A stretch of 64,000 nt of DNA from Spirosomataceae bacterium TFI 002 (GTDB lineage: Bacteria; Bacteroidota; Bacteroidia; Cytophagales; Spirosomataceae), in the NCBI GenBank assembly GCA_900230115.1, contig LT907983.1:3735001-3799000 (forward strand), read 5' to 3'. Both the position numbers and the translations under genes were made by a program. How positions within the stretch are numbered: the stretch's first letter is position 1; each line of letters opens with the position of its first letter. The notes under the pieces were generated by a model that made no database searches, was not told the origin of the DNA, and saw only the letters and a program-made list of their open reading frames with translations. This document shows, piece by piece, positions 1 to 64,000 of this stretch.

Positions 1-1061
1 CTTTAATGAGTGGTTCTTTTGGAGAGCTTATTGACCCATTTAATGGACTGGGGGATATTGAAGCAAAAATAATAAGAACACCCCTAGAGCCTGAAGCTAC
101 CTTCTCCGATGACCCACTGAGAATGATGAGGGCAGTACGATTTGCAAGTCAGTTGGGATTTGATATTGAATCAAATACGCTGGAAGGGCTCAAAAACATG
201 GGTGAGCGAATCAAAATAATCTCACAAGAGCGAATTACCGACGAACTGAATAAAATCATACTTTCTGAAGTGCCTTCTTATGGTTTTAAGTTTTTGTACT
301 ATTCGGGTATTTTGGAGCTTATTTTTCCTGAGCTAGTTGCCCTGCAAGGCGTAGAAACTAGAGATGGAAAGGGGCATAAAGATAATTTTTATCACACGCT
401 GCAAGTCTTAGATAATACCGCCAAACGCTCCGACGATTTATGGTTGAGATGGGCTGCAATTTTACATGACATTGCCAAGCCAGCAACCAAACGCTGGAAC
501 AACAAAAACGGATGGACATTTCATAACCATGAGGAAATAGGTGCTCGCTGGGTGAAAGGTATTTTTGCTAGGTTCAAGTTGCCATTAGATGCCAAGATGC
601 GGATGGTGAGAAAGTTAGTTCGCTTACACCTACGACCTATTGCTCTTGCCAAAGACGGCGTAACAGACTCTGCATTGCGTCGTTTGCTAGTAGATGCTGG
701 AGAAGATATTGAAAAACTAATGACCCTGTGCCGTGCCGATATCACTTCTAAAGATCCCAACAGAGTTCGCAGATATCTCAAGAATTTTGATAGGGTAGAG
801 GAGTTGTTAATTGAGTTGGAACAGAAAGACCAATTGCGTAATTTTCAACCGGTAATTACTGGTGAGATCATCATGGAGGCCTTTGAATTACCACCTTCTA
901 AAGAGGTAGGAGAAATAAAACTAGAAGTACGTGAGGCCATATTGGAAGGCACCGTAGCCAATGAAATAGAACCTGCATTTGACTTCATGGTCGCTTGCGG
1001 AAATAAAAAAGGATTTGAACTTGTAAAACCCTTAAATCAATTTACAGATGGACAACAATAA
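1..1061 (+). CDS. cca: CCA tRNA nucleotidyltransferase, C-terminal part
   Basis: This enzyme adds or repairs the 3' CCA end of tRNAs in the cytoplasm. The window opens inside the gene: the reading frame is already open at base 3, and the first in-frame ATG (base 6) falls within the conserved region ahead of the motif FSDDPLRMMRAVRFASQL, so the N-terminal nucleotidyltransferase core is missing. Visible parts are the neck and body helices of the class II poly(A) polymerase/CCA family, then an HD domain with ILHDIAKP and HNHEEIGARW. The family is usually about 470 residues, so roughly a quarter is cut off by the window edge. The stop overlaps the next small gene by 14 bases. The family call is firm. 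The HD domain suggests an additional phosphohydrolase activity, which is inferred. Confidence 0.93.
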   Translation, partial: LMSGSFGELIDPFNGLGDIEAKIIRTPLEPEATFSDDPLRMMRAVRFASQLGFDIESNTLEGLKNMGERIKIISQERITDELNKIILSEVPSYGFKFLYYSGILELIFPELVALQGVETRDGKGHKDNFYHTLQVLDNTAKRSDDLWLRWAAILHDIAKPATKRWNNKNGWTFHNHEEIGARWVKGIFARFKLPLDAKMRMVRKLVRLHLRPIALAKDGVTDSALRRLLVDAGEDIEKLMTLCRADITSKDPNRVRRYLKNFDRVEELLIELEQKDQLRNFQPVITGEIIMEAFELPPSKEVGEIKLEVREAILEGTVANEIEPAFDFMVACGNKKGFELVKPLNQFTDGQQ

Positions 1062-1251
1062 CCTAAAGAAAATCCTTGGCCTAGTACTCACTGTTTTTGG
1101 AGTGGCCTTATTAATTTTTGCATGTATCGCATTCATGAATTCCAGCGGAACAATGCTAGGAATGGACGTAAGCGGAGCCAAGAAAATCGCTCCCACCGTA
1201 CTTGGGCTTATCTTTTTGGTGGCTGGAGTGAGTATTGTGAAGACGTCTTGA
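1048..1251 (+). CDS. Small two-helix membrane protein (DUF3185-like)
   Basis: This 67-residue protein consists almost entirely of two hydrophobic helices (about residues 10-30 and 46-63), separated by a short loop containing GMDVSGAKK. Size and layout resemble DUF3185 proteins, but the match is by eye only. Its start lies 14 bases inside the end of cca, so the two are probably co-transcribed and translationally coupled. No enzymatic motif is visible and no function can be given. It probably sits in the inner membrane. Confidence 0.65.
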   Translation: MDNNNLKKILGLVLTVFGVALLIFACIAFMNSSGTMLGMDVSGAKKIAPTVLGLIFLVAGVSIVKTS

Positions 1252-1597
1252 TTTAAAGCACTTCAGATCTCGCACTTCTCTGCTCCGAAAAGTCTTCAAG
1301 ATTTCTCGGAAGTGTCGCTAGGTCTTTGACCGGGTTAGTTATATTAGAAGTTGTTTTCAACTTAATCGAAATATCAATTTCAAACTTTCCACTCTAGTTT
1401 GGCCTAATTCTGATTGTTAACATTTGAACTTACGAGCTCTTAAGTAGAGAAATAGTTAGCCTTTTTAATTCAAAATCCTTTTCCTTCAAGAATCAAACAT
1501 AAGCCAAGGAGGTAATTAAGCATTTTACCTTCTATCTTAAATAATTGACCGAAATTTATTGATAGATCGTTTTTTCGAAATTAATTAAAGACCAACC
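1252..1597. other. Non-coding gap of about 350 bases
   Basis: I see no convincing open frame, tRNA, terminator or riboswitch in this stretch. It is AT-rich toward the following gene. It presumably carries the promoter of the secreted protein that starts at 1598, but no TAnnTTTG element stands out. Confidence 0.5.
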
Positions 1598-2374
1598 ATG
1601 AAAGCAATAGTAAGACTAGCTGCCATACTCTTAATTTTTAAGACTGGATATTCACAGCAAAAATTAGAAATTGGGGCTAACAAATATTTTCAGATCGAAA
1701 AAGGATCGCTGCAATCTGATTCTTACCGAGCTATTCTATCTTCTGATATCGATACAACATGGAGTAATTGGAGCCAGAAAGGATATTATTACGGCTTTGA
1801 CACTCGCTTGACACCCATGTTCACCACAATAGATGGTATCATAAGTACTCCATATATGATCCAAGTGCGAGGAAACGCTAACGAACGAAATAAGAAGCGT
1901 TGGGGCTATCATGTATTTGAGGGGTACGCAGCTGATGATAAATCGAGAATTACGATGTTGGTCAATAAGCATGTGGAAGAAGATCGACCAGTTGCCGAAA
2001 TGTACTACTACAGCCCTTTGTGGGGGCACTCCGACAGGACTTATAATTGGTTTCGAATTGGCTCAGATGTACGACAACACTCCTTTATGTTTAGCAGAGA
2101 CAAAGCCATTTTCTATGGGGCATTACAACTCACCAATACACTATCACTGGGGAGAATAGGGAAGGATGATGTAAGGGCAAGTGAACCAGCAGGTGATGAT
2201 GAACAAAACTATGCTGAAAGTGCTAAGAATGTAAACTTTAAAGCATTAAAAAATAGCGAAGACGGTACGCTGTTTTATGATATAGAAAACCATATTGTCG
2301 TTATTAAAGTTGACGGGAAATGGATGAAATTAAATGTAGAATCATTGCCTGAAGGTGTGGAATATGATTTTTGA
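1598..2374 (+). CDS. Secreted hypothetical protein with a tail-fibre-like C-terminal motif
   Basis: This is a 258-residue protein with an N-terminal signal peptide (about residues 1-19, ending near GYSQ). I do not recognise the body. Residues about 225-252 read GTLFYDIENHIVVIKVDGKW, which has the form of the short 'G-x-x-x-Y-D ... DGKW' beta-hairpin found near the ends of many Bacteroidota surface and tail-fibre-like proteins. The gene stands alone, with about 350 bases of non-coding sequence before it and a convergent icd gene after it. Export to the periplasm or cell surface is inferred from the signal peptide. Confidence 0.7.
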   Translation: MKAIVRLAAILLIFKTGYSQQKLEIGANKYFQIEKGSLQSDSYRAILSSDIDTTWSNWSQKGYYYGFDTRLTPMFTTIDGIISTPYMIQVRGNANERNKKRWGYHVFEGYAADDKSRITMLVNKHVEEDRPVAEMYYYSPLWGHSDRTYNWFRIGSDVRQHSFMFSRDKAIFYGALQLTNTLSLGRIGKDDVRASEPAGDDEQNYAESAKNVNFKALKNSEDGTLFYDIENHIVVIKVDGKWMKLNVESLPEGVEYDF

Positions 2375-2546
2375 TAATGTTCTCAGCAAAGCCCAAAAGG
2401 TTTAACGGAAACATTGCTTGTACTTACAGCTTTGCAATATATAAATTGGTGGTTTTATTTATGAGTTGAAATCAAGTACAATGTTAATGAATCATGAAGC
2501 AGTGAAATTAATAATATCGGTAGAATATTTTTTGGATTTTATATTC

Positions 2547-2582
2547 ATAGAGCGTAATAATATACAAACTTTTACGCTCTAT
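2547..2582. terminator. Stem-loop between convergent genes
   Basis: The arms ATAGAGCGTAA (2547-2557) and TTACGCTCTAT (2572-2582) are perfectly complementary over 11 bases around a 14-base loop. It lies between the 3' ends of the secreted protein gene and icd. Neither strand has a strong run of T after the stem, so a bidirectional terminator is plausible but not certain. Confidence 0.45.
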
Positions 2583-2603
2583 AAAATTGTTCACTTCTTA
2601 AAA

Positions 2604-4118
2604 TTATTCTCCTTGTCCTAGTGAAAAACCTCGATTTCCGTTGAATTTATAGAGATTTTCTGTTTTAATGACATCAAACTCTAGATGAAATAATTTGGAT
2701 AATAGAGCAACTACCTGTTCGAAGTGAATATTAGTATACATCAGTTGTTTACCAGAAATTGATGAATCTGCTCCGACAAACCTGCAACGCCAGTGATCTG
2801 TGCAATAAGTTTCTTTTAAGCCCTTTGGGTAAACCTTAACCCCTCTATTCGTAATCATTTTCAGTTTTAAACCTGTCATGTCTATTTCGGAAAGTGAATC
2901 TCCTAACACATTTGGGTCGTCTCCTTGCCAGTCCAAGAAAACGTCAACGCCCACAAGCTCCTTTTTTTCGCGTTTTCGGATGTAATCTGGAATGTAAATC
3001 TTACCGCTACCTTGCTCTAACATACTTTTAGCTAACTTTTTTGGTGACCTGCCGAGATTTGCTATTACTTGATTTGCGAATTCTTGTGTGCCAACTTTTT
3101 GTACACTAATACCTTCTTTATAAATATCAGCAGTATGGTATCCTTCTTCCAATGTAGTCAATAATGCATTTTTTATTTTGCTAGCAACTGATGTTTGACC
3201 AATGTGTACCAGCATGGATAAGGCTGCATTAATAAGTCCAGATGGGTTTGCAACTCCTTGGCCGGCAATATCTGGAGCTGAACCATGAATGGCTTCGAAC
3301 ATTGCGACGTTTTTTCCGATATTGGCTGAACCACACATACCTACTGAACCAGCAATCTCCGCGGCTATATCTGAGATTATGTCACCATATAAATTTGAAG
3401 TAACAATGACATCATAAATTTCTGGATTTGAAGCTAGCCTTGCCGAGCCGATATCGATAATTTGTGTTTCATTTATTATCTCAGGATATTCTACAGAGAT
3501 TTCGTCAAAAACTTTATGAAATAAGCCATCTGTTAGCTTCATGATGTTATCCTTTACCATACAGGTTACTTTTTTTCTGCCGTATGCTTTTGCGTATTCA
3601 AAAGCATAACGAATTATACGTTCGCATCCAGGACGAGTTATGAGTTTTAAGCACTGATAAACATCATTAGTTTGCCTGTGCTCTATTCCTGCGTATAAAT
3701 CTTCTTCATTTTCGCGTATGATAACTACATCCATTGTTGGAAAGTGGGTAGGCACATATGGAGATAATGCTTCTACTGGGCGTACATTTGCAAAAAGACC
3801 CAAGGACTTCCTAAGGGTAACATTTAAACTCTTGAAACCACTTCCCTGTGGAGTTGTAATAGGTGCCTTCAAGATTAGCTTACAGTCATTGATAGTATCC
3901 CATGCATCGGGTTCTATTCCAGATGTATTTCCAGATAAATACACCCTTTCTCCCAATTCGATATGTTCTGCTTCAAAATTGGCTCCAGATGCACTTAAAA
4001 TTTTTAAAGTGGCTTCCATGATTTCGGGACCAATACCATCTCCTTTAGCTACAGCAATTTTAATAGGAACTTTTAAGTCTTCTATTTGAGATTCTTTAGT
4101 TAACAATAATGTTTTCAT
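2604..4118 (-). CDS. icd: NADP-dependent isocitrate dehydrogenase
   Basis: The enzyme converts isocitrate to 2-oxoglutarate in the TCA cycle, in the cytoplasm. The family fold is shown by AKGDGIGPEIM near the N-terminus, the substrate motif IIRENEEDLYAGIEH, VTSNLYGDIISDIAAEIAGS, and the cofactor-site motif AIHGSAPDIAGQGVANPSG. At about 500 residues with a C-terminal extension of about 130 residues, it matches the alpha-proteobacterial/Rickettsia-type enzyme and not the E. coli type. I chose the start at 4118 (MKTLLLTKE) because an upstream in-frame ATG at 4142 adds only eight poorly conserved residues. The gene is monocistronic, and the unusual repeats ahead of it are listed separately. NADP preference is inferred from the subfamily. 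Confidence 0.9.
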   Translation of the reverse strand: MKTLLLTKESQIEDLKVPIKIAVAKGDGIGPEIMEATLKILSASGANFEAEHIELGERVYLSGNTSGIEPDAWDTINDCKLILKAPITTPQGSGFKSLNVTLRKSLGLFANVRPVEALSPYVPTHFPTMDVVIIRENEEDLYAGIEHRQTNDVYQCLKLITRPGCERIIRYAFEYAKAYGRKKVTCMVKDNIMKLTDGLFHKVFDEISVEYPEIINETQIIDIGSARLASNPEIYDVIVTSNLYGDIISDIAAEIAGSVGMCGSANIGKNVAMFEAIHGSAPDIAGQGVANPSGLINAALSMLVHIGQTSVASKIKNALLTTLEEGYHTADIYKEGISVQKVGTQEFANQVIANLGRSPKKLAKSMLEQGSGKIYIPDYIRKREKKELVGVDVFLDWQGDDPNVLGDSLSEIDMTGLKLKMITNRGVKVYPKGLKETYCTDHWRCRFVGADSSISGKQLMYTNIHFEQVVALLSKLFHLEFDVIKTENLYKFNGNRGFSLGQGE

Positions 4119-4457
4119 ATTCGCATGTTTTATGATTAGCATTGCAAATATGTGGGGATTTTATCATAAATTTTTATTTATACATTTTATCACAAACATT
4201 AAAAAAATTTATGTGAAGTTGTCATATGGATATTGTCATAAAGTTTTTCAATAGGTATTTTTTGTCTTTAAGTTCAATAATAATCCGAGTTGATTTCTTC
4301 TCACTAAGTCAAAGAAGTTACGTAGTATACGAGATGAAGATTTTAATTTGAATACAAACCATTAGGAATCTTTTTAATTTTATTAATCATAATCTTTAAG
4401 AAAATAGAACGCTTAACTTCATTGCTATTAATAAACTTCCGTCAAATTGAATCAAAA
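4119..4457. other. Divergent intergenic region icd / FAD monooxygenase
   Basis: This gap of about 340 bases separates two divergently transcribed genes. Apart from the repeats at 4161-4243 I see only AT-rich sequence. No open frame, RNA gene or clear TAnnTTTG element was found on either strand. Confidence 0.5.
4161..4243. promoter_or_regulatory. Four direct repeats of TT(A/G)TCA(T/C)A ahead of icd
   Basis: Near-identical ten-base units occur at 4161 (TTATCATAAA), 4187 (TTATCACAAA), 4219 (TTGTCATATG) and 4233 (TTGTCATAAA). All lie within 125 bases upstream of icd, in the gap before a divergent FAD monooxygenase. The arrangement looks like an operator array for a regulator of icd or of both genes. 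The region is AT-rich, so some of the similarity may be chance. Confidence 0.35.
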
Positions 4458-5591
4458 ATGACCGTTGACATCATAGGTGCTGGAATAGGAGGTTTGACGA
4501 CCGCCATTGCATTAGAACAAAAGGGAATTCAGACAAGAATTTTTGAACAAGCTGAAAGTATAAAAGCTGTAGGTGCAGGAATTATTTTGGCCAATAATGC
4601 CATGCAGGTATTTGAAAAACTGGATCTACGTAAAACAATAGAAGAAAACGGAAACACAATTTCTTCTATGAATATAACCGATACCAAGCTTAAGCCTCTT
4701 TCTAAAATTGATCTCAAGTATTTTGAGGAAAAGCTCAAAGTGAAAAATATCGCAATTCACAGAGGTGTCTTACAACAAATATTAATAAATAAATTAAAGC
4801 ATACAGAAATAAACCTCAATCACCACCTCCAAAGTGTCGATGAAAATCAAAATGGTTACACTTTGAAATTTGATAATGGTAAGTTGCATCAATCTTCATT
4901 ACTTATTGGTGCCGATGGCCTAAACTCAATTGTACGACAGCAAGTATTTCCTATTAATGAAGTACGCCATGCGAAGCAAGTTTGTTGGAGAGGAATTGCC
5001 AATTTTAAGCTACCATCAGTTTATATTAATGAACTCAACGAAGCTTGGGGTAAAAATGAGCGTTTTGGATTTGTGCAAATCGCTGATAATAAAGCATACT
5101 GGTATGCCCTGAAATCTTACAAAAATGATAAAAGTGAATTTGATGTAAACGAGATTGATAGGTATTTTGAAGATTTCAGTTCTATAGTCAAAGATATCAT
5201 TGCTGCCACGCCTAAGGAAAACATCAACACTGCGGAAATGACTGACTTGAGACCAACTAGAAATTGGTATAAAGAAAGGGTTTGTTTGATTGGTGATGCT
5301 GCTCATGCCACCACTCCCAACATGGGGCAGGGAGCATGTCAGGCAATAGAGGATGCCTATGTGCTTTCAGAATGTTTGAATAAATATGATGCACATAAAG
5401 CATTTGAAGTATTTCGGAAATTAAGAATGCCCAAAGCACACCAAGTGGTAAAGGCAAGTTGGATGCTAGGTAAAATGGCTCATTCTACAAACCCTATATT
5501 CATAGGTCTTCGCAATCAAATGATGAGATTGACACCAGCTGCTGTGAATAGAAAACAATCTGAAAGTATTTTTCAGTTGGTAGAAGTGTAA
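4458..5591 (+). CDS. FAD-dependent monooxygenase (PHBH-type)
   Basis: This is a flavin monooxygenase of the p-hydroxybenzoate hydroxylase fold. The protein starts with the FAD-binding GxGxxG stretch DIIGAGIGGLTTAIALEQKG, has the middle DG motif LIGADGLNSIVRQ, and carries the second FAD motif CLIGDAAHATTPNMGQGACQ near residue 285. An upstream ATG at 4422 would add twelve residues ahead of the beta strand, so the start at 4458 fits the family better. The 377 residues are typical of salicylate hydroxylase-like and zeaxanthin epoxidase-like enzymes. The substrate cannot be told from sequence and no pathway genes are adjacent. Confidence 0.85.
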   Translation: MTVDIIGAGIGGLTTAIALEQKGIQTRIFEQAESIKAVGAGIILANNAMQVFEKLDLRKTIEENGNTISSMNITDTKLKPLSKIDLKYFEEKLKVKNIAIHRGVLQQILINKLKHTEINLNHHLQSVDENQNGYTLKFDNGKLHQSSLLIGADGLNSIVRQQVFPINEVRHAKQVCWRGIANFKLPSVYINELNEAWGKNERFGFVQIADNKAYWYALKSYKNDKSEFDVNEIDRYFEDFSSIVKDIIAATPKENINTAEMTDLRPTRNWYKERVCLIGDAAHATTPNMGQGACQAIEDAYVLSECLNKYDAHKAFEVFRKLRMPKAHQVVKASWMLGKMAHSTNPIFIGLRNQMMRLTPAAVNRKQSESIFQLVEV

Positions 5592-5685
5592 AGTACTCTT
5601 CCTGATAGTCTTTCAAATAGTAATAGAAAATAAAACAATGCTTAACTGTTATGCCAAATCCGCTTTCTCGTTATATAGTTAGAAG

Positions 5686-6192
5686 ATGAGAACTAAAGCA
5701 TTTAAGGATAGGGTACTTTCATTATCGGATCGAATATTTCCCATGATAGCACGGCTATTAGGAAATAACTCCAAAGCCGAAGACGCGACTCAAGAGATTA
5801 TGATTAAGCTCTGGGCAAATAGGAAGCAAATTGAAAACCACCCAAACCTTACTGGTTTTGTTTTTACAACGGCACGCAACTATTGTCTTGATATTTTAAA
5901 GAAAAAAGGACCAGAATTGACTTCCACGGACCATCATCTCAGCAATCTAGAAGCTGCTACTGGTCAAGAGGAATTTGAATGGATTGAGCTAAAAACCACT
6001 GTTGAGAAAATATTGAAGCAACTGCCTGAGCAGCAAAGGGAAGTAATGCTGATGAGAGATATTGACGGATTGGAGTTCTCGGAAATTGCAGCAGCTACTG
6101 ATCTCAAAATTGAACATGTTCGGGTTTTATTGTCTAGAGCGAGGAAACAAGTTGCGGAGGTCCTAAAGAAAATGGATGATTATGGACATTGA
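5686..6192 (+). CDS. ECF-type RNA polymerase sigma factor
   Basis: This 168-residue sigma-70 family factor has region 2 around residues 20-90 (SKAEDATQEIMIKLWANRK, TARNYCLDILKKK) and a region 4 helix-turn-helix around residues 110-160 (LPEQQREVMLMRDIDGLEF, IEHVRVLLSRARKQ). There is no sigma 1.1 or 3, as expected for the extracytoplasmic-function type. Its 3' end overlaps the next gene, which encodes a single-pass membrane protein, giving the usual sigma/anti-sigma arrangement. The target genes are unknown. Autoregulation is likely by analogy. Confidence 0.9.
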   Translation: MRTKAFKDRVLSLSDRIFPMIARLLGNNSKAEDATQEIMIKLWANRKQIENHPNLTGFVFTTARNYCLDILKKKGPELTSTDHHLSNLEAATGQEEFEWIELKTTVEKILKQLPEQQREVMLMRDIDGLEFSEIAAATDLKIEHVRVLLSRARKQVAEVLKKMDDYGH

Positions 6193-6592
6193 GAAATTAA
6201 TAGAAAAATATAAAGCAGGAGAAACCTCACTGGAAGAGGAGCAATTCCTGATGGAAAATGTATCAGGCTTTGAAACCGATGTTTCGGCTTGGTTGAGATA
6301 TGCAGAGCAAAGCAAAAAGCAAAGTTCTCCAGACTTGAAAAACAATATATGGACTTCCATTAATAAGAAGACCTTAAGGTTTAGAATGGGGCTATTTGCT
6401 GCTGCTGCGTCAATTTTATTTTTAGCTATTTTTTTAATTAGCAATTTGAAAGAAAAAGAAATGGCATACGAAGAGAAAGCAGCAGTACTGAAAGAAGCAA
6501 TGGCAATGCTATCGGATGTGGAAACCCTGCCAGCAGCTGAGGACATCATTTATGAAGACGAATTAGTCATTATTTATACAAGCACAGAATAA
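6182..6592 (+). CDS. Putative anti-sigma factor, single-pass membrane protein
   Basis: The protein has a soluble N-terminal part (about residues 1-60) beginning MDIEKLIEKYKAGETSLEEE, the usual start of Bacteroidota anti-sigma proteins. One transmembrane helix follows (about 65-83), then a short acidic outer part of about 50 residues. The start codon lies inside the end of the sigma gene; an ATG six bases earlier (6176) is also possible. The position directly after an ECF sigma gene is the main evidence for the role. No zinc-binding anti-sigma motif is visible. It would hold the sigma factor at the inner membrane until a signal releases it. Confidence 0.7.
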   Translation: MDIEKLIEKYKAGETSLEEEQFLMENVSGFETDVSAWLRYAEQSKKQSSPDLKNNIWTSINKKTLRFRMGLFAAAASILFLAIFLISNLKEKEMAYEEKAAVLKEAMAMLSDVETLPAAEDIIYEDELVIIYTSTE

Positions 6593-6620
6593 CAATTATT
6601 ACTTAACACTTAAAACAATT

Positions 6621-7118
6621 ATGATGAAGAAATTACTATTAACAATTTGTATTTTAACTGTCTCATTTATGGGAGCACTGGGACAAAGCTCGTCCATAAA
6701 ATTAAAAGTCAAAGAAGGCCCAAATCCTGACATTTACATTGATGGTAAAAAATACGATTATGCAATAATGGATCTTTTGGATCAGTCCAAGATTGCCTCG
6801 GTCAATGTACTGAAAGGTGAGATGGCTATGAAGGAATACAATGCTCCCAATGGTGTAGTTTTAATCACAACTAAAAGTGGAGGTGAGATCAAAATAAAGT
6901 CAAAAGGTTCTAAAGAGCTGAAATTGGCTGACAATCCAGACAAAGACCCCAAGATTATTGTAGATGGAAAGGTTATGAGTAAAGAGCAGCTTTCCAAATT
7001 GGCTCCTGACGAAATCGATAATATTAATGTGGTCAAAGGCGAGAAAGCACTTAGCGAGTATAATGCTCCCAACGGTGTAATAATCGTAGAAACCAAATTA
7101 GGGAAAAAGAAGAATTAG
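6621..7118 (+). CDS. Secreted protein of two TonB-plug-like repeats
   Basis: After a signal peptide (about residues 1-21, ending near GALGQ), this 165-residue protein contains two copies of one module, at about residues 38-85 and 110-160. The core of the first reads IASVNVLKGEMAMKEYNAPN and that of the second IDNINVVKGEKALSEYNAPN, each followed by a strand ending in a TTK or ETK motif. This resembles the last part of the plug of SusC/TonB-dependent receptors (VLK-x-x-x-A-x-x-x-Y-x-x-x-x-x-NGVI). No barrel follows. It lies 28 bases after the anti-sigma gene and ahead of a strong terminator, so it is probably the last gene of a three-gene operon. Its role as an envelope sensor or scaffold is a guess. 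Confidence 0.75.
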   Translation: MMKKLLLTICILTVSFMGALGQSSSIKLKVKEGPNPDIYIDGKKYDYAIMDLLDQSKIASVNVLKGEMAMKEYNAPNGVVLITTKSGGEIKIKSKGSKELKLADNPDKDPKIIVDGKVMSKEQLSKLAPDEIDNINVVKGEKALSEYNAPNGVIIVETKLGKKKN

Positions 7119-7140
7119 AACTAACCTAGAAATGATTTGA

Positions 7141-7167
7141 AGGGGGAGGATGCTCCCCCTTTTTTTG
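7141..7167 (+). terminator. Rho-independent terminator
   Basis: The stem AGGGGGAG/CTCCCCCT is a perfect eight-base pairing around a GATG loop and is followed by eight T residues. It ends the sigma/anti-sigma/plug-repeat operon and lies just before the convergent gdhA stop. Confidence 0.9.
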
Positions 7168-7196
7168 TTTAATTATGGACTGAGTTTCTGGAAAAA

Positions 7197-8543
7197 CTAA
7201 ACCACTCCTTGTTCTAGCATGGCATCAGCCACTTTCACAAACCCGGCAATATTTGCTCCCTTGGCATAGTTGATATAGCCATCTTCTTCAGTGCCATATT
7301 TGACACACGATTTATGAATTTTGTCTATTATTTCTTTTAGCTTGGCGTCTACTTTGTCTCTTGTCCAGTTGTAACGAAGAGAGTTTTGAGACATTTCTAA
7401 ACCCGAAGTAGCTACTCCTCCAGCATTTGAGGCTTTGCCTACTGCGTATAATATTTTTGCTTTGTAGAATACCGAGATAGCATTAGCTGTACTTGGCATA
7501 TTTGCTCCTTCGCTTACACATATGCAGCCATTCTCTACCAAGTTTTGGGCATCAGTTTCGTTGAGTTCATTTTCTGTAGCACATGGTAAAGCTATATCGG
7601 TTTTAATGTTCCAAGGTCTTTCACCTTCATAAAACTTAGCGGAAGGATACTGGTCTATGTACTCTTTAATACGTCCTCGTTTTACGTTTTTTAATTCCAT
7701 GATAAAGCCCAGTTTCTCGGCATCAATTCCTTCTTCGTCCAATATAAACCCCGAAGAATCTGACATCGTTAGCACTTTCGCTCCCAATTGAATTGATTTT
7801 TCAACCGCATATTGTGCTACGTTTCCAGACCCAGAGACTAAAACAGTTTTGTCTTTGAAGCTATCATTTCGAGTGTTCAACATGTTTTGGGCAAAATAAA
7901 CGTTGCCATATCCTGTCGCTTCTGGCCTTATCAATGAGCCACCATACGCCATTCCTTTTCCTGTCAAAACACCCGTAAACTCATTTTTAAGCTTTTTATA
8001 CATGCCATACATGTAACCAATTTCTCTACTACCCACTCCAATGTCTCCAGCGGGGATATCGGTATTCTCACCTAGATGACGGAACAGTTCGGCCATAAAC
8101 GACTGACAAAACCTCATGATTTCGTTATCGGATTTGCCTTTAGGGTTAAAATCAGAACCGCCTTTACCTCCGCCCATTGGGAGAGTTGTGAGCGAATTTT
8201 TAAATACTTGTTCAAAGCCCAAAAACTTTAAAATGCTCAAGTTTACTGAGGGATGAAACCTCAAGCCTCCTTTATACGGCCCTATGGCTGAGCTCATTTC
8301 TACCCTATATCCTCTATTTACTTGTATCTCTCCGTCATCATCAAGCCATGGAACTCTGAAAATAATCGTGCGTTCGGGCTCAATCATACGTTCTAGTAAT
8401 TTCTTGCCTTTATATTTTGGGTTTTCTTCAATAAATGGAATGATGACTTCAGCTACTTCATGTACAGCTTGTAAAAATTCAGGTTCGTTGCTATTACGTG
8501 CTTCTGCATATTCCATAAAAGCCGCAATTTTCTTGTCCATCAT
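7197..8543 (-). CDS. gdhA: NADP-specific glutamate dehydrogenase
   Basis: This enzyme aminates 2-oxoglutarate to glutamate (assimilatory direction) in the cytoplasm. The 448-residue length fits the hexameric bacterial NADP type. Key motifs are GPYKGGLRFHPSVNLSILKF, the catalytic-lysine segment LPMGGGKGGSDFNPKGKSD, the domain hinge RPEATGYGNVYFAQ, and the cofactor-binding segment VLVSGSGNVAQYAVEKS. The start has two adjacent ATG codons (8543 or 8540). It stands alone, with a 470-base gap upstream that contains a near-perfect palindrome. NADP specificity is inferred from overall similarity to the anabolic type. Confidence 0.95.
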   Translation of the reverse strand: MMDKKIAAFMEYAEARNSNEPEFLQAVHEVAEVIIPFIEENPKYKGKKLLERMIEPERTIIFRVPWLDDDGEIQVNRGYRVEMSSAIGPYKGGLRFHPSVNLSILKFLGFEQVFKNSLTTLPMGGGKGGSDFNPKGKSDNEIMRFCQSFMAELFRHLGENTDIPAGDIGVGSREIGYMYGMYKKLKNEFTGVLTGKGMAYGGSLIRPEATGYGNVYFAQNMLNTRNDSFKDKTVLVSGSGNVAQYAVEKSIQLGAKVLTMSDSSGFILDEEGIDAEKLGFIMELKNVKRGRIKEYIDQYPSAKFYEGERPWNIKTDIALPCATENELNETDAQNLVENGCICVSEGANMPSTANAISVFYKAKILYAVGKASNAGGVATSGLEMSQNSLRYNWTRDKVDAKLKEIIDKIHKSCVKYGTEEDGYINYAKGANIAGFVKVADAMLEQGVV

Positions 8544-9011
8544 TGTGAGGTTTGAGTTTTAGGTTGAAAAAAGAAAGATAAAAATAAATTATAAATCATC
8601 TTGCAGGTCGTCCACTATCAGTTCTTATTTATAGTCATGGTTTAAGGGATCATGCTATTTTTTGAATCAAAACAAGTTTTGATAGTTGTCCTATGAAGTT
8701 TGTGCATTTGGGAGAAGTCAAATTACTTGCCGATATTCTATAGAAAGTATGATGGTGAGAAAGTGGATACTTGGTATAAGTGATAAACTCAATTAGTTTT
8801 TTTATCTAAATATAAATGGTTTTTATGAATTAAAATACGCTGGCAATGAATTCACTCCAAGCACTCGAAATTGTTACTAAATTTATTTTACTGAGCCTAT
8901 TTCGTTTGTTTCTGATCGGTAAGGTTAAGCTCTAATAAGTCATTAGTAAGCAACCATTGTGATAGTTTGAACATCTATCCCCAAAGGTCAAATCACTAAA
9001 CGAGATTTTCA
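8544..9011. other. Non-coding gap of about 470 bases with a palindrome
   Basis: The gap holds the divergent control region of gdhA and the small membrane protein at 9012. One perfect palindrome is visible, ATCAAAAC-aa-GTTTTGAT at 8666-8683, which could be an operator for gdhA. I found no open frame, tRNA or terminator. Confidence 0.45.
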
Positions 9012-9428
9012 ATGTTAGAAAACCCGAAAGTTAATATCAAAATCAAACTTTCATTACTCTGGACTTCTGTCTTGTTTTGTTATTTGTATGGAGACTATTT
9101 TGAACTCTATGTACCAGACAAAGTAAATGGTTTGCTAACTGGAGACAACATCATGAATAGTCCCACGAATTTATTAATCGCTTCCATTGTGCTTTCCATT
9201 CCTTCTTTAATGGTAGGTTTATCAATTCTTTTGAAGCCCAAAATGAATAGATTTTTGAATTTACTTTTCGGTATCATATTTACAGTAATGATGCTATTCA
9301 TTGCATTTAATTCATTAACTCCTTGGTATGGTTTTTATGTCTATTTGGCAATTTTGGAAAGTATTATAACATTCTCAATAGTATGGTATGCTTGGAAATG
9401 GCCAACCATCATAACCCAAGAAGTATGA
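9012..9428 (+). CDS. Four-helix membrane protein (DUF6326-like)
   Basis: This 138-residue protein has four predicted transmembrane helices at about residues 12-28, 52-72, 78-99 and 105-128. Length and layout are like the DUF6326 group, a call made by eye only. No functional residues can be named. Its stop overlaps the next start in an ATGA junction (9425-9428), so the two membrane proteins are translationally coupled and may form a pair. Confidence 0.65.
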   Translation: MLENPKVNIKIKLSLLWTSVLFCYLYGDYFELYVPDKVNGLLTGDNIMNSPTNLLIASIVLSIPSLMVGLSILLKPKMNRFLNLLFGIIFTVMMLFIAFNSLTPWYGFYVYLAILESIITFSIVWYAWKWPTIITQEV

Positions 9429-10138
9429 ATACGCTTAATAAAAAAGCAAGGTTAGCTGGACTAATTTATTTAATCCTTGTTTTAGGTGGAATTATCAATT
9501 TGGTTTATATCCCTAGCCATTTAATTGACTGGGACAATGCGGTAAAAACTGTTGAGAATATCAATGGTCAAGAAACCTTATTTAGGTTATGGATTGTAAC
9601 TGGGATTATTACTTTTCTCACTTTCATGTTTTTGGTTTTAGCACTCTACAGGCTGTTGCATAATGTAAATAAATCTTTTGCCATGCTTATGGTCATTTTG
9701 GTTTTGGTGAGTGTGCCTATCTCATTTGTGAATATCCTACACAATTTTTCAATTCTGAGCCTCATTGGAGAAAAAGCCTATTTGGCTGACTTAGGAAATG
9801 AAGCTATTCAAAACCAAATTATGCTTCACCTTGATAGCTATCGAAATGGGCTTAAGTTTTCACAAATCTTTTGGGGACTTTGGTTATTTCCTTTTGGGTA
9901 TTTGGTCTATAAATCTAACTTTCTTCCCAAGCTATTGGGCGTAGCTTTAATGGCTGGGTGCTTTGGCTATCTTATTACATTTTTTGGAGGGTTCTTATAT
10001 GCGGATTTCAATAAAACAATTCTTGCCGAAATTGCTGGAATTCCAGCACCCATTGGTGAAATAGGAATCTGTCTTTGGCTTCTGATAATGGGAACAAATA
10101 AAATTAACTGGAATAGAGTCAAAGGTTTGAAGGAATGA
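9425..10138 (+). CDS. DUF4386-type integral membrane protein
   Basis: The protein starts MNTLNKKARLAGLIYLILVL, which is the usual opening of DUF4386 proteins (an RxAGxxYL-like motif running into the first helix). It has about six transmembrane segments over 237 residues. A longer frame begins at 9323, but the family N-terminus and the ATGA overlap with the previous gene both place the start at 9425. Function is unknown. DUF4386 genes often sit beside regulators or other small membrane proteins, and here the partner is the DUF6326-like gene. Confidence 0.8.
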   Translation: MNTLNKKARLAGLIYLILVLGGIINLVYIPSHLIDWDNAVKTVENINGQETLFRLWIVTGIITFLTFMFLVLALYRLLHNVNKSFAMLMVILVLVSVPISFVNILHNFSILSLIGEKAYLADLGNEAIQNQIMLHLDSYRNGLKFSQIFWGLWLFPFGYLVYKSNFLPKLLGVALMAGCFGYLITFFGGFLYADFNKTILAEIAGIPAPIGEIGICLWLLIMGTNKINWNRVKGLKE

Positions 10139-10185
10139 GGGTTGTTTCTCTTCAGAATCAGAACTATAGCACTTTCAAGTAAATT

Positions 10186-11460
10186 CTATTTTCGCAGAAT
10201 CCCAACACCTACCGTGCACTCCATACACCTTAGTTTGCTGCAAAATTCATTGTATTGCTCTATAGCTCCTTGGCTATCTTGCATGTTTTTGATAGGTAGC
10301 TTTAGCTTTTTCCAAGTCTTGGTAATTCTGTTTTCTTCTGCAGGAATAGTCTCAAGCAATGACATTGCTTTTTCAAAGGAATCTTGGTCGTCAATGTATT
10401 TTCCGTAAGCAACGAGTAGTGGAACAAGGGTGTTGATCACCAAATTATAAAAAGATGCCTTTCCCATTTGATTCTTACCCTTGGTTTGCTCCTTACCAAA
10501 ATCATAATGTCTTTGCCAGTAAGAATTAGGAAGAACCCTTAACTTTTTTGCCAGCTCATCAATTTCGAAGTTGTCCATAAGCAGTGACATAATGCTCTTG
10601 TTTTCGATCAAAAAAGAAAGCAATTGAGCCAGGCGAACAGTAGGGAAATTGCCAGGCCTTGTTCGCATGAACTTCCATTGACTTCTCAATAGTTTTGTTT
10701 CTTGTAGCGAGAATTTAGCACTTTGAAAATCGTAATGCTGCTTAAGGGTTTTAGCATATTCATCGCTTGGAGCATCGAGAAATCCTGCTTGGCCAAATAG
10801 CAATGCTTCCACCATGATAGGCTCGTGCAGTTGTTTTTGAAGAAAAGCTAAAGGCATGGACCTAGCTAGGCGTTCAAAAGCCTCATTATTTAGCTTAAAT
10901 CCAAAGTTTCTAAGTAATAATTGATAAGCTGTTTGTTCCCAATTTCCAGTATTTTGTTCTAAAATAGCTAATACTTCAGCTGCCTTTCTTTCCATTCTAC
11001 GGGCAAGAGCAGCATCTAACATCGCCATTTGTTTTAATTCACTTGTGTGTAGAAAGTCTTTTTCGCAAGCGATAGTAGATTTAGAACTAAGCAATTTTCT
11101 GTATTTGCTTAAGACTTTAGAATTGACTCTGTTTTTTAGCTCAATGGTTGGAATTCTTCTGTTTTCACCTGTAATTATAGGTATGTCTTCTTCCCACACC
11201 ACATGAAGGATCACATTGTCATAAGCTGCATCCTCTTGATGTTTATGCAAATGCCAATCGCTAGATTTTATATGGATTTCAATATTTCCAGCCCAGTTTA
11301 CATTACCTATTTTAATTCTTCCTTCGGAGAAATCGGGTCCTGAGTCATGGTTATGAAAACCTTTTTGAATGATAGTAACTTCTTCACCTGTGGTTGTATG
11401 AAGGTCTATGGTATTAAAGTCTTGATAATTCCAGATATAATGAAGGAAGTCCTCTTTCAC
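10186..11460 (-). CDS. DUF2851 family protein
   Basis: This 424-residue cytoplasmic protein matches the DUF2851 family of Bacteroidota and relatives. The N-terminal third is beta-rich, with NHDSGPDFSEGRIKIGNVNW and WAGNIEIHIKSSDWHLHKH, followed by HVVWEEDIPI. The rest is largely helical, and the C-terminus has a cysteine pair in CSKLRCMECTVG. The HKHQEDAAYDNVILHVVW region recalls nuclease or metal sites, but no activity is established. It starts two bases after the pyrF stop, so the two genes form an operon. Confidence 0.85.
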   Translation of the reverse strand: MKEDFLHYIWNYQDFNTIDLHTTTGEEVTIIQKGFHNHDSGPDFSEGRIKIGNVNWAGNIEIHIKSSDWHLHKHQEDAAYDNVILHVVWEEDIPIITGENRRIPTIELKNRVNSKVLSKYRKLLSSKSTIACEKDFLHTSELKQMAMLDAALARRMERKAAEVLAILEQNTGNWEQTAYQLLLRNFGFKLNNEAFERLARSMPLAFLQKQLHEPIMVEALLFGQAGFLDAPSDEYAKTLKQHYDFQSAKFSLQETKLLRSQWKFMRTRPGNFPTVRLAQLLSFLIENKSIMSLLMDNFEIDELAKKLRVLPNSYWQRHYDFGKEQTKGKNQMGKASFYNLVINTLVPLLVAYGKYIDDQDSFEKAMSLLETIPAEENRITKTWKKLKLPIKNMQDSQGAIEQYNEFCSKLRCMECTVGVGILRK

Positions 11461-11461
11461 A

Positions 11462-12280
11462 TTACATGTATTTATCGATTAAGTCAGCCATCTCCATTTG
11501 TAGCTTTTTAGCCTCTTCTCTTGCACTATCTGCAAAGTCTTCTCCGCTCGAAGCGTAAATGATTCCTCTGCTTGAGTTCACAAGGAGTCCACAATCTTTG
11601 TTCATTCCATTTTCTGCCACCTCAGCTAGGTTTCCACCTTGAGCACCAACCCCCGGGACGAGTAAGAAGTGATCTGGAACAATCGCACGTACTTGCTTTA
11701 GTTGTGAGGCTCGTGTAGCACCTACTACATACATAAGTTGTTCTTCGTCTCCCCAGTTTTGAGATACTTGCAGCACTTTTTCAAAAAGAGGTTTATCACC
11801 ATGATATTGAAAATCTTCGCTGCCTTTGTTTGATGTTAGAGCAAGTAGAATGACCCATTTGCCTTCGAATTCCAGAAAAGGAGTTACAGAGTCGGCACCC
11901 ATATAAGGGGCAACAGTGACAGAGTCAAATTCCATTCCCGAAGATTTTTTGTCAAAAAATGCTCTTGCATATAGACTAGAAGTGTTTCCAATGTCTCCAC
12001 GCTTGGCATCGGCTATGGTAAAAATGCTTTTTGGAATGTATTCCAATGTTCTTGCTAGACTTTGCCATCCGCTTGCTCCCATTGATTCATAGAAAGCAAT
12101 GTTGGGCTTGTAGGAAACTGCAAAGTCACTTGTTGCATCAATAATTGCCTTGTTGAACTCAAAAATAGGGTCTTCTGAGTTTAAAAGGTGCTTTGGGATT
12201 TTCTTGATGTCAGTATCAAGACCAACACAAAGGAATGACTTTTTGGCTTTTATTTGGGCTACGAGTTCTTTTCTATTCAT
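11462..12280 (-). CDS. pyrF: Orotidine 5'-phosphate decarboxylase, type 2
   Basis: This enzyme decarboxylates OMP to UMP, the last step of pyrimidine synthesis, in the cytoplasm. The 272 residues and the catalytic array [13 protein letters not shown] (Asp91, Lys93, Asp96) place it in the longer type 2 subfamily. LCVGLDTD near residue 20 and the phosphate-binding end [11 protein letters not shown] with [12 protein letters not shown] also fit. It is the first gene of a pair with the DUF2851 gene. A TATTTTTG -7-like element lies about 25 bases ahead of the start. Confidence 0.95.
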
Positions 12281-12302
12281 CTTCAGACTTTGATTGAAAA
12301 AA

Positions 12303-12310
12303 CAAAAATA
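12303..12310 (-). promoter_or_regulatory. Possible -7 element of pyrF
   Basis: TATTTTTG on the minus strand matches the Bacteroidota -7 consensus TAnnTTTG and lies about 23 bases ahead of the pyrF ATG. No TTTG is seen at the expected -33 spacing, so the call is weak. Confidence 0.35.
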
Positions 12311-12383
12311 ATGGAAAAGGGCGGTCTTTCTTTATTCATCCAAAAATGCTACTTATTTTTGCTCACCCAACAAACCAATATTC

Positions 12384-12926
12384 ATGGAATTCAGGAAAAC
12401 CTCTATAGAGGGATTAGTAGAAATTTTACCAAGAGTTTTTAAAGACGAAAGAGGTTACTTTTTTGAGTCTTATCGTAGAGAACTTTTTGAGGAAAATGGA
12501 ATTCATGAAGAGTTTGTTCAGGATAATCAATCTTTCTCTACCAAAGGAGTTTTAAGGGGTTTGCATTTACAGCTTGACCCTCACGCACAAGGTAAACTTG
12601 TACGTGTAATCTCAGGAAAAGTACTTGATGTAGCAGTGGATGTTCGCCCTAGTTCGCCTACATTTGGTAAACATGAGACATTATTACTCACTGCAGAACA
12701 GAATAATATGTTCTATGTTCCTCCGGGTTTTGCACATGGTTTCATTACTGTAGAGGATGCAATATTCTCTTACAAGTGCACAAACAACTACAATAAAGCA
12801 GCCGAGTCAGGTATCATTTGGAACGATAAAGACCTAAATATTAATTGGGGAAGCACCGCTGCATTGGTATCTGAAAAAGACATGATTCTGCCTACTTTCG
12901 AAGAATTTAAAAAGCAAATTTTGTAA
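12384..12926 (+). CDS. rfbC: dTDP-4-dehydrorhamnose 3,5-epimerase
   Basis: The enzyme epimerises dTDP-4-keto-6-deoxyglucose on the way to dTDP-rhamnose, a precursor of surface polysaccharide. The 180-residue cupin has the family hallmarks RVFKDERGYFFESY, VQDNQSFSTKGVLRGLHLQ (with the catalytic His of GLHLQ), GKVLDVAVDVR and VPPGFAHGF. Other rml/rfb genes are not in the window, although a CpsB-type phosphatase follows 126 bases later on the same strand. The start at 12384 fits the usual N-terminus. Confidence 0.95.
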   Translation: MEFRKTSIEGLVEILPRVFKDERGYFFESYRRELFEENGIHEEFVQDNQSFSTKGVLRGLHLQLDPHAQGKLVRVISGKVLDVAVDVRPSSPTFGKHETLLLTAEQNNMFYVPPGFAHGFITVEDAIFSYKCTNNYNKAAESGIIWNDKDLNINWGSTAALVSEKDMILPTFEEFKKQIL

Positions 12927-12954
12927 GCCTGAGGCTTCGGATTTAGCGAATGTC

Positions 12955-12981
12955 ACCTCTTAATATGTTTATTTAAGAGGT
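12955..12981. terminator. Stem-loop after rfbC
   Basis: ACCTCTTAA (12955-12963) pairs perfectly with TTAAGAGGT (12973-12981) around a nine-base loop. The T-tract is poor, so it may be a weak terminator or a processing site. Confidence 0.35.
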
Positions 12982-13052
12982 TAATCCTGTGGCATGATCT
13001 TAGTGTCGGATTTAAGCAAATAACTTTTTCAAGTTTTATTGCTTAGAGTTTT

Positions 13053-13811
13053 ATGAGAACTATCATCGAGAAATCGACTTTAAATTTAAAGTCAACTACA
13101 AAAAATGTTTCGGTATTGACCGTAGATATGCATAATCACATATTGCCATCATTGGATGATGGAAGTGAGAATATGGAGATCGCCCTACACCTTGCAGCTG
13201 GAATGGTAAAAAAAGGTTTCAAGAAAGTTTTTGCAACACCTCATATAATGCCTGGATTTTATAATAACGATGAGGAGAAAATTCTAAGAAAGGTAAATAT
13301 GTTACGTCAGAATTTGAAGGACGAAAACATTCACTTGGAGATAGATTATGCCGCAGAATATTACGTTGATGAGAACTTCATAAAACTAATGGATACAGGA
13401 ATTAAACCGATTACCATTGGTAGACATACAAACTTCGTTTTAATAGAAACATCGTTTGTAGAAAGTTTCCAGAATGTATTAAAAGCGGTAGAAAAATTAT
13501 TAAATATGGGCTATAAGCCTGTTTTGGCTCATCCTGAGAGGTATATCTATCTGGACGAAACAAATCGTAGATGCGAAAAACTTCAAAATTTAGGCGTTCT
13601 TTTTCAACTTAATATCAATAGCCTAGGAGGCTATTATTCACAGCAAACTAAGAAGAAAGCGGAGTACATGGTTGAACACGATTTGGTGTCCTTTTTGGGG
13701 ACAAATATCCATAACGACATCCAGCTTCAGAGTTTAGATTATGCTACATCAAGTCCATATTATCATTTGGCCTTGAAATCATCAAGGTTATTGAATTATG
13801 CTTTAGTGTAG
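13053..13811 (+). CDS. CpsB/YwqE-type PHP tyrosine phosphatase
   Basis: Proteins of this group dephosphorylate tyrosine kinases that control capsule and exopolysaccharide export. The PHP metal motif DMHNHILPSLDDGS (His27, His29), FATPHI, a YAAEYYVDENF segment, and LAHPERY are all present in order over 252 residues. In the last motif the usual Asp-x-His is Asn218-Ile-His220 (LGTNIHND), which would remove one metal ligand. The matching Wzc/Wze kinase is not in the window. The upstream rfbC gene suggests a polysaccharide context. Whether the enzyme is active with Asn in this place is open. Confidence 0.85.
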   Translation: MRTIIEKSTLNLKSTTKNVSVLTVDMHNHILPSLDDGSENMEIALHLAAGMVKKGFKKVFATPHIMPGFYNNDEEKILRKVNMLRQNLKDENIHLEIDYAAEYYVDENFIKLMDTGIKPITIGRHTNFVLIETSFVESFQNVLKAVEKLLNMGYKPVLAHPERYIYLDETNRRCEKLQNLGVLFQLNINSLGGYYSQQTKKKAEYMVEHDLVSFLGTNIHNDIQLQSLDYATSSPYYHLALKSSRLLNYALV

Positions 13812-13887
13812 TAGTCTCCGAAAGGAAGTTTTATAAGTCCGATAAGTTTTCTACTTGGGCTATCAAAACTTAATTCGTTAAAACAAA

Positions 13888-14682
13888 TTAGCCCATTCGC
13901 TGGCGAAGCACCTCATAAAGTACAACTGCAGTAGCAACTGATACATTGAGAGAACCCACCTGACCTAGCATAGGAATTTTGACCAATTCGTCACATACCT
14001 TTAGAATTCCATCTGATACACCATCTTCTTCGGAACCCATCACAAGAGCAACTGGGCCTATCATATCTGTTCCGTAGTAGTTATTAGCAGCTTTCTCAGT
14101 ACAAGCCATTACCTTGAAGCCACTTTCTTGCAAAAGAATAACCGTTTTGCTTAAGTCAGTTTCTCGGCATACCGCAATGTGACTAAGAGCACCACTACTT
14201 GTTTTCATTGCGTCAGCATTAATTTGTGCCGCTCCTTTGGTAGGTACTACAATCGCATCCACACCACAAGCTTCAGCAGTACGAGCAATCGCTCCAAAAT
14301 TCCTTACATCAGTAAGGCGATCAAGTAGCAATACAATAGGTGCCCTCCCAGACTCATATGAGCTGGCAATTACAGTACTTAATGTTGCGTAATTGATAGG
14401 AGAAGCAAATGCTAGCACTCCTTGGTGGTTTTTGCGAGTAATTGAGTTCAGTTTTTCAACAGGAACCTTTTGAATAATAGCTCTTTTTGATCTAGCCAAT
14501 TGCTCCAATTCCGGATGGCTAAAGTCTTTCTGAACCAATATTTTCTCAATGTCTTTTTCTGACTTGAGTAATTCTAATACCGACTGAACCCCAAACACAA
14601 AATCTGCAGTGCTTTGTGGTCTTGGGGCATAACTTCTTTTATTGGAATCTCTATTTACTCCAAAACGCTTCCTGTTCTCCAT
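13888..14682 (-). CDS. rlmB: 23S rRNA (guanosine-2'-O-)-methyltransferase RlmB
   Basis: This is a SPOUT-class methyltransferase that uses SAM to methylate the 2'-O of a guanosine in 23S rRNA. The N-terminal substrate-binding domain (about residues 25-100, FVFGVQSVLELL) is followed by the knotted catalytic domain with LLDRLTDVRNFGAIARTAEA, the motif VMGSEEDGVS, and LGQVGSLNVSVATAVVLYE. The length of 264 residues is normal, with a basic tail of about 25 residues at the front. Its start lies 28 bases inside the end of the GWxTD gene, so the two are co-transcribed. Confidence 0.93.
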   Translation of the reverse strand: MENRKRFGVNRDSNKRSYAPRPQSTADFVFGVQSVLELLKSEKDIEKILVQKDFSHPELEQLARSKRAIIQKVPVEKLNSITRKNHQGVLAFASPINYATLSTVIASSYESGRAPIVLLLDRLTDVRNFGAIARTAEACGVDAIVVPTKGAAQINADAMKTSSGALSHIAVCRETDLSKTVILLQESGFKVMACTEKAANNYYGTDMIGPVALVMGSEEDGVSDGILKVCDELVKIPMLGQVGSLNVSVATAVVLYEVLRQRMG

Positions 14683-15947
14683 GCTTCAACAAAAGGATAC
14701 CAATATGCACCATATTCTGGATAGCGAACCAACTCAAAGTTTTGGTCCGAAAGCTCATTGGATTTTCGATAAAATGTAAAATAAATTGGATTTAAACTTT
14801 GCCCCTGATTGTACAACCATACTTCTCTTTTTCCATTTCGTTGTACACTAGATGGAGGGCCAATAATTGCATATACCATTCCTTGGTCTGTTTTCCAACC
14901 TTCTTTATAGGTGGTAAAAAGCTCATTGGTTTTGGCTACTCTTCGGTAAAATGACTTTATAATTGATTTTGCTTGGGCTTGATTTCCGTTCGTTAATCGT
15001 AAGAAATATAGGTCTAAAATATCTTTAGCTTCTAAACTGTCGCGAAATGCTTTGATTTCTTCATTTGTGCTCATGTATGACAGTGGGCCACTTAATTCGT
15101 CAGTATCAACTAAACGTGGGAAATATTCATCTACTACAACAAAACCGAAACTCCTATCTAACGAACTAGAATCGGGAGAAATGCAATAGTTTCCAGCTTC
15201 ATTAAGTATGATAGACTCACCATCTTTTATAGTTTTTACATATTCCACCGAAACTTCTGCAAGTTCGTTTCTTTTACTTGTAGACATTGGTGATAGGGCA
15301 GGAAGGCTATTGAAATTATATTTTTTCAAATACAAAGTTCCCATACCTCCGAAATTACTCTTTATGCTAATGCTTTTACCTGACTTAATTGCTGTTTCGA
15401 AAATTGGAAATGTCTCACTTTCAAGATACATTCCATATTTCTGATTTATTCTTAGGCCTGAGAAGTCAATGAAGGATTCATTCGTAAATTTCCTAGAGCC
15501 TTTGAGGTCAATAAATTCCATTACCAAAATAGCCGTTGGATGCTCTTTCAGTTTTGGGATTTGAAATTTTAAATAATAATCGCCGTCTTTAATTATTGTG
15601 GATTCACTGTCATAAACAACTTTTCCGGATTCTAACTTTTCTCTAATTCCAAAGTCTGGTTGAAGTACCCAACTTGTCCTAAATATATCGTTGAGAGCAG
15701 TAATGCTTGTGATTTCTGGAAGATTTTTGAAATCTATGCGTAGATAAACAGTTGCCGTGCTCGAGTCATTAAGTATATAATTACTTCTTATAGCATTGAT
15801 ATAAGGCTTGCTATCTTGCTCTTTTTTCACAACCGTAGGAAGCTCATTTGGGCTAACAGTTGCTTTTTTTACTGTTTTGCACCCAAAAAAACCTAAGAGA
15901 AAGGTCGATAAAGTGAGAATTATGAGATTACTTCGCAATGCGTTCAT
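14655..15947 (-). CDS. GWxTD-domain lipoprotein
   Basis: The protein starts with a lipoprotein signal (MNALRSNLIILTLSTF, lipobox before the Cys in LGFFGCK), so I place the start at 15947 and not at 15980. The C-terminal half has the GWxTD motif as GWKTDQGMVYAIIGPPSSVQ, followed by EVWLYNQG. These proteins are common in Bacteroidota and their function is not established. A periplasmic or outer-membrane location is inferred from the lipobox. The 5' end nearly touches that of the divergent hemoglobin gene, so the two promoters must overlap the coding starts. Confidence 0.85.
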   Translation of the reverse strand: MNALRSNLIILTLSTFLLGFFGCKTVKKATVSPNELPTVVKKEQDSKPYINAIRSNYILNDSSTATVYLRIDFKNLPEITSITALNDIFRTSWVLQPDFGIREKLESGKVVYDSESTIIKDGDYYLKFQIPKLKEHPTAILVMEFIDLKGSRKFTNESFIDFSGLRINQKYGMYLESETFPIFETAIKSGKSISIKSNFGGMGTLYLKKYNFNSLPALSPMSTSKRNELAEVSVEYVKTIKDGESIILNEAGNYCISPDSSSLDRSFGFVVVDEYFPRLVDTDELSGPLSYMSTNEEIKAFRDSLEAKDILDLYFLRLTNGNQAQAKSIIKSFYRRVAKTNELFTTYKEGWKTDQGMVYAIIGPPSSVQRNGKREVWLYNQGQSLNPIYFTFYRKSNELSDQNFELVRYPEYGAYWYPFVEAWRTGSVLE

Positions 15948-15952
15948 ATAAT

Positions 15953-16378
15953 ATGGAGGTAAATATAAGTAATAACGCAAGAGAAGTCTTTCAGGTTGTG
16001 CAAAAATCTAAATTAAGTGATATTAGTAATAGGTCGGATATAACAAAAGTTATACTTTCTTTTTACGACAAGGTACATAAGGACCCTGAGATGGCTCCAA
16101 TTTTTAAGATGCCAGCTGAGGAATGGGAACGGCATATTATTCGGACAGAAAACTTTTGGGAGAATTGGCTGTTCCAAACTGGGAATTATCATGGAGGACT
16201 CATGTGGGTTCACATTGAGAAAAATCAAACCCATCCACTTACTACCGACCTGTTCGAGAAATGGTTATCATATTGGTTTTTAACCTTAGACGAACTATTT
16301 GCTGGCGAAAAAGCGGATTTTATGAAAAGTAAGGCATTGGAGATTGCCCAAATGATGAACAAGAGACTAAATGCTTGA
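15953..16378 (+). CDS. Group III truncated hemoglobin
   Basis: This is a small heme protein for binding O2, NO or peroxide, in the cytoplasm. After about 25 loosely conserved residues, SDISNRSDITKVILSFYDKV begins the usual globin fold. FWENWLFQTGNYHGG and HPLTTDLFEKWL include the group III helices. The exact start is uncertain: ATG codons at 15938 and 15953 are both in frame, and a GTG near 16000 would match the usual N-terminus. The next gene overlaps its stop by eight bases. No binding partner is visible. Confidence 0.8.
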   Translation: MEVNISNNAREVFQVVQKSKLSDISNRSDITKVILSFYDKVHKDPEMAPIFKMPAEEWERHIIRTENFWENWLFQTGNYHGGLMWVHIEKNQTHPLTTDLFEKWLSYWFLTLDELFAGEKADFMKSKALEIAQMMNKRLNA

Positions 16379-17009
16379 AAAGACAATAAGTGTAAAAAGA
16401 ACTGCGAGGTATTTTATCATTGGTGATACTACTGTTCCAATCCAAAAAGTTTTCATTGCTTTCCACGGTTATGGACAATTGGCGTCACTCTTTGGTAAAA
16501 AGTTTGATTTTTTGGCTACAGAAGGCAACATTGTAATTGTACCCGAAGCTTTGTCACGATTCTATTTGGATGCAAAATACGATCGAATAGGAGCGAGTTG
16601 GATCACTCGTGAAATGAAAGAAGCGGAGGTAGAAGACTCCATCAATTTCGTAAATGAAGTAGTGAAGCCATTTCTCAAGCCTGAAACCGAAATTCATCTT
16701 TTTGGCTTTTCGCAAGGGTGCTCTATGGTCTTACGATGGGCGAATCAATTGAATCGTAAAGTAACTTCTATCGTAATTTGGGCTGGTTTTTTTGCCAAAG
16801 GTTTACAAGATATGATAGAGTTGGAAAAACTAGAGGGTGTAAATTGCCAATATATTTATGGCGATAAAGACGAATTCTTAGTTCATAATCCTGCCATCGC
16901 AAAAAGCTTCCAAGATGAAATTGTAAAAACTGGTTTATTCAAAATCACCTCTTTTGATGGGACACATAGGGTTCCAAATTCAGTTTTGAAGGAAGTATAT
17001 AATTCTTAA
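16371..17009 (+). CDS. Alpha/beta hydrolase (phospholipase/carboxylesterase-like)
   Basis: This 212-residue cytoplasmic alpha/beta hydrolase has an oxyanion-hole segment FHGYGQLA, the nucleophile elbow GFSQGCSM (Ser114), an acid in YGDKDEFL (about Asp172) and a His in DGTHRVP (about residue 195). It has no signal peptide. Its start overlaps the stop of the hemoglobin gene, so they form an operon. The natural substrate is unknown; small carboxylesters are likely. Confidence 0.85.
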   Translation: MLEKTISVKRTARYFIIGDTTVPIQKVFIAFHGYGQLASLFGKKFDFLATEGNIVIVPEALSRFYLDAKYDRIGASWITREMKEAEVEDSINFVNEVVKPFLKPETEIHLFGFSQGCSMVLRWANQLNRKVTSIVIWAGFFAKGLQDMIELEKLEGVNCQYIYGDKDEFLVHNPAIAKSFQDEIVKTGLFKITSFDGTHRVPNSVLKEVYNS

Positions 17010-18022
17010 TTTTTTCTCCAATTCACAATCGCCTTTGTCATAGCCTCAAATTCGATTAGGAAACCATCGTGACCATAAGTAGAGTCTATCTCTTCAAATG
17101 TAGCATTAGGTATATTGGCGGCTAAAAATCGTTGCTCTTCTACTGGGAAAAGAACGTCACTACTTATGCCTATAACCAAGGTTTTTGCTTTTACTAATGC
17201 GAGAGCGTCAGCTAATGAGCCTCTTCCTCTACTCACATCATGTGAGTCAAACATCTTACTTAATGACCAATACGAAAAAGCATTGAATCTCCTTTGAATT
17301 TTTTCGCCCTGATAGTTTTGATAGGTATTTGCACGAAAGAAATTTATTTGACCTTCGTCACGAGACTGAGTTCTATTATATGTTTCGTAATTGCGGTAGG
17401 AGAGGAGAGCGATTGATCTTGCTATTCTCAGACCATCTATTCCTGCCTTAGGATTACGTTTTTTCCATGATTCGTCTGCTTCAATGGCCATTCTTTGAGA
17501 CTCATTGAATGCTATTCCCCAAGGCGAATGAACCGCATTGGTGGAGAATAAAATCATTTCTTTGAAAATATCGGGCTGAGAAATGGACCATTCTAATGCT
17601 TGTTGTCCACCAAGTGAGCCAGCCATAAGCGTGTTGATTTGGTCGATTCCAAGATGTTCTCTCAATTTATCAAAACTGAGTACTACATCTCTATTGGTTA
17701 AAAAAGGAAAGTCGTGAAAGAAAGGCTCTCCTGTTTCGGGATTATTGCTAAGCGGGTTGGTACTGCCATAGTGAGAACCCAAAATATTGGCACAAATTAC
17801 AAAGTGCTCTTCAGGATTAAAGAGTCGTCCAGAGCCTATGAGGCCATTCCACCATTCGGAAGGATTGGCATTTCCTGTAAATGCATGGCATACCCAAATA
17901 ACATTGTCTTTGGACTCATTGAGTTTACCATAGGTAGTATAAGCAAGCTCGATATACGGTAACCATTCTCCACTTTCAAGTTGAAAAGGCTCTTCGTGTC
18001 TGTAGGTGAAATTTTGTAACAT
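17006..18022 (-). CDS. metX: Homoserine O-acetyltransferase
   Basis: This enzyme acylates homoserine with acetyl-CoA (succinyl-CoA cannot be excluded) in methionine synthesis. The alpha/beta hydrolase fold is shown by VCHAFTGNANPSEWW, ANILGSHYGSTNP, the nucleophile motif LMAGSLGGQQALEW (Ser136), GISSDVLFP and the final YGHDGFLIE His. The ORF could begin at 18058, but MLQNFTYRHEEPF at 18022 is the better family start. It follows metY, 40 bases apart, behind the same SAM riboswitch. The stop overlaps the convergent esterase gene by four bases. Confidence 0.93.
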   Translation of the reverse strand: MLQNFTYRHEEPFQLESGEWLPYIELAYTTYGKLNESKDNVIWVCHAFTGNANPSEWWNGLIGSGRLFNPEEHFVICANILGSHYGSTNPLSNNPETGEPFFHDFPFLTNRDVVLSFDKLREHLGIDQINTLMAGSLGGQQALEWSISQPDIFKEMILFSTNAVHSPWGIAFNESQRMAIEADESWKKRNPKAGIDGLRIARSIALLSYRNYETYNRTQSRDEGQINFFRANTYQNYQGEKIQRRFNAFSYWSLSKMFDSHDVSRGRGSLADALALVKAKTLVIGISSDVLFPVEEQRFLAANIPNATFEEIDSTYGHDGFLIEFEAMTKAIVNWRKN

Positions 18023-18033
18023 AGTACAAATAA

Positions 18034-18055
18034 CCCTCTCCCTATGGGGAGAGGG
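18034..18055 (-). repeat. GC-rich hairpin between metY and metX
   Basis: CCCTCTCCC (18034-18042) pairs perfectly with GGGAGAGGG (18047-18055) around a four-base loop, in the short gap between the metY stop and the metX start. On the transcribed strand it is followed by TTATTTG. It could lower metX expression relative to metY, or it could be a small dispersed palindrome. Confidence 0.6.
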
Positions 18056-18062
18056 CAATTTA

Positions 18063-19370
<1,308 letters not shown>

Positions 19371-19413
19371 TTAAACTCAGACACGGATGTCTGTCTCCGA
19401 ATTTCGGATAATA

Positions 19414-19449
19414 AAACCAATGATTTTTTTAATTGTAAACGATTGGTTT
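19414..19449 (-). terminator. Expression-platform hairpin of the SAM riboswitch
   Basis: AAACCAAT (19449-19442), part of the P1 3' strand, is complementary to ATTGGTTT (19421-19414) and is followed by TATTAT on the transcribed strand. The two structures cannot form together, as expected for a switch. Whether this helix is the terminator or the antiterminator cannot be decided by eye. Confidence 0.55.
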
Positions 19450-19564
19450 ATAAGTCCCAAAAGCCACTATGGCACCTCAGGTAGGTATTGGCACCTTATC
19501 GAATGTTCGATGGTTGCCCGAGTTTCATAGAGCCCATTCTCTCCACTCGTCTTTATAAATCAAT
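19442..19564 (-). promoter_or_regulatory. SAM-I riboswitch (S-box) aptamer
   Basis: Read on the minus strand, the core has CTATGAAACTCGGGCAACC and AAGGTGCCAATACCTACC, the signature segments of the SAM-I aptamer (J1/2, P2 with kink-turn, and the P3 region). P1 forms from ATTGATTTATAA (19564-19553) and TTATAAACCAAT (19453-19442), with one mismatch over 12 positions. The 3' P1 strand can instead pair with ATTGGTTT at 19421-19414, giving a mutually exclusive hairpin before the metY start at 19346. High SAM is expected to reduce metY-metX expression. Binding is inferred from sequence. Confidence 0.93.
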
Positions 19565-19624
19565 CTTGAGCAAAAGCTCCAAAGACTAAAAGTCTTTTTG
19601 TGATTGATGAAACAAATATATGTG

Positions 19625-19653
19625 AAAAAGCTCCTTCGAACAAAAGGAGCTTT
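19625..19653 (-). terminator. Rho-independent terminator after the STN/surface-repeat gene
   Basis: The arms AAAGCTCCTT (19627-19636) and AAGGAGCTTT (19644-19653) pair over ten bases around a seven-base loop. On the minus strand the stem is followed by a run of T. It lies 38 bases past the stop of the STN-domain gene, ending the sigma/FecR operon before the riboswitch. Confidence 0.85.
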
Positions 19654-19690
19654 GAAAATAATCTTCGCGATGTCTTTTTTTAATATGTTT

Positions 19691-21466
19691 TTAAGACTTG
19701 TTGCACAGCCTAATACCGAACTTATAACCCACCCAAGAGTATAATTTGCCATTTGAGCCAAAGAGATTGATATCCCTATCGGCCAAAAGGAGTTTTCCAT
19801 AATTGGAGAAATCTAGGCGAGAGTCGGTAGAGGTGTATACATTAATGGTGGGTGCAACAAAAAATGCTATACGGGAGCCTAGCTTTGCTTCAAAATTTAA
19901 TGACGCCTTGAAATTTTGGCTGAGGTAATCTAAATGGTCAATATCCGAAGGAGCATAAAGGCTACTCTCGATTTCAAAACTAGATCCAAATGATTTTCCA
20001 TATTGCCAACTAGTACCCAGACCGTAACCCAATCCTAGTAAAGGTTTGTTGCTTTTACCGTAACTAAATCCTGAACTTATGATATTGTAAAGTTTTGGTA
20101 CGCCAGTCTTAAAGCTAAGTTCGGTATCGTTCAACTCACTATATGCAATTTCTAGTCTTCTATATCCTCCATATTTGGCGTAAGAAAATAGGCCTATAGG
20201 AACTCCACTATTAACTTTTGAGATATTAACAACTCCCAACTGAACACCCTTGGTAAAGTTGGTTGCATAATTTACGGGGGCTATTTGAATGCCAGACATT
20301 TCTTTCATGGCCATATTAAATCCTCCTGCTATTTGTGCTCCAACTGTTTTCTTTAAGTTAATATTTGCAAGTCCGCTTATCACGGCTCCTTTCGATTCTC
20401 CTAAATCCACATTAACACTACCGGCTATTTGAACTCCTTTGAGATCGTTACCTACTACATTGGCAAAGCCAGCTATTTGAACACCAGTTACATTTTTACG
20501 AACAAGATTAATTATGCCTCCCAATTCAGCTTTATTAATATTACCAGCATATCCACCTAAAACATTGAATGAGAAGTCATTTGTCACGTGAGGGCTTAGT
20601 CTATGGTTTGTCCCTACAAATGGCAGTAACGAAACTTGCCAAGTTCTATACAGGCTATCTTGAATGTTTTTGTAATGAAGGTTCTGTTTTGTGGTCATGA
20701 ACCAATTCAAAAAGCTCTCTTTTCCTGTTTCAAGTTTGGAGCCTATTTGTTTTAATTCTTGTTCAATATCCAATTTGTCATTTGTTAAGATTGGAGTTTC
20801 TCGATCCGGAAATTCAATCGTCATTTCAGGTTTTTCTGGCTGTGGTAAACTGTCAAAATGAATTTCTTTTATTTTAATCTGTGTGACTTCTGTGGTTATT
20901 TTCTTCTCCTTTATAGAGTGTTGAAGTGCGATGTTCAGCTTTCTATCTTTTCTGCCAAAAATCTCGACAACTTGGGAATCAAAATTTTCTTTTGAAACTC
21001 TCAAGTCAATTTCATTTTGATGAATAGGAAGTTTTATTTTATAATATCCTTTCTGATTCGAGAGGGAAGAAGCCAACGTTATGGGTTCATAAATACTGAC
21101 ATTTTCTATTTGCTCGCCAGTTTCATGGTCCATGATATAACCAGAGAGGTAAAAGTCTTTCTTAGTGTTTTTGTTTAAAATGATGTAGTCTCCTTGGCTT
21201 TTGAAAGTTACCTTAGACTCAAATATGCCTTCGAGCACATCACTGAGCTTTTGATCTCGAATATTGAGATTGATGATTCTATGAACATCGATTTGGTTTG
21301 GGCTATAGGAGAACTTGAATTCACCCTTAGTTTCAATCTTCTTTAACACAGTTGCAATGCTTTCACCTTTTGCTGTGATGCTTATTGTTTTATCAAGGTG
21401 ATTGATTTGTCCAAAAGCTATGGAGTAGAAAGTAAAGAGGAAGTAAGTGATTAATAGTTTTTTCAT
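19691..21466 (-). CDS. STN-domain protein with carboxypeptidase-like and surface-repeat domains
   Basis: The 591-residue protein has a signal peptide (to about residue 19, SIAFGQ), then an STN domain (about 28-80, ISITAKGESIATVLKKIETK). A carboxypeptidase-regulatory-like beta domain follows (about 105-185, LSGYIMDHETGEQIENVSIY). Residues about 310-420 carry repeats of the form GVQIAGFANVVGNDLKGVQI and GAVISGLANINL, like the LA_2272 surface-repeat family. A barrel-like C-terminus with alternating aromatic strands ends the protein. In the usual sigma/FecR locus the third gene is a TonB-dependent receptor; here the plug and TonB barrel are absent. It is probably a surface sensor acting through the FecR protein next door, which is inferred. 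Confidence 0.8.
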   Translation of the reverse strand: MKKLLITYFLFTFYSIAFGQINHLDKTISITAKGESIATVLKKIETKGEFKFSYSPNQIDVHRIINLNIRDQKLSDVLEGIFESKVTFKSQGDYIILNKNTKKDFYLSGYIMDHETGEQIENVSIYEPITLASSLSNQKGYYKIKLPIHQNEIDLRVSKENFDSQVVEIFGRKDRKLNIALQHSIKEKKITTEVTQIKIKEIHFDSLPQPEKPEMTIEFPDRETPILTNDKLDIEQELKQIGSKLETGKESFLNWFMTTKQNLHYKNIQDSLYRTWQVSLLPFVGTNHRLSPHVTNDFSFNVLGGYAGNINKAELGGIINLVRKNVTGVQIAGFANVVGNDLKGVQIAGSVNVDLGESKGAVISGLANINLKKTVGAQIAGGFNMAMKEMSGIQIAPVNYATNFTKGVQLGVVNISKVNSGVPIGLFSYAKYGGYRRLEIAYSELNDTELSFKTGVPKLYNIISSGFSYGKSNKPLLGLGYGLGTSWQYGKSFGSSFEIESSLYAPSDIDHLDYLSQNFKASLNFEAKLGSRIAFFVAPTINVYTSTDSRLDFSNYGKLLLADRDINLFGSNGKLYSWVGYKFGIRLCNKS

Positions 21467-21497
21467 TGTATCTTTTTTTAGAAAGACAGTTAATTAT

Positions 21498-22448
21498 CTA
21501 AATACCCCTATCGTCACTTTGTTTTTTTGTTAGAATATAGTTTTTCTTCTCTTTTGTAAGGTTTAAATTGAGTGTAACGGCTATGATTTCAAGAGCATTG
21601 TCGAGCTTCTCATTTTCAAAAGTGGTGGTAAGGGCATATTTGTCCCAATCTGAGCCTCTAAGCATAATATCGCTTTTGTAGCCTTGGTTCAGGGCGTCTA
21701 CCACATCTTTTATGTTGGAATTATTAAATTCGAAAATTTTGGTTTTATAAGCAAACACATTTTTATTAAGCATTTTAGCTGTTTTTATCGTGTCATTTTT
21801 ACTCTCAAATACAGCTTCTTCTCCTTTGTGAAGAATAACTTTTTTCTTTTTGCCAAACACTACTAGTCCAGTATTTACGCTAACTTTTACATTTTGATCA
21901 CGGGCGGTTACATTAAAACTAGTGCCTAAGACTTTTACTTCAGTGCCATTGGCTTCTATTATAAATGGTTTTTCTGGGTCTTTTGCTATTTCAAAAAAAG
22001 CTTCTCCAGTTATTTTAACTTTCCGCTCTTCTCCTTTGAACTCCTCTGGATATTGAAAATGTGAAAATGAGTTTAGCGTTACAATGCTACCATCATTTAA
22101 GGTAAAGGTTTTTGTTTCATTTTCGGTTAGAGCAACTATGATTTTGGATTCTTTGGGCCAAAAGAAAAGTGACAAAGTTAGTGCGACACCAGCAATTGCG
22201 GCTGCGAGCCAAAAGTGCCTTTTGGGTTCTTTCTTTTCTACTGTTTTAGCTGCTACTTTTTGCCAAGCTTTCTCTTTGTTAAAGCTTAGTGAGTCTTTGG
22301 AGTTTAACTTCCAGAGCTTATGATATCGCTCAAGTTCTTTTTGATTTTCAGGGTTATCCTTTAACCAGATAGAGATATTATTCAAATCTTCTTCTGATGC
22401 TGAGTGATCAAAATACCTTGCGATTAAGCTGTCATCTATCTGTTTCAT
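21498..22448 (-). CDS. FecR family anti-sigma protein
   Basis: This 316-residue inner-membrane protein has an N-terminal cytoplasmic part (about 1-78), one transmembrane helix (about 80-98) and a periplasmic FecR domain (about 110-215, TFTLNDGSIVTLNSFSHFQY and EAFFEIAKDPEKPFIIEANG). A C-terminal DUF4974/STN-like domain (about 245-310) follows. It transmits an outer-membrane signal to the ECF sigma factor. Its start and the sigma stop share an ATGA overlap, and the STN-domain protein follows after 31 bases, giving a three-gene unit. Confidence 0.92.
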   Translation of the reverse strand: MKQIDDSLIARYFDHSASEEDLNNISIWLKDNPENQKELERYHKLWKLNSKDSLSFNKEKAWQKVAAKTVEKKEPKRHFWLAAAIAGVALTLSLFFWPKESKIIVALTENETKTFTLNDGSIVTLNSFSHFQYPEEFKGEERKVKITGEAFFEIAKDPEKPFIIEANGTEVKVLGTSFNVTARDQNVKVSVNTGLVVFGKKKKVILHKGEEAVFESKNDTIKTAKMLNKNVFAYKTKIFEFNNSNIKDVVDALNQGYKSDIMLRGSDWDKYALTTTFENEKLDNALEIIAVTLNLNLTKEKKNYILTKKQSDDRGI

Positions 22449-23044
22449 AGGTTTAAAAACAATAAGATTAAGATATTTACTAAATAGTCAGATAGAGCCG
22501 AACGCATCAATTTGAGTGCTTTGCCAATTTGATTTTCAACAGTTTTGATGCTTAGGTTAAGCTCTTGAGCTATCTCTTTATACTTTTTCTCCTCGTAGCG
22601 ATTCATTTTAAAAATTCGCTTACACTGTGGAGGTAGTTGATTGAGAGCAATTTCAATTTCATTGGCTAATTCATTGCCAATCGTATCTTCTTCTACTGCT
22701 AAACTGTAATTGGTCTCATAAAAGTTACTAAGTTCTTGGTAACGTGCTACTACTTTATCATGCTTAATGAGGTTGAGGCTGTAATTATGAACCGACTTAT
22801 ATAAAAATGCTTTTACGGAGCCAGTTACTATTGTTTTCTCTCTTTTGTCCCAAAAATTGACAAACACTTGTTGGACAGCATCCTCAGCTTCACTAGGTTT
22901 TCTCAATATAGAGTTGGCATACCTACATAGCGGTTCATAGTGCAGATCGAATAATTTTTCGAAAGCATTACTGTCTCCATTTCTTATGGCAGAAATTTCG
23001 CTGGGCTCCAAATTTTGAACTTTTCTTTGCTGAGATACAAACAT
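22445..23044 (-). CDS. ECF sigma factor, Bacteroidetes family 1 type
   Basis: The 199-residue factor has region 2 (AIRNGDSNAFEKLFDLHYEP, EAEDAVQQVFVNFWDKRE) and region 4 (ALNQLPPQCKRIFKMNRYEE, SIKTVENQIGKALKLMRS). These are the features of the family usually partnered with FecR. The last 15 residues are hydrophobic, which is common in this group. It is the first gene of the operon and is divergent from the DUF2807 lipoprotein gene, 185 bases away, which could be a target. Confidence 0.93.
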   Translation of the reverse strand: MFVSQQRKVQNLEPSEISAIRNGDSNAFEKLFDLHYEPLCRYANSILRKPSEAEDAVQQVFVNFWDKREKTIVTGSVKAFLYKSVHNYSLNLIKHDKVVARYQELSNFYETNYSLAVEEDTIGNELANEIEIALNQLPPQCKRIFKMNRYEEKKYKEIAQELNLSIKTVENQIGKALKLMRSALSDYLVNILILLFLNL

Positions 23045-23229
23045 AGAGAGTTATTGCTCTTTTTCATAAGTAGGACAACTCTTGTGGGCAAAACCCCTAC
23101 GAAAATATTTTTTTTATTTAGAGATAGGGGTATTCAGGTTTTTCATTGTCTGAATAATAGGTGGGGTTCAATGCAACCCTTTTTAAACTTATCGCATCTT
23201 AAAATCATTGCTACAGCAATAACCAAATT

Positions 23230-23958
23230 ATGAAAAAGCTATCAATAACATTATTTACGATTTTCAGTATCGCCCTACTACAATCCTGCAACTTTGGAAT
23301 ATTTGAGGATAAGATTTCTCCACGTGGAGAGGAAGAGAAAGTATATGATCTCTCCGATTTTGATGAAATTAAATACGGAAGTGCTTTCGAAGTGCAAATT
23401 ATTGCGAGTTCAGAATTTAAAGTAACTGCTCAAGGAGATAGTCGTGACTTAGACGACTTAGATGTGAGAGTTAGAGACGGAGAACTTACTATTGGTTACT
23501 TAAAAAGTGGCTGGTTTAGTGGTAATAAACGCTATCGTATGAAGCTAGTGATAGAAACGCCATCTATAAAAGAGTTGGACTTAAGTGGAGCGAGTGATAC
23601 CGAAGTTTTAGATTTTGGTCAATTAGATAAAATTGAAATTGAAGTGTCTGGTGCATCTAAGTTAAGGTTCAAAGTCCCAATTGTAGAGCTAGACATGGAT
23701 ATGAGTGGGGCTAGTACTTCAAATTTTTATGAAGAAATAGATTTTGCCAAAGCTGAGGTTTCTGGGGCTTCTACCTTAAACGCGGTTGAAAAAGATGTTT
23801 TAGAAGCAGTATTGGATGTTTCGGGTGCAAGTAAAGTGAACATTTCTGTATTGGACAAGTTAGAAGTGAAAGCATCTGGAGCTAGTACAGTAAAATATAG
23901 AGGCAATCCAGACGTTAAACAAAATACAAGTGGAGCAAGTAAAGTCGTGAAAGACTAA
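23230..23958 (+). CDS. Head-GIN/DUF2807 lipoprotein with SGAS repeats
   Basis: A lipoprotein signal ends at Cys20 (IALLQSCNFG). The mature part is a DUF2807 (putative auto-transporter adhesin, head GIN) domain. Seven SGAS units recur about every 20 residues from roughly residue 118 to 238 (LSGASD, VSGASK, MSGAST and so on), as expected for a right-handed beta helix. It is probably anchored in the outer membrane or periplasm. The family function is not established. A strong terminator follows 35 bases after the stop. Confidence 0.88.
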   Translation: MKKLSITLFTIFSIALLQSCNFGIFEDKISPRGEEEKVYDLSDFDEIKYGSAFEVQIIASSEFKVTAQGDSRDLDDLDVRVRDGELTIGYLKSGWFSGNKRYRMKLVIETPSIKELDLSGASDTEVLDFGQLDKIEIEVSGASKLRFKVPIVELDMDMSGASTSNFYEEIDFAKAEVSGASTLNAVEKDVLEAVLDVSGASKVNISVLDKLEVKASGASTVKYRGNPDVKQNTSGASKVVKD

Positions 23959-23993
23959 AAGATTATATAATACACAAATTAATGAAAAATGGA

Positions 23994-24017
23994 AGGTCGC
24001 TGAAAAGCGACCTTTTT
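23994..24017 (+). terminator. Rho-independent terminator
   Basis: AGGTCGCT (23994-24001) pairs with AGCGACCT (24006-24013) around a GAAA loop and is followed by a T-tract. It ends the DUF2807 lipoprotein gene. Confidence 0.9.
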
Positions 24018-24064
24018 CTTTGTGGTAGAGCGAAGGGTTTGCTCTTTCTAGTGAAATTTTCAGA

Positions 24065-24101
24065 CAAAAAAATATCTCACAAGAGCAATGACTTGTGAGG
24101 T
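24065..24101 (-). terminator. Rho-independent terminator of the sulfatase gene
   Basis: CTCACAAG (24076-24083) and CTTGTGAG (24092-24099) form a perfect eight-base stem. On the minus strand the stem runs into ATATTTTTTT. It lies just past the sulfatase stop at 24121. Confidence 0.8.
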
Positions 24102-24120
24102 ATGAGTTTTGAGAAACGCT

Positions 24121-25719
24121 TTACTTTATTTTCCCTTTCTCTTTATACTTATTGATATAGAAATCATCCAGCTCTTTAGAATCTTTGTATTTCACTCGAA
24201 GATCTGCGAGTTTAACCTTCATATCTTTTACTACATCCGCGTATGCGGGATCATTGTACACACTTTTCATTTCGAGTGGGTCTTTCTTTCTGTCGTACAA
24301 TTCCCACTCATCCACATCGTAATAGAAGTGAATTAACTTGTAGTCTTCGTTTACGATTGCGTAATGACGCTTTACAGCATGTATGCCCGGATATTCGTAA
24401 TAGTGGTAGTAAACAGCATCTCTAAAACCTTCATTATTTCCCTTGAAAAGCGGGATCAGGTTTTCGCCCTGCATGTCACTAGGAGCAGTGACTCCTGCAG
24501 CTGCAAGTATGGTTTGTGCAAAGTCAAGGTTCTGCACCATTTGAGTATTCCTACTTTTAGGTGCAATTACACCGGGCCATTTAACTAGCAAAGGAGTTTT
24601 GAATGACTCATTGTAAATAAAACGCTTATCGAACCAGCCATGCTCGCCCAAATAAAACCCTTGGTCCGACGTGTAAATAACAATCGTGTTTTCTGCCAAG
24701 CCGCTTTCTTCTAAGTAATCCAAAACTTTCCCTACACCTTCATCTACAGAGGCTATGCTACCAAGGTAATCTTGCATGTATCGTTGGTAACGCCATTGCA
24801 TTTTCTCTTTTTGACTCATATTCGGGAAACTCTTCTTGAACTCCTCATTCATTGGGTCGTAAACTGCATCCCAAGCAGCTCTCTGGCTTTCGTCCATTCT
24901 GCCCAAATTGCCATTGTAAGCATTTTTGTCCCAATTCGCAGTTTCTGGAATTCCAAGCTCATCCATTAGTTCTGGACGAATTTTAGAATCTCCTGCCCAA
25001 TTCATATGTGTGAGAAGATTCATTTCAGCTTCTTTTGCCGCACTTCCTCTTCCTTCGTAGTTGTCGAAAAGGGTTTCTGGTTCTGGAAAAGTTTTATTGA
25101 TGTAGGTCTTGTAATGTCTCTCAGCAGGTAGCCACTCTCTATGCGGAGCCTTGTGGAGGTATGCCATGAAAAATGGCTTGTCATCTTGGCGTTCGTTTTT
25201 TAACCAATTGATAGTGAGGTCTGTAATGATGTCGGTGACATAACCCTGAATGGTTTTTTTGCCCTCTTTCTTGGTAATGAAATCTGGATTGTAATAATGT
25301 CCTTGACCAGGTAAGATTTGGAATTCATCAAAACCTTTTGGGTTATTTCCAAAGTGTAGCTTACCAAACATGGCGGTTTGGTAACCATTCTGTTGGAGAA
25401 GTTGAGGGAATGTCATTTGAGTGGTATCAAAAGGAAAGTTGTTGTCAATTTTCCCATTCAAATGGCTATGCTTTCCCGTTAGTATTACCGCTCTGGACGG
25501 AGCACAGATTGAATTTGTTACACAGGCATTTGTGAATAACATACCCTCGTTTGCGATTCGATCAATATTTGGGGTCTCAATAAGTCTATTATCATAAGCC
25601 GAAATCGCCTGATAGGCATGATCGTCCGACATGATAAAAAGTATGTTTGGAGCTTTTTTAGGCTGGTTACAACTGGAGAATAATAATCCAGCAGCAAAAA
25701 TGAGTAGTATTTTTTTCAT
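24121..25719 (-). CDS. Sulfatase (type I, formylglycine-dependent)
   Basis: The protein hydrolyses sulfate esters after export. It carries a lipoprotein signal (GLLFSSCNQ, Cys17), the early metal motif NILFIMSDDHAYQAIS, and the sulfatase signature ICAPSRAVILTGKHSHLNG, whose Cys72 would be converted to formylglycine. Further motifs are GYQTAMFGKLHFG, a YTSDQGFYLGEHGWFDKR metal segment, and TPLLVKWPG. I place the start at 25719 (MKKILL) and not at 25737, since the lipoprotein signal begins there. The substrate is unknown (sulfated glycan is likely), and no SusCD or glycosidase genes are adjacent. The required maturase is not in the window. Confidence 0.92.
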   Translation of the reverse strand: MKKILLIFAAGLLFSSCNQPKKAPNILFIMSDDHAYQAISAYDNRLIETPNIDRIANEGMLFTNACVTNSICAPSRAVILTGKHSHLNGKIDNNFPFDTTQMTFPQLLQQNGYQTAMFGKLHFGNNPKGFDEFQILPGQGHYYNPDFITKKEGKKTIQGYVTDIITDLTINWLKNERQDDKPFFMAYLHKAPHREWLPAERHYKTYINKTFPEPETLFDNYEGRGSAAKEAEMNLLTHMNWAGDSKIRPELMDELGIPETANWDKNAYNGNLGRMDESQRAAWDAVYDPMNEEFKKSFPNMSQKEKMQWRYQRYMQDYLGSIASVDEGVGKVLDYLEESGLAENTIVIYTSDQGFYLGEHGWFDKRFIYNESFKTPLLVKWPGVIAPKSRNTQMVQNLDFAQTILAAAGVTAPSDMQGENLIPLFKGNNEGFRDAVYYHYYEYPGIHAVKRHYAIVNEDYKLIHFYYDVDEWELYDRKKDPLEMKSVYNDPAYADVVKDMKVKLADLRVKYKDSKELDDFYINKYKEKGKIK

Positions 25720-25730
25720 TGTAGTTGAAT

Positions 25731-25770
25731 AAAACAAGACCTGACATTTGGTATAGCCAGGTCTTGTTTT
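25731..25770 (-). terminator. Stem-loop between the hypothetical gene and the sulfatase
   Basis: AAAACAAGACCTG (25731-25743) and CAGGTCTTGTTTT (25758-25770) pair over 13 bases. The arms are flanked by A and T runs on both strands, so it terminates the gene at 25778 on the minus strand, just before the sulfatase start. Confidence 0.85.
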
Positions 25771-25777
25771 GTAATTA

Positions 25778-26629
25778 TTATTTTCTTTTGCTTCCCATCA
25801 TTTCATTTCCCTGAATTTTGAGAATGATTCCATTTACGGAGCCATCTGCGTTACGCTTGAAAACAGCTTCTCCATCATAATCTACTATCTTGAAAACATC
25901 AGGCTTGTCTGTCTTTTTCATAATGCCTTCCCCTTGGTCCGAAGATCCGTACAAGTCTCCACCCTCTTTAGCAGTTACTTCCAATTCACGGATTGGAGAC
26001 GATTCAAACTCGTATAAGCCTATAAATGAGTTTTCAGCTTTCGCATTCATCATTTCTTTGGCACCTATTATTGTAGTTCCTTGTACCAAGATAAAAACGC
26101 TATCTATTACATTGTCTTCGTTACGAGTGAATATAAGATCACTATTGTATTCATCACCATAAAACTGGTCAATGATACTTGTTACCGCAATAGGTCCTTT
26201 ACCAACCTCGGGTAAAGAGGCCATCACAACTCCATTCTCCACTGTCAGTGTCATGGATGAAACAGGACCGTCTGCCATGATAAATTTACCTTCATAGTCT
26301 TCTAGCGGTGGAATCACTCTAGTTGCACTAATTTCTTGTCCTTCAACCTGAAGAGTAAGTGAAGCAACTTGCTTGTTTTCGTTACGGTTAAATTTAACTT
26401 CACCACCATAACCAACGACTTCATAAGTATCAGCAGTTTTTGAGGCTTTTAATTCTGCTTTTCCTTGTCCTACAGCATTGCCGTATAATTTGTCGTTCTC
26501 CCAGCTTACAATGATTTTTTCAAAAGGTGCGTTGGCAACTTTATAATCTCCGAGGTAATGTTTAGCGTTTTGAGCACTTAATTGTACTCCTACAAATAGG
26601 CAAAATGCCAAGATTGATAGTTTTTTCAT
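25778..26629 (-). CDS. Secreted protein with three tandem lipocalin-like repeats
   Basis: The 283-residue protein has a signal peptide (to about residue 19, GVQLSAQ) and three related repeats of about 85 residues. The repeat starts are LGDYKV (about 26), YEGKFIM (about 112) and FIGLYEFE (about 205). Each ends in a pattern like FNRNENKQVASLTLQVEGQE or FKRNADGSVNGIILKIQGNE. The pattern fits the DUF3471 beta domain that often follows serine hydrolases, but here there is no enzyme domain. It is probably periplasmic or on the surface. Function is unknown. The sulfatase gene follows after a strong stem-loop. Confidence 0.75.
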   Translation of the reverse strand: MKKLSILAFCLFVGVQLSAQNAKHYLGDYKVANAPFEKIIVSWENDKLYGNAVGQGKAELKASKTADTYEVVGYGGEVKFNRNENKQVASLTLQVEGQEISATRVIPPLEDYEGKFIMADGPVSSMTLTVENGVVMASLPEVGKGPIAVTSIIDQFYGDEYNSDLIFTRNEDNVIDSVFILVQGTTIIGAKEMMNAKAENSFIGLYEFESSPIRELEVTAKEGGDLYGSSDQGEGIMKKTDKPDVFKIVDYDGEAVFKRNADGSVNGIILKIQGNEMMGSKRK

Positions 26630-26711
26630 CTTTTAGATCAGGTAAAATTTTAGTTCAATAGATAATTTCTCTAAAATAGACATTTTGCTCGAAAAGCATA
26701 GTTACAAATGC

Positions 26712-26740
26712 TTGATAAACTTTTGGAATACATATTTTTG
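26712..26740 (+). promoter_or_regulatory. Promoter of metF
   Basis: TTG (26712-26714), 18 bases of spacing and TATTTTTG (26733-26740) match the Bacteroidota -33/-7 pattern (TTTG, about 19, TAnnTTTG). The start codon follows 23 bases after the -7 element. Confidence 0.55.
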
Positions 26741-26763
26741 CGTATAAATAATGCATTTTATAC

Positions 26764-27723
26764 ATGGCAAAAGTTACAGATCACATCAATAATGCGAATG
26801 GAAAACCAATATTTTCTATTGAGATAATTCCACCAGCTAAGGGTTCAAAAATAGAAGACTTGTTAAGTTCTATAGAGCCAATGATGGAATTAAACCCTCC
26901 ATTTATTGATGTGACGTATCATCGTGAAGAGTATTTTATGCAAAAAATGCCTGATGGCAGCATGAAAGAAATTCGTACCCGCAAAAGACCTGGTACGGTA
27001 GGTATATGCTCAGCTATAATGCACAAGTTTGATGTGGACCCTGTACCCCATATTCTTTGCGGAGGTATGACCAAAAGCGATACCGAAGACTTATTGATCG
27101 ACCTCAATTATTTGGGAGTTCAAAATGTAATGGCACTTCGTGGAGATGTTGCCAAGCCCCACAATACTTTTAAGGCTAAAAAAGATGGTCACTGTTATGC
27201 TTCTGAGCTTGTGGTGCAAATCGCAGACATGAATAAAGGAAAGTACTTGCATGAGGAAGAGCCTTATTTTAATAACTCGGATTTTTGTATCGGTGCGGCT
27301 GGTTATCCTGAGAAGCACTTTGAAGCTGAAAGTTTAGATGCTGACTTAAAGTATGTAAAAGAAAAAGTGGACAATGGAGCAGAATACCTTGTCACTCAAA
27401 TGTTCTTTGATAACCAGAAATATTTTGATTTTGTTAAAAAATGTCGTGCAATCGGTATCAATGTTCCCATTATTCCAGGGTTGAAAGTGTTGGCTACCAA
27501 AAGGCAGCTATCTATTTTACCCGACTTGTTTTTTCTTGATATGCCAGCTGAACTTAGAAAAGAGGTAGAAAAAGCTAAAGATAATGAAGCAGCCAAGCAA
27601 ATAGGAGTGGACTGGTGTATTCAGCAATGTAAAGAATTAGTAGATTTTGGTGTACCAGCACTTCACTTTTATACTATGAGCAAGTCTTCTACGACTATGG
27701 CGGTAGCTAAAGCAATTTTTTAG
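26764..27723 (+). CDS. metF: 5,10-methylenetetrahydrofolate reductase
   Basis: This flavoenzyme reduces methylene-THF to methyl-THF, the methyl donor for methionine. The TIM-barrel protein begins FSIEIIPPAKGSKIEDLL, and has FIDVTYHREEY, LIDLNYLGVQNVMALRGDVA, CIGAAGYPEKHFEA, LVTQMFFDN and IPGLKVL, all family hallmarks. The length of 319 residues is normal. It is monocistronic with its own promoter and lies apart from the metY-metX unit. I see no SAM riboswitch in its 130-base leader. Confidence 0.96.
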   Translation: MAKVTDHINNANGKPIFSIEIIPPAKGSKIEDLLSSIEPMMELNPPFIDVTYHREEYFMQKMPDGSMKEIRTRKRPGTVGICSAIMHKFDVDPVPHILCGGMTKSDTEDLLIDLNYLGVQNVMALRGDVAKPHNTFKAKKDGHCYASELVVQIADMNKGKYLHEEEPYFNNSDFCIGAAGYPEKHFEAESLDADLKYVKEKVDNGAEYLVTQMFFDNQKYFDFVKKCRAIGINVPIIPGLKVLATKRQLSILPDLFFLDMPAELRKEVEKAKDNEAAKQIGVDWCIQQCKELVDFGVPALHFYTMSKSSTTMAVAKAIF

Positions 27724-27754
27724 CCTTAAATTTTACTTTTAGGGCAGTGCAGCG

Positions 27755-27784
27755 TTTGGTTTAAGAAAATCGTCCTTATTTTCG
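27755..27784 (+). promoter_or_regulatory. Probable promoter of the amidohydrolase pair
   Basis: TTTG (27755-27758), an 18-base spacer and TATTTTCG (27777-27784) match TTTG/TAnnTTTG with one mismatch in the -7 element. The ATG follows 30 bases later. Confidence 0.45.
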
Positions 27785-27813
27785 AACGATTAATTCATAA
27801 ACCGACAAACTAT

Positions 27814-30800
27814 ATGAGAAAAAGACTACTGACAGTCCTGTTTTTCGCATGCTCTTTGGCTTATCTAAAAGCTCAAGAAACCTTTCCTCTCAACGGAATA
27901 AGCGACAAAAGACCCAACAAATACCTTCTTATCAATGCCACTGTGCATTCGGAGCCAGGTGTGATTCTGGAGAATACCTCTATTTTAATTGAAAACAAAC
28001 GAATTATTGCTGTAGGTAAGAATTTATCAAACACTAAAGGTGTGGTAAGTATTGACCTTAAAGGCAAGCACGTTTATCCCGGCTTTGTAGATGCCAATAG
28101 CGATTACGGAATGCCTGAGACTAAAAGACCAAGTGGTTTCAATTACTACAGTACGGTTTTTGATTCTGGCAAAAAAGGAGCTTATGCATGGAACGAAGCT
28201 GTAAAAGCTGAAGTAAATGCGGCTGAAATTTATAAAATAAATGAGAAAAAGGCAGAGTCGCTTCGTGAGATGGGGTTCACCGCTGGGCTAGTCAATAGCG
28301 GTGACGGTATCGTTCGTGGTACAGGTGCAGTTGTAAGCTTCTCAAGTACAAATGAGCAAAATACAATTCTTAACACATCTGTTAGCCGCCATTTTTCTTT
28401 TGATAAAGGTTCGTCAGGGCAGTCTTACCCTGTGTCTTTGATGGGGGCAGTTGCATTACTACGTCAAACTTACCTTGATGCTGACTGGTACGAAAAGGGT
28501 GGAAAAACTTTAGAAACCAACATGAGTCTAGCGGCTTTTGGAAAAACAAAAAGCCTCTTTCCAGTTTTTGAGTCAAGAGATATATTGGATATCCTGAGAG
28601 CAGATAAAATAGGGGACGAGTTTGGTGAGCAGTATGTATTTGTAGGAAATGGAGATGAGTATCAAAGAATTGAAGCTCTACGCCAAACAAAAGGTAAAGT
28701 TATCATCCCAATCGATTTTCCTAAACCATTAGATTTGGCAGATCCTTTAGACGCACAAGGTATAGGCCTAGCAAAGTTGAGACATTGGGATTTGGCTCCA
28801 TCAAATCCTGCAATGTTGAAAAAAGCTGGGGTGGAGTTTGCAATTACTCCTAAAAGCTCGGGAAAAGAGTTCTTCAAAAACTTAAATAAAGCCGTAGAAA
28901 ACGGACTTTCGAAAAATGATGCATTGGCTTCAATCACTACCGTTCCAGCTTCAATGCTTGGGATGTCAAGCGAACTAGGAACTGTGAAACCAAAAGCATA
29001 TGCTAACCTTTTCATTACAGATAAGGAGATTTTTGAAGATAATTTTATCGCTTTTGAGACTTGGGTAGATGGTGTGAGATATATTCATAAGGATATTGAT
29101 ATGCCAACTCTTGCACAACAATATTTGCTTGAGGTAGATGGTAAAACTTACAAGCTTAAGCCTACCATGGACAAAGGCAATTATAAGTTTGAATTACTGA
29201 AAGACGATTCGGTAAAAGTTAAGGCCGAAGTTAAATACAGCGATGCTTATTTAGTAATCAATGCTCCTTTGAAAGATTCGGTTTCTATGAGTCAGTTAGC
29301 TGGTTTTTACATGGATGGAGATGTTTTTAAAGGTACAGGAACTCATCCAGGTGGAAGTGATTTTACATGGCTTGCAAAGTCTTCTCCTTTAGAGGGTAAG
29401 TCTGTCGATAAGAAAAAAGACAAAAAGAGTGAAACGAATGCTCCTATTGCCAAGTTAACCCTACCTTTTAATTCTTACGGAAACGAAACGTTACCGAAGC
29501 AAAAGAATTATTTGATCAAGAATACTACGGTATGGACCAATGAAAACGAAGGAATTTTAGAAAATACAGACGTTTTAGTTGAAAACGGAAAAATCAAATC
29601 TGTAGGTAAAAACTTGAATGCTCCTAATAGCTACGAGGTGATCAGTGGTGAAGGAAAACACCTTACTACTGGCATTATTGACGAGCATAGCCATATTGCT
29701 CTTTTGTCTATCAACGAAATTCAGACAGTATCTGCTCATGTGAGACAAACGGATGTAATAAATCCTGACGATGTAAATATTTACAGGCAATTGGCCGGTG
29801 GAGTAACTACTTCACAATTATTACATGGCTCTGCCGACTGTATCGGGGGACAATCTGCAATCATAAAGCTAAAATGGGGAGCAGACGCTAGTGAACTACA
29901 AATCCCTGGAGCAGATCAGTTTATCAAATTTGCTTTGGGAGAAAACGTAAAACGCGGTAATAGCTCGAGTAGTCCAAATAGGTACCCAACAACTAGAATG
30001 GGAGTAGAGCAAGTTTATTTAGATGCATTCAGCCAAGCAAAAGATTATAAAAAAGCATGGGCAGAATATGCAAAAAAGAAGTCTGGTGTTCCTCCAAGAA
30101 AAGATTTGACGCTAGAGACTTTAGGAGGGATTTTGGACAATAAAGTATTCATAACTTGTCACTCTTATGTACAGTCGGAGATCAACATGCTTATGAATGT
30201 TGCTGACTCTATGGGTTTTAATGTCAATACTTTTACCCATATTTTGGAAGGTTATAAATTAGCCGACAAAATGAAGGAAAGGGATATTTATGGTTCTACT
30301 TTTTCCGACTGGTGGGCCTATAAAATGGAAGTAAAAGAAGCTATTCCCTACAATGCTGCACTTATGATTAAGTCTGGTGTAACTACTGCAATCAACTCCG
30401 ATGATGCCGAAATGGCAAGAAGACTAAACCAAGAAGCTGCAAAAACGATGCTCTATGGTGGTTTATCTGCAGAAGATGCCTGGAAAACAGTAACACTAAA
30501 TCCAGCAAAAATGCTTCATTTGGATAAAAAGTTAGGAAGCGTAAAGGCTGGCAAAGATGCAGATTTGGTACTTTGGAATGATAACCCACTTTCGGTTTAT
30601 GCACGTCCTGAGTTTACAATGATAGAAGGTGCAATGTACTTTGAACATGCTGATTATGAGCAAAAAATGAAAGCAGACAAAGCTGAGAAAAATGCTCTTA
30701 TACAGGCAATGATGAAGTCAAAGGAAAAGAAACAGCCAGTTAGTAAATCAATGGAGTCGAGAAATTCGCATATTCATTGTGATACCATGTTGGAATTTGA

Positions 30801-30846
30801 TGGAATTAGTGTGGAAGAGTATGAATCAAAGTATTTGAACAAATAA
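27814..30846 (+). CDS. Two-domain secreted amidohydrolase
   Basis: The 1010-residue exported protein (signal peptide to about residue 20) contains two amidohydrolase-like halves. The second, about residues 560-960, has the metal motif IIDEHSHIALL (His625, His627), FITCHSYVQSEI, FTHILEGYKL and INSDDAEMARR, and should be active. The first (about 25-430) keeps the beta-barrel start ENTSILIENKRIIAVGKNL but has PGFVDANSDYG where the HxH should be, so it has lost its metal site. Imidazolonepropionase-like and dipeptidase-like proteins share this fold; the substrate is unknown. Twelve bases downstream begins a related 429-residue gene. Confidence 0.85.
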   Translation: MRKRLLTVLFFACSLAYLKAQETFPLNGISDKRPNKYLLINATVHSEPGVILENTSILIENKRIIAVGKNLSNTKGVVSIDLKGKHVYPGFVDANSDYGMPETKRPSGFNYYSTVFDSGKKGAYAWNEAVKAEVNAAEIYKINEKKAESLREMGFTAGLVNSGDGIVRGTGAVVSFSSTNEQNTILNTSVSRHFSFDKGSSGQSYPVSLMGAVALLRQTYLDADWYEKGGKTLETNMSLAAFGKTKSLFPVFESRDILDILRADKIGDEFGEQYVFVGNGDEYQRIEALRQTKGKVIIPIDFPKPLDLADPLDAQGIGLAKLRHWDLAPSNPAMLKKAGVEFAITPKSSGKEFFKNLNKAVENGLSKNDALASITTVPASMLGMSSELGTVKPKAYANLFITDKEIFEDNFIAFETWVDGVRYIHKDIDMPTLAQQYLLEVDGKTYKLKPTMDKGNYKFELLKDDSVKVKAEVKYSDAYLVINAPLKDSVSMSQLAGFYMDGDVFKGTGTHPGGSDFTWLAKSSPLEGKSVDKKKDKKSETNAPIAKLTLPFNSYGNETLPKQKNYLIKNTTVWTNENEGILENTDVLVENGKIKSVGKNLNAPNSYEVISGEGKHLTTGIIDEHSHIALLSINEIQTVSAHVRQTDVINPDDVNIYRQLAGGVTTSQLLHGSADCIGGQSAIIKLKWGADASELQIPGADQFIKFALGENVKRGNSSSSPNRYPTTRMGVEQVYLDAFSQAKDYKKAWAEYAKKKSGVPPRKDLTLETLGGILDNKVFITCHSYVQSEINMLMNVADSMGFNVNTFTHILEGYKLADKMKERDIYGSTFSDWWAYKMEVKEAIPYNAALMIKSGVTTAINSDDAEMARRLNQEAAKTMLYGGLSAEDAWKTVTLNPAKMLHLDKKLGSVKAGKDADLVLWNDNPLSVYARPEFTMIEGAMYFEHADYEQKMKADKAEKNALIQAMMKSKEKKQPVSKSMESRNSHIHCDTMLEFDGISVEEYESKYLNK

Positions 30847-30857
30847 AATTGACTAAC

Positions 30858-32147
30858 ATGAAATTGAAATATATAAGTTTTTTAATGTTTTTTGCCCTCA
30901 CCGCTTTGGGCCAAAACCCAGCACCAGGTAGCAAACAAACTGAGCCGATAATTATCGAAAATGCTGAAATACATGTTGGCAACGGGACGGTTATAAATGG
31001 TAGCATTTTAATTCAGAATGGACTGATTACGCAAGTAGGAAACATCCCCGCCGAACCAATCGGAACATTGCACATTGACGCCAGAGGGAAGAAAGTTTAT
31101 CCTGGCTTTATATCGCCAAACTCACAACTCGGACTCATAGAAGTGGAAGCAGTGCGAACAACAATTGATGCAAACGAATTAGGGAACATGAATCCTTCTG
31201 TTCGAGCTCAAATCGCCCATAATACGGACTCTGAAGTAATCCCAACTGTAAGAGGAAATGGGGTTTTGATAGGGCAAACAACTCCAGTAGGAGGTATGGT
31301 AAGTGGACGCTCAGGAGTGATGAACTATGATGGTTGGAACTGGGAAGATGCCTTGCTCAAAAGTGAAGATGGATTATGGATCAATTGGCCAGCTATGAGA
31401 AGAAGTTCTTATGACAGAGCAACTAGTACAAGGACACTTAGGGATAATGAAAATTACTTTTCTGATGTGAATAATCTTAAAAAGTTGTTTACGGATTCAA
31501 AAGCGTATTCAGCATTAACAAACCCAACGAATGTAAATCAGAATCTAGGAGCTGTGGAAGCATTGTGGTCGGGTGATATGCGGCTTTATATCAATGTAAA
31601 TAATGCGAAGGAAATAATTGCGGCCATCAATTTCGTGAAAGAAATGGAAGTAAAGTATCCTGTACTTGTAGGTGTGGAAGAATGCCTAGCTGTGTTAGAC
31701 TTAATTAAAGAAAGTAAAATTCCAGTGCTGCTTCCTACAACTCACCGCTTACCAAATACAGCTGATGAAGATATTTGGGAGCCGTACAAAATGCCAGGAA
31801 TCTTAATGAAAGAAGGAATTATGATAGGATTGTACTATAACGAGTCTTTTTGGAGAACAAGAAACTTGCCTTTTGTAGCTGGTACGGCTGCTGCTCATGG
31901 TTTGGGCAAAGAAGAAGCAGTACAACTTATTACCCTCAACAATGCTAAAATATTGGGAATAGACAAAATGGTAGGTTCCATAGAAGTTGGTAAACAAGCC
32001 ACCTTGTTTATAAGTGAAGGAGATGCTTTAGACATGAGTACTTCCAAAGTGACTCAAGCGTGGATTCAAGGGAGAACAATTGACTTGGATGACAAGCAAA
32101 AGCGACTTTATAATAAGTACTTGGAGAAGTATGAGTTGAAGAAGTAG
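30858..32147 (+). CDS. Amidohydrolase-like secreted protein without metal motif
   Basis: A signal peptide (about residues 1-20, MKLKYISFLMFFALTALGQN) fixes the start at 30858 over an upstream ATG at 30849. The fold is again amidohydrolase: IIENAEIHVGNGTVINGSIL, KVYPGFISPNSQLGLIE, and a C-terminal LNNAKILGIDKMVGSIEVGK. The HxH position reads SPNSQ and the later His/Asp ligands are not seen, so it is unlikely to be a metal hydrolase. It follows the two-domain enzyme by 12 bases, so the two are co-expressed. A role as partner or regulatory subunit is inferred. Confidence 0.82.
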   Translation: MKLKYISFLMFFALTALGQNPAPGSKQTEPIIIENAEIHVGNGTVINGSILIQNGLITQVGNIPAEPIGTLHIDARGKKVYPGFISPNSQLGLIEVEAVRTTIDANELGNMNPSVRAQIAHNTDSEVIPTVRGNGVLIGQTTPVGGMVSGRSGVMNYDGWNWEDALLKSEDGLWINWPAMRRSSYDRATSTRTLRDNENYFSDVNNLKKLFTDSKAYSALTNPTNVNQNLGAVEALWSGDMRLYINVNNAKEIIAAINFVKEMEVKYPVLVGVEECLAVLDLIKESKIPVLLPTTHRLPNTADEDIWEPYKMPGILMKEGIMIGLYYNESFWRTRNLPFVAGTAAAHGLGKEEAVQLITLNNAKILGIDKMVGSIEVGKQATLFISEGDALDMSTSKVTQAWIQGRTIDLDDKQKRLYNKYLEKYELKK

Positions 32148-32194
32148 TTTCTCCTGCTGGACTGAAGTCCTTGAAATAGAAGAAATGTAAATTA

Positions 32195-32229
32195 AAAAGC
32201 CCGCTCTCGAATTTCGAAAGCGGGCTTTT
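32195..32229. terminator. Bidirectional terminator
   Basis: AAAAGCCCGCT (32195-32205) and AGCGGGCTTTT (32219-32229) pair over 11 bases, with an inner TCGAA/TTCGA helix. It has T runs on both strands and sits between the convergent amidohydrolase and FKBP genes. Confidence 0.92.
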
Positions 32230-32248
32230 CAGTATTTGAGGTTGGGTA

Positions 32249-32707
32249 TTACTTTACCTCTTCAAAATCCACAGCGGTGCTTCCACCAGCTTGGATATCT
32301 ACTAATTCTAAGTCAAAATTAAGGTCTTTCCCAGCCAATGGGTGGTTAGCGTCCATTTTGATATTTGTATCTGTAATTTCAAGAATCTTAACAGGAACTT
32401 CTTGTTGTCCATTATGCATATTTAGCATTCCACCTACTTCAATAGGCACATCTGCAGGAATTTGTTTTCTGTCAAAATCAAAAATCATGTCAGGGTTACT
32501 TTCACCATAAGCATCTTTTGCAAGAATGTTTATAGATTTTTTGTCACCAACTTTCATTCCTACTACGCCTTCGTCAAACCCTTTTATTACCATTCCACCA
32601 CCTGCTTCGAACTGAAGCGGATCGCGTCCTTCTGAGCTATCAAAGACAGAACCATCATTAAAAGTACCTTTATAGTGAATTTTGATAGTGTCTCCGTTTT
32701 TTACCAT
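32249..32707 (-). CDS. FKBP-type peptidyl-prolyl isomerase (SlyD-like)
   Basis: This 152-residue cytoplasmic PPIase and chaperone begins KNGDTIKIHYKGTFNDGSVF and continues FEAGGGMVIKGFDEGVVGMK, the FKBP catalytic strands. An insert-in-flap segment (about residues 70-120) is present, as in SlyD, with GGMLNMHNGQQEVPVKILEI. The metal-binding His-rich tail of E. coli SlyD is absent. It lies 40 bases downstream of proS on the same strand and may be read from the proS promoter. Confidence 0.92.
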   Translation of the reverse strand: MVKNGDTIKIHYKGTFNDGSVFDSSEGRDPLQFEAGGGMVIKGFDEGVVGMKVGDKKSINILAKDAYGESNPDMIFDFDRKQIPADVPIEVGGMLNMHNGQQEVPVKILEITDTNIKMDANHPLAGKDLNFDLELVDIQAGGSTAVDFEEVK

Positions 32708-32747
32708 TTTTTACTCCTCTTTTTATTATAAAAATTATTTGAATTTA

Positions 32748-34220
32748 TTAGTATGCTTTTGCAAAAAGTACTCGCTGAGTAGAAGGCTTACCTGTCAATA
32801 TACACGTTCCAGCCTCTTGCTTGGCATTTAAAGGAATACAACGGATCGTAGCTTTAGTTAGTTCTTTTATTTTGTCTTCTGTTTCATTCGTGCCATCCCA
32901 ATGAGCAGAAATAAAGCCTCCTTTTTCTATCTGAGCGGTAAACTCATCCCAAGTGTTAACTTCGTTTGTTGATTCGTCTCTAAACTTCAGTGCTTTGGTA
33001 TAAATGTTCTCTTGAATTTCTTCCAAAAGCGAAGTGATATGTTGCTCAGCATCTGAGAGGTTGATGTTGGCTTTTTCGAGCGTATCTCTTCTCGCTATCT
33101 CTATCAAGCCTTGCTCTAAGTCTCTCATCCCAACGGCTACTCGTACTGGAACGCCTTTCATTTCGTACTCGGCAAATTTCCAACCTGGTCTGTTGTTATC
33201 GTTGTCGTCAAACTTCACACTTACACCTTTAGACTTTAGGCCTTTGATCAACGGAGTAATTTTCTCTCTTATTTCTTCTAATTGTTCTTCTCCCTTATAT
33301 ATAGGAACAATAACCACTTGAATTGGTGCGAGTTTTGGAGGTAATACTAAACCTAAATCATCTGAATGTGCCATTACAAGGGCACCCATTAATCTTGTGC
33401 TCACACCCCAAGAAGTTCCCCAAACATATTCTAAATTACCTTCTTTGCTTTGGAATTTTACATCAAAAGCTTTGGCAAAATTTTGACCTAAGAAATGACT
33501 TGTTCCAGCTTGTAATGCTTTTCCATCTTGCATGAGAGCCTCTATGCAAAGTGTATCATCTGCTCCAGCAAAACGCTCTTTTTCTGTTTTTCTACCTTTA
33601 ACTACTGGCATTGCCATCCATTCTTCTGCAAAAGTGGCGTACACATCAAGCATTTGGGCTGTTTCGTCCAAAGCTTCTTTTTTAGTTGCATGAGCTGTAT
33701 GTCCTTCTTGCCAAAGAAACTCAGAAGTACGCAAGAAGATTCTCGTTCTCATTTCCCAACGAACCACATTTGCCCATTGATTGAGTAAAATAGGTAAGTC
33801 ACGGTAAGACTGAATCCAGTTTTTGTAGGAAGACCATATTGCCGTTTCAGAAGTTGGTCTCACGATCAATTCTTCTTCCAATTTTGCTTCTGGATCTACT
33901 ATTACACCTTCGCCATTAGGGTCATTTTTTAGTCTATAATGTGTGATAACTGCACACTCTTTAGCAAAGCCATCTACGTGACTTGCTTCTTTTGATAAAA
34001 AAGATTTTGGTATAAAAAGTGGAAAATAGGCATTTGAATGACCGGTTTCTTTGAACATATCATCCAAAGCACGTTGCATTTTTTCCCAAATCGAGAAACC
34101 GTATGGTTTAATGATCATACACCCTCTTACTACTGAATTTTCCGCCAAGTCGGCCTTTTTAACTATTTCATTGTACCATTCAGAGTAATTTTCACTTCTC
34201 TTTGGAAGTCCCTTTGCCAT
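32748..34220 (-). CDS. proS: Prolyl-tRNA synthetase
   Basis: This class II synthetase charges tRNA-Pro. The length of 490 residues, without the inserted editing domain of the E. coli type, marks the shorter archaeal/eukaryal-like form common in Bacteroidota. Motifs are [35 protein letters not shown], the motif 2 loop [20 protein letters not shown] with EGHTAH, and the motif 3 region [20 protein letters not shown], followed by an anticodon-binding domain. A Cys-containing end ([18 protein letters not shown]) is also typical. Confidence 0.96.
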
Positions 34221-34271
34221 ATACTATTCTACTTTATTATGATTAATGTTGCTCTATCTAAAACTAGCTTG

Positions 34272-34279
34272 CAAAGATA
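34272..34279 (-). promoter_or_regulatory. -7 promoter element of proS
   Basis: TATCTTTG on the minus strand is a full match to TAnnTTTG and lies 51 bases ahead of the proS ATG. A -33 match at normal spacing is weak. Confidence 0.5.
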
Positions 34280-34414
34280 AGTTTTTATGTTAGTTTTGTA
34301 ACTAAAGCGTATCATTCTACGTTTTATTAAAAAGTTTGTAAAATGGATGCAACCATTATGGTATTAAATGCATCTAAGTTATGAAGGGAAAAGAACCGAC
34401 TAAATTAAATTGAT

Positions 34415-35767
34415 ATGAAAAAGATAAATAAAATTGGTCTATCGTTGGTTGCAAGTGTGTTTGTGCTTGCAAGTTGCAGCAAAACCACTATTGTAAACAC
34501 TGGTGCATACGATGATATGTATGCTACGAGTTCTGAAGTTGCCGCTTTGGGGCCAAAAGTTGCCACTACTGGCGATTATTCACCAGAGTACTTGCAAGAA
34601 TATAATGATGATTATGATCGTGCACCTGAAGCATTGGGAGAGAGCACTGATGAGTATTATGATGAGAACTATTTGAGTTCTCGTAACCTAGATAGAAATA
34701 GAGTTGATGGAGCTGGTTATAGCTCTGGATACGGAGAAGGATACGCTGATGGATGGAATGACAGAGTTTGGAGCAGTCCAATGGTTTACAACTCTTGGAG
34801 AAACAATTCGTTCAGAAACTTTGGCTACAATAGCTGGGGCATGAATAGTTTCGGTTTCTCTCCATTTGGCATGAATAGCTTTGGTTATTCTCCATTCGGT
34901 ATGAGTAGTTTTGGATTTTCTCCTTTTGGATGGAATTCTGGATTTGGAAGTTCATTTGCAATGTTAAGTTTCGGTTATGGTGGATTTAATAATTTCGGTT
35001 ATTCTCCATTTGGCTACAATAGTTTTGGTTATTCACCATTTGGTTATAACTCATTTGGGTATGGTGGTTTTGGTGGAGGGATGTATTCTCCATATTACGG
35101 AGCTCAGCCAGTTTTCGCTTCTACATCATTAGAGAATGGGGTTGGAGTTAGAAGTTACGGTCCAAGAGCTAGTGGAAGATCAAACTCGACAGCTTATAAT
35201 GGAAACTTCGTAAATACTAGACGTGCTAATGGTAACACAAGTGCAGGTAGAGTAAGTACAAGAAGTGCTTCTACAGATAGTAGAGGAGTTACAAGTAGAG
35301 CAAATGGAGCAGTTGCAAGAACAGGGTCTTATACAAGGCCAAGTGCTGCAGGAGCTAGTAGCCGTACAAATGTTGCGAGTACTGGTAGAAGACCTGCTAG
35401 TTATGATTCTTATGCAAGAAGCAATAGTTCTTATGGAAGGTCAAGTTCAAATGGAGGTAGCAGCTTAGGTACTTCATCTAGAACAAGTTCATCTTCTTAC
35501 CAAAGACCAAACTCAACTGGATACTCTAGAAGTACGGGCGGATCTACTTATAGTAGACCAGCTACTTCTTCAAGAGCGAGCTCAGGATCAAATAGTTCTT
35601 ATGGAACTTCAACAAGAAGCTCAAGTGGATCTTCTACTTACAGTTCACCAGCAAGAACTTCTACTCAAAGTAGTGGAAGCTATAGCAGTGGATCAAGAGC
35701 AAGTAGCTCAGGGTCAAGTAGCGGAAGTTCAAGAAGCAGCGGAAGTTCTTCAAGAAGCCCTAGGTAA
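34415..35767 (+). CDS. Low-complexity lipoprotein with NSFGYSPFG repeats
   Basis: A lipoprotein signal ends at Cys21 (VFVLASCSKTT). An acidic, Tyr-rich stretch (about 30-110) contains YSSGYGEGYADGWNDRVW. Residues about 128-225 are degenerate nonapeptide repeats, NSFGYSPFG, SSFGFSPFG and so on, rich in Phe, Tyr and Gly. The remaining 180 residues are Ser/Arg/Gly/Thr-rich and basic, presumably disordered. No known domain is recognised. Such proteins in Bacteroidota are often called serine-rich or prolyl-rich hypotheticals. It is probably exposed on the outer membrane. It ends in a clean terminator. Confidence 0.8.
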   Translation: MKKINKIGLSLVASVFVLASCSKTTIVNTGAYDDMYATSSEVAALGPKVATTGDYSPEYLQEYNDDYDRAPEALGESTDEYYDENYLSSRNLDRNRVDGAGYSSGYGEGYADGWNDRVWSSPMVYNSWRNNSFRNFGYNSWGMNSFGFSPFGMNSFGYSPFGMSSFGFSPFGWNSGFGSSFAMLSFGYGGFNNFGYSPFGYNSFGYSPFGYNSFGYGGFGGGMYSPYYGAQPVFASTSLENGVGVRSYGPRASGRSNSTAYNGNFVNTRRANGNTSAGRVSTRSASTDSRGVTSRANGAVARTGSYTRPSAAGASSRTNVASTGRRPASYDSYARSNSSYGRSSSNGGSSLGTSSRTSSSSYQRPNSTGYSRSTGGSTYSRPATSSRASSGSNSSYGTSTRSSSGSSTYSSPARTSTQSSGSYSSGSRASSSGSSSGSSRSSGSSSRSPR

Positions 35768-35784
35768 TATTTAAAACCATACTG

Positions 35785-35825
35785 ACCCCGTTTTTACGTA
35801 TTTTCTACGCAAAACGGGGTTTTTT
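35785..35825 (+). terminator. Rho-independent terminator
   Basis: ACCCCGTTTT (35785-35794) and AAAACGGGGT (35811-35820) pair perfectly over ten bases and are followed by TTTTT. It separates the repeat lipoprotein gene from the outer-membrane protein gene. Confidence 0.9.
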
Positions 35826-35855
35826 ATGAGCATTTAGTACATTAAAATCCAAGCA

Positions 35856-37358
35856 ATGAAAAAGATACAAATAATGGCAATCCTAGTTTTGGCTAGTTTG
35901 AGTGCCTTCTCGCAAGAAACATCTGGTTATTTTTATGGCCAAGATTTGTTTAAGTTTTCACAATATGGGAACCTGGGGTCTGCAAGAGTACAGGGTATGG
36001 GAGGTGCCTTTGTAGCACTAGGAGCTGACGCTTCAAGTGCAATAATAAATCCTGCGGGTTTAGGGTTTTACAATAGGAATGAGTTTAGTCTATCTCCAGT
36101 GATTAATAGTCTAAGTACGTCTTCAGACTATTTGAGACAAAATACGCCTTTTACCGCGAGTAACATTGGTATTGGTCAAGCAGCTCTTGTTTTTAGTAAG
36201 AATGGCGTAGGTACGCGTAGAAAAAAGAAAACCTTTGGGATTAGCTACAATACACTAGTAAGTTTCAGAAACGAGTTTGAATACAATGGTTTAAATAATG
36301 TAAGTTCAATTCAGGATCATTTCGCCGAAGAAGCTAACTTTAGAGGTGTAGGTACTGAGGTTCTTGATCGTGAATTTAATGCAAATACAGGAGTAGCAGA
36401 TACACCAGAAGCCTTGTACTATCAGGCTTTTATGATAGAGCCAACGAATGATGGTTATGTAGTATTTGAGCCAAGTTTTCCAGTGGATCAGCAAGGGAGG
36501 GTTTCCGAAAATGGAAATTTGGGACAGATTAGTCTCAGCTTTGCTAACAACTTTGATGATAGGACTTACGTAGGTTTGACCGTAGGTATTCAAAACCTTA
36601 ATTATAATAGTGTAGACTATATTGATGAGGTTTTTCCTAATGCAGAGTACTTATCTGGTTTAAGATCTACAAATGAATTGTCTTCTCAAGGTACGGGTAT
36701 TAATTTAGCTCTTGGAGGTATTTTTAGAGCAACTGAGAGTCTGAACTTAGGAGTGAGTTTAACTTCTCCTACAATAATGAGAACGAGGGAGACATTTATT
36801 TCTACTATAGCCATAAGCCCTAATGGCAATGCAGTTCAAACAAATTTCCCAACTGTAAGGACATTGCCTAATGATTTTAGTTATCGCTTTACAAGCCCTT
36901 TCCGAGCAAATGCTGGTGCGGCATACTTCCTGCCAAATAAATTAGGAGTACTAAGTGCTGAAGTTGACTATGTCGCTTATGGTAACATGGGTATAGTGGA
37001 TCCTGAAAACAGTGTTTGGACAAATGAGCAGAAAAGTGCTATCAATAGAGTATATAAAAATACAGTAAATGTGAAAGTTGGTGGTGAGGCAAGGTTGGGA
37101 ATAGGAAGGCTTAGAGCTGGTTTCAATAGAATGGGAGATCCATTGGTTGTAGCTGATGGAGTGAAGAGAAACCTCAATACTGTGACATTTGGTGGTGGTG
37201 TTAGAGTGAATCGATTCTTTGCAGATGTGTCTGTAAATTATCAAAGTACTCAGAGCTCATTTACTCCTTATGTTCTTGTTAATGAGACCGACTACTCTTC
37301 GGTTTTGATTGATTCTAAAAGAACAATAGTTGGATTAAGCGTAGGAACATTCTTCTAA
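35856..37358 (+). CDS. Outer-membrane protein, OMPP1/FadL/TodX-like
   Basis: The 500-residue protein has a signal peptide (to about residue 19, SLSAFSQ) and the typical front RVQGMGGAFVALGADASSAI followed by INPAGLGFYNRNEFSLSP. After this come alternating amphipathic strands characteristic of a beta-barrel, ending in a Phe-Phe. It is probably a transport channel for hydrophobic compounds or a PorV-like protein; the ligand cannot be told. Its 3' end is 19 bases from the left end of the IS element. Confidence 0.85.
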   Translation: MKKIQIMAILVLASLSAFSQETSGYFYGQDLFKFSQYGNLGSARVQGMGGAFVALGADASSAIINPAGLGFYNRNEFSLSPVINSLSTSSDYLRQNTPFTASNIGIGQAALVFSKNGVGTRRKKKTFGISYNTLVSFRNEFEYNGLNNVSSIQDHFAEEANFRGVGTEVLDREFNANTGVADTPEALYYQAFMIEPTNDGYVVFEPSFPVDQQGRVSENGNLGQISLSFANNFDDRTYVGLTVGIQNLNYNSVDYIDEVFPNAEYLSGLRSTNELSSQGTGINLALGGIFRATESLNLGVSLTSPTIMRTRETFISTIAISPNGNAVQTNFPTVRTLPNDFSYRFTSPFRANAGAAYFLPNKLGVLSAEVDYVAYGNMGIVDPENSVWTNEQKSAINRVYKNTVNVKVGGEARLGIGRLRAGFNRMGDPLVVADGVKRNLNTVTFGGGVRVNRFFADVSVNYQSTQSSFTPYVLVNETDYSSVLIDSKRTIVGLSVGTFF

Positions 37359-37377
37359 GAATAGAAACGAAACTATA

Positions 37378-39095
37378 GAGGCTGTCTCATTATAAACGTG
37401 GGTCAGCCTTCTTTTTTGAATAAAAGTGTAATTCTTGTGACAATCTCTTCTGGTTTTGGTGCGGGGAGTTTAAAATGAGGCCGAAATAGCCCTTATGAAG
37501 CCATTTTTTGGATATTGTGTGCAAGGGCGAGCAAGCCCGTTTCGATGAGGACTTTTTCTTTTCCTCTTAACATAAATCTTCTGAAGTTTTTGTTTTGCTT
37601 GATGTTTCCAAAGACTGCTTCCACATCTGCTGGCCTTTGGGAGCGATGTTTTATTCCCTCTGGACTTAGTAGCTTTTGTCGTGCTTTGTCTTTTAATCTT
37701 TTTGCATTGTGATTGACTTGGACAAGTCGATTTCCTTTGGCTTTGTGGCAGGCTCCTTTCAATGGGCAATTGTCACAGTTTTTTGCTTGATAAAAGCTTA
37801 TTTGTTGTTGGTATCCAGATTTTCTTTTCTCTGTTTTTTCATAGACTTTCTCCATTTTTTGACCCATCGGACAGATAAAAAAGTCGTTCTCCGAATCGTA
37901 ATACAGGTTCTCTGACTTGAAGGCATCTTCAGGCTTTATCTTCCCTTTGGCTTTTTGCTCTTTATGGAAGTAATTGTATTTCACATAGCCCTCAAGTTCA
38001 TTGTTCTCTAAATATTGATAGTTTTCTTCCGAGCCATAGCCGGCATCGGCCACCACTTCTTCTGGTAATTTTTTATAGAGCTCTTTGAAGGTTTCTAGGT
38101 GGAGTGGTAAGGTATATACATCGTTGGCATATTGGTAGATGTCGTAGTTTAGAATACATTGATTACAAGTACTTATCTGCCAGTTGTAGCCCGCTTTTAG
38201 CTGACCATTGAGCATGTGGTCGTCTTTCATTCGCATAAAAGTGGCATCTGGATCTGTCTTGGAATAGGAGTTTCGATCACCCATCAGCTTTTGCTGAACT
38301 TCGTATTTCTTTAGATTCTTTGGCCAATTGTTCTTTGCATAATTCAGCTTTTGCTTCACTTTCGGATCTACTTCTTTGCCTTTTAAGGCTTGATTGATTT
38401 GCCCGATAGTCTGTTCTACTTTTTGAGAATCTATCTTTTCAAAAATAGTGGGCGAGTTATCTTTCATCTCCTCGGAGGCTACCTTTTCGGCATAGTTCCA
38501 AAGGTCTTTAAGCTGTTCTTTTATCCTTTCTGTATTCCGCTTTATAGACTTGCCCCATACAAAAGTGTATTTATTGGCATTGGCCTCTATTTTGGTTCCA
38601 TCCACATAAACCGTCTTTAAATCTACCAGTCCTTGATCTGCCATCAGTAAAACGACTTGACCAAAAACCTCTTTCAATACCGACTTCAATCTATCCGTTC
38701 TAAATCGGTTTATTGTATTATGGTCTGGTCGCTGCATGCCAGCAAGCCACATGAAGTGAATGTTTGAACTGACGGCTTCTTCTATTTTTCGAGAGGAATA
38801 AATATTGCTGATATAGCCGTAAATAATAATTTTTAACATCATTCGTGGATGAAATGATGAACTTCCGCCTCCAGAATACTTCTGCAATAATGAATCAATA
38901 TCTATCTCATCTATGATTCTTTGTACCAATCGAACCACGTGATTTTCGGGAATTAATTCATTTAACGATGGAGGAAGAAGGGATAGCTGATAAGGATCAT
39001 AATCCTTAAATACAGGCTTCTTTTTGACTCCTTTTTTCATAACTGAAGTTACAAAAAAATCTATAAAAAAGAGACTGCCCTTTTGAGACAGCCTC
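37378..39095. mobile_element. IS1182-family insertion sequence
   Basis: A 1718-base element has outer inverted repeats GAGGCTGTCTCA (37378-37389) and its complement TGAGACAGCCTC (39084-39095). An imperfect inner extension pairs GGGTCAGCC with GGGCAGTCTC. It carries one transposase gene on the minus strand. It was inserted in the short gap between convergent genes (OMPP1-like and aroK), leaving both stops intact. No clear target duplication is seen: the flanks read ACTATA and ATGTTC. The open transposase frame and paired ends suggest it can still move. Confidence 0.92.
37493..39040 (-). CDS. IS1182-family transposase
   Basis: The transposase cuts and moves the element. The 515 residues begin MKKGVKKKPVFKDYDPYQ, then LLPPSLNELIPENHVVRLVQ, with the HTH-like N-terminal region typical of this DDE family. 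Later come the DDE segments VYVDGTKIEANANKYTF, VVADAGYGSEENYQYLE and a Cys cluster with CDNCPLKGACH. VFGNIKQNKNFRRFMLRG is the last Glu-containing motif. The frame opens further upstream to 39112, outside the right inverted repeat, so I take the ATG at 39040 as the true start. No frameshift was noticed. Confidence 0.93.
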   Translation of the reverse strand: MKKGVKKKPVFKDYDPYQLSLLPPSLNELIPENHVVRLVQRIIDEIDIDSLLQKYSGGGSSSFHPRMMLKIIIYGYISNIYSSRKIEEAVSSNIHFMWLAGMQRPDHNTINRFRTDRLKSVLKEVFGQVVLLMADQGLVDLKTVYVDGTKIEANANKYTFVWGKSIKRNTERIKEQLKDLWNYAEKVASEEMKDNSPTIFEKIDSQKVEQTIGQINQALKGKEVDPKVKQKLNYAKNNWPKNLKKYEVQQKLMGDRNSYSKTDPDATFMRMKDDHMLNGQLKAGYNWQISTCNQCILNYDIYQYANDVYTLPLHLETFKELYKKLPEEVVADAGYGSEENYQYLENNELEGYVKYNYFHKEQKAKGKIKPEDAFKSENLYYDSENDFFICPMGQKMEKVYEKTEKRKSGYQQQISFYQAKNCDNCPLKGACHKAKGNRLVQVNHNAKRLKDKARQKLLSPEGIKHRSQRPADVEAVFGNIKQNKNFRRFMLRGKEKVLIETGLLALAHNIQKMAS

Positions 39096-39115
39096 ATGTT
39101 CAAAATGATCAATGT

Positions 39116-39634
39116 TTATTGGCGTGCAAACTGTGCATCCAGAATCCACATAATTGTATTGGCGTCTGTATCACCTTCTATTACGATATCGGCATTCTTG
39201 TATATTGGAGAACGCTCATCATAAGTTTCTCTTAATGTAGTTAATAGGTCTTTGTTTTCAAGCTTAAACATAGGTCTATTGTTTCTTCTTGAAGACCTCA
39301 TTCTCTCTTCGAGTTTCTCTGGTGATACGTCAAGAAATACGCTGATGCCATTTTCTTTGATGTATTTCATACTATCATGAAAGCACGGTGTTCCTCCACC
39401 CGTTGCTACTACCAATTTGGCATCTAAAGGTATCTTTCTAAGGTGGTCTGCCTCCAGTTTTCTGAAGTGTTCTTCCCCTTCTAGTCTAAAGATTTCTGAG
39501 ATTTTCTTTCCTTCCAAAACCTCAATTCGCCTATCAAGGTCCATGAAGTCATAGCCCAGTTCTTTTGCCAATTGTCTTCCTAAAGTGCTTTTCCCTGAAG
39601 AGGGCATACCTAACATAAAAATATTAGCTGTCAT
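39116..39634 (-). CDS. aroK: Shikimate kinase
   Basis: The enzyme phosphorylates shikimate with ATP in the chorismate pathway. The P-loop GMPSSGKST (residues 9-17), the substrate site DFMDLDRRIE, the ATGGGTPC segment and the lid region RSSRRNNRPMF are all there in 172 residues. It is the last gene of a DUF1599/DoxX/aroK unit, with 28 bases to the DoxX gene. The IS right end lies only 20 bases after its stop, so its terminator may have been displaced. Confidence 0.94.
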   Translation of the reverse strand: MTANIFMLGMPSSGKSTLGRQLAKELGYDFMDLDRRIEVLEGKKISEIFRLEGEEHFRKLEADHLRKIPLDAKLVVATGGGTPCFHDSMKYIKENGISVFLDVSPEKLEERMRSSRRNNRPMFKLENKDLLTTLRETYDERSPIYKNADIVIEGDTDANTIMWILDAQFARQ

Positions 39635-39662
39635 TCGTATGATTTCTCCTTTTGTTAACGAT

Positions 39663-40769
39663 TTATTTTAAAATTGATTCTACTTCTTCGGCTGTAGGAA
39701 TACTTCTGTGACTCCACTTCGCCTTAACGGTGCCATTTTGTAACAATATGATACAAGGATTTGTTCTTGCCATTGTTTTTAAAACCTTCTCATCTATTGA
39801 ATACGCCGGTATATTTATTCCTGATTTACTTAAATATGTGCCTAGTTCTTCTAATCCTAATGAGCTAACGACCATGGCATCAGCTACTTTAAGGTCTTGC
39901 CCTAATTTAGCCAATGAGCTTAGTTGACTTATTGAAATATTTTCTTTCTTTTTGATACAAACCAGCAATTTTGCGTTTTCAAAAGTATCGCCAGTAACGT
40001 CATTGCCTTCGATGTCGCTGATAGAATAGTCTGTGATTTTTGGTCTCAGTAAGTCTTCATTCAAAATTATTGATGATACATACATATACTTATTTGTGTC
40101 CATCAAGTATTCAGCCGATGTAATTTCGTTGTTGCTTTCTTTATCTAAAAAAGTATACACGAACTCGGGTTTTATTCCTGTTGGTTGCATTTGATCTCTG
40201 ATGTTCAAATCTTTTGCATAAGGCAAGAAATCTATCATTGGGAGATACATCTTGCCATAAATCCCAATACCAAATGCAATGACTGTTCCAATTAATGTAA
40301 CGGGCAAGGCAAAGGAGTAGGTCCCAAATTTCTTTCGGTAGAAAAATATAATAAGTATAACTGCGAGACTAATAATGTCTTTGTAAAAAGATGTCCAAGG
40401 CTTTAGTTTTAAGAAATCTCCAAAACATCCACAGTCTGTAACTTTATTAAAGTAGGCAGAGTAAAAGGTGAGGAAGGTGAAAAAGCCCATCATAGCTAAT
40501 ACTATCCAGGCGGTCTGTGGCATTTTGAATTTTACCAATAACGCAACTCCTAAAATCAATTCTCCTGCACAAAATAGTAATGAAAGCAATTGGCTTTGAT
40601 TTGCGAAAATCTCAAAAACACCGCTCATTGCAGGTAGGTCCTGAGCAAATACTTCAAAATACTCTTGAAGTTTTAAGCCAGTCCCGTAAGGGTCCACAAC
40701 TTTGACAAAACCAGAAAACACGAATTCTATACCCACCAATATGCGGGCTATGTTTGCAATTAATTTCAT
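39663..40769 (-). CDS. DoxX-like membrane protein of the BT_3928 type
   Basis: The N-terminal half has four transmembrane helices of the DoxX/MauE fold, starting MKLIANIARILVGIEFVFSG and including the cysteine motif VTDCGCFGDFLKLKPW near residue 110. The C-terminal half (about 190-368) is soluble, with no thioredoxin Cys pair visible. The start at 40769 is chosen over 40793 because it overlaps the DUF1599 stop in an ATGA junction. These genes travel with DUF1599 and folP in many Bacteroidota. A redox or disulfide-linked role is a guess from the CGCFG motif. Confidence 0.85.
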   Translation of the reverse strand: MKLIANIARILVGIEFVFSGFVKVVDPYGTGLKLQEYFEVFAQDLPAMSGVFEIFANQSQLLSLLFCAGELILGVALLVKFKMPQTAWIVLAMMGFFTFLTFYSAYFNKVTDCGCFGDFLKLKPWTSFYKDIISLAVILIIFFYRKKFGTYSFALPVTLIGTVIAFGIGIYGKMYLPMIDFLPYAKDLNIRDQMQPTGIKPEFVYTFLDKESNNEITSAEYLMDTNKYMYVSSIILNEDLLRPKITDYSISDIEGNDVTGDTFENAKLLVCIKKKENISISQLSSLAKLGQDLKVADAMVVSSLGLEELGTYLSKSGINIPAYSIDEKVLKTMARTNPCIILLQNGTVKAKWSHRSIPTAEEVESILK

Positions 40770-41281
40770 TGATTTGAAAGCTTTATCATACAAAAAACAG
40801 CGTAATTAATGATATCTTGGTAGCCGGCTTTTATGCCTTCTGAGATAATGGTTTTTCCAGAATTATCTTCAATTTGCTTTATTCTTAACAGCTTCATTAA
40901 GATGATATCCGTCATGCTACTTACACGCATTTCTCTCCAAGCTTCACCGTAGTCGTGATTTTTATTAAAAAGAAGTTCTTTTACTTCTGCTATCTCATTT
41001 TGATACTGTTCTTTCAGTTCATTTTCATCACCACGTATCAATATAAGTGCCATTACACAATAGTTGATAATGCCAATAAATTCTGGAGATTGCCCTTCGT
41101 CTACCTTAGAAAAGCCATTTTCTTGAATAGTGCGGATTCGCTGTGCTTTAATAAAGATTTGATCAGTGATAGATGGCAGCCTGAGTATCTTCCATGAGGT
41201 ACCGTAGTCCTGATTTTTTTTTGTGAAAATATCCAAGCAATTATCTATTACTTGCTGATATTCTTTCTCGGTTTGCTGCAT
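40766..41281 (-). CDS. DUF1599 protein (tandem nucleotide-modification-associated domain)
   Basis: The 171 residues contain two copies of one module: first KKNQDYGTSWKILR with FIKAQRIRTIQENG and FIGIINYCVMAL (about 16-78), then KNHDYGEAWREMRVSS with LMKLLRIKQIEDN and YQDIINYAVFCM (about 105-168). DUF1599 is also annotated as nucleotide-modification-associated domain 1, but no function is proven in ordinary Bacteroidota. It starts 41 bases from the divergent folP and overlaps the DoxX gene. Confidence 0.85.
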   Translation of the reverse strand: MQQTEKEYQQVIDNCLDIFTKKNQDYGTSWKILRLPSITDQIFIKAQRIRTIQENGFSKVDEGQSPEFIGIINYCVMALILIRGDENELKEQYQNEIAEVKELLFNKNHDYGEAWREMRVSSMTDIILMKLLRIKQIEDNSGKTIISEGIKAGYQDIINYAVFCMIKLSNQ

Positions 41282-41322
41282 TTTTTCTTATAAAGACCAA
41301 AAATTCGTTGATTTGCAAATCT

Positions 41323-42162
41323 ATGAAAAAAACCTTGAACATAGGAGGTAGGATTTTGGATTTATCCGAACCCAAAATAATGGGAATAATTAACCTTACT
41401 CCTGATTCTTTTTATTCAAAAAGCCGCTCACTTGAAGATTACAGATCCAAGATGGAAAAGATGATTTTGGAAGGGGTTGATATTTTGGATTTAGGAGCTT
41501 ATTCTACGCGACCTGGTGCAAGTGAGATTTCTGTTCAAGAGGAAGTGGATAGATTGTTACCGGCGTTGGAATATATTAAAGATAGCCACCCCAATTTGAA
41601 TGTCTCCATTGATACTTTTAGGAGTAAAGTTGCGAGTGAGGTTTTGAAACTAGGAAAGTATATAATTAATGATGTAAGTGGTGGGTCGCTAGACGAAGAT
41701 ATGTGGAATGTGGTTTCAAAAAATAAGGTTCCTTACATACTCATGCACATGCGTGGGAATCCTGATACTATGCAAAGTATAGGGAATTTGTCCTATGAAG
41801 ATATTACCTTAGATGTTTATCAAAGCCTTCAAGAAAGAGTAAAGCTTTTACTTGCTAAAGGTGTGAGTGATATCATCATAGATCCGGGAATTGGCTTTGC
41901 GAAAAGTATTGAAGGGAATTTTGAATTATTAAAGAATCTTAGCTTTTTTACTTCGATGGATTTTCCGCTTTTAGTTGGGGTTTCAAGGAAGTCATTCATA
42001 TATAAATCACTTGGTATTGATGCTGAAAATGCTCTAAATGGAACAACAGCATTGCATGTCCTAAGTTTACTGAGCGGGGCACAAGTGCTGAGAGTACATG
42101 ATGTTGCGAGTGCAGTGGAGGTAAAACATCTCCTAAAACTCTTGGATTTTGCTAAATCTTGA
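41323..42162 (+). CDS. folP: Dihydropteroate synthase
   Basis: The enzyme joins p-aminobenzoate to dihydropterin pyrophosphate in folate synthesis and is the target of sulfonamides. Motifs are IMGIINLTPDSFYSKSR, LDLGAYSTRPGA, VSIDTFRSKVASEVLK, INDVSGGS, ILMHMRGNPDTMQ, IIIDPGIGFAKS and LLVGVSRKSFI, in the correct order over 280 residues. The ORF can open at 41308, but the ATG at 41323 gives the usual length. It is divergent from DUF1599. Confidence 0.95.
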   Translation: MKKTLNIGGRILDLSEPKIMGIINLTPDSFYSKSRSLEDYRSKMEKMILEGVDILDLGAYSTRPGASEISVQEEVDRLLPALEYIKDSHPNLNVSIDTFRSKVASEVLKLGKYIINDVSGGSLDEDMWNVVSKNKVPYILMHMRGNPDTMQSIGNLSYEDITLDVYQSLQERVKLLLAKGVSDIIIDPGIGFAKSIEGNFELLKNLSFFTSMDFPLLVGVSRKSFIYKSLGIDAENALNGTTALHVLSLLSGAQVLRVHDVASAVEVKHLLKLLDFAKS

Positions 42163-42202
42163 AAACCGTAAAATAATTTTCTCAATTTATTGAGCATATT
42201 AC

Positions 42203-42234
42203 TTTCAAACGATAATCAAAAACCTCTATCTTTA
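42203..42234 (+). promoter_or_regulatory. Possible promoter of the T9SS-cargo gene
   Basis: TTTC (42203-42206), 20 bases of spacing and TATCTTTA (42227-42234) resemble the Bacteroidota promoter with one mismatch in each element. The ATG is 47 bases downstream. Confidence 0.35.
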
Positions 42235-42280
42235 CACCTATCATAAACCGTTGCAATTAACTTTAAACTTAAAATATATT

Positions 42281-44377
42281 ATGAAAAGAAAGATACTTTT
42301 TCTCTTCAGTTCCTTGTTATTAACATTTTCGAGCTTTGCACAACCTACAACTCCTGCTAATGTAATGGCGAGTCAAGAGAGTACGTCAAGTGCCAAAGTA
42401 AAAGTGACTTGGTCTGATTTGACGATTACTGGAGACCCTGGTCAAGAGGATGGATTCGTTGTTGTAATAAAAAATGCATCAATGATGACTGTGGATAGTG
42501 CAAGAGTTGGAGTGGGCGTTACCACACACACTACGTTTGCATCTGTTCCTGCAGGGACATACACTGTGACGGTTCAAGCATTTCAAGGGAACGGATCTCC
42601 TAACCCTTACGTGTACAGACCAGTTGCACCAACACCTGTATCTGTAACTATAGCAAACTTTGTTTTTGGTCAACACAACCTTTCAGTAGAGTTAGATCAA
42701 ACTACAAACAATAGTGCATTTTTTCAATGGGATGCAACTCAATCACAATCAATTGATGGTTTTGATTTTACTCTCGTAGATCTTGATGCGGGTACAAGTT
42801 CAACTAGAAGAATTCCTTTTCAGAATTCTTATCAGTGGAATAATCTTTCAGGAAATACAAGATATTCTGCAAGAATAGTACCTGTTAAAGGTGCGGTTTT
42901 TGGAAATCAATCAAACACGGTTTTCTTTACAACAAAACCAAATGCTCCTCGTCCTCCATCATTACAATTGCTTAAAAATTGTCCTGATGAAATATTATGG
43001 AGAATTATACCACAATCAGGTGATATTATCGAAGAGTATGTAATTCAGAAAGCTTTCTCAGCTGGTGGGCCTTGGATAGGTTTAGGTTCGAGAGCACCTT
43101 ATGAGCCTTACTTAAGTGATGGCGAAACTGATATCAATCAGGGAGTAAATACAGTATTTTATAGAGTAATAGCTTATAACGAAACTGGAAATTCTATATC
43201 TTCTGTTGCTCAAGCTGTTCCTAACAAATATACAGGACCTCCTGCTCCAGTAGGAGTATTTGGTGATGAGTTAACTCCATCTTCTATTACTTTTAAGTGG
43301 ACTAACCCAGTAACTGACACAGAGTGTAGTACTAATATTATAAGAGAAATTGCATACAGATATAGCGTAAATGGTGGTCCAGAAGTTTTGGGTGGTTTGT
43401 TTCCAGGTGAAACTTCATTCCTTATTGATGGATTGAATATGAAAGATACCGTGAAATTTGAAATATGGTATTTCTCTACTCAAGGACTTATTTCTCCAAT
43501 TTCTGAATCAACTGCAAGAACGCTCGGACCTCCTGATGCACCAACAAACCCAGGTTTGTTCGGATTTGTTGATAGTTTAGGTAATTATGTAATCAGAATC
43601 TTTGCAATTGATGCAGCTGAAGACGAAGATGGATTTGAGTTCTTTATTGGAACATCTCCAGAACTTGCAAGTTTGAAGTCAGCAGGAAAGACAAAGTTTG
43701 TCAATGGTACTGGTGGAGATGTTTTCTTCTTCCAGAAGCCTCTTGAAGAAGGTGTGAAGTATTACTATGCAATTAGAGCATTCAATTACTTAGGACCTGG
43801 AAACTTTACTAAAGTCTTGACTAATAATGAAGATAACTTCACTCAGGCTCCAACTTCTCCTTTCAATTTGAAAGCGACTGCGGGTGCTGCTGGTGTAGTA
43901 CTTACATGGAGAGATGATAGTAACCGTGAAGCGAACTTTGTTATTGAAAGAGCTGCGGGTGGTACTACAACATGGACTAAAGTAGGTGAGGTTGGTCGTA
44001 ACATCTTAACTTACACTGATGCTACTGCTACAGCTGGTGCTGCTTACTCTTACAGAGTGATTGCAGTGAATCCAATTGGAAGCTCAGCACCTTCTAAAGT
44101 TGCAACTGTAGGAACTGTTGCTGAAACGCAAGGTATAGTAGGAGTTTATCCAAACCCAACTACTGATATGTTAAATATCAAGATGCCTGAAAAATATGAC
44201 GGTACTAAAGGAAGCATCATGTTAATTGATAAGAACTTCAGAGAAATATTCAAATCTGATGTGAAATTCAATGCAGAAGGTACTTCTTTAGATATGACGA
44301 AATTTCCAGAAGGAATGTACAACGTAATTATTATTACTGATGATTATAAATACTCTAAGAAAGTACAACGTTTCTAA
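42281..44377 (+). CDS. Fibronectin-III protein with a type IX secretion signal
   Basis: This 698-residue secreted protein has a signal peptide (about 1-21, LLLTFSSFAQ) and several fibronectin type III-like domains, recognisable at about 22-125, 320-415 and 530-615 (for example VVLTWRDDSNREANFVIERA and AYSYRVIAVNPIGSSAP). The C-terminal domain starts VGVYPNPTTDMLNIKMPE and ends KKVQRF, a type A T9SS sorting signal. It is therefore expected to be exported across the outer membrane and anchored or released. I chose the start at 42281 because the signal peptide begins there. No catalytic domain is visible, so an adhesive or structural role is likely. Confidence 0.88.
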   Translation: MKRKILFLFSSLLLTFSSFAQPTTPANVMASQESTSSAKVKVTWSDLTITGDPGQEDGFVVVIKNASMMTVDSARVGVGVTTHTTFASVPAGTYTVTVQAFQGNGSPNPYVYRPVAPTPVSVTIANFVFGQHNLSVELDQTTNNSAFFQWDATQSQSIDGFDFTLVDLDAGTSSTRRIPFQNSYQWNNLSGNTRYSARIVPVKGAVFGNQSNTVFFTTKPNAPRPPSLQLLKNCPDEILWRIIPQSGDIIEEYVIQKAFSAGGPWIGLGSRAPYEPYLSDGETDINQGVNTVFYRVIAYNETGNSISSVAQAVPNKYTGPPAPVGVFGDELTPSSITFKWTNPVTDTECSTNIIREIAYRYSVNGGPEVLGGLFPGETSFLIDGLNMKDTVKFEIWYFSTQGLISPISESTARTLGPPDAPTNPGLFGFVDSLGNYVIRIFAIDAAEDEDGFEFFIGTSPELASLKSAGKTKFVNGTGGDVFFFQKPLEEGVKYYYAIRAFNYLGPGNFTKVLTNNEDNFTQAPTSPFNLKATAGAAGVVLTWRDDSNREANFVIERAAGGTTTWTKVGEVGRNILTYTDATATAGAAYSYRVIAVNPIGSSAPSKVATVGTVAETQGIVGVYPNPTTDMLNIKMPEKYDGTKGSIMLIDKNFREIFKSDVKFNAEGTSLDMTKFPEGMYNVIIITDDYKYSKKVQRF

Positions 44378-44397
44378 GAGTAAAAGGATAAATACTA

Positions 44398-44434
44398 AAA
44401 GCCTCGGTTCAATTGTGGATCGAGGCTTTTTTTT
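44398..44434 (+). terminator. Rho-independent terminator
   Basis: AAAGCCTCG (44398-44406) and CGAGGCTTT (44421-44429) form a nine-base stem followed by T residues. It ends the T9SS-cargo gene and lies just ahead of the thiolase-like start. Confidence 0.9.
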
Positions 44435-44450
44435 GTGTTATTTTGAATCG

Positions 44451-45572
44451 ATGAAGGAAGTCTTTATTTATCATATTTCAAGAATACCAACTGGTAAAAA
44501 AGGAGGCGTTTATAAAAATGTTCCTCCCGAAGTGCTAGGTGCTTTTTTGATAGATAATTTATTATCGGGGCATAATTTTGACTTAAAAAGTCATGGGGAG
44601 CTGATTTTAGCCAATTCTATTGGGACTATGGGTAATATGGCTCGAAACTGTCAATTGAGATCAAGCCTACCCAAGGAAATAGTGGCAACAAGCATAGACT
44701 TTCAGTGCGGTGGGGCTTATAAGGCCATCCAGTTAGCTTCAGCTCAAGTGATGAGTGGGCAATGTGATTGGGTCTTAGCGGGAGGAATAGAAAGTAATAG
44801 CTTGCAGGCCGAAAGGAACTATCACTTAAATGATCCAAGAAGAATAAGTAACGAGCCAATACAAACGGCAGACTTCTCACCAAATGGATCAGTTTCACTG
44901 GCTCATGCTGCTGAAGAACTGGCCTTGAAGTATCGTATTTCTAAGAATCAAATGTTAGACTGGATGCTGAGGAGTCATCAAAAGGCATCGGAAAGTTTTA
45001 ATAATAGACTCTTTAATAATAATGTTTTTCCATTTTCTTCTGATCAGTTACAAGATGAATCAATACACGCGAATTTATCTAAAAAGCTATTAGAGAGAGC
45101 ACAAAGTGATAGCTTGATCGACCGAACAAACACTGCTGATTTTCATGATGGAGCAGGTATTATATTAATGGGTACTAAGGAGTTTGGTGAAAGAAACGGT
45201 TTTAAATCTCTTGGTAAAATAACAGAAACAACTTTTGTTGGACTTGATCCTAATCATTCTCCTGAAGGTGCTCTAGTAGCTAGTAGAGCTATGTTTAGGC
45301 AAATAGATAAAGGTTCGATAAATATATTTGAAATTTGTGAATCATATGCAGTAAAACCTTTAGCATTCGCACAAGAATTTCAAATACCTTTGGAGAAAGT
45401 TAATGTTTTAGGTTCCAATTTAGCAATGGGGCATCCATTTGCAGCTTCGGGAATTATAAATATTCTAAATTTGTATTTGGGATTACAAACCAAGGGGTTG
45501 AAAAGAGGTTTAGTTTCAGCTGGTATAGCAGGAGGTTTAGGTGTTAGTATGGTCCTTGAAATAGACAGATGA
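44451..45572 (+). CDS. Thiolase-superfamily condensing enzyme lacking the second cysteine
   Basis: The fold is that of thiolases: IDFQCGGAYKAIQLASAQVM with the nucleophile Cys86, DWVLAGGIESNS, and GSNLAMGHPFAASGI with His328. The final loop, where thiolases have a second catalytic Cys in CxGGGxG, reads SAGIAGGLG, with Gly358 in that place. The ORF begins at 44340 within the previous gene's tail, but MKEVFIYHISRIPTGKKGG at 44451 is the clear family start. The downstream acyl-CoA ligase overlaps by four bases. The product is unknown. A condensing or acyl-transfer role with activated acids from the partner is inferred. Confidence 0.82.
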   Translation: MKEVFIYHISRIPTGKKGGVYKNVPPEVLGAFLIDNLLSGHNFDLKSHGELILANSIGTMGNMARNCQLRSSLPKEIVATSIDFQCGGAYKAIQLASAQVMSGQCDWVLAGGIESNSLQAERNYHLNDPRRISNEPIQTADFSPNGSVSLAHAAEELALKYRISKNQMLDWMLRSHQKASESFNNRLFNNNVFPFSSDQLQDESIHANLSKKLLERAQSDSLIDRTNTADFHDGAGIILMGTKEFGERNGFKSLGKITETTFVGLDPNHSPEGALVASRAMFRQIDKGSINIFEICESYAVKPLAFAQEFQIPLEKVNVLGSNLAMGHPFAASGIINILNLYLGLQTKGLKRGLVSAGIAGGLGVSMVLEIDR

Positions 45573-46825
45573 TAATAGATCAAATTTTAAATAACTGTAA
45601 TCAATTAAACTCTAAAATAGCTATCAGCTACCAAGGGCGAAAATTGACTTACGCTGATTTAAAGTCTGCTATTCATCAAAAGGTTAATGAGCTTGAGGCA
45701 ATTGACTCTATTATTATTCCAAATATTAACCCTCTTGATACGATTGTCCAATTCTTAGCCGGGGCACACAAAAAGAAAAGGTGTTTGGTTGTTCCAAAAG
45801 ATTGGAATAAGAACTTAAACGAGCTTGAAGACGAAGCTGCTTCAGGTCATTTTGAAATTGGTATCTTAACTTCTGGTAGTACTGGAGAGCCAAAAGTAAT
45901 TTGGAAATCGAATGATAACTGGGAATTGGCATTCAATCACCAGTCTGATTTATTTCGAATAAATGAAAAAGACAATGTATTCACAATAGATGCCCTTTCT
46001 TATTCGGCCAATCTAAATAGTGTAATTCATACCCTGTGGTGCGGCGGATCTGTTATTCTTGATTCACTAAAAAATGCAAGTAGCTGGAGTCAAGTAATTC
46101 AAGAGGAAGGAGTGAGTTCAATTTTTTTGGTACCTTCTCACTGGAATTTGCTGTTAAGTAAAGTTGAGCTTTTCGCAAATGTACGTTCTTGCCTTACAGC
46201 AGGTGAAAAGCTAAACGGAAAACAGGCAAAAGCCATTCTCAAAGCATTTCCCAATTCGATTTTAACGGAATATTACGGTTCGGCAGAGTTGGGTCATATT
46301 ACTTATCAGCAAAATGAAGAGATAATAAATGCTCCTCAAAGCGTAGGAAAGTCATTTCCAAGTGTTAAAATATCGATTATTGATCAGCAAATTCATGTCA
46401 ATAGCCCCTATATAGCAGCTAAATTCAAAGAAAAAGGGACGGTAGGAGACCTAGGATACCTTGAAAACGATCGACTTATCTTAATGGGAAGGTTGGGTCG
46501 AATGTTTAATAAGCGTGGAGTCAATGTTTTTGCTCAAGAAATTGAGCAAGTTATTTTGTTGCATCCATTAGTTGGAAAGGCTTACCTACATAGTGTCAAT
46601 GTACTTTCTATTCAGAAATTGGAATTGCTTTATGAAACCAATTCAAGAAATGACTCTCCAGATGAGAGTGAACTTTGGGAGCTACTAAACCAAAAGGTAG
46701 AAAAGGCAAAGCATCCGCATTTTTTAAAGAGGGTTGTAGAAATTCCCACAAACTCTAATGGTAAAATTGCAATTGGGCAATTGAGTAAAAAATTAGATGA
46801 AGAAGCAGTGGTTTATATGACCTAA
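45569..46825 (+). CDS. Short AMP-binding acyl-CoA ligase (ANL family)
   Basis: The adenylate-forming motifs are present: ILTSGSTGEPKVIWKSNDN (A3), LTEYYGSAELGHITY (A5), GDLGYLENDRLILMGRLGRM (A7/A8) with NKRGVNVFAQEIEQVI, and NSNGKIAIGQLSK (A10). At 418 residues it is shorter than most ANL enzymes, because the N-terminal part is reduced. The start shares an ATGA overlap with the thiolase-like gene, so they act together. The substrate, probably a carboxylic acid, cannot be read from sequence. Confidence 0.85.
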   Translation: MIIDQILNNCNQLNSKIAISYQGRKLTYADLKSAIHQKVNELEAIDSIIIPNINPLDTIVQFLAGAHKKKRCLVVPKDWNKNLNELEDEAASGHFEIGILTSGSTGEPKVIWKSNDNWELAFNHQSDLFRINEKDNVFTIDALSYSANLNSVIHTLWCGGSVILDSLKNASSWSQVIQEEGVSSIFLVPSHWNLLLSKVELFANVRSCLTAGEKLNGKQAKAILKAFPNSILTEYYGSAELGHITYQQNEEIINAPQSVGKSFPSVKISIIDQQIHVNSPYIAAKFKEKGTVGDLGYLENDRLILMGRLGRMFNKRGVNVFAQEIEQVILLHPLVGKAYLHSVNVLSIQKLELLYETNSRNDSPDESELWELLNQKVEKAKHPHFLKRVVEIPTNSNGKIAIGQLSKKLDEEAVVYMT

Positions 46826-46868
46826 TGCATTTTCTTTTTTTTCTAATTATTTTACAAAACAATCATTA

Positions 46869-48767
46869 ATGAAATATATCATTTGTGGCATTATGCTACA
46901 TATTTCTTTTCAAATAATTGCTCAAGATTCTACAGCAATTGATTTGAACGAGGTCTCCGTAACGGCAAATATTATTCAGACAGACCTTCAAAAAACTGCT
47001 CGAAATGTAAGTATCATATCTGCAATAGAAATTGCAGAAGCTCCTGTGAAATCGCTGGATGGTATTCTTCAATACGCCTTGAACTTAGATGTGCGAAGTC
47101 GCTCTCCATTGGGAGTACAGGCGGATATTAGCATTAGAGGTGGTCATTTTGACCAAACACTCATCATGGTAGATGGAATTAAGATGAACGATCCTCAAAC
47201 TGGACATCATAGCTTGAATTTGCCTATTCCAATGGAAATGATAGAGCGTATTGAAGTTTTGCAGGGTGGTGCTTCAAGAGTATTTGGGCCGAGTGCATTT
47301 GCTGGAATAATCAATATTATCACGAAGAAGATTATTGATAAACCAAATCAAATTAGAGCCACAGTGGGGCAGAATGGTTTATATGCTCTTGGCGGTCAAA
47401 CTGGCTTTCAAAAGTCAAAAACTAAGCTTTTTGTCACTGCTGACAAAATGCATTCCAATGGTTATGCATATAATACTGCTTTTGATAAGTTAAATATCTA
47501 CACAAAGCTAGATGTCGAGTTGAAGAGTGGATTTTTAGCGATTCAGGGTGGTTACCTGAGCAATGAGTTTGGTGCGTCCAATTTTTATTTTCCAAGCTTT
47601 TATGATCAATATGAAGAGGTGAAAGCAAAATTTGGAGCGATAACCTGGCAAAAGAATTTTACAAACAACTTTAGTTCGACTTTAAATGCGTCTTTTCGTC
47701 AGCACAATGACCTTTATGATTTCAACAAGTATCTTGAAAATGCCGTCGATAAAGTAAATTTCCACAGGTCAGATGTGTACGAATTAGAATGGAAAGGTCG
47801 TAAAATTCATCAATTTGGTGCAACAGCTTTTGGAGCTTCATTTAGAAATGAGTTTATCTTGAGTAATAGATTAGGAACTCAAAGAGCAGTGAACGTAGCT
47901 ATACCGAATTACGAAGGATTATTTTATGACCAATCTTTTGATAGGAAAAATTGGAGTGGATTTTTGGAGCACCAAAAAAAGGTTAATGATTTTCTCTTTT
48001 CTGGAGGGGCAATGGTTAATGTGAATAGTCAATTTGGAGTTCAAGTGTATCCGGGTCTAGATGTTTCTTATGCCTTGAATAGTAATACAAGTTTTTACAC
48101 TTCGTACAATAGGTCTTTACGCTTGCCAACTTTTACAGAACTGTATCTAAATGGCTCTACAGTTATAGCTGATGAAAATTTGTTGCCAGAAAAAGCCAAC
48201 GCTTTTGAAGTTGGTTACAAGTATAAGGATGATGGTTTTATGTTAAACTTGGCTAGCTTTTATAGACAGACCAAAGATGCAATTGATAAGGTTAAACGCC
48301 CCGACCTGCCAATTCCAACGATGGAAAATATCGACAATATTAACTTTGGTGGTATTGAGGTAAATTCGAAGATAGTTTTTCCTAAACTGGGGAAATTCAA
48401 AAGTCTACAGTTCAATTATGCCTTCCTGATGGCGGATAGGAAAGAAAATGGATTTCAATCTTTTTATACCTTAAACTTCTTGAAGCATAAGGCAAGTGTT
48501 GGTGCAAACTTTGAATGGTTGCCAAATTTGACAACTTCGCTTTGGTATACATTTAAGGATAGGCAAGGAAGCTATCAATTTTCGGCTAATGAGCCAGTAA
48601 TACCCTATGAAAATGTACATTTGGTTGACTTAAGGTTAGCTTATTCTTTTAAGGGAATTAGGTTTTTTGCTGACGTGAATAACCTTCTGGATTACAAATA
48701 CTTTGAATTTGGCTTTGTTGAACAACCAGGAAGATGGATTAGCACTGGTTTGAGTTATGCTTTTTGA
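46869..48767 (+). CDS. TonB-dependent outer-membrane receptor
   Basis: This 632-residue BtuB-like receptor imports a ligand with TonB energy. The signal peptide (about 1-18, ISFQIIAQ) is followed by a TonB-box-like stretch DLNEVSVTANIIQ. The plug has GVQADISIRGGHFDQTLIMV then DGIKMNDPQTGHHS and IERIEVLQGGASRVFGP. The barrel ends with FVEQPGRWISTGLSYAF. No carboxypeptidase-like N-terminal domain or SusD partner is present. The gene follows the ligase by 43 bases on the same strand. The ligand is unknown; BtuB similarity suggests a small cofactor or metal complex. Confidence 0.92.
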   Translation: MKYIICGIMLHISFQIIAQDSTAIDLNEVSVTANIIQTDLQKTARNVSIISAIEIAEAPVKSLDGILQYALNLDVRSRSPLGVQADISIRGGHFDQTLIMVDGIKMNDPQTGHHSLNLPIPMEMIERIEVLQGGASRVFGPSAFAGIINIITKKIIDKPNQIRATVGQNGLYALGGQTGFQKSKTKLFVTADKMHSNGYAYNTAFDKLNIYTKLDVELKSGFLAIQGGYLSNEFGASNFYFPSFYDQYEEVKAKFGAITWQKNFTNNFSSTLNASFRQHNDLYDFNKYLENAVDKVNFHRSDVYELEWKGRKIHQFGATAFGASFRNEFILSNRLGTQRAVNVAIPNYEGLFYDQSFDRKNWSGFLEHQKKVNDFLFSGGAMVNVNSQFGVQVYPGLDVSYALNSNTSFYTSYNRSLRLPTFTELYLNGSTVIADENLLPEKANAFEVGYKYKDDGFMLNLASFYRQTKDAIDKVKRPDLPIPTMENIDNINFGGIEVNSKIVFPKLGKFKSLQFNYAFLMADRKENGFQSFYTLNFLKHKASVGANFEWLPNLTTSLWYTFKDRQGSYQFSANEPVIPYENVHLVDLRLAYSFKGIRFFADVNNLLDYKYFEFGFVEQPGRWISTGLSYAF

Positions 48768-48778
48768 CACAAGGGTTG

Positions 48779-48786
48779 TACTTTTG
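48779..48786 (+). promoter_or_regulatory. -7 promoter element of queD
   Basis: TACTTTTG is a full match to TAnnTTTG, 17 bases before the queD ATG and just past the receptor stop. No good -33 element is seen at the expected spacing. Confidence 0.45.
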
Positions 48787-48803
48787 CAAAAAAAATCATT
48801 GAG

Positions 48804-49211
48804 ATGATTGATATTACAAGACGCGAAAACTTTAACGCTGCACATAGACTGTACAATCCTGAGTGGGATGATGCCAAAAACTTTGAGGTCTTTGGTCCTT
48901 GTTCGCGAGTTCATGGGCATAATTGGGAGTTATTCGTTACGGTTCGCGGCGAAGTAGATGCCACTACGGGTTTCGTTGTGGACCTAAAGAAGCTACGTGA
49001 CTTAGTGCGTGAAAAAATAATTGACAAAGTTGATCACACGTTCTTAAATGAAGATGTAGACTTCTTAAAAGGGCAACTTCCTAGTACAGAGAATTTTGCA
49101 ATATCTATTTGGAAAATACTATTTCCAGCTATTTCTGAAAAATTCGGAGTTCAATTATATAAAATTAAGCTTACAGAGACGCCTAATCACTTTGTAGAGT
49201 ATTACGGATAA
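48804..49211 (+). CDS. queD: 6-carboxy-5,6,7,8-tetrahydropterin synthase (QueD)
   Basis: QueD makes 6-carboxytetrahydropterin from dihydroneopterin triphosphate on the way to queuosine. The zinc ligands are His14 (NFNAAHRL), His37 and His39 (RVHGHNWEL), with the catalytic Cys33 in FGPCSRVHGH. VDHTFLNED and a terminal Glu-containing KLTETPNHFVEYY follow. The 135 residues are normal; a true 6-pyruvoyl-tetrahydropterin synthase cannot be excluded. No queC, queE or queF is in the window. lpxB starts three bases after its stop. Confidence 0.9.
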   Translation: MIDITRRENFNAAHRLYNPEWDDAKNFEVFGPCSRVHGHNWELFVTVRGEVDATTGFVVDLKKLRDLVREKIIDKVDHTFLNEDVDFLKGQLPSTENFAISIWKILFPAISEKFGVQLYKIKLTETPNHFVEYYG

Positions 49212-49214
49212 GCA

Positions 49215-50309
49215 ATGAAGTACTTTCTAATCGCGGGAGAAAAGTCGGGTGATCAGCATGCAGGCCGCTTGGTATCTTCCATTAGAAAGTTGGATGCTCA
49301 AGCAGAAATTATAGCCTGGGGAGGTGCCTCGCTAGAATCTGCTGGTGCTAAGGTTACTCAGCGATATGAAGAAATGGCTTTTATGGGGCTAGATTTTCTG
49401 TTTTCACTGGTTAAAATTTTGGGTTTATTTAAAAAATGCAAAAATGAGATTAGCGATTTTCAACCTGATGTACTCATTTTGGTTGATTATGGTGGATTTA
49501 ATTTAAGAATTGCGAAATGGGCTTTTACCCAAAAAATAGAAACACAATATTTTATCCCTCCTAAAACGTGGGCTTGGAATGAATCTCGAAATGAAAAAAT
49601 TAAGAAGTTTATTTCAAAAGCATATGTGATTTTGCCCTTCGAAGAAGGGTATCTACAATCTAAAGGCGTAGATGCTACTTATGTGGGTAATCCTACCAAA
49701 GAGGCGATTGACGCTCTCAACTTGGAAGAAAAGAAAAGAGAAGGTGTTGCTTTTTTGCCGGGAAGTAGGGTAGGGGAAATAAAAAGAATAGGTCCTTTGT
49801 TGGTTCGAATTGCAAATGCCTTTCCGCTAAAACAATTTACAGTTGCGGCTCTCAAAGAAATTCCAGCAATACACTACAATGAGCTAAATGGAGTTTCAAA
49901 TGTAAAACTGGAATGGGATAAAACTTATGAAATTTTACAAAAAAGCGAAGCGGCTGTAGTTACTTCCGGTACAGCCACTTTAGAAACGGCCTTGTTCAGC
50001 ACACCTCAAGTTGTTGTGTATAAAGCTGCTCCTTTGTTTTATGCTATTGGGAAACTATTGGTAAAGGTGAAATTTATATCATTGGTGAATTTAATCAGTA
50101 ATAAAGAAGTTGTTAAGGAGTTTATACAAGATAATTACGATTTTTGTGAGTTAGAAAAGGAACTCAAATTGCTATTAAACGATACTAATTTTAGAGAAAA
50201 TCAGTTAATAGCATATCAAGAGATTAAAGAAAAACTCACAGATAAAATTGCTTCAAATGAAGCAGCAAAGCTTATTTACCAAAAACTAAGAAAAGAAAAT
50301 GAAGATTAA
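49215..50309 (+). CDS. lpxB: Lipid-A-disaccharide synthase
   Basis: The enzyme joins UDP-2,3-diacylglucosamine and lipid X in lipid A synthesis at the inner membrane. The protein begins KYFLIAGEKSGDQHAGRLV, and has WGGASLESAGAKV, MAFMGLDFLFSL, ILVDYGGFNLRIAKWA, FIPPKTWAWNESR, LPGSRVGEIKRIGPL and VTSGTATLETALFSTPQVVV, all typical GT19 motifs. At 364 residues it is a normal length. It is translationally close to queD and overlaps a small lipoprotein gene, making a three-gene unit. Confidence 0.95.
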   Translation: MKYFLIAGEKSGDQHAGRLVSSIRKLDAQAEIIAWGGASLESAGAKVTQRYEEMAFMGLDFLFSLVKILGLFKKCKNEISDFQPDVLILVDYGGFNLRIAKWAFTQKIETQYFIPPKTWAWNESRNEKIKKFISKAYVILPFEEGYLQSKGVDATYVGNPTKEAIDALNLEEKKREGVAFLPGSRVGEIKRIGPLLVRIANAFPLKQFTVAALKEIPAIHYNELNGVSNVKLEWDKTYEILQKSEAAVVTSGTATLETALFSTPQVVVYKAAPLFYAIGKLLVKVKFISLVNLISNKEVVKEFIQDNYDFCELEKELKLLLNDTNFRENQLIAYQEIKEKLTDKIASNEAAKLIYQKLRKENED

Positions 50310-50775
50310 GTTTTTAGCATTGATCCTAGTATTATTTGCTTTTGCATGTAAAGAAAAGACAGTGGAAGTTACAAAGTCCAATTCCGAATACTTGACTGGT
50401 TCAAGTTCGAAAAAGTGGAAGCTGAAGGATGGTACAGCAAAGCAAGGTAATATCACGCTCAATTTGATAGATGCTCAGAGTTCATGCATCATTGATAACG
50501 AAATTGAATTATTTAGTAATTTCCAATACGAGTTTACAGAGGGAGCTACGAAATGTGCACCTCAAGACCCTCAGGTTATATTGAAGGCTCAATGGCAATT
50601 GAGTGAAGACCAAAAATTTATCACAATTGATAGGTTCATCTTTTTGGGAATTTCGGTCGATAAGCCAGTTTTTGAAATTACGCAGATAAATGATGATACA
50701 TTCTCAGGTAAAAGTAACATCACAGTGTCTGGTCAAAACGCTGACATTGAGGTGATTTTTGAGAATGTTAAATAA
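50299..50775 (+). CDS. Small lipoprotein, lipocalin-like
   Basis: This 158-residue protein has a lipoprotein signal with Cys17 (LVLFAFACKEKT). The mature part has a beta-rich pattern: GSSSKKWKLKDGTAKQGNIT, DNEIELFSNFQYEFTEGATK and ISVDKPVFEITQINDDTFSG. It resembles the lipocalin-like domains of Bacteroidota lipoproteins. Its start overlaps the lpxB stop by 11 bases. It has no assigned function. Confidence 0.75.
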   Translation: MKIKFLALILVLFAFACKEKTVEVTKSNSEYLTGSSSKKWKLKDGTAKQGNITLNLIDAQSSCIIDNEIELFSNFQYEFTEGATKCAPQDPQVILKAQWQLSEDQKFITIDRFIFLGISVDKPVFEITQINDDTFSGKSNITVSGQNADIEVIFENVK

Positions 50776-50779
50776 ACTA

Positions 50780-50810
50780 TTTCAATTAATTTAGAATAAG
50801 TCTAGTTTTG
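50780..50810 (+). promoter_or_regulatory. Promoter of sufB
   Basis: TTTC (50780-50783), exactly 19 bases of spacing and TAGTTTTG (50803-50810) match the Bacteroidota consensus with one mismatch. It gives a leader of about 45 bases before the sufB ATG. Confidence 0.6.
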
Positions 50811-50860
50811 TGAACATTAGTTTAGCCATAAACGTTGTTTTCTTGTAGATAGAAAGTCCA

Positions 50861-52306
50861 ATGAGAGAAGATTTAGAATTACTGGAAGAAATAACCAGTT
50901 CAGATTATAAATACGGGTTTTATACAGACATGGAAGCTGACGAAGCTCCTCCAGGTTTGAGCGAAGATATTGTACGATTTATTTCAGCAAAAAAGAAAGA
51001 ACCGTTATGGATGCTGGAGTGGAGACTCAGTGCATACAGAGAATGGTTAAAAATGACTGAACCTGAATGGGCGAATGTTCATTATACAAAACCCGATTTT
51101 CAAGCCATAAAGTATTTTTCAGCACCTAAGCAAAAAAAGGAGATCAAAAGCCTGGATGAAATAGATCCAGAGTTGAGAAGGACTTTTGAGCGATTGGGTA
51201 TTTCTTTGAAAGAGCAAGAAAGACTCTCTGGAGTTGCTGTGGATGCAGTAATAGATTCTGTTTCGGTAGCAACAACTTATAGAGAGAAGCTAGGAGAATT
51301 AGGAATAATATTCTGTTCCATGTCTGAGGCTGTAGAGAACCATCCTGAATTAGTAAAAAAATACATTGGTTCGGTTGTTCCTGTAAAAGACAACTTTTAT
51401 GCAGCCTTGAATTCCGCAGTATTTTCTGATGGGTCATTTTGTTACATTCCCAAAGGGACACGTTGCCCAATGGAGTTATCGACATATTTTAGAATAAATG
51501 CGGCTGGTACTGGACAGTTCGAAAGAACATTGATCGTATGTGAAGATGATGCGTATGTAAGTTATCTAGAAGGTTGTACAGCTCCTATGCGAGATGAGAA
51601 CCAACTACATGCTGCCGTGGTTGAAATTTTCTGCCACAAAAACGCTGAAGTGAAATACAGTACAGTACAAAACTGGTATCCAGGAAATAAAGAAGGAAAA
51701 GGTGGGGTATATAATTTTGTTACCAAAAGAGGAATTTGTTTTGGCGACAATTCGAAAATCTCTTGGACACAAGTAGAAACTGGGTCTGCCGTAACTTGGA
51801 AATACCCGTCGGTAATATTAAAGGGTGATAATTCTATTGGTGAGTTTTATTCTGTTGCCGTTACTAACAACTATCAACAGGCAGATACAGGAACGAAAAT
51901 GATTCACTTGGGCAAAAACACCAAAAGTAGAATCGTTTCAAAAGGAATTTCGGCTGGAAAAAGCCAAAATTCATACCGTGGATTGGTTGAAATCTCAAAG
52001 AGAGCATCCAATGCAAAGAATTATTCGCAATGTGATTCCATGCTACTTGGAGATCAATGTGGAGCACACACTTTTCCTTATATTGAAGTTAAAAACTCTA
52101 CGGCATCAGTAGAACATGAGGCTACAACCTCTAAAATTGGTGAGGACCAGTTGTTCTATTGTAATCAAAGAGGAATTGATACTGAAGCAGCCGTAGCACT
52201 AATTGTGAATGGTTATGCCAAGGAAGTACTAAAACAATTGCCAATGGAGTTTGCTGTAGAAGCTCAAAAACTATTGGAAATTTCTTTAGAGGGTTCGGTT
52301 GGATAA
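50861..52306 (+). CDS. sufB: Fe-S cluster assembly protein SufB
   Basis: SufB is the scaffold of the SUF system, on which iron-sulfur clusters are built with SufC and SufD. The 481-residue protein shows [20 protein letters not shown], the conserved [40 protein letters not shown] and [20 protein letters not shown]. The cluster-site region [20 protein letters not shown] and [20 protein letters not shown] are also present. It has its own promoter and a terminator just after the stop, so sufC, sufD and sufS are not co-transcribed here. Confidence 0.96.
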
Positions 52307-52330
52307 ATTCTTTTGAGTCAAAATATTCTA

Positions 52331-52355
52331 AAAGCTGCCGTTTGGCAGCTTTTTT
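52331..52355 (+). terminator. Rho-independent terminator of sufB
   Basis: AAAGCTGCC (52331-52339) and GGCAGCTTT (52344-52352) form a nine-base stem with a GTTT loop and a T-tract. It lies 25 bases after the sufB stop. Confidence 0.92.
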
Positions 52356-52382
52356 GATTTTAGCTAAGTACAAAATAGTATA

Positions 52383-53231
52383 ATGTACAAATACCTATAT
52401 TTCTTTCTTTTCATTAGTATTACGACATTTTGTCAAGAACATAGCAAAATGAAAGTGATGGTATTGGGCACCTTCCATTTTGGTGAATCGGAAGATTTTC
52501 AGCAAACCGATATCGATGACCTTTTAGGGAAAAAAAGACAAAAAGAACTGAGAAACTTGCGAAAGGATTTGTCCAAGTTTAACCCTGATAAAATATTTGT
52601 TGAGAATACACCACAATTTCAAGGCTATTGGAATAATGTGTATACCAAATACAAGGCAGGGCAGGAGCCAAGTGATGAGCGAATTTTAAAGAATGAAATC
52701 TATCAACTGGGTATAAAGTTGGCTTCCGAAATGAATGCCGAAAATGGTGTGCTGTGTGTCAATTATCTACTAAACGAACCTCAGAACAATTACCGAGAAC
52801 CTACCTCAAGGGCTTTTGAATATTACAAGTCTCAAGTCAATAAAAGGAGACCTTCTTACAGCGATTTCTTTTCAAGAAATAGTCTTGCAAAAAGCTCTTT
52901 AAATTCATTTTTAGCAAATCATGAAAAATGGAAAGAGCTAAACTTAAGTGAGCATTTAGTAGAAATGAATCGAGAAGAGAACCTAAGGCAATTACATTAC
53001 TTCAATGTTTTGAGCTGGATGGACAATAATGAAAATGGAGTTGGGACAGATCTAACAAGTCTAGAATACTATCGCAATCTTCAAATCGTTCAAAATATAT
53101 ATAAGAACCTCAAGCCAAGCGACAAAAACTTGCTTATAATAGTTGGTGCAGCTCATGCTCAAATTTTGAAGGATATGCTCAAGAGTCATCCAGTTTTTGA
53201 AGTGGTGGAAGTGGAAGCGTTTTTAAAATAA
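52383..53231 (+). CDS. DUF5694 exported protein (TraB/GumN-like fold)
   Basis: The 282-residue protein has a hydrophobic N-terminal segment (about 1-17, signal peptide), then MKVMVLGTFHFGESEDFQQT. This start with G-x-x-H and the later LLIIVGAAHAQILKDMLKSH match the DUF5694 group and, more distantly, the TraB/GumN/TIKI family, whose two GxxH motifs bind metal. RQKELRNLRKDLSKFNPDKIF and FVENTPQFQGYW give the remaining conserved region. A metallohydrolase role is inferred from the motif pattern. It lies just after the sufB terminator. Confidence 0.8.
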   Translation: MYKYLYFFLFISITTFCQEHSKMKVMVLGTFHFGESEDFQQTDIDDLLGKKRQKELRNLRKDLSKFNPDKIFVENTPQFQGYWNNVYTKYKAGQEPSDERILKNEIYQLGIKLASEMNAENGVLCVNYLLNEPQNNYREPTSRAFEYYKSQVNKRRPSYSDFFSRNSLAKSSLNSFLANHEKWKELNLSEHLVEMNREENLRQLHYFNVLSWMDNNENGVGTDLTSLEYYRNLQIVQNIYKNLKPSDKNLLIIVGAAHAQILKDMLKSHPVFEVVEVEAFLK

Positions 53232-53255
53232 TTGGTACCTTTTTAATCTTAATCA

Positions 53256-53804
53256 ATGAATTCTTTTCTAGAAAGTAGCATTAAACTTTTTGAGTATCAT
53301 AAGGAGTTAGGAGAGCGAACTTTTGAACAGTTATCCGAGGAACAATTGTTGTGGCAAGCCAACAAGGAAAGCAATAGCATTGCAATGATAGTGAAACATC
53401 TATCGGGTAATATGCTATCTCGCTGGACCAACTTCTTAAGTGAGGATGGCGAGAAAACTTGGCGAGATAGAGAGGGTGAATTTGAGAGTACAATTAAGAC
53501 AAGAGAAGAGCTGCTAAACCACTGGGAGTCAGGTTGGTCATGCTTATTAACTACACTGAAAAGCTTGAAAAATGAAGACCTTGAAAAAGTGGTTTACATA
53601 AGAAATCAAGGTCATACGGTTGTGGAGGCAGTTACAAGGCAACTTGCTCATTACCCACTTCATGTGGGACAAATCCTTTTTATTGGAAAAATGCTTAAAG
53701 GAAAAGAATGGCACTCTCCATCTATTCCCAAAGGTGGGTCTGCAGAATTCAACAAAGAGAAATTCTCAAAAGAAAAGGAAAAGAGGCACTTTACTGATAA
53801 GTAA
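53256..53804 (+). CDS. DinB-like DUF1572 protein
   Basis: This is a four-helix bundle protein of 182 residues: FLESSIKLFEYHKELGERTF, a LLWQANKESNSIAMIVKHLS segment, and RQLAHYPLHVGQILFIGKML with a His pair. His residues in the KHLSGN and HYPLHVGQ positions are the usual metal site of the DinB/YfiT fold. The C-terminal KGGSAEFNKEKF fits DUF1572. Cytoplasmic enzymes of this fold transfer thiol groups; the role of this one is not known. It follows the DUF5694 gene by 24 bases. Confidence 0.87.
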   Translation: MNSFLESSIKLFEYHKELGERTFEQLSEEQLLWQANKESNSIAMIVKHLSGNMLSRWTNFLSEDGEKTWRDREGEFESTIKTREELLNHWESGWSCLLTTLKSLKNEDLEKVVYIRNQGHTVVEAVTRQLAHYPLHVGQILFIGKMLKGKEWHSPSIPKGGSAEFNKEKFSKEKEKRHFTDK

Positions 53805-53914
53805 TTAGACTTCCATGCAATTATTATACTATGTGTTAGATTCAATTTCCGAGTAATTAGAAGTAGCGGAAAAAAGCAGTTGAGTCTAAAGTCAGAGAAA
53901 CCTCAAAGCCAAAT

Positions 53915-54790
53915 TTAATCCCCTTCCTCATCCAAATACCGCTTTGTAATTGGAGCATAGCTATCTATTCGGCGATCACGTAAGTATGGCCAAATGGTGC
54001 GGTAATACTCCATTATTTCGGAGTCTACTTCCTGTATAAGTACTTCTTCTTTGTCGTGTGAGGTTTCTGATAATATTCTTCCGTGAGGGTTGGCAACAAA
54101 AGAACCACCCCAGAATTTTTGTCCAGCTTCTATTCCAACTCTGTTTACGGCAACCACGTATACGCCATTTGCCACTGCATGACTTTTTTGAATCGTACGC
54201 CAAGCTTCGAACTGCTCTTGGTTGATTACTTCGTCCTTTTCTTCCATGTCCCAGCCAATTGCTGTTGGATAAAAAAGGATTTCTGCACCCTTAAGAGCCG
54301 TTATTCTTGCTGCCTCGGGATACCACTGGTCCCAACAGATAAGTACGCCTATTTTACCATACTTAGTGTCCCACACCTTGTACCCTAGGTCTCCTGGAGT
54401 AAAATAGAATTTCTCGTAGTATCCTGGATCATCAGGGATGTGCATTTTACGATATTTGCCCATGTATGAGCCGTCGGCATCTATTACTGCTGTGGTATTA
54501 TGGTAAAGGCCTTTGGCTCTTTTTTCAAAAAGCGAAGCAATAATCACAATACCTAGTTCCTTGGCAAGAACCTGAAAACGATCTGTTGTAGGTCCAGGAA
54601 TAGCTTCACCATATTTAAAGTTATCTTGGGTCTCAATATCGCAGAAATACAATGACGTAAACAATTCTTGAAGGCAAACGATATTTGCACCTTTGGCTGC
54701 CGCTTGGCGGGTCATTTCTATCGCTTTTAATGTGTTTGCTTCCACATCATCACCGCATGTCATTTGAACAAGTCCTATGTTTACTTTCAT
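53915..54790 (-). CDS. aguB: Carbon-nitrogen hydrolase, probably N-carbamoylputrescine amidase
   Basis: This nitrilase-superfamily enzyme has the Glu-Lys-Cys triad at Glu42 (CLQELFTSLYF), Lys115 (GKYRKMHIPDD) and Cys152 (LICWDQWYPEAAR). PGYYEKFYFTPGD and YRTIWPYLRDRRIDSY match the aguB/plant NCPA branch, which converts N-carbamoylputrescine to putrescine. The length of 291 residues is standard. The usual partner agmatine deiminase (aguA) is not in the window upstream or downstream, so the role is inferred from similarity only. Confidence 0.88.
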   Translation of the reverse strand: MKVNIGLVQMTCGDDVEANTLKAIEMTRQAAAKGANIVCLQELFTSLYFCDIETQDNFKYGEAIPGPTTDRFQVLAKELGIVIIASLFEKRAKGLYHNTTAVIDADGSYMGKYRKMHIPDDPGYYEKFYFTPGDLGYKVWDTKYGKIGVLICWDQWYPEAARITALKGAEILFYPTAIGWDMEEKDEVINQEQFEAWRTIQKSHAVANGVYVVAVNRVGIEAGQKFWGGSFVANPHGRILSETSHDKEEVLIQEVDSEIMEYYRTIWPYLRDRRIDSYAPITKRYLDEEGD

Positions 54791-54886
54791 TGTTGAGCTG
54801 TTTGGGACTACAAAAGAAGAAAGAGTTATTCAAAAACTAAAATCATCACAAACATTTACTTATTTCACATAAGAAAAACATAATAT

Positions 54887-55318
54887 ATGATTGAGGTTAA
54901 AATCATTGATACATCCGATTCGCTATACCAACAGGAACTCACGCTTAGGGATCAAGTACTGAGGATTCCATTGGGAATGAGTATTTACAATGATGACTTA
55001 AGTGACGAGCCAAATCAAGTTCATTTTCTCGCCATTCACACTAATGAGGTCATTGGTGTGGTTATTCTCAAGAAGGAGGGAAACGTTGGAAAACTTCGTC
55101 AAATGGCTGTTAAGCCTGAATTTCAAGGTCAACAAATAGGTAGAAAGCTTGTTGAAGCTCTGGAGGAGTATGCCGCAAAAAATGGTATAAAGGAAGTGAA
55201 AATGCACGCGAGGTATCATGCAGAATATTTTTACGAAAAACTCGGCTATCATAAGACCTCCAAACCGCATTTTGAAGAAGTGGGAATGAAGCATTACGAA
55301 ATGGCAAAACAGCTCTAA
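54887..55318 (+). CDS. GNAT-family N-acetyltransferase
   Basis: The 143-residue acetyltransferase has the acetyl-CoA-binding signature VKPEFQGQQIGRKLVEALEE at about residues 71-90, preceded by strands VIGVVILKKEG and KLRQMAV. A C-terminal FYEKLGYHKTSKPHFEEVGM segment with HYEM is typical of ElaA/YjcF-like members. The substrate is unknown. It is divergent from the aguB-type gene (96 bases between starts) and 28 bases ahead of the RgpF-like gene. Confidence 0.88.
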   Translation: MIEVKIIDTSDSLYQQELTLRDQVLRIPLGMSIYNDDLSDEPNQVHFLAIHTNEVIGVVILKKEGNVGKLRQMAVKPEFQGQQIGRKLVEALEEYAAKNGIKEVKMHARYHAEYFYEKLGYHKTSKPHFEEVGMKHYEMAKQL

Positions 55319-55346
55319 AGCACTATCTTTCGCAATAATTAAACTG

Positions 55347-56186
55347 ATGACGAATAAATCCGTTTGTATTTTTCCTCATTTCTATGACTTAAACATAATT
55401 CCATATTATGTTTTATGCTATCTAGAGCAACTGGAGAAGCATTTTGATCAAATTATTGTTGTCAGTAATCCACGCCAGATTGATAATTTGTCAGCTTTGA
55501 ATAGTGAAAAAGTAAAACTGATTTTTCAGAGCAATGAAGGATATGATTTAGGGAAATATTTGAATGGTTTTAAAGAACTAAACCTAAATGAGTATCATCA
55601 AATTGCTTTAATTAATGATTCAAATATAGTTTTTGGAAACATCGATTTTGTATTTGATTGGGCTAGGGATTCTGATTTGGATTTTTGGGGATTGGTAGAA
55701 GCTAATATTCGCCCTGCTTATAGCACTCATGATGATAACTATCACATTCAGAGCCATTTCATGGTTTTTAATAAAAACGCAATACCATTTCTAGAAGAGT
55801 TTATAAGTAAACTGCAATTTGAAGAAATAATTAAAATATCAGATGTAAAGGCAGCCAAGCGAAGGGTAATCAACGACTGGGAGATTGGCCTAAGTCAGTT
55901 TATGCTTAAGCAAAATCTAAAACTTGGAGCTTATGTTAATCATACTGCCAAAATAGAAGACTCCAAAGGTCAATTTTACCAAAGGTTAATAAAAGACGGC
56001 GTTCCAGTTATCAAAAAGAAAGTAATAACCTCTTTGTTGCCAAGAGATTTATTTGCCGGTGAAAATAAGTGGAGCAACTTAATAAAAGCTCACTACACGG
56101 GTCAAGTTGATGTAGCAAAATTGTTAAAAGAACTTTTCTCAATAAGAAAAAGACACGTTCTAAGAAAGATTGGTTTATCGAAATGA
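55347..56186 (+). CDS. RgpF-like (rhamnan synthesis F) glycosyltransferase
   Basis: The 279-residue protein matches the rhamnan synthesis F family: YVLCYLEQLEKHFDQIIVVS, LIFQSNEGYDLGKYLNGFKE, HQIALINDSNIVFGNIDFVF, then FWGLVEANIRP and YHIQSHFMVFNKNAI. Such proteins add sugars, often rhamnose, to cell-surface polysaccharides. No other polysaccharide genes are adjacent. Its stop is one base from the convergent dehydrogenase stop, so no terminator separates the two. Confidence 0.82.
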   Translation: MTNKSVCIFPHFYDLNIIPYYVLCYLEQLEKHFDQIIVVSNPRQIDNLSALNSEKVKLIFQSNEGYDLGKYLNGFKELNLNEYHQIALINDSNIVFGNIDFVFDWARDSDLDFWGLVEANIRPAYSTHDDNYHIQSHFMVFNKNAIPFLEEFISKLQFEEIIKISDVKAAKRRVINDWEIGLSQFMLKQNLKLGAYVNHTAKIEDSKGQFYQRLIKDGVPVIKKKVITSLLPRDLFAGENKWSNLIKAHYTGQVDVAKLLKELFSIRKRHVLRKIGLSK

Positions 56187-56187
56187 T

Positions 56188-57264
56188 TTACCAACCAGTT
56201 TCAATCCCAAATCTCTGACTTAATTCTTCCAAACTTTCAACTACTTTGTTGTTAAGTGGCAAGCCGGTAATTAGCCTTTCAGCTTTGAAATTACGTTCCT
56301 GGTCACCTGGGATTTGAACAACTTCACCATCAATTGCTGGTGCAGATCTAAAACGCTCAATCCACTTATCCATGTTTTGTAAAAAGTCTTCTTTGGGTCT
56401 GAAGCCGTCTATACGCATAGCACCTAGGAAATGACCAGTTCCTTTTCCCACTTGCTCAGCTGCAACGCCATGAAAACCAGCAGTGGCGAATGGTGGAACC
56501 CATGGGCCAAAATTAGCACCAGACAATACTCCACTAAAAATATCGACAATAGCACCCAAGCCGTATCCTTTGTGACTTCCGTGTTCGCGATCTCCACCAA
56601 GCGGTAGCAAGCCACCACCTTCTTTTACTGCATTGTTATTGGTTGTTGGTTTGCCATCTTTATCTTGAACCCACCCATCAGGAGAAGGTTTGCCTTCTCT
56701 TTGTAGAATTTCCATTTTGCCATAAGCGACAGCAGTAGATGCAAAGTCTGCTAAGAAATAGGGTTGCTTTTCAGCAGGTATGGCAACAGAAATAGGATTT
56801 GTTCCTAGTAGTTTTTCTTTTGAGAAAGTAGGAACTACCAGTGGGGCGGCATTTGTCATCGCCCAGCCAATCATGTCTTTTTCTATAGCAAGTGATGAGT
56901 GATAACCTGCAATACCAAAGTGATTAGAGTTTTGAACCGCAACCCATCCACTTCCCACGTTTTCGGCCTTTTCTTTCGCTACATTCATTGCAAATGGAGC
57001 AACCACCAATCCGAGCCCTTTATCACCGTCTATTGTCGCAGTAGATGGTGTTTCGTGAATGATTTTTATAACTGGTTTAGGATTTAACCTGCCGTGATCA
57101 TATAATCTCACATAACCAGCAAGGCGTGCAACGCCATGAGAGTCAACTCCACTTAAATCGGCTGATATGAGCACATCTGCAGCTAATTTTGCATGCTCTT
57201 CGCTGCATCCAATTGATTTGAAAATATTTTCGGTAAAGGCTCTTACTTTTTCTACTTTGTACAT
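56188..57264 (-). CDS. Ldh-family malate/L-lactate dehydrogenase
   Basis: This is an NAD(P)-dependent oxidoreductase of the type 2 malate/lactate dehydrogenase fold. DLSGVDSHGVARLAGYVRLY, VAVQNSNHFGIAGYHSSLA, then AMTNAAPLVVPTFSKEKLLG with TNPISVAIPA and PLGGDREHGSHKGYGLGAIV are family motifs. At 358 residues it is normal. The substrate could be malate, lactate, sulfolactate or ureidoglycolate and cannot be settled by sequence. It is monocistronic, with a full -7 element 20 bases before the start. Confidence 0.9.
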   Translation of the reverse strand: MYKVEKVRAFTENIFKSIGCSEEHAKLAADVLISADLSGVDSHGVARLAGYVRLYDHGRLNPKPVIKIIHETPSTATIDGDKGLGLVVAPFAMNVAKEKAENVGSGWVAVQNSNHFGIAGYHSSLAIEKDMIGWAMTNAAPLVVPTFSKEKLLGTNPISVAIPAEKQPYFLADFASTAVAYGKMEILQREGKPSPDGWVQDKDGKPTTNNNAVKEGGGLLPLGGDREHGSHKGYGLGAIVDIFSGVLSGANFGPWVPPFATAGFHGVAAEQVGKGTGHFLGAMRIDGFRPKEDFLQNMDKWIERFRSAPAIDGEVVQIPGDQERNFKAERLITGLPLNNKVVESLEELSQRFGIETGW

Positions 57265-57283
57265 CTATTTCTCTTGTCTGATG

Positions 57284-57291
57284 CAAAAATA
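57284..57291 (-). promoter_or_regulatory. -7 element of the Ldh-type gene
   Basis: TATTTTTG on the minus strand matches TAnnTTTG, about 20 bases ahead of the ATG. No -33 element is seen at normal spacing. Confidence 0.4.
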
Positions 57292-57384
57292 ACCTTTGTT
57301 ACAAGAAAATTATTGAAGTCCAATTCATTTCTTAGAATAAGCCACCTAACTTACCGTTGAATTAGAAAAAGACACAACATAAAA

Positions 57385-58965
57385 ATGAAAAAGATTCTCC
57401 CGATTTTAGTTTTAACTTTAGTTCAAGTATTTGTTTTTGCACAAAGCGAGCAATCAACAAATTCGAAAGTTGAAAAAGTAACAGTTTTTCTCAATAATGC
57501 TTCGGTTACTCAGTCTGCATCAGCTAGTTTGCCTAAAGGGACAAGCACTTTAATAGTAAAGGATTTTCCATCCTCTATTGATCAAAATAGTATTCAGGTA
57601 AAAGGTATTGGTGCTTTTACGTTGCTTTCGGTTGCATTTGAAATGGATTATCTCAATACACAAACGGCTACCTTGGAAGATTCTATTAAAATTTTGAGCG
57701 AAAAGATTGAAGATTTGACTTTGGACAAAATTATTTTGGAAAAAGAAGAAAAGATGTTGCTAGCCAATTCTAATATTAAAGGTGAGAATGCAGGTTTGAA
57801 TTCAGCAGATTTAAGCAAAATGCAAGCTTATTTTAGAGATAACTTAAAAAGAATTGGTAAAGAGGTTTTAGCGATTTCAAGAAATATAAAGGAAGTAGAA
57901 AAACACAAACAAGCCTTACAGAATCAACTGAATGTTTCTAAGAATGTGAATCAACCTAAAGGTCAAATAATTCTCAAGGTAAAAACTGATAATGCTACCA
58001 AGGCAAATCTCGAAATTACCTACATGGCATTTGGATGTGGTTGGTCGCCTAATTACGATATCAGAGTAAAAGACATTTCATCTCCTGCAAATGTGGTTTA
58101 TAAAGCTAAAGTGTATCAAAATACTGGCATAGACTGGAAAAATGTGGCTTTGACACTAAGTACTTCAAATCCCAATAAAGGAACCGTAAAGCCAGAGGTT
58201 TTTCCGCAGTATTTGTCCATAGTTGATGTAAATAAAGTTCGTTTTATGACTCCGGAGCCAGTTTATGACTCTGAAGTTAGAATTGAGAGTGCACCAAAAG
58301 CAAGAGTAGCAGGTATGAAAATGGAATCAATGGATGATTACGTAGAAATGGTGGAAACAACCTTAGATATCAATTTTAAAATAGATATGCCTTATACAAT
58401 CAACTCTGGAAAAAAAGCAGAGGAGGTTGAGATAATTAATACGACTCTTCCTGGTTATTACAACTATTATGTTGTGCCAAAATATGATACGGAAGCTTTC
58501 CTAATCGCGACTTTGAAAGATTGGGAAAAGTATAACTTCCTTCCGGGAGCCATGAACGTTTATTTCGAAGAAGCATTTGTAGGAAAATCTTATATGCCCG
58601 ATCTTAAAGCAGATGACGAATTGAAAATTAGCCTAGGAAGAGATGCCAGGATTGTGGCAGAAAGAAAAGAACTGACTGATTTTAAATCCAAGAAAACCTT
58701 TGGATCAAATATTCGTGAGACATTTAGTTACCGAATAGAAGTAAAAAATAATCGCTCAAGTGCGGTTAAGGTTTTCGTTGAGGATCAATACCCTATTTCT
58801 CAAAATAGTGAGATAGAAGTTGAGCTAAAAGCGGGAGACGCTAGCATTGACAAGGAAAAAGGAAAACTAACTTGGGAACTAAATATCCCTTCAAAAGGTA
58901 TTTCAACTAAGGAGTTTGGATATGAAGTCAAATACCCTAAAGACAAAATTATAAATAATCTGTAA
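57385..58965 (+). CDS. DUF4139/DUF4140 secreted protein (MuiA-like)
   Basis: The 526-residue protein has a signal peptide (to about residue 19, VFVFAQS) and an N-terminal DUF4140 domain (about 27-125: VTVFLNNASVTQSASASLPK and SIQVKGIGAFTLLSVAFEMD). A coiled coil follows (about 95-190), then the DUF4139 domain (about 205-525: ITYMAFGCGWSPNYDIRVKD, KVYQNTGIDWKNVALTLSTS). It lacks the carboxypeptidase-like linker seen in longer family members. The family was named for a mucoidy inhibitor, but the function is not known. The stop and the next start overlap as TAATG. Confidence 0.87.
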   Translation: MKKILPILVLTLVQVFVFAQSEQSTNSKVEKVTVFLNNASVTQSASASLPKGTSTLIVKDFPSSIDQNSIQVKGIGAFTLLSVAFEMDYLNTQTATLEDSIKILSEKIEDLTLDKIILEKEEKMLLANSNIKGENAGLNSADLSKMQAYFRDNLKRIGKEVLAISRNIKEVEKHKQALQNQLNVSKNVNQPKGQIILKVKTDNATKANLEITYMAFGCGWSPNYDIRVKDISSPANVVYKAKVYQNTGIDWKNVALTLSTSNPNKGTVKPEVFPQYLSIVDVNKVRFMTPEPVYDSEVRIESAPKARVAGMKMESMDDYVEMVETTLDINFKIDMPYTINSGKKAEEVEIINTTLPGYYNYYVVPKYDTEAFLIATLKDWEKYNFLPGAMNVYFEEAFVGKSYMPDLKADDELKISLGRDARIVAERKELTDFKSKKTFGSNIRETFSYRIEVKNNRSSAVKVFVEDQYPISQNSEIEVELKAGDASIDKEKGKLTWELNIPSKGISTKEFGYEVKYPKDKIINNL

Positions 58966-59561
58966 TGGCAACGAATCGTGTTGTTCGATCTATATTTTCT
59001 TATTTTATTAGAGGACTATTATTTGTAGCCCCTATAGGCTTTACAATTTATATACTCTACAGTGCTTTTGATTTTGTAGACAATCTTGCTCGCATTCGAT
59101 TTGGAACGGGCCATCCCAATGATAGCTTTTTTATACCGGGTTTAGGCTTTGGTATTGTAATAGGTGTTACGGTGCTGATTGGGTTTATATTTACAAGAAT
59201 ATTACCCCAAACAATCCAAAACTGGATGGAAAGTGGGATTAAGAATTTACCACTTGTTCGTATTTTCTATTTCGCTTTCAAAGACCTTATTTCGGCTTTT
59301 GTAGGAGACAAAAAGAAATTCAAACAGCCTGTTTTGTTCAAAATGAATGCACATTCAGAAGTGCGAAAAATGGGCTTTATGACACAAAGTAGCTTAGAGG
59401 TGATTGGTAAAGAGGAGTATGTTTCTATATACTGCCCTCATAGTTATGCGTTTTCGGGCGAAATGTTCGTGGTACCAGCTGCGGATGTTGAGTTGGTTAA
59501 CCTTGGTGGTTCTGATGCCATGAAAATAATAGTTTCTGGTGGAGTTTCTTTTAAAGATTGA
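58965..59561 (+). CDS. DUF502 membrane protein
   Basis: This 198-residue integral membrane protein of the DUF502 family has two or three helices (about 15-35, 60-85, 100-115) with RGLLFVAPIGFTIYILY and PGLGFGIVIGVTVLIGFIFT. It continues LVRIFYFAFKDLISAF and a soluble domain with VSIYCPHSYAFSGEMFVVPA. Function is unknown. It overlaps the DUF4139 gene by one base and runs into the next gene, so a three-gene operon is likely. Confidence 0.88.
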   Translation: MATNRVVRSIFSYFIRGLLFVAPIGFTIYILYSAFDFVDNLARIRFGTGHPNDSFFIPGLGFGIVIGVTVLIGFIFTRILPQTIQNWMESGIKNLPLVRIFYFAFKDLISAFVGDKKKFKQPVLFKMNAHSEVRKMGFMTQSSLEVIGKEEYVSIYCPHSYAFSGEMFVVPAADVELVNLGGSDAMKIIVSGGVSFKD

Positions 59562-59566
59562 GAGAT

Positions 59567-60142
59567 ATGAGAAAGGCCTTTTATGCATTGATTTTCTTAA
59601 GTATTCCAATTTTTACTTTTGCTCAAAATCCAGCATCCAAAACTGTTGACGAGCTTTTAAAAGCAAAAGACCCCAACGAGTATAGAGCAAGAATAAACTC
59701 CGAAAGATTTCTAGTCGTTGATAAACCGAACGGCAAACGCGTGAAATATCACGGTGGGGATGTTTTTAGATTTGAAACCAACGAAGGGTGGGTTTTTCAA
59801 GATGAATTGGTATCCGTAAAGGACTCTACTTTTTTTATTGTCTATTTTGATAAAACTTCGGAGCGGTATGAACAACGAGAATTCAGTATAAATGAAGTAG
59901 CCATTGTCTTTAAAAGGCAAAAGAAGAAAGGTATAAATCTAGGGATTGTGTCTGGAGCGTTCTTCGCACCACTAGTATACGATTGGTTGATTTTTGGAAT
60001 TGCCCCATGGAAAAATACTGATTCTTATGGGACAATGGCAGCTGTAGGAGGTGCTGGATTCCTTGTTGCTAACAAAAATAAGTTTTTCAATAGAATGAAA
60101 ATCAACGAAAATAGATGTCAACTTAGAGTTTTACGATATTAA
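59567..60142 (+). CDS. Secreted hypothetical protein
   Basis: I do not recognise this 191-residue protein. It has a signal peptide (about 1-18, SIPIFTFAQ) and a region with RVKYHGGDVFRFETNEGWVF and DSTFFIVYFDKTSERYEQRE. A hydrophobic stretch near residues 128-142 and the sequence TMAAVGGAGFLVANK follow. The frame opens at a TTG at 59558, but the ATG at 59567 begins a clean signal peptide. It follows the DUF502 gene by five bases. A TATCTTTG element lies after it, before aroA. Confidence 0.7.
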   Translation: MRKAFYALIFLSIPIFTFAQNPASKTVDELLKAKDPNEYRARINSERFLVVDKPNGKRVKYHGGDVFRFETNEGWVFQDELVSVKDSTFFIVYFDKTSERYEQREFSINEVAIVFKRQKKKGINLGIVSGAFFAPLVYDWLIFGIAPWKNTDSYGTMAAVGGAGFLVANKNKFFNRMKINENRCQLRVLRY

Positions 60143-60174
60143 TTTCCACTTAGCAAGGTCAATTTATATCTTTG
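60143..60174 (+). promoter_or_regulatory. Promoter of aroA
   Basis: TTTC (60143-60146), 20 bases of spacing and TATCTTTG (60167-60174) match the Bacteroidota pattern with one mismatch in the -33 element. The ATG follows 20 bases later, so the leader is short. Confidence 0.55.
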
Positions 60175-60194
60175 CCAACTTCTAAAACGACTTA

Positions 60195-61433
60195 ATGAAG
60201 CAAATACTACTCAAGAAAAATACGAAGGCCTTCAATGAAACGATTCAGTTGGCTAGTTCTAAAAGTGAAAGTAATAGAGCACTAATCATAAATGCACTTT
60301 GTGGATTCAATGGCGAACTCCTTAATCTTTCATCTGCTCGCGATACGCAAACCATGATTAAGCTTTTGGAATCCAAAGACTCCATAGCTGATGTAATAGA
60401 CGCAGGAACCACGATGCGTTTTTTAACTGCATATTTCACTGCGACCAATCAAAGTAAGCTCATGACCGGCACGGCAAGAATGTGCGAGCGTCCTATTGGT
60501 ATTTTGGTAGAGGCTTTGAGTAAATTGGGAGGCCAGGTAGAATACTTAGATAAAGAAGGCTACCCAAGATTGCTAATCAAAGGACTGAAGGAACAAAAGA
60601 CAGCTCAACTTACCATGAGAGGAGATGTGAGCAGCCAATATATTTCTGCAATATTAATGATTGCTCCTTATTTACCGTATGGTTTGATTCTCAAGCTTGA
60701 AGGAGAGGTTGGCTCTATACCATATATCCAAATGACAATTAGTCAAATGGAGGCTTTCGGTGTAAGTGTACGAGCAGATTGGGATGAGAAGATACTTAAA
60801 GTTGCCCCTCAAAAATATAAGCCAATTACTTACAGAATAGAGAGCGACTGGTCAGGTGCGAGTTACTGGTATAGTGTTTTGGCTTTGGATAAAAATCCTA
60901 ATTCTACTATAAAGCTTTTAGGACTCAAAGAAAAATCCTTGCAGGGTGACTCAGCTATTGTTGACATCATGTCGCAATTGGGCGTTAAGTCTGAGTTTCA
61001 AGAGGATGGAGTATTTCTTACTAAAATACCAGCAGAAAGCTCGCTGGAGTGGGATTTTACTAATTGCCCAGATTTATGCCAAACAGTGTCAGTTACTGTT
61101 GCAGCTTTAGGAATAGAGGCGACTTTTACTGGAATTGAGAGTTTAAAAATTAAAGAAACCGACAGAGTTTATGCGATTCAAACTGAATTGGCAAAAATAA
61201 ATGCAAAGATGGAAGAAGTGGAAACCAACCATAAATATGTGGTGAAATCTGCTTTTGATTTGTCTTCATTTGACAAAACGATAGTAATAGAAACCTACGA
61301 AGATCATAGAATGGCCATGGCATTTGCACCACTTGCGATGCTAATTAACCTAAAAATTAATGACCCAGACGTGGTTGTTAAATCTTATCCCGAGTTTTGG
61401 GATGATTTGGCGAAAGTTGTAACAATTGCATGA
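60195..61433 (+). CDS. aroA: 3-phosphoshikimate 1-carboxyvinyltransferase (EPSP synthase)
   Basis: The enzyme transfers enolpyruvate from PEP to shikimate-3-phosphate. Motifs are QLASSKSESNRALIINALCG, VIDAGTTMRFLTAYF, GTARMCERPIGILVEALSKLG, RGDVSSQYISAILMIAPYL, ESDWSGASYWYSVLALD, FTNCPDLCQTVSVTVAALG, KIKETDRVYAIQTELAKI, and YEDHRMAMAFAPLA. The 412-residue length is slightly short, as in other Bacteroidota. GTTMRF replaces the usual GTAxR, a frequent variation in this phylum. It is separate from aroK. Confidence 0.95.
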   Translation: MKQILLKKNTKAFNETIQLASSKSESNRALIINALCGFNGELLNLSSARDTQTMIKLLESKDSIADVIDAGTTMRFLTAYFTATNQSKLMTGTARMCERPIGILVEALSKLGGQVEYLDKEGYPRLLIKGLKEQKTAQLTMRGDVSSQYISAILMIAPYLPYGLILKLEGEVGSIPYIQMTISQMEAFGVSVRADWDEKILKVAPQKYKPITYRIESDWSGASYWYSVLALDKNPNSTIKLLGLKEKSLQGDSAIVDIMSQLGVKSEFQEDGVFLTKIPAESSLEWDFTNCPDLCQTVSVTVAALGIEATFTGIESLKIKETDRVYAIQTELAKINAKMEEVETNHKYVVKSAFDLSSFDKTIVIETYEDHRMAMAFAPLAMLINLKINDPDVVVKSYPEFWDDLAKVVTIA

Positions 61434-61472
61434 GGTCTTAGTTTTCAGTTGAAGGTCGTCAAATTATAAAAC

Positions 61473-62957
61473 ATGGAAATAATTTCAAATATTGCTTGGT
61501 GGGGATGGGTATTGATCGTTTTGGGATTAATTGCCATTAGAGATATGTTTCAAAAGAAGCATACAATTCAACACAATTTCCCTTTAGTTGGGCACATTCG
61601 ATATTTTTTGGAATCATTTGGGCCTGAGCTGAGGCAATATATTGTTGCCAATAACCGTGAAGAGCTTCCTTTTAATAGAAGACAAAGGTCATGGATTTAT
61701 GCTTCAGCAAAAAAAGAGAATAATTTTCAGGGATTTGGAACGGATCAGGATATTTATCAGCCGGGTTATATATTTATCAAGCATGCAATGCTACCTAAAG
61801 TAGCTCATAAGAATAACGAAGCTGTTCATTCCATTCCTGCTGCAAAGATTATCGGAAAACAAAGAGAAAAGCCATTTCGACCAAAGTCAATCATCAATAT
61901 CTCAGCAATGAGTTATGGTTCACTTTCTGCTCCAGCCATACAATCTCTCAATGAAGGTGCTGCAATGTTTGGTGCTTTTCACAATACTGGAGAAGGCGGA
62001 CTTTCTCCTTATCATAAAAAAGGAGCTGATATATGCTTCCATTTTGGTACAGGTTATTTTGGTGTTAGGGATGAGCAAGGTAATTTTTGTATGGATTCCA
62101 TGAAGCAATTAGTTGCTGATAATCCAAAGGTGAGAATGATTGAGGTTAAACTATCACAAGGTGCTAAGCCTGGTAAAGGTGGAGTTTTGCCTGGAAGTAA
62201 GATTACTAAAGAACTTGCGGAGATTCGTAAAGTAAAAGTAGGTGAAGATGTCCTTTCCCCTTCATTTCATTCTGCTTTTTCTACGGTTCCAGAGATGGTA
62301 GATTTTGTAGAAAGCATAGCGAAGGAAACTGGTCTTCCTGTAGGAATAAAAGCAGCGATAGGTAAAACAGACTTATGGGAAGAGCTAGCTGATATCATGA
62401 AAAGCACTTGTAAAGGCCCAGATTTCGTTACAATTGATGGGGGAGAAGGTGGAACAGGTGCTGCACCTCCTGCATTTGCGGATCATGTTTCTTTACCATG
62501 GGTATATGGTTTTTCGTCTATTTATCAGATTTTCCAGAAACGAGGTTTGACTAATAAAATTACCTTTATTGGTTCTGGCAAGCTAGGTATGCCAGATAGT
62601 GCAATTATGGCTTTAGCTATGGGTGCTGACTTGATCAATGTTGCCAGAGAGGCAATGATGTCTATAGGTTGTATTCAAGCTCAAATATGTCACACAAATC
62701 GTTGTCCAGTAGGAGTAGCGACAAATAATAAGTGGTTAACCGCTGGACTTGACCCTGAACTTAAAAGTGTTAGGTTTTTCAACTACATCAAAAACTTCTC
62801 AAAAGAAATTCTAGAAATATCACATGCTTGTGGTTATGAGCATCCTTGTGAATTTACCATGGATGACATCGATATTTCTATGGGAGATAATAATCATACA
62901 ACGCCATTGAGTACCGCTTATGGGTACCAAAAGGATAGAGTTATAATGGATGCTTAA
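61473..62957 (+). CDS. Membrane-anchored FMN-binding glutamate-synthase-like protein
   Basis: The 494 residues start with one transmembrane helix (about 7-26, IAWWGWVLIVLGLIAIRDMF), then a full GltB-type FMN barrel. Markers are INISAMSYGSLSAPAIQSLN, NTGEGGLSPYHKKG, VEVKLSQGAKPGKGG-like residues in MIEVKLSQGAKPGKGGVLPG, DGGEGGTGAAPPAFADHVSL, and the Cys cluster GCIQAQICHTNRCPVGVAT that binds a 3Fe-4S centre. It lacks the glutaminase and small-subunit domains of true glutamate synthase. The physiological reaction is uncertain. Its stop is five bases from the convergent protease stop. Confidence 0.88.
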   Translation: MEIISNIAWWGWVLIVLGLIAIRDMFQKKHTIQHNFPLVGHIRYFLESFGPELRQYIVANNREELPFNRRQRSWIYASAKKENNFQGFGTDQDIYQPGYIFIKHAMLPKVAHKNNEAVHSIPAAKIIGKQREKPFRPKSIINISAMSYGSLSAPAIQSLNEGAAMFGAFHNTGEGGLSPYHKKGADICFHFGTGYFGVRDEQGNFCMDSMKQLVADNPKVRMIEVKLSQGAKPGKGGVLPGSKITKELAEIRKVKVGEDVLSPSFHSAFSTVPEMVDFVESIAKETGLPVGIKAAIGKTDLWEELADIMKSTCKGPDFVTIDGGEGGTGAAPPAFADHVSLPWVYGFSSIYQIFQKRGLTNKITFIGSGKLGMPDSAIMALAMGADLINVAREAMMSIGCIQAQICHTNRCPVGVATNNKWLTAGLDPELKSVRFFNYIKNFSKEILEISHACGYEHPCEFTMDDIDISMGDNNHTTPLSTAYGYQKDRVIMDA

Positions 62958-62962
62958 ATGCT

Positions 62963-63757
62963 TCAGCTTAGGGCCTGTCTTGCTACTTCGTATGTAACTC
63001 CATGGTCGTCCAAGTATTTCAAAATACTTTCGACATGAACGCCCCAGCCAACATTTAAGAACTGGTTTTCGATTACTTTTTCACCATTCTGTTCTATTGC
63101 GGGAGAAAAACCAAGGGGTAAGTGCCTTGTTTGCGACTGTATTGCACAAATATTTCCTTCTCGATCGAATATTGGCCCACCGCTTTGTCCTCTTAGCCCA
63201 GGTGTACTTGTTTCCAAAAACTTGAATTCATACTTGCCATCGGGAGATTTTCCTGTTACGGCATTGCGAGTATAGATTCCATCTATAGGAAATCGTGGAA
63301 TTGGAAAAACAGACTTGTCGTATGAAAACTGTCCATTCTGTGCATTGAAACTTGCCTGCACATTGTGAAATGGAAAGCCAAGTTTACATAAACTGGTTCC
63401 CGCTTTTAAACTAGCTGGATCTATAAACTTTGGATAAACTTTTTGAAAGTCAGGATTATAGTTTTCAATCTTACCAATGGCAAGGTCGTTTCCTTCTAAT
63501 AGTTCAAACTTGCTTATTTTGTGAGAATCGTGACCCCACCACATTGAATGATGGGATATGCTTTTCTTGGGATCTTTGTGTTTTTTTTGAAAGCCAATAA
63601 GGCCTTGCAATAAATGTCCTGCTGTAACGATCCAACCTTCTTTATTGATAATAACAAAAGTACCCACACCGCTTTCTATCCGACCGTCTCCAAATCTAGT
63701 AGATAGTAAAACGGGGTGAGTAAAATGACTTGCAATGGCGTAAGCTTTTTCAAACAT
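62963..63757 (-). CDS. Trypsin-like serine protease
   Basis: The 264-residue protein has the chymotrypsin-fold triad His48 (WIVTAGHLLQG), Asp91 (LLEGNDLAIGKI) and Ser192 (GLRGQSGGPIFDREG). No signal peptide or PDZ domain is seen, so it appears to act in the cytoplasm, unlike DegP-type proteases. PGLRGQSGGPIF and the loop SPDGKYEFKFLETST are the best conserved regions. The substrate is unknown. It is convergent with the GltB-domain gene and is about 110 bases from acs. Confidence 0.82.
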   Translation of the reverse strand: MFEKAYAIASHFTHPVLLSTRFGDGRIESGVGTFVIINKEGWIVTAGHLLQGLIGFQKKHKDPKKSISHHSMWWGHDSHKISKFELLEGNDLAIGKIENYNPDFQKVYPKFIDPASLKAGTSLCKLGFPFHNVQASFNAQNGQFSYDKSVFPIPRFPIDGIYTRNAVTGKSPDGKYEFKFLETSTPGLRGQSGGPIFDREGNICAIQSQTRHLPLGFSPAIEQNGEKVIENQFLNVGWGVHVESILKYLDDHGVTYEVARQALS

Positions 63758-63866
63758 GGAGGTTGCGTTGATTAATATTGGAAATGTACCATACTTTTAG
63801 ATCAAGAATTTATCCATGTTTTAGCTTTTGGCCAAGTTTTTCAAGTTTTAGATGAGAAGCAAAACT

Positions 63867-64000
63867 TTAAACTAACGCTCCCTCTTTAATTTCATCCACT
63901 ATAGCAGGATCCAAAAGAGTGGAGGTATCCCCAAGGTTATCTGCCGTTCCATCTGCAATTTTTCTTAAGATTCTTCGCATGATTTTACCAGAGCGTGTTT
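63867..64000 (-). CDS. acs: Acetyl-CoA synthetase, C-terminal end
   Basis: The last 44 codons of a gene running off the right edge read [20 protein letters not shown] and end [26 protein letters not shown] is the A10 motif of acetyl-CoA synthetase, with the catalytic lysine that is controlled by acetylation in known enzymes. The rest of the protein (about 600 residues) lies outside the window. The 110-base gap to the protease gene holds no evident terminator. Confidence 0.9.

Follow-up and report, generated by a model that had tools for sequence, protein, structure and literature searches.

What could a thiolase-like protein without its second catalytic cysteine do beside a short acid-activating ligase and an outer-membrane receptor? 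This question is raised by three neighbouring genes of Spirosomataceae bacterium TFI 002, located in a stretch of 64,000 nucleotides (contig LT907983.1 of assembly GCA_900230115.1, positions 3,735,001 to 3,799,000), hereafter the window, to which all coordinates below refer. In the window's own family, these genes travel together in genomes that seem unable to make biotin, and distant versions of the first two sit beside the biotin importer BioY in other phyla. They probably help bacteria to obtain or rebuild this vitamin, although the substrate and the reaction are only inferred.

The first step is to establish whether the locus is as it appears. The thiolase-like gene (44451-45572, forward strand, 373 aa) overlaps by an ATGA with the ligase gene (45569-46825, forward strand, 418 aa), and a TonB-dependent outer-membrane receptor (46869-48767, forward strand, 632 aa) follows after 43 bases. 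A consensus scan identified a terminator-like hairpin of 15 pairs followed by a T-run (44397-44430, forward strand), which separates the unit from the upstream gene. The thiolase-like protein holds the nucleophile Cys86 (44706-44708) and the GHP histidine His328 (45432-45434), while Gly358 (45522-45524) occupies the place of the second Cys in the CxG loop. The observation made in the initial annotation, which did not include the hairpin, is confirmed. A further peculiarity, which had not been mentioned there, is that residue 296 (45336-45338), the Asn of the NEAF motif, is a Cys in this protein. Pfam assigns Thiolase_N and Thiolase_C to the first protein, AMP-binding to the second, and Plug with a TonB_dep_Rec b-barrel to the third. 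The thiolase-like protein falls just short of the general acetyl-CoA acyltransferase model TIGR01930 (233.6 bits, cut-off 240.55), and the best specific NCBIfam models, PRK06690 for the thiolase (187 against 498 bits) and PRK07638 for the ligase (140.5 against 518 bits), are both far under their curated cut-offs. The ligase is short, as the PRK07638 model comprises 487 positions.

The second step is whether the three genes form a unit. The genome of the window is a single contig of 5.46 Mb with two other thiolases. Of 59 genomes searched as relatives, including the window's own, 7 hold a close homologue of the thiolase-like gene. In the six others the ligase follows directly, with a four-base overlap in five and a one-base gap in one when the nearest start codon is taken (one of these loci, L008, contains unread bases), and the receptor follows at 50–55% identity. 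In three of the six the upstream genes differ, and in one (locus L017) the downstream genes too, yet the trio stays together. The upstream gene (42251-44377) is rejected as a part of the unit, since a homologue precedes the pair in only 3 of 6 relatives, and so are the queD-like and lpxB-like genes downstream, since they are absent beside the unit in L017. A scan of genome contigs with the ligase alignment returned 46 loci. In the 17 Spirosomataceae-type loci among them (L020-L036, some of which are from the same genomes as the relatives above), the receptor follows in 17 of 17 and the thiolase precedes in 16 of 17, the remaining one being cut by the contig end. At the genome level, the receptor (E <= 1e-100, at most 34 candidates scored per genome) is present in 13 of 13 pair genomes and in 0 of 24 others of the family. 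The conservation of adjacency in other genomes, which had been proposed beforehand as a test of the coupling, is therefore upheld, also in 18 of 18 loci of other phyla.

These loci of other phyla link the pair to biotin. In the 18 loci L037-L054, from Stappia and relatives, Beijerinckiaceae, a Rhodobacteraceae MAG, three Marinococcus, and Bacillus ectoiniformans, bioY is followed by ligase and thiolase (the bioY match in L053 is partial), and several also show ECF genes. The 11 weakest loci, L055-L065, showed neither a thiolase nor a bioY match and were not used further. Among plasmid records, four of the 20 listed, out of 655 with a match, were examined. Salipiger abyssi holds ligase, thiolase, ABC ATPase, EcfT, and BioY in a row, and Sinorhizobium meliloti pSymB holds ECF ATPase, EcfT, BioY, an unannotated ligase, and thiolase, whereas two records of the Rhizobium leguminosarum group have ligase and thiolase without bioY within 8 kb. 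The order of the pair is thiolase-ligase in the window's family and ligase-thiolase elsewhere.

PRK06690 and PRK07638 represent YhfS and YhfT of B. subtilis, a species found among the control genomes with a match, one of the controls being over the cut-off. The thiolase of the Bacillus locus L044, with the order bioY-ligase-thiolase, scores 582 bits against the cut-off of 498 for PRK06690, which ties the BioY-linked group to this named family. In S. aureus, BirA represses the yhfS-yhfT promoter in a biotin-dependent reporter assay and binds it in gel shifts (PMC6391492), and the operon is listed with bioO and bioY as a BirA target (PMC7235819; PMC11089781 for B. subtilis and S. aureus). In a scan with the BirA operator consensus, the four Bacillota units, three of which are from Marinococcus, show a site close to TTGTAAAC-N15-GTTTACAA (2 or 3 mismatches) 78–89 nt before the start of the bioY match, reached by 0 of 100 shuffles each. 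However, the same scan found no such site at the window or at 16 Spirosomataceae loci. A scan for BioR boxes with a consensus gave nothing convincing, since the apparent 0-of-200 rows (L040, L043, L046, and L053) are poor matches whose upstream stretch is masked with N.

The pair and biotin synthesis exclude each other in the window's family. Of 181 genomes at least 90% complete, the pair thiolase occurs in 20 and bioB in 105, and none has both (Fisher p 5.5e-9). By genus, the figures are 6 and 18 of 30 with none shared (p 0.0016), which is the fairer estimate, because genomes within a genus are not independent. Fifty-six genomes have neither. A smaller set of 31 genomes gave bioB in 0 of 7 with the pair against 17 of 24 without it, although one of the seven is only 63% complete. 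BioA was over its cut-off in 0 of 21 pair genomes, in 6 of 8 bioB genomes, and in 0 of 4 with neither gene, and BioY was over cut-off in 0 of 37 genomes of the family, with two weak matches below it. Outside Bacteroidota the exclusion does not hold, as bioB is present in 7 of 18 pair genomes, of unstated completeness, and absent in 11. So the pair does not need biotin synthesis, and it is not confined to auxotrophs.

The loss of the second cysteine is a family trait and neither a private change nor a sequencing error. Across 39 pair thiolases (the window, 16 Spirosomataceae-type, 18 from L037-L054, and 4 from plasmids, covering three phyla), Cys86, His328, Asp83, and Gln85 are invariant. Position 358 is G in 17, A in 15, P in 6, and S in 1, but never Cys, and the NEAF Asn is N in 23, M in 15, and Cys in the window alone. 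Six ordinary thiolases (E. coli AtoB, FadA, FadI, and PaaJ, and two of the window's genome) have Cys at 358 in 6 of 6 and neither Asp83 nor Gln85, and the tree splits the two sets at 100/97, although some branches are long and composition differs between rows, so that details inside the tree are unsure. A profile search of 392 genomes of the phylum, with at most 5 candidates scored per genome, gave 471 bits for the window's genome and 329 for the next. Of the 30 best loci retrieved, the window itself and one read in the wrong frame (L133) were left aside, and 28 of 28 correctly read ones are ordinary thiolases with Cys at that position. The model of the window protein is confident (pLDDT 93.6) and matches solved thiolases at TM about 0.85–0.93. 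In the Z. ramigera thiolase the second Cys is the base that takes the proton for the condensation (PMC3406046), and it is inferred that the pair enzymes should still be acylated on Cys86 but should not run the normal acetyl-CoA condensation or its reverse.

With respect to the ligase, 22 aligned rows of 36 available keep the P-loop core, the A5 Glu, the A7 Asp, and the C-terminal Lys (Lys399 in the window, 46763-46765). Its predicted structure is ANL-like (pLDDT 84.9), with MenE, DltA, and other adenylating enzymes among the best fold matches at TM 0.6–0.75, but none of this names the substrate. The nearest solved relatives of the receptor by sequence are vitamin B12 receptors. A search for the receptor across the phylum, with at most 3 candidates scored per genome, gave matches in 59 of 392 genomes including the window's own, the 58 others being distant relatives at 30–36% identity. 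In 20 of these stretches, one of them only 4.4 kb, there were no biotin or pair genes beside it, except for two ordinary thiolase-like matches several kb away.

Further enzymes have been found close to the pair outside Bacteroidota. In 7 of 22 such loci, from four lineages, an MDR reductase lies within 8 kb, in most of them next to the pair or a gene or two away, and in L042 several genes away. After a generic quinone reductase, the nearest solved relatives of the two proteins tested are mitochondrial 2-enoyl thioester reductases (best E 2.7e-33 for L039 and 1e-22 for S. meliloti). Rhizobial loci add small acyl-CoA thioesterases of the YbgC/FadM type, one over its cut-off, and, in R. leguminosarum, an annotated SDR. 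With the ligase and a condensing enzyme these could make a chain-extension set. However, the MDR gene is absent from 15 of 22 loci, and none of these enzymes lies next to the window unit, where other genes of the cell would have to serve.

Taken together, the best explanation is a unit for the acquisition of biotin. The analysis of sequences itself establishes a three-gene unit of thiolase-like protein, ANL ligase, and TonB receptor, whose two enzymes are homologous to the pair accompanying BioY in other phyla, and which in the window's family occurs only in genomes without bioB. The rest is inference, including uptake by the receptor, adenylation and thioester formation by the ligase, and any activity of the thiolase-like protein. 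In this view, the receptor would bring a scarce biotin-like carboxylic acid across the outer membrane, the ligase would activate its side-chain carboxyl as adenylate and then CoA thioester, and the acyl group would move to Cys86, helped by His328, to be handed on. Because the usual proton-abstracting Cys is gone, this last step would be either plain acyl transfer or a condensation that needs no base, such as a decarboxylative one with a malonyl thioester. Import through a receptor or BioY, activation, and acyl transfer or extension of a biotin-like acid would explain the neighbours, the regulation where it is seen, and the auxotrophy pattern. The link to biotin is strong and very likely correct, whereas salvage or remodelling of a biotin-like acid is only somewhat more likely than not. 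The most attractive end result would be the rebuilding of biotin from a side-chain-shortened relative such as bisnorbiotin, a biotin metabolite (PMC10670868), although that it is common where these bacteria live is a guess. Two-carbon extension in particular is unlikely, though not excluded, and so is the boldest form of this reading, an unrecognised vitamin-salvage pathway in which the thiolase has turned into a base-free, possibly decarboxylative, condensing enzyme, fed in Bacteroidota by a dedicated TonB receptor for biotin vitamers. Several results weigh against the salvage reading. The window proteins are far under the cut-offs of the named families, the thiolase is only 25–30% identical to the BioY-linked ones, the inner-membrane step is left unexplained in a family where BioY did not reach its cut-off, and 56 bioB-less relatives do without the unit. 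The lack of a BirA-like site at the window and at 16 Spirosomataceae loci, the two R. leguminosarum records without bioY within 8 kb, the presence of bioB in 7 of 18 pair genomes outside Bacteroidota, the lack of extension enzymes next to the window unit, the absence of the MDR gene from 15 of 22 other loci, and the lack of biotin-gene neighbours beside distant receptor relatives (20 loci) also count against it. The Cys at the NEAF position of the window alone is not accounted for.

The interpretation in the initial annotation is thus partly supported. The coupling of both enzymes, the departure from the normal thiolase active site, and a connection with the receptor all held, and the suggested resemblance to the staphylococcal vraB/vraA pair pointed in a useful direction: the nearest specific models are PRK06690 and PRK07638, though both score far under their cut-offs, and vraB/vraA may or may not be the same genes as yhfS/yhfT. 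However, the biotin link had not been anticipated, and the alternative of an exported lipid found no support.

Among the other explanations, two survive about equally, both being unlikely. The first is a biotin-sparing fatty-acid metabolism, in which acetyl-CoA carboxylase fails when biotin is short and the pair activates and reworks imported fatty acids without it, so that biotin would be connected through regulation and need and not through the substrate. The BirA control, the occurrence in bioB-less genomes, and the names given by depositors (fatty-acid ligase and acetyltransferase) fit this view, but the operon neighbours are a biotin importer or a receptor related to vitamin B12 receptors, and without the second Cys an acetyl-CoA condensation is not expected (inferred from PMC3406046). 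The second is that the Spirosomataceae unit has diverged from the BioY-linked pair to handle a different scarce acid unrelated to biotin, as the low identity, the other gene order, the lack of BioY over cut-off, and the BtuB-like receptor would allow. However, its occurrence only in bioB-less genomes of its family would then be chance or shared lifestyle. The supply of pimelate or another dicarboxylate, activated by the ligase and lengthened or shortened by the thiolase to a pimeloyl thioester, is very unlikely. It fits the biotin regulation of yhfS-yhfT and the 7 of 18 pair genomes outside Bacteroidota with bioB, but with bioB in 0 of 20 and bioA over cut-off in 0 of 21 pair genomes of the window's family, and bioB also absent in 11 of 18 others, the pimeloyl thioester would have nowhere to go. 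Finally, an ordinary beta-oxidation thiolase and a fatty-acid ligase that happen to be neighbours, as the folds, several conserved active-site residues, and the database name of the Bacillus family (acetyl-CoA C-acyltransferase) might suggest, can be rejected given the missing Cys in 39 of 39, the separation in the tree, and the fixed partners.

The BirA control of YhfS/YhfT was already known, although the papers reporting it give these proteins only putative names. Literature searches for a function of the pair revealed no assigned reaction, a study on biotin in S. aureus (PMC12642757) said nothing on the pair in the parts consulted, and the family-wide missing cysteine, the receptor, and the exclusion of bioB did not turn up. 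These findings narrow the function towards biotin acquisition, and the database name acetyl-CoA C-acyltransferase is probably wrong for these proteins. If the salvage reading holds, predictions of biotin auxotrophy and vitamin cross-feeding from genomes would have to include this unit, and there would be a candidate outer-membrane receptor for biotin or its vitamers.

Among known systems, the closest is the YhfS/YhfT pair beside BioY in Bacillota, which shares the adjacent ligase and thiolase genes, the lack of the second Cys (in the PRK06690 member of L044), and the biotin context, but differs from the window in gene order, in the presence of BioY instead of a TonB receptor, in the low scores of the window proteins, and in the BirA-like site. 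The BioY-ECF-ligase-thiolase units of Alphaproteobacteria (Salipiger, S. meliloti, and Stappia) hold the same two enzyme types side by side, also without the second Cys, although with inner-membrane importer genes in place of a TonB receptor, and with Met at the NEAF Asn in the Stappia-type thiolases. VraA/VraB of staphylococci are encoded by adjacent ligase and thiolase genes (PMC10620731), with the ligase first, followed by vraC and a further gene. Biosynthetic and degradative thiolases (E. coli AtoB, FadA, FadI, and PaaJ, and the Z. ramigera enzyme) share the fold, the nucleophilic Cys, and the GHP His, but have the second Cys and lack the Asp83 and Gln85 of the pair family. The thiolase-like protein TLP1 from Mycobacterium smegmatis also exhibits a thiolase fold with altered fingerprints (PMC3406046), but it has lost the nucleophile and the GHP motif, both kept in the window protein. 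As for the receptor, BtuB is its best solved relative by sequence, but the window's receptor scores only 128.2 bits against the cut-off of 599.7 for the TonB-B12 model (TIGR01779), and in its family this receptor is tied to the pair and not to B12 genes.

In the thiolase-like protein, Cys296 (codon 45336-45338) occupies the position where 23 of the 39 thiolases encoded beside a ligase and 5 of the 6 ordinary thiolases hold the Asn of the NEAF motif, and only the protein of the window has a Cys there. Judged from its place in the sequence alone, this residue might partly replace the lost Cys in space.

Upstream of the pair, 42251-44377 encodes a large protein that, by visual inspection, holds repeated fibronectin-III-like stretches and a C-terminus resembling a sorting signal. 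A homologue of this protein precedes the pair in 3 of 6 relatives, so its presence looks like local synteny, and it does not appear to be part of the unit. Visual inspection also suggests that an ORF on the minus strand (37493-39112) resembles an IS transposase, and that a small protein on the minus strand (40766-41281) consists of two halves that look like copies of each other.

With regard to the receptor, its relatives at 30-36% identity in other Bacteroidota families (loci L158-L177) do not share a neighborhood with biotin genes. Two loci on Rhizobium plasmids (L067, 7144-10296, and L069, 7411-10569) carry a thioesterase-ligase-thiolase arrangement with an MDR reductase beside it, but no bioY in the stretch shown, perhaps reflecting a related but separate function. 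An MDR reductase akin to 2-enoyl thioester reductases recurs near the BioY-linked or rhizobial pair in four lineages (loci L047, L050, L067-L069, L039, and L042).
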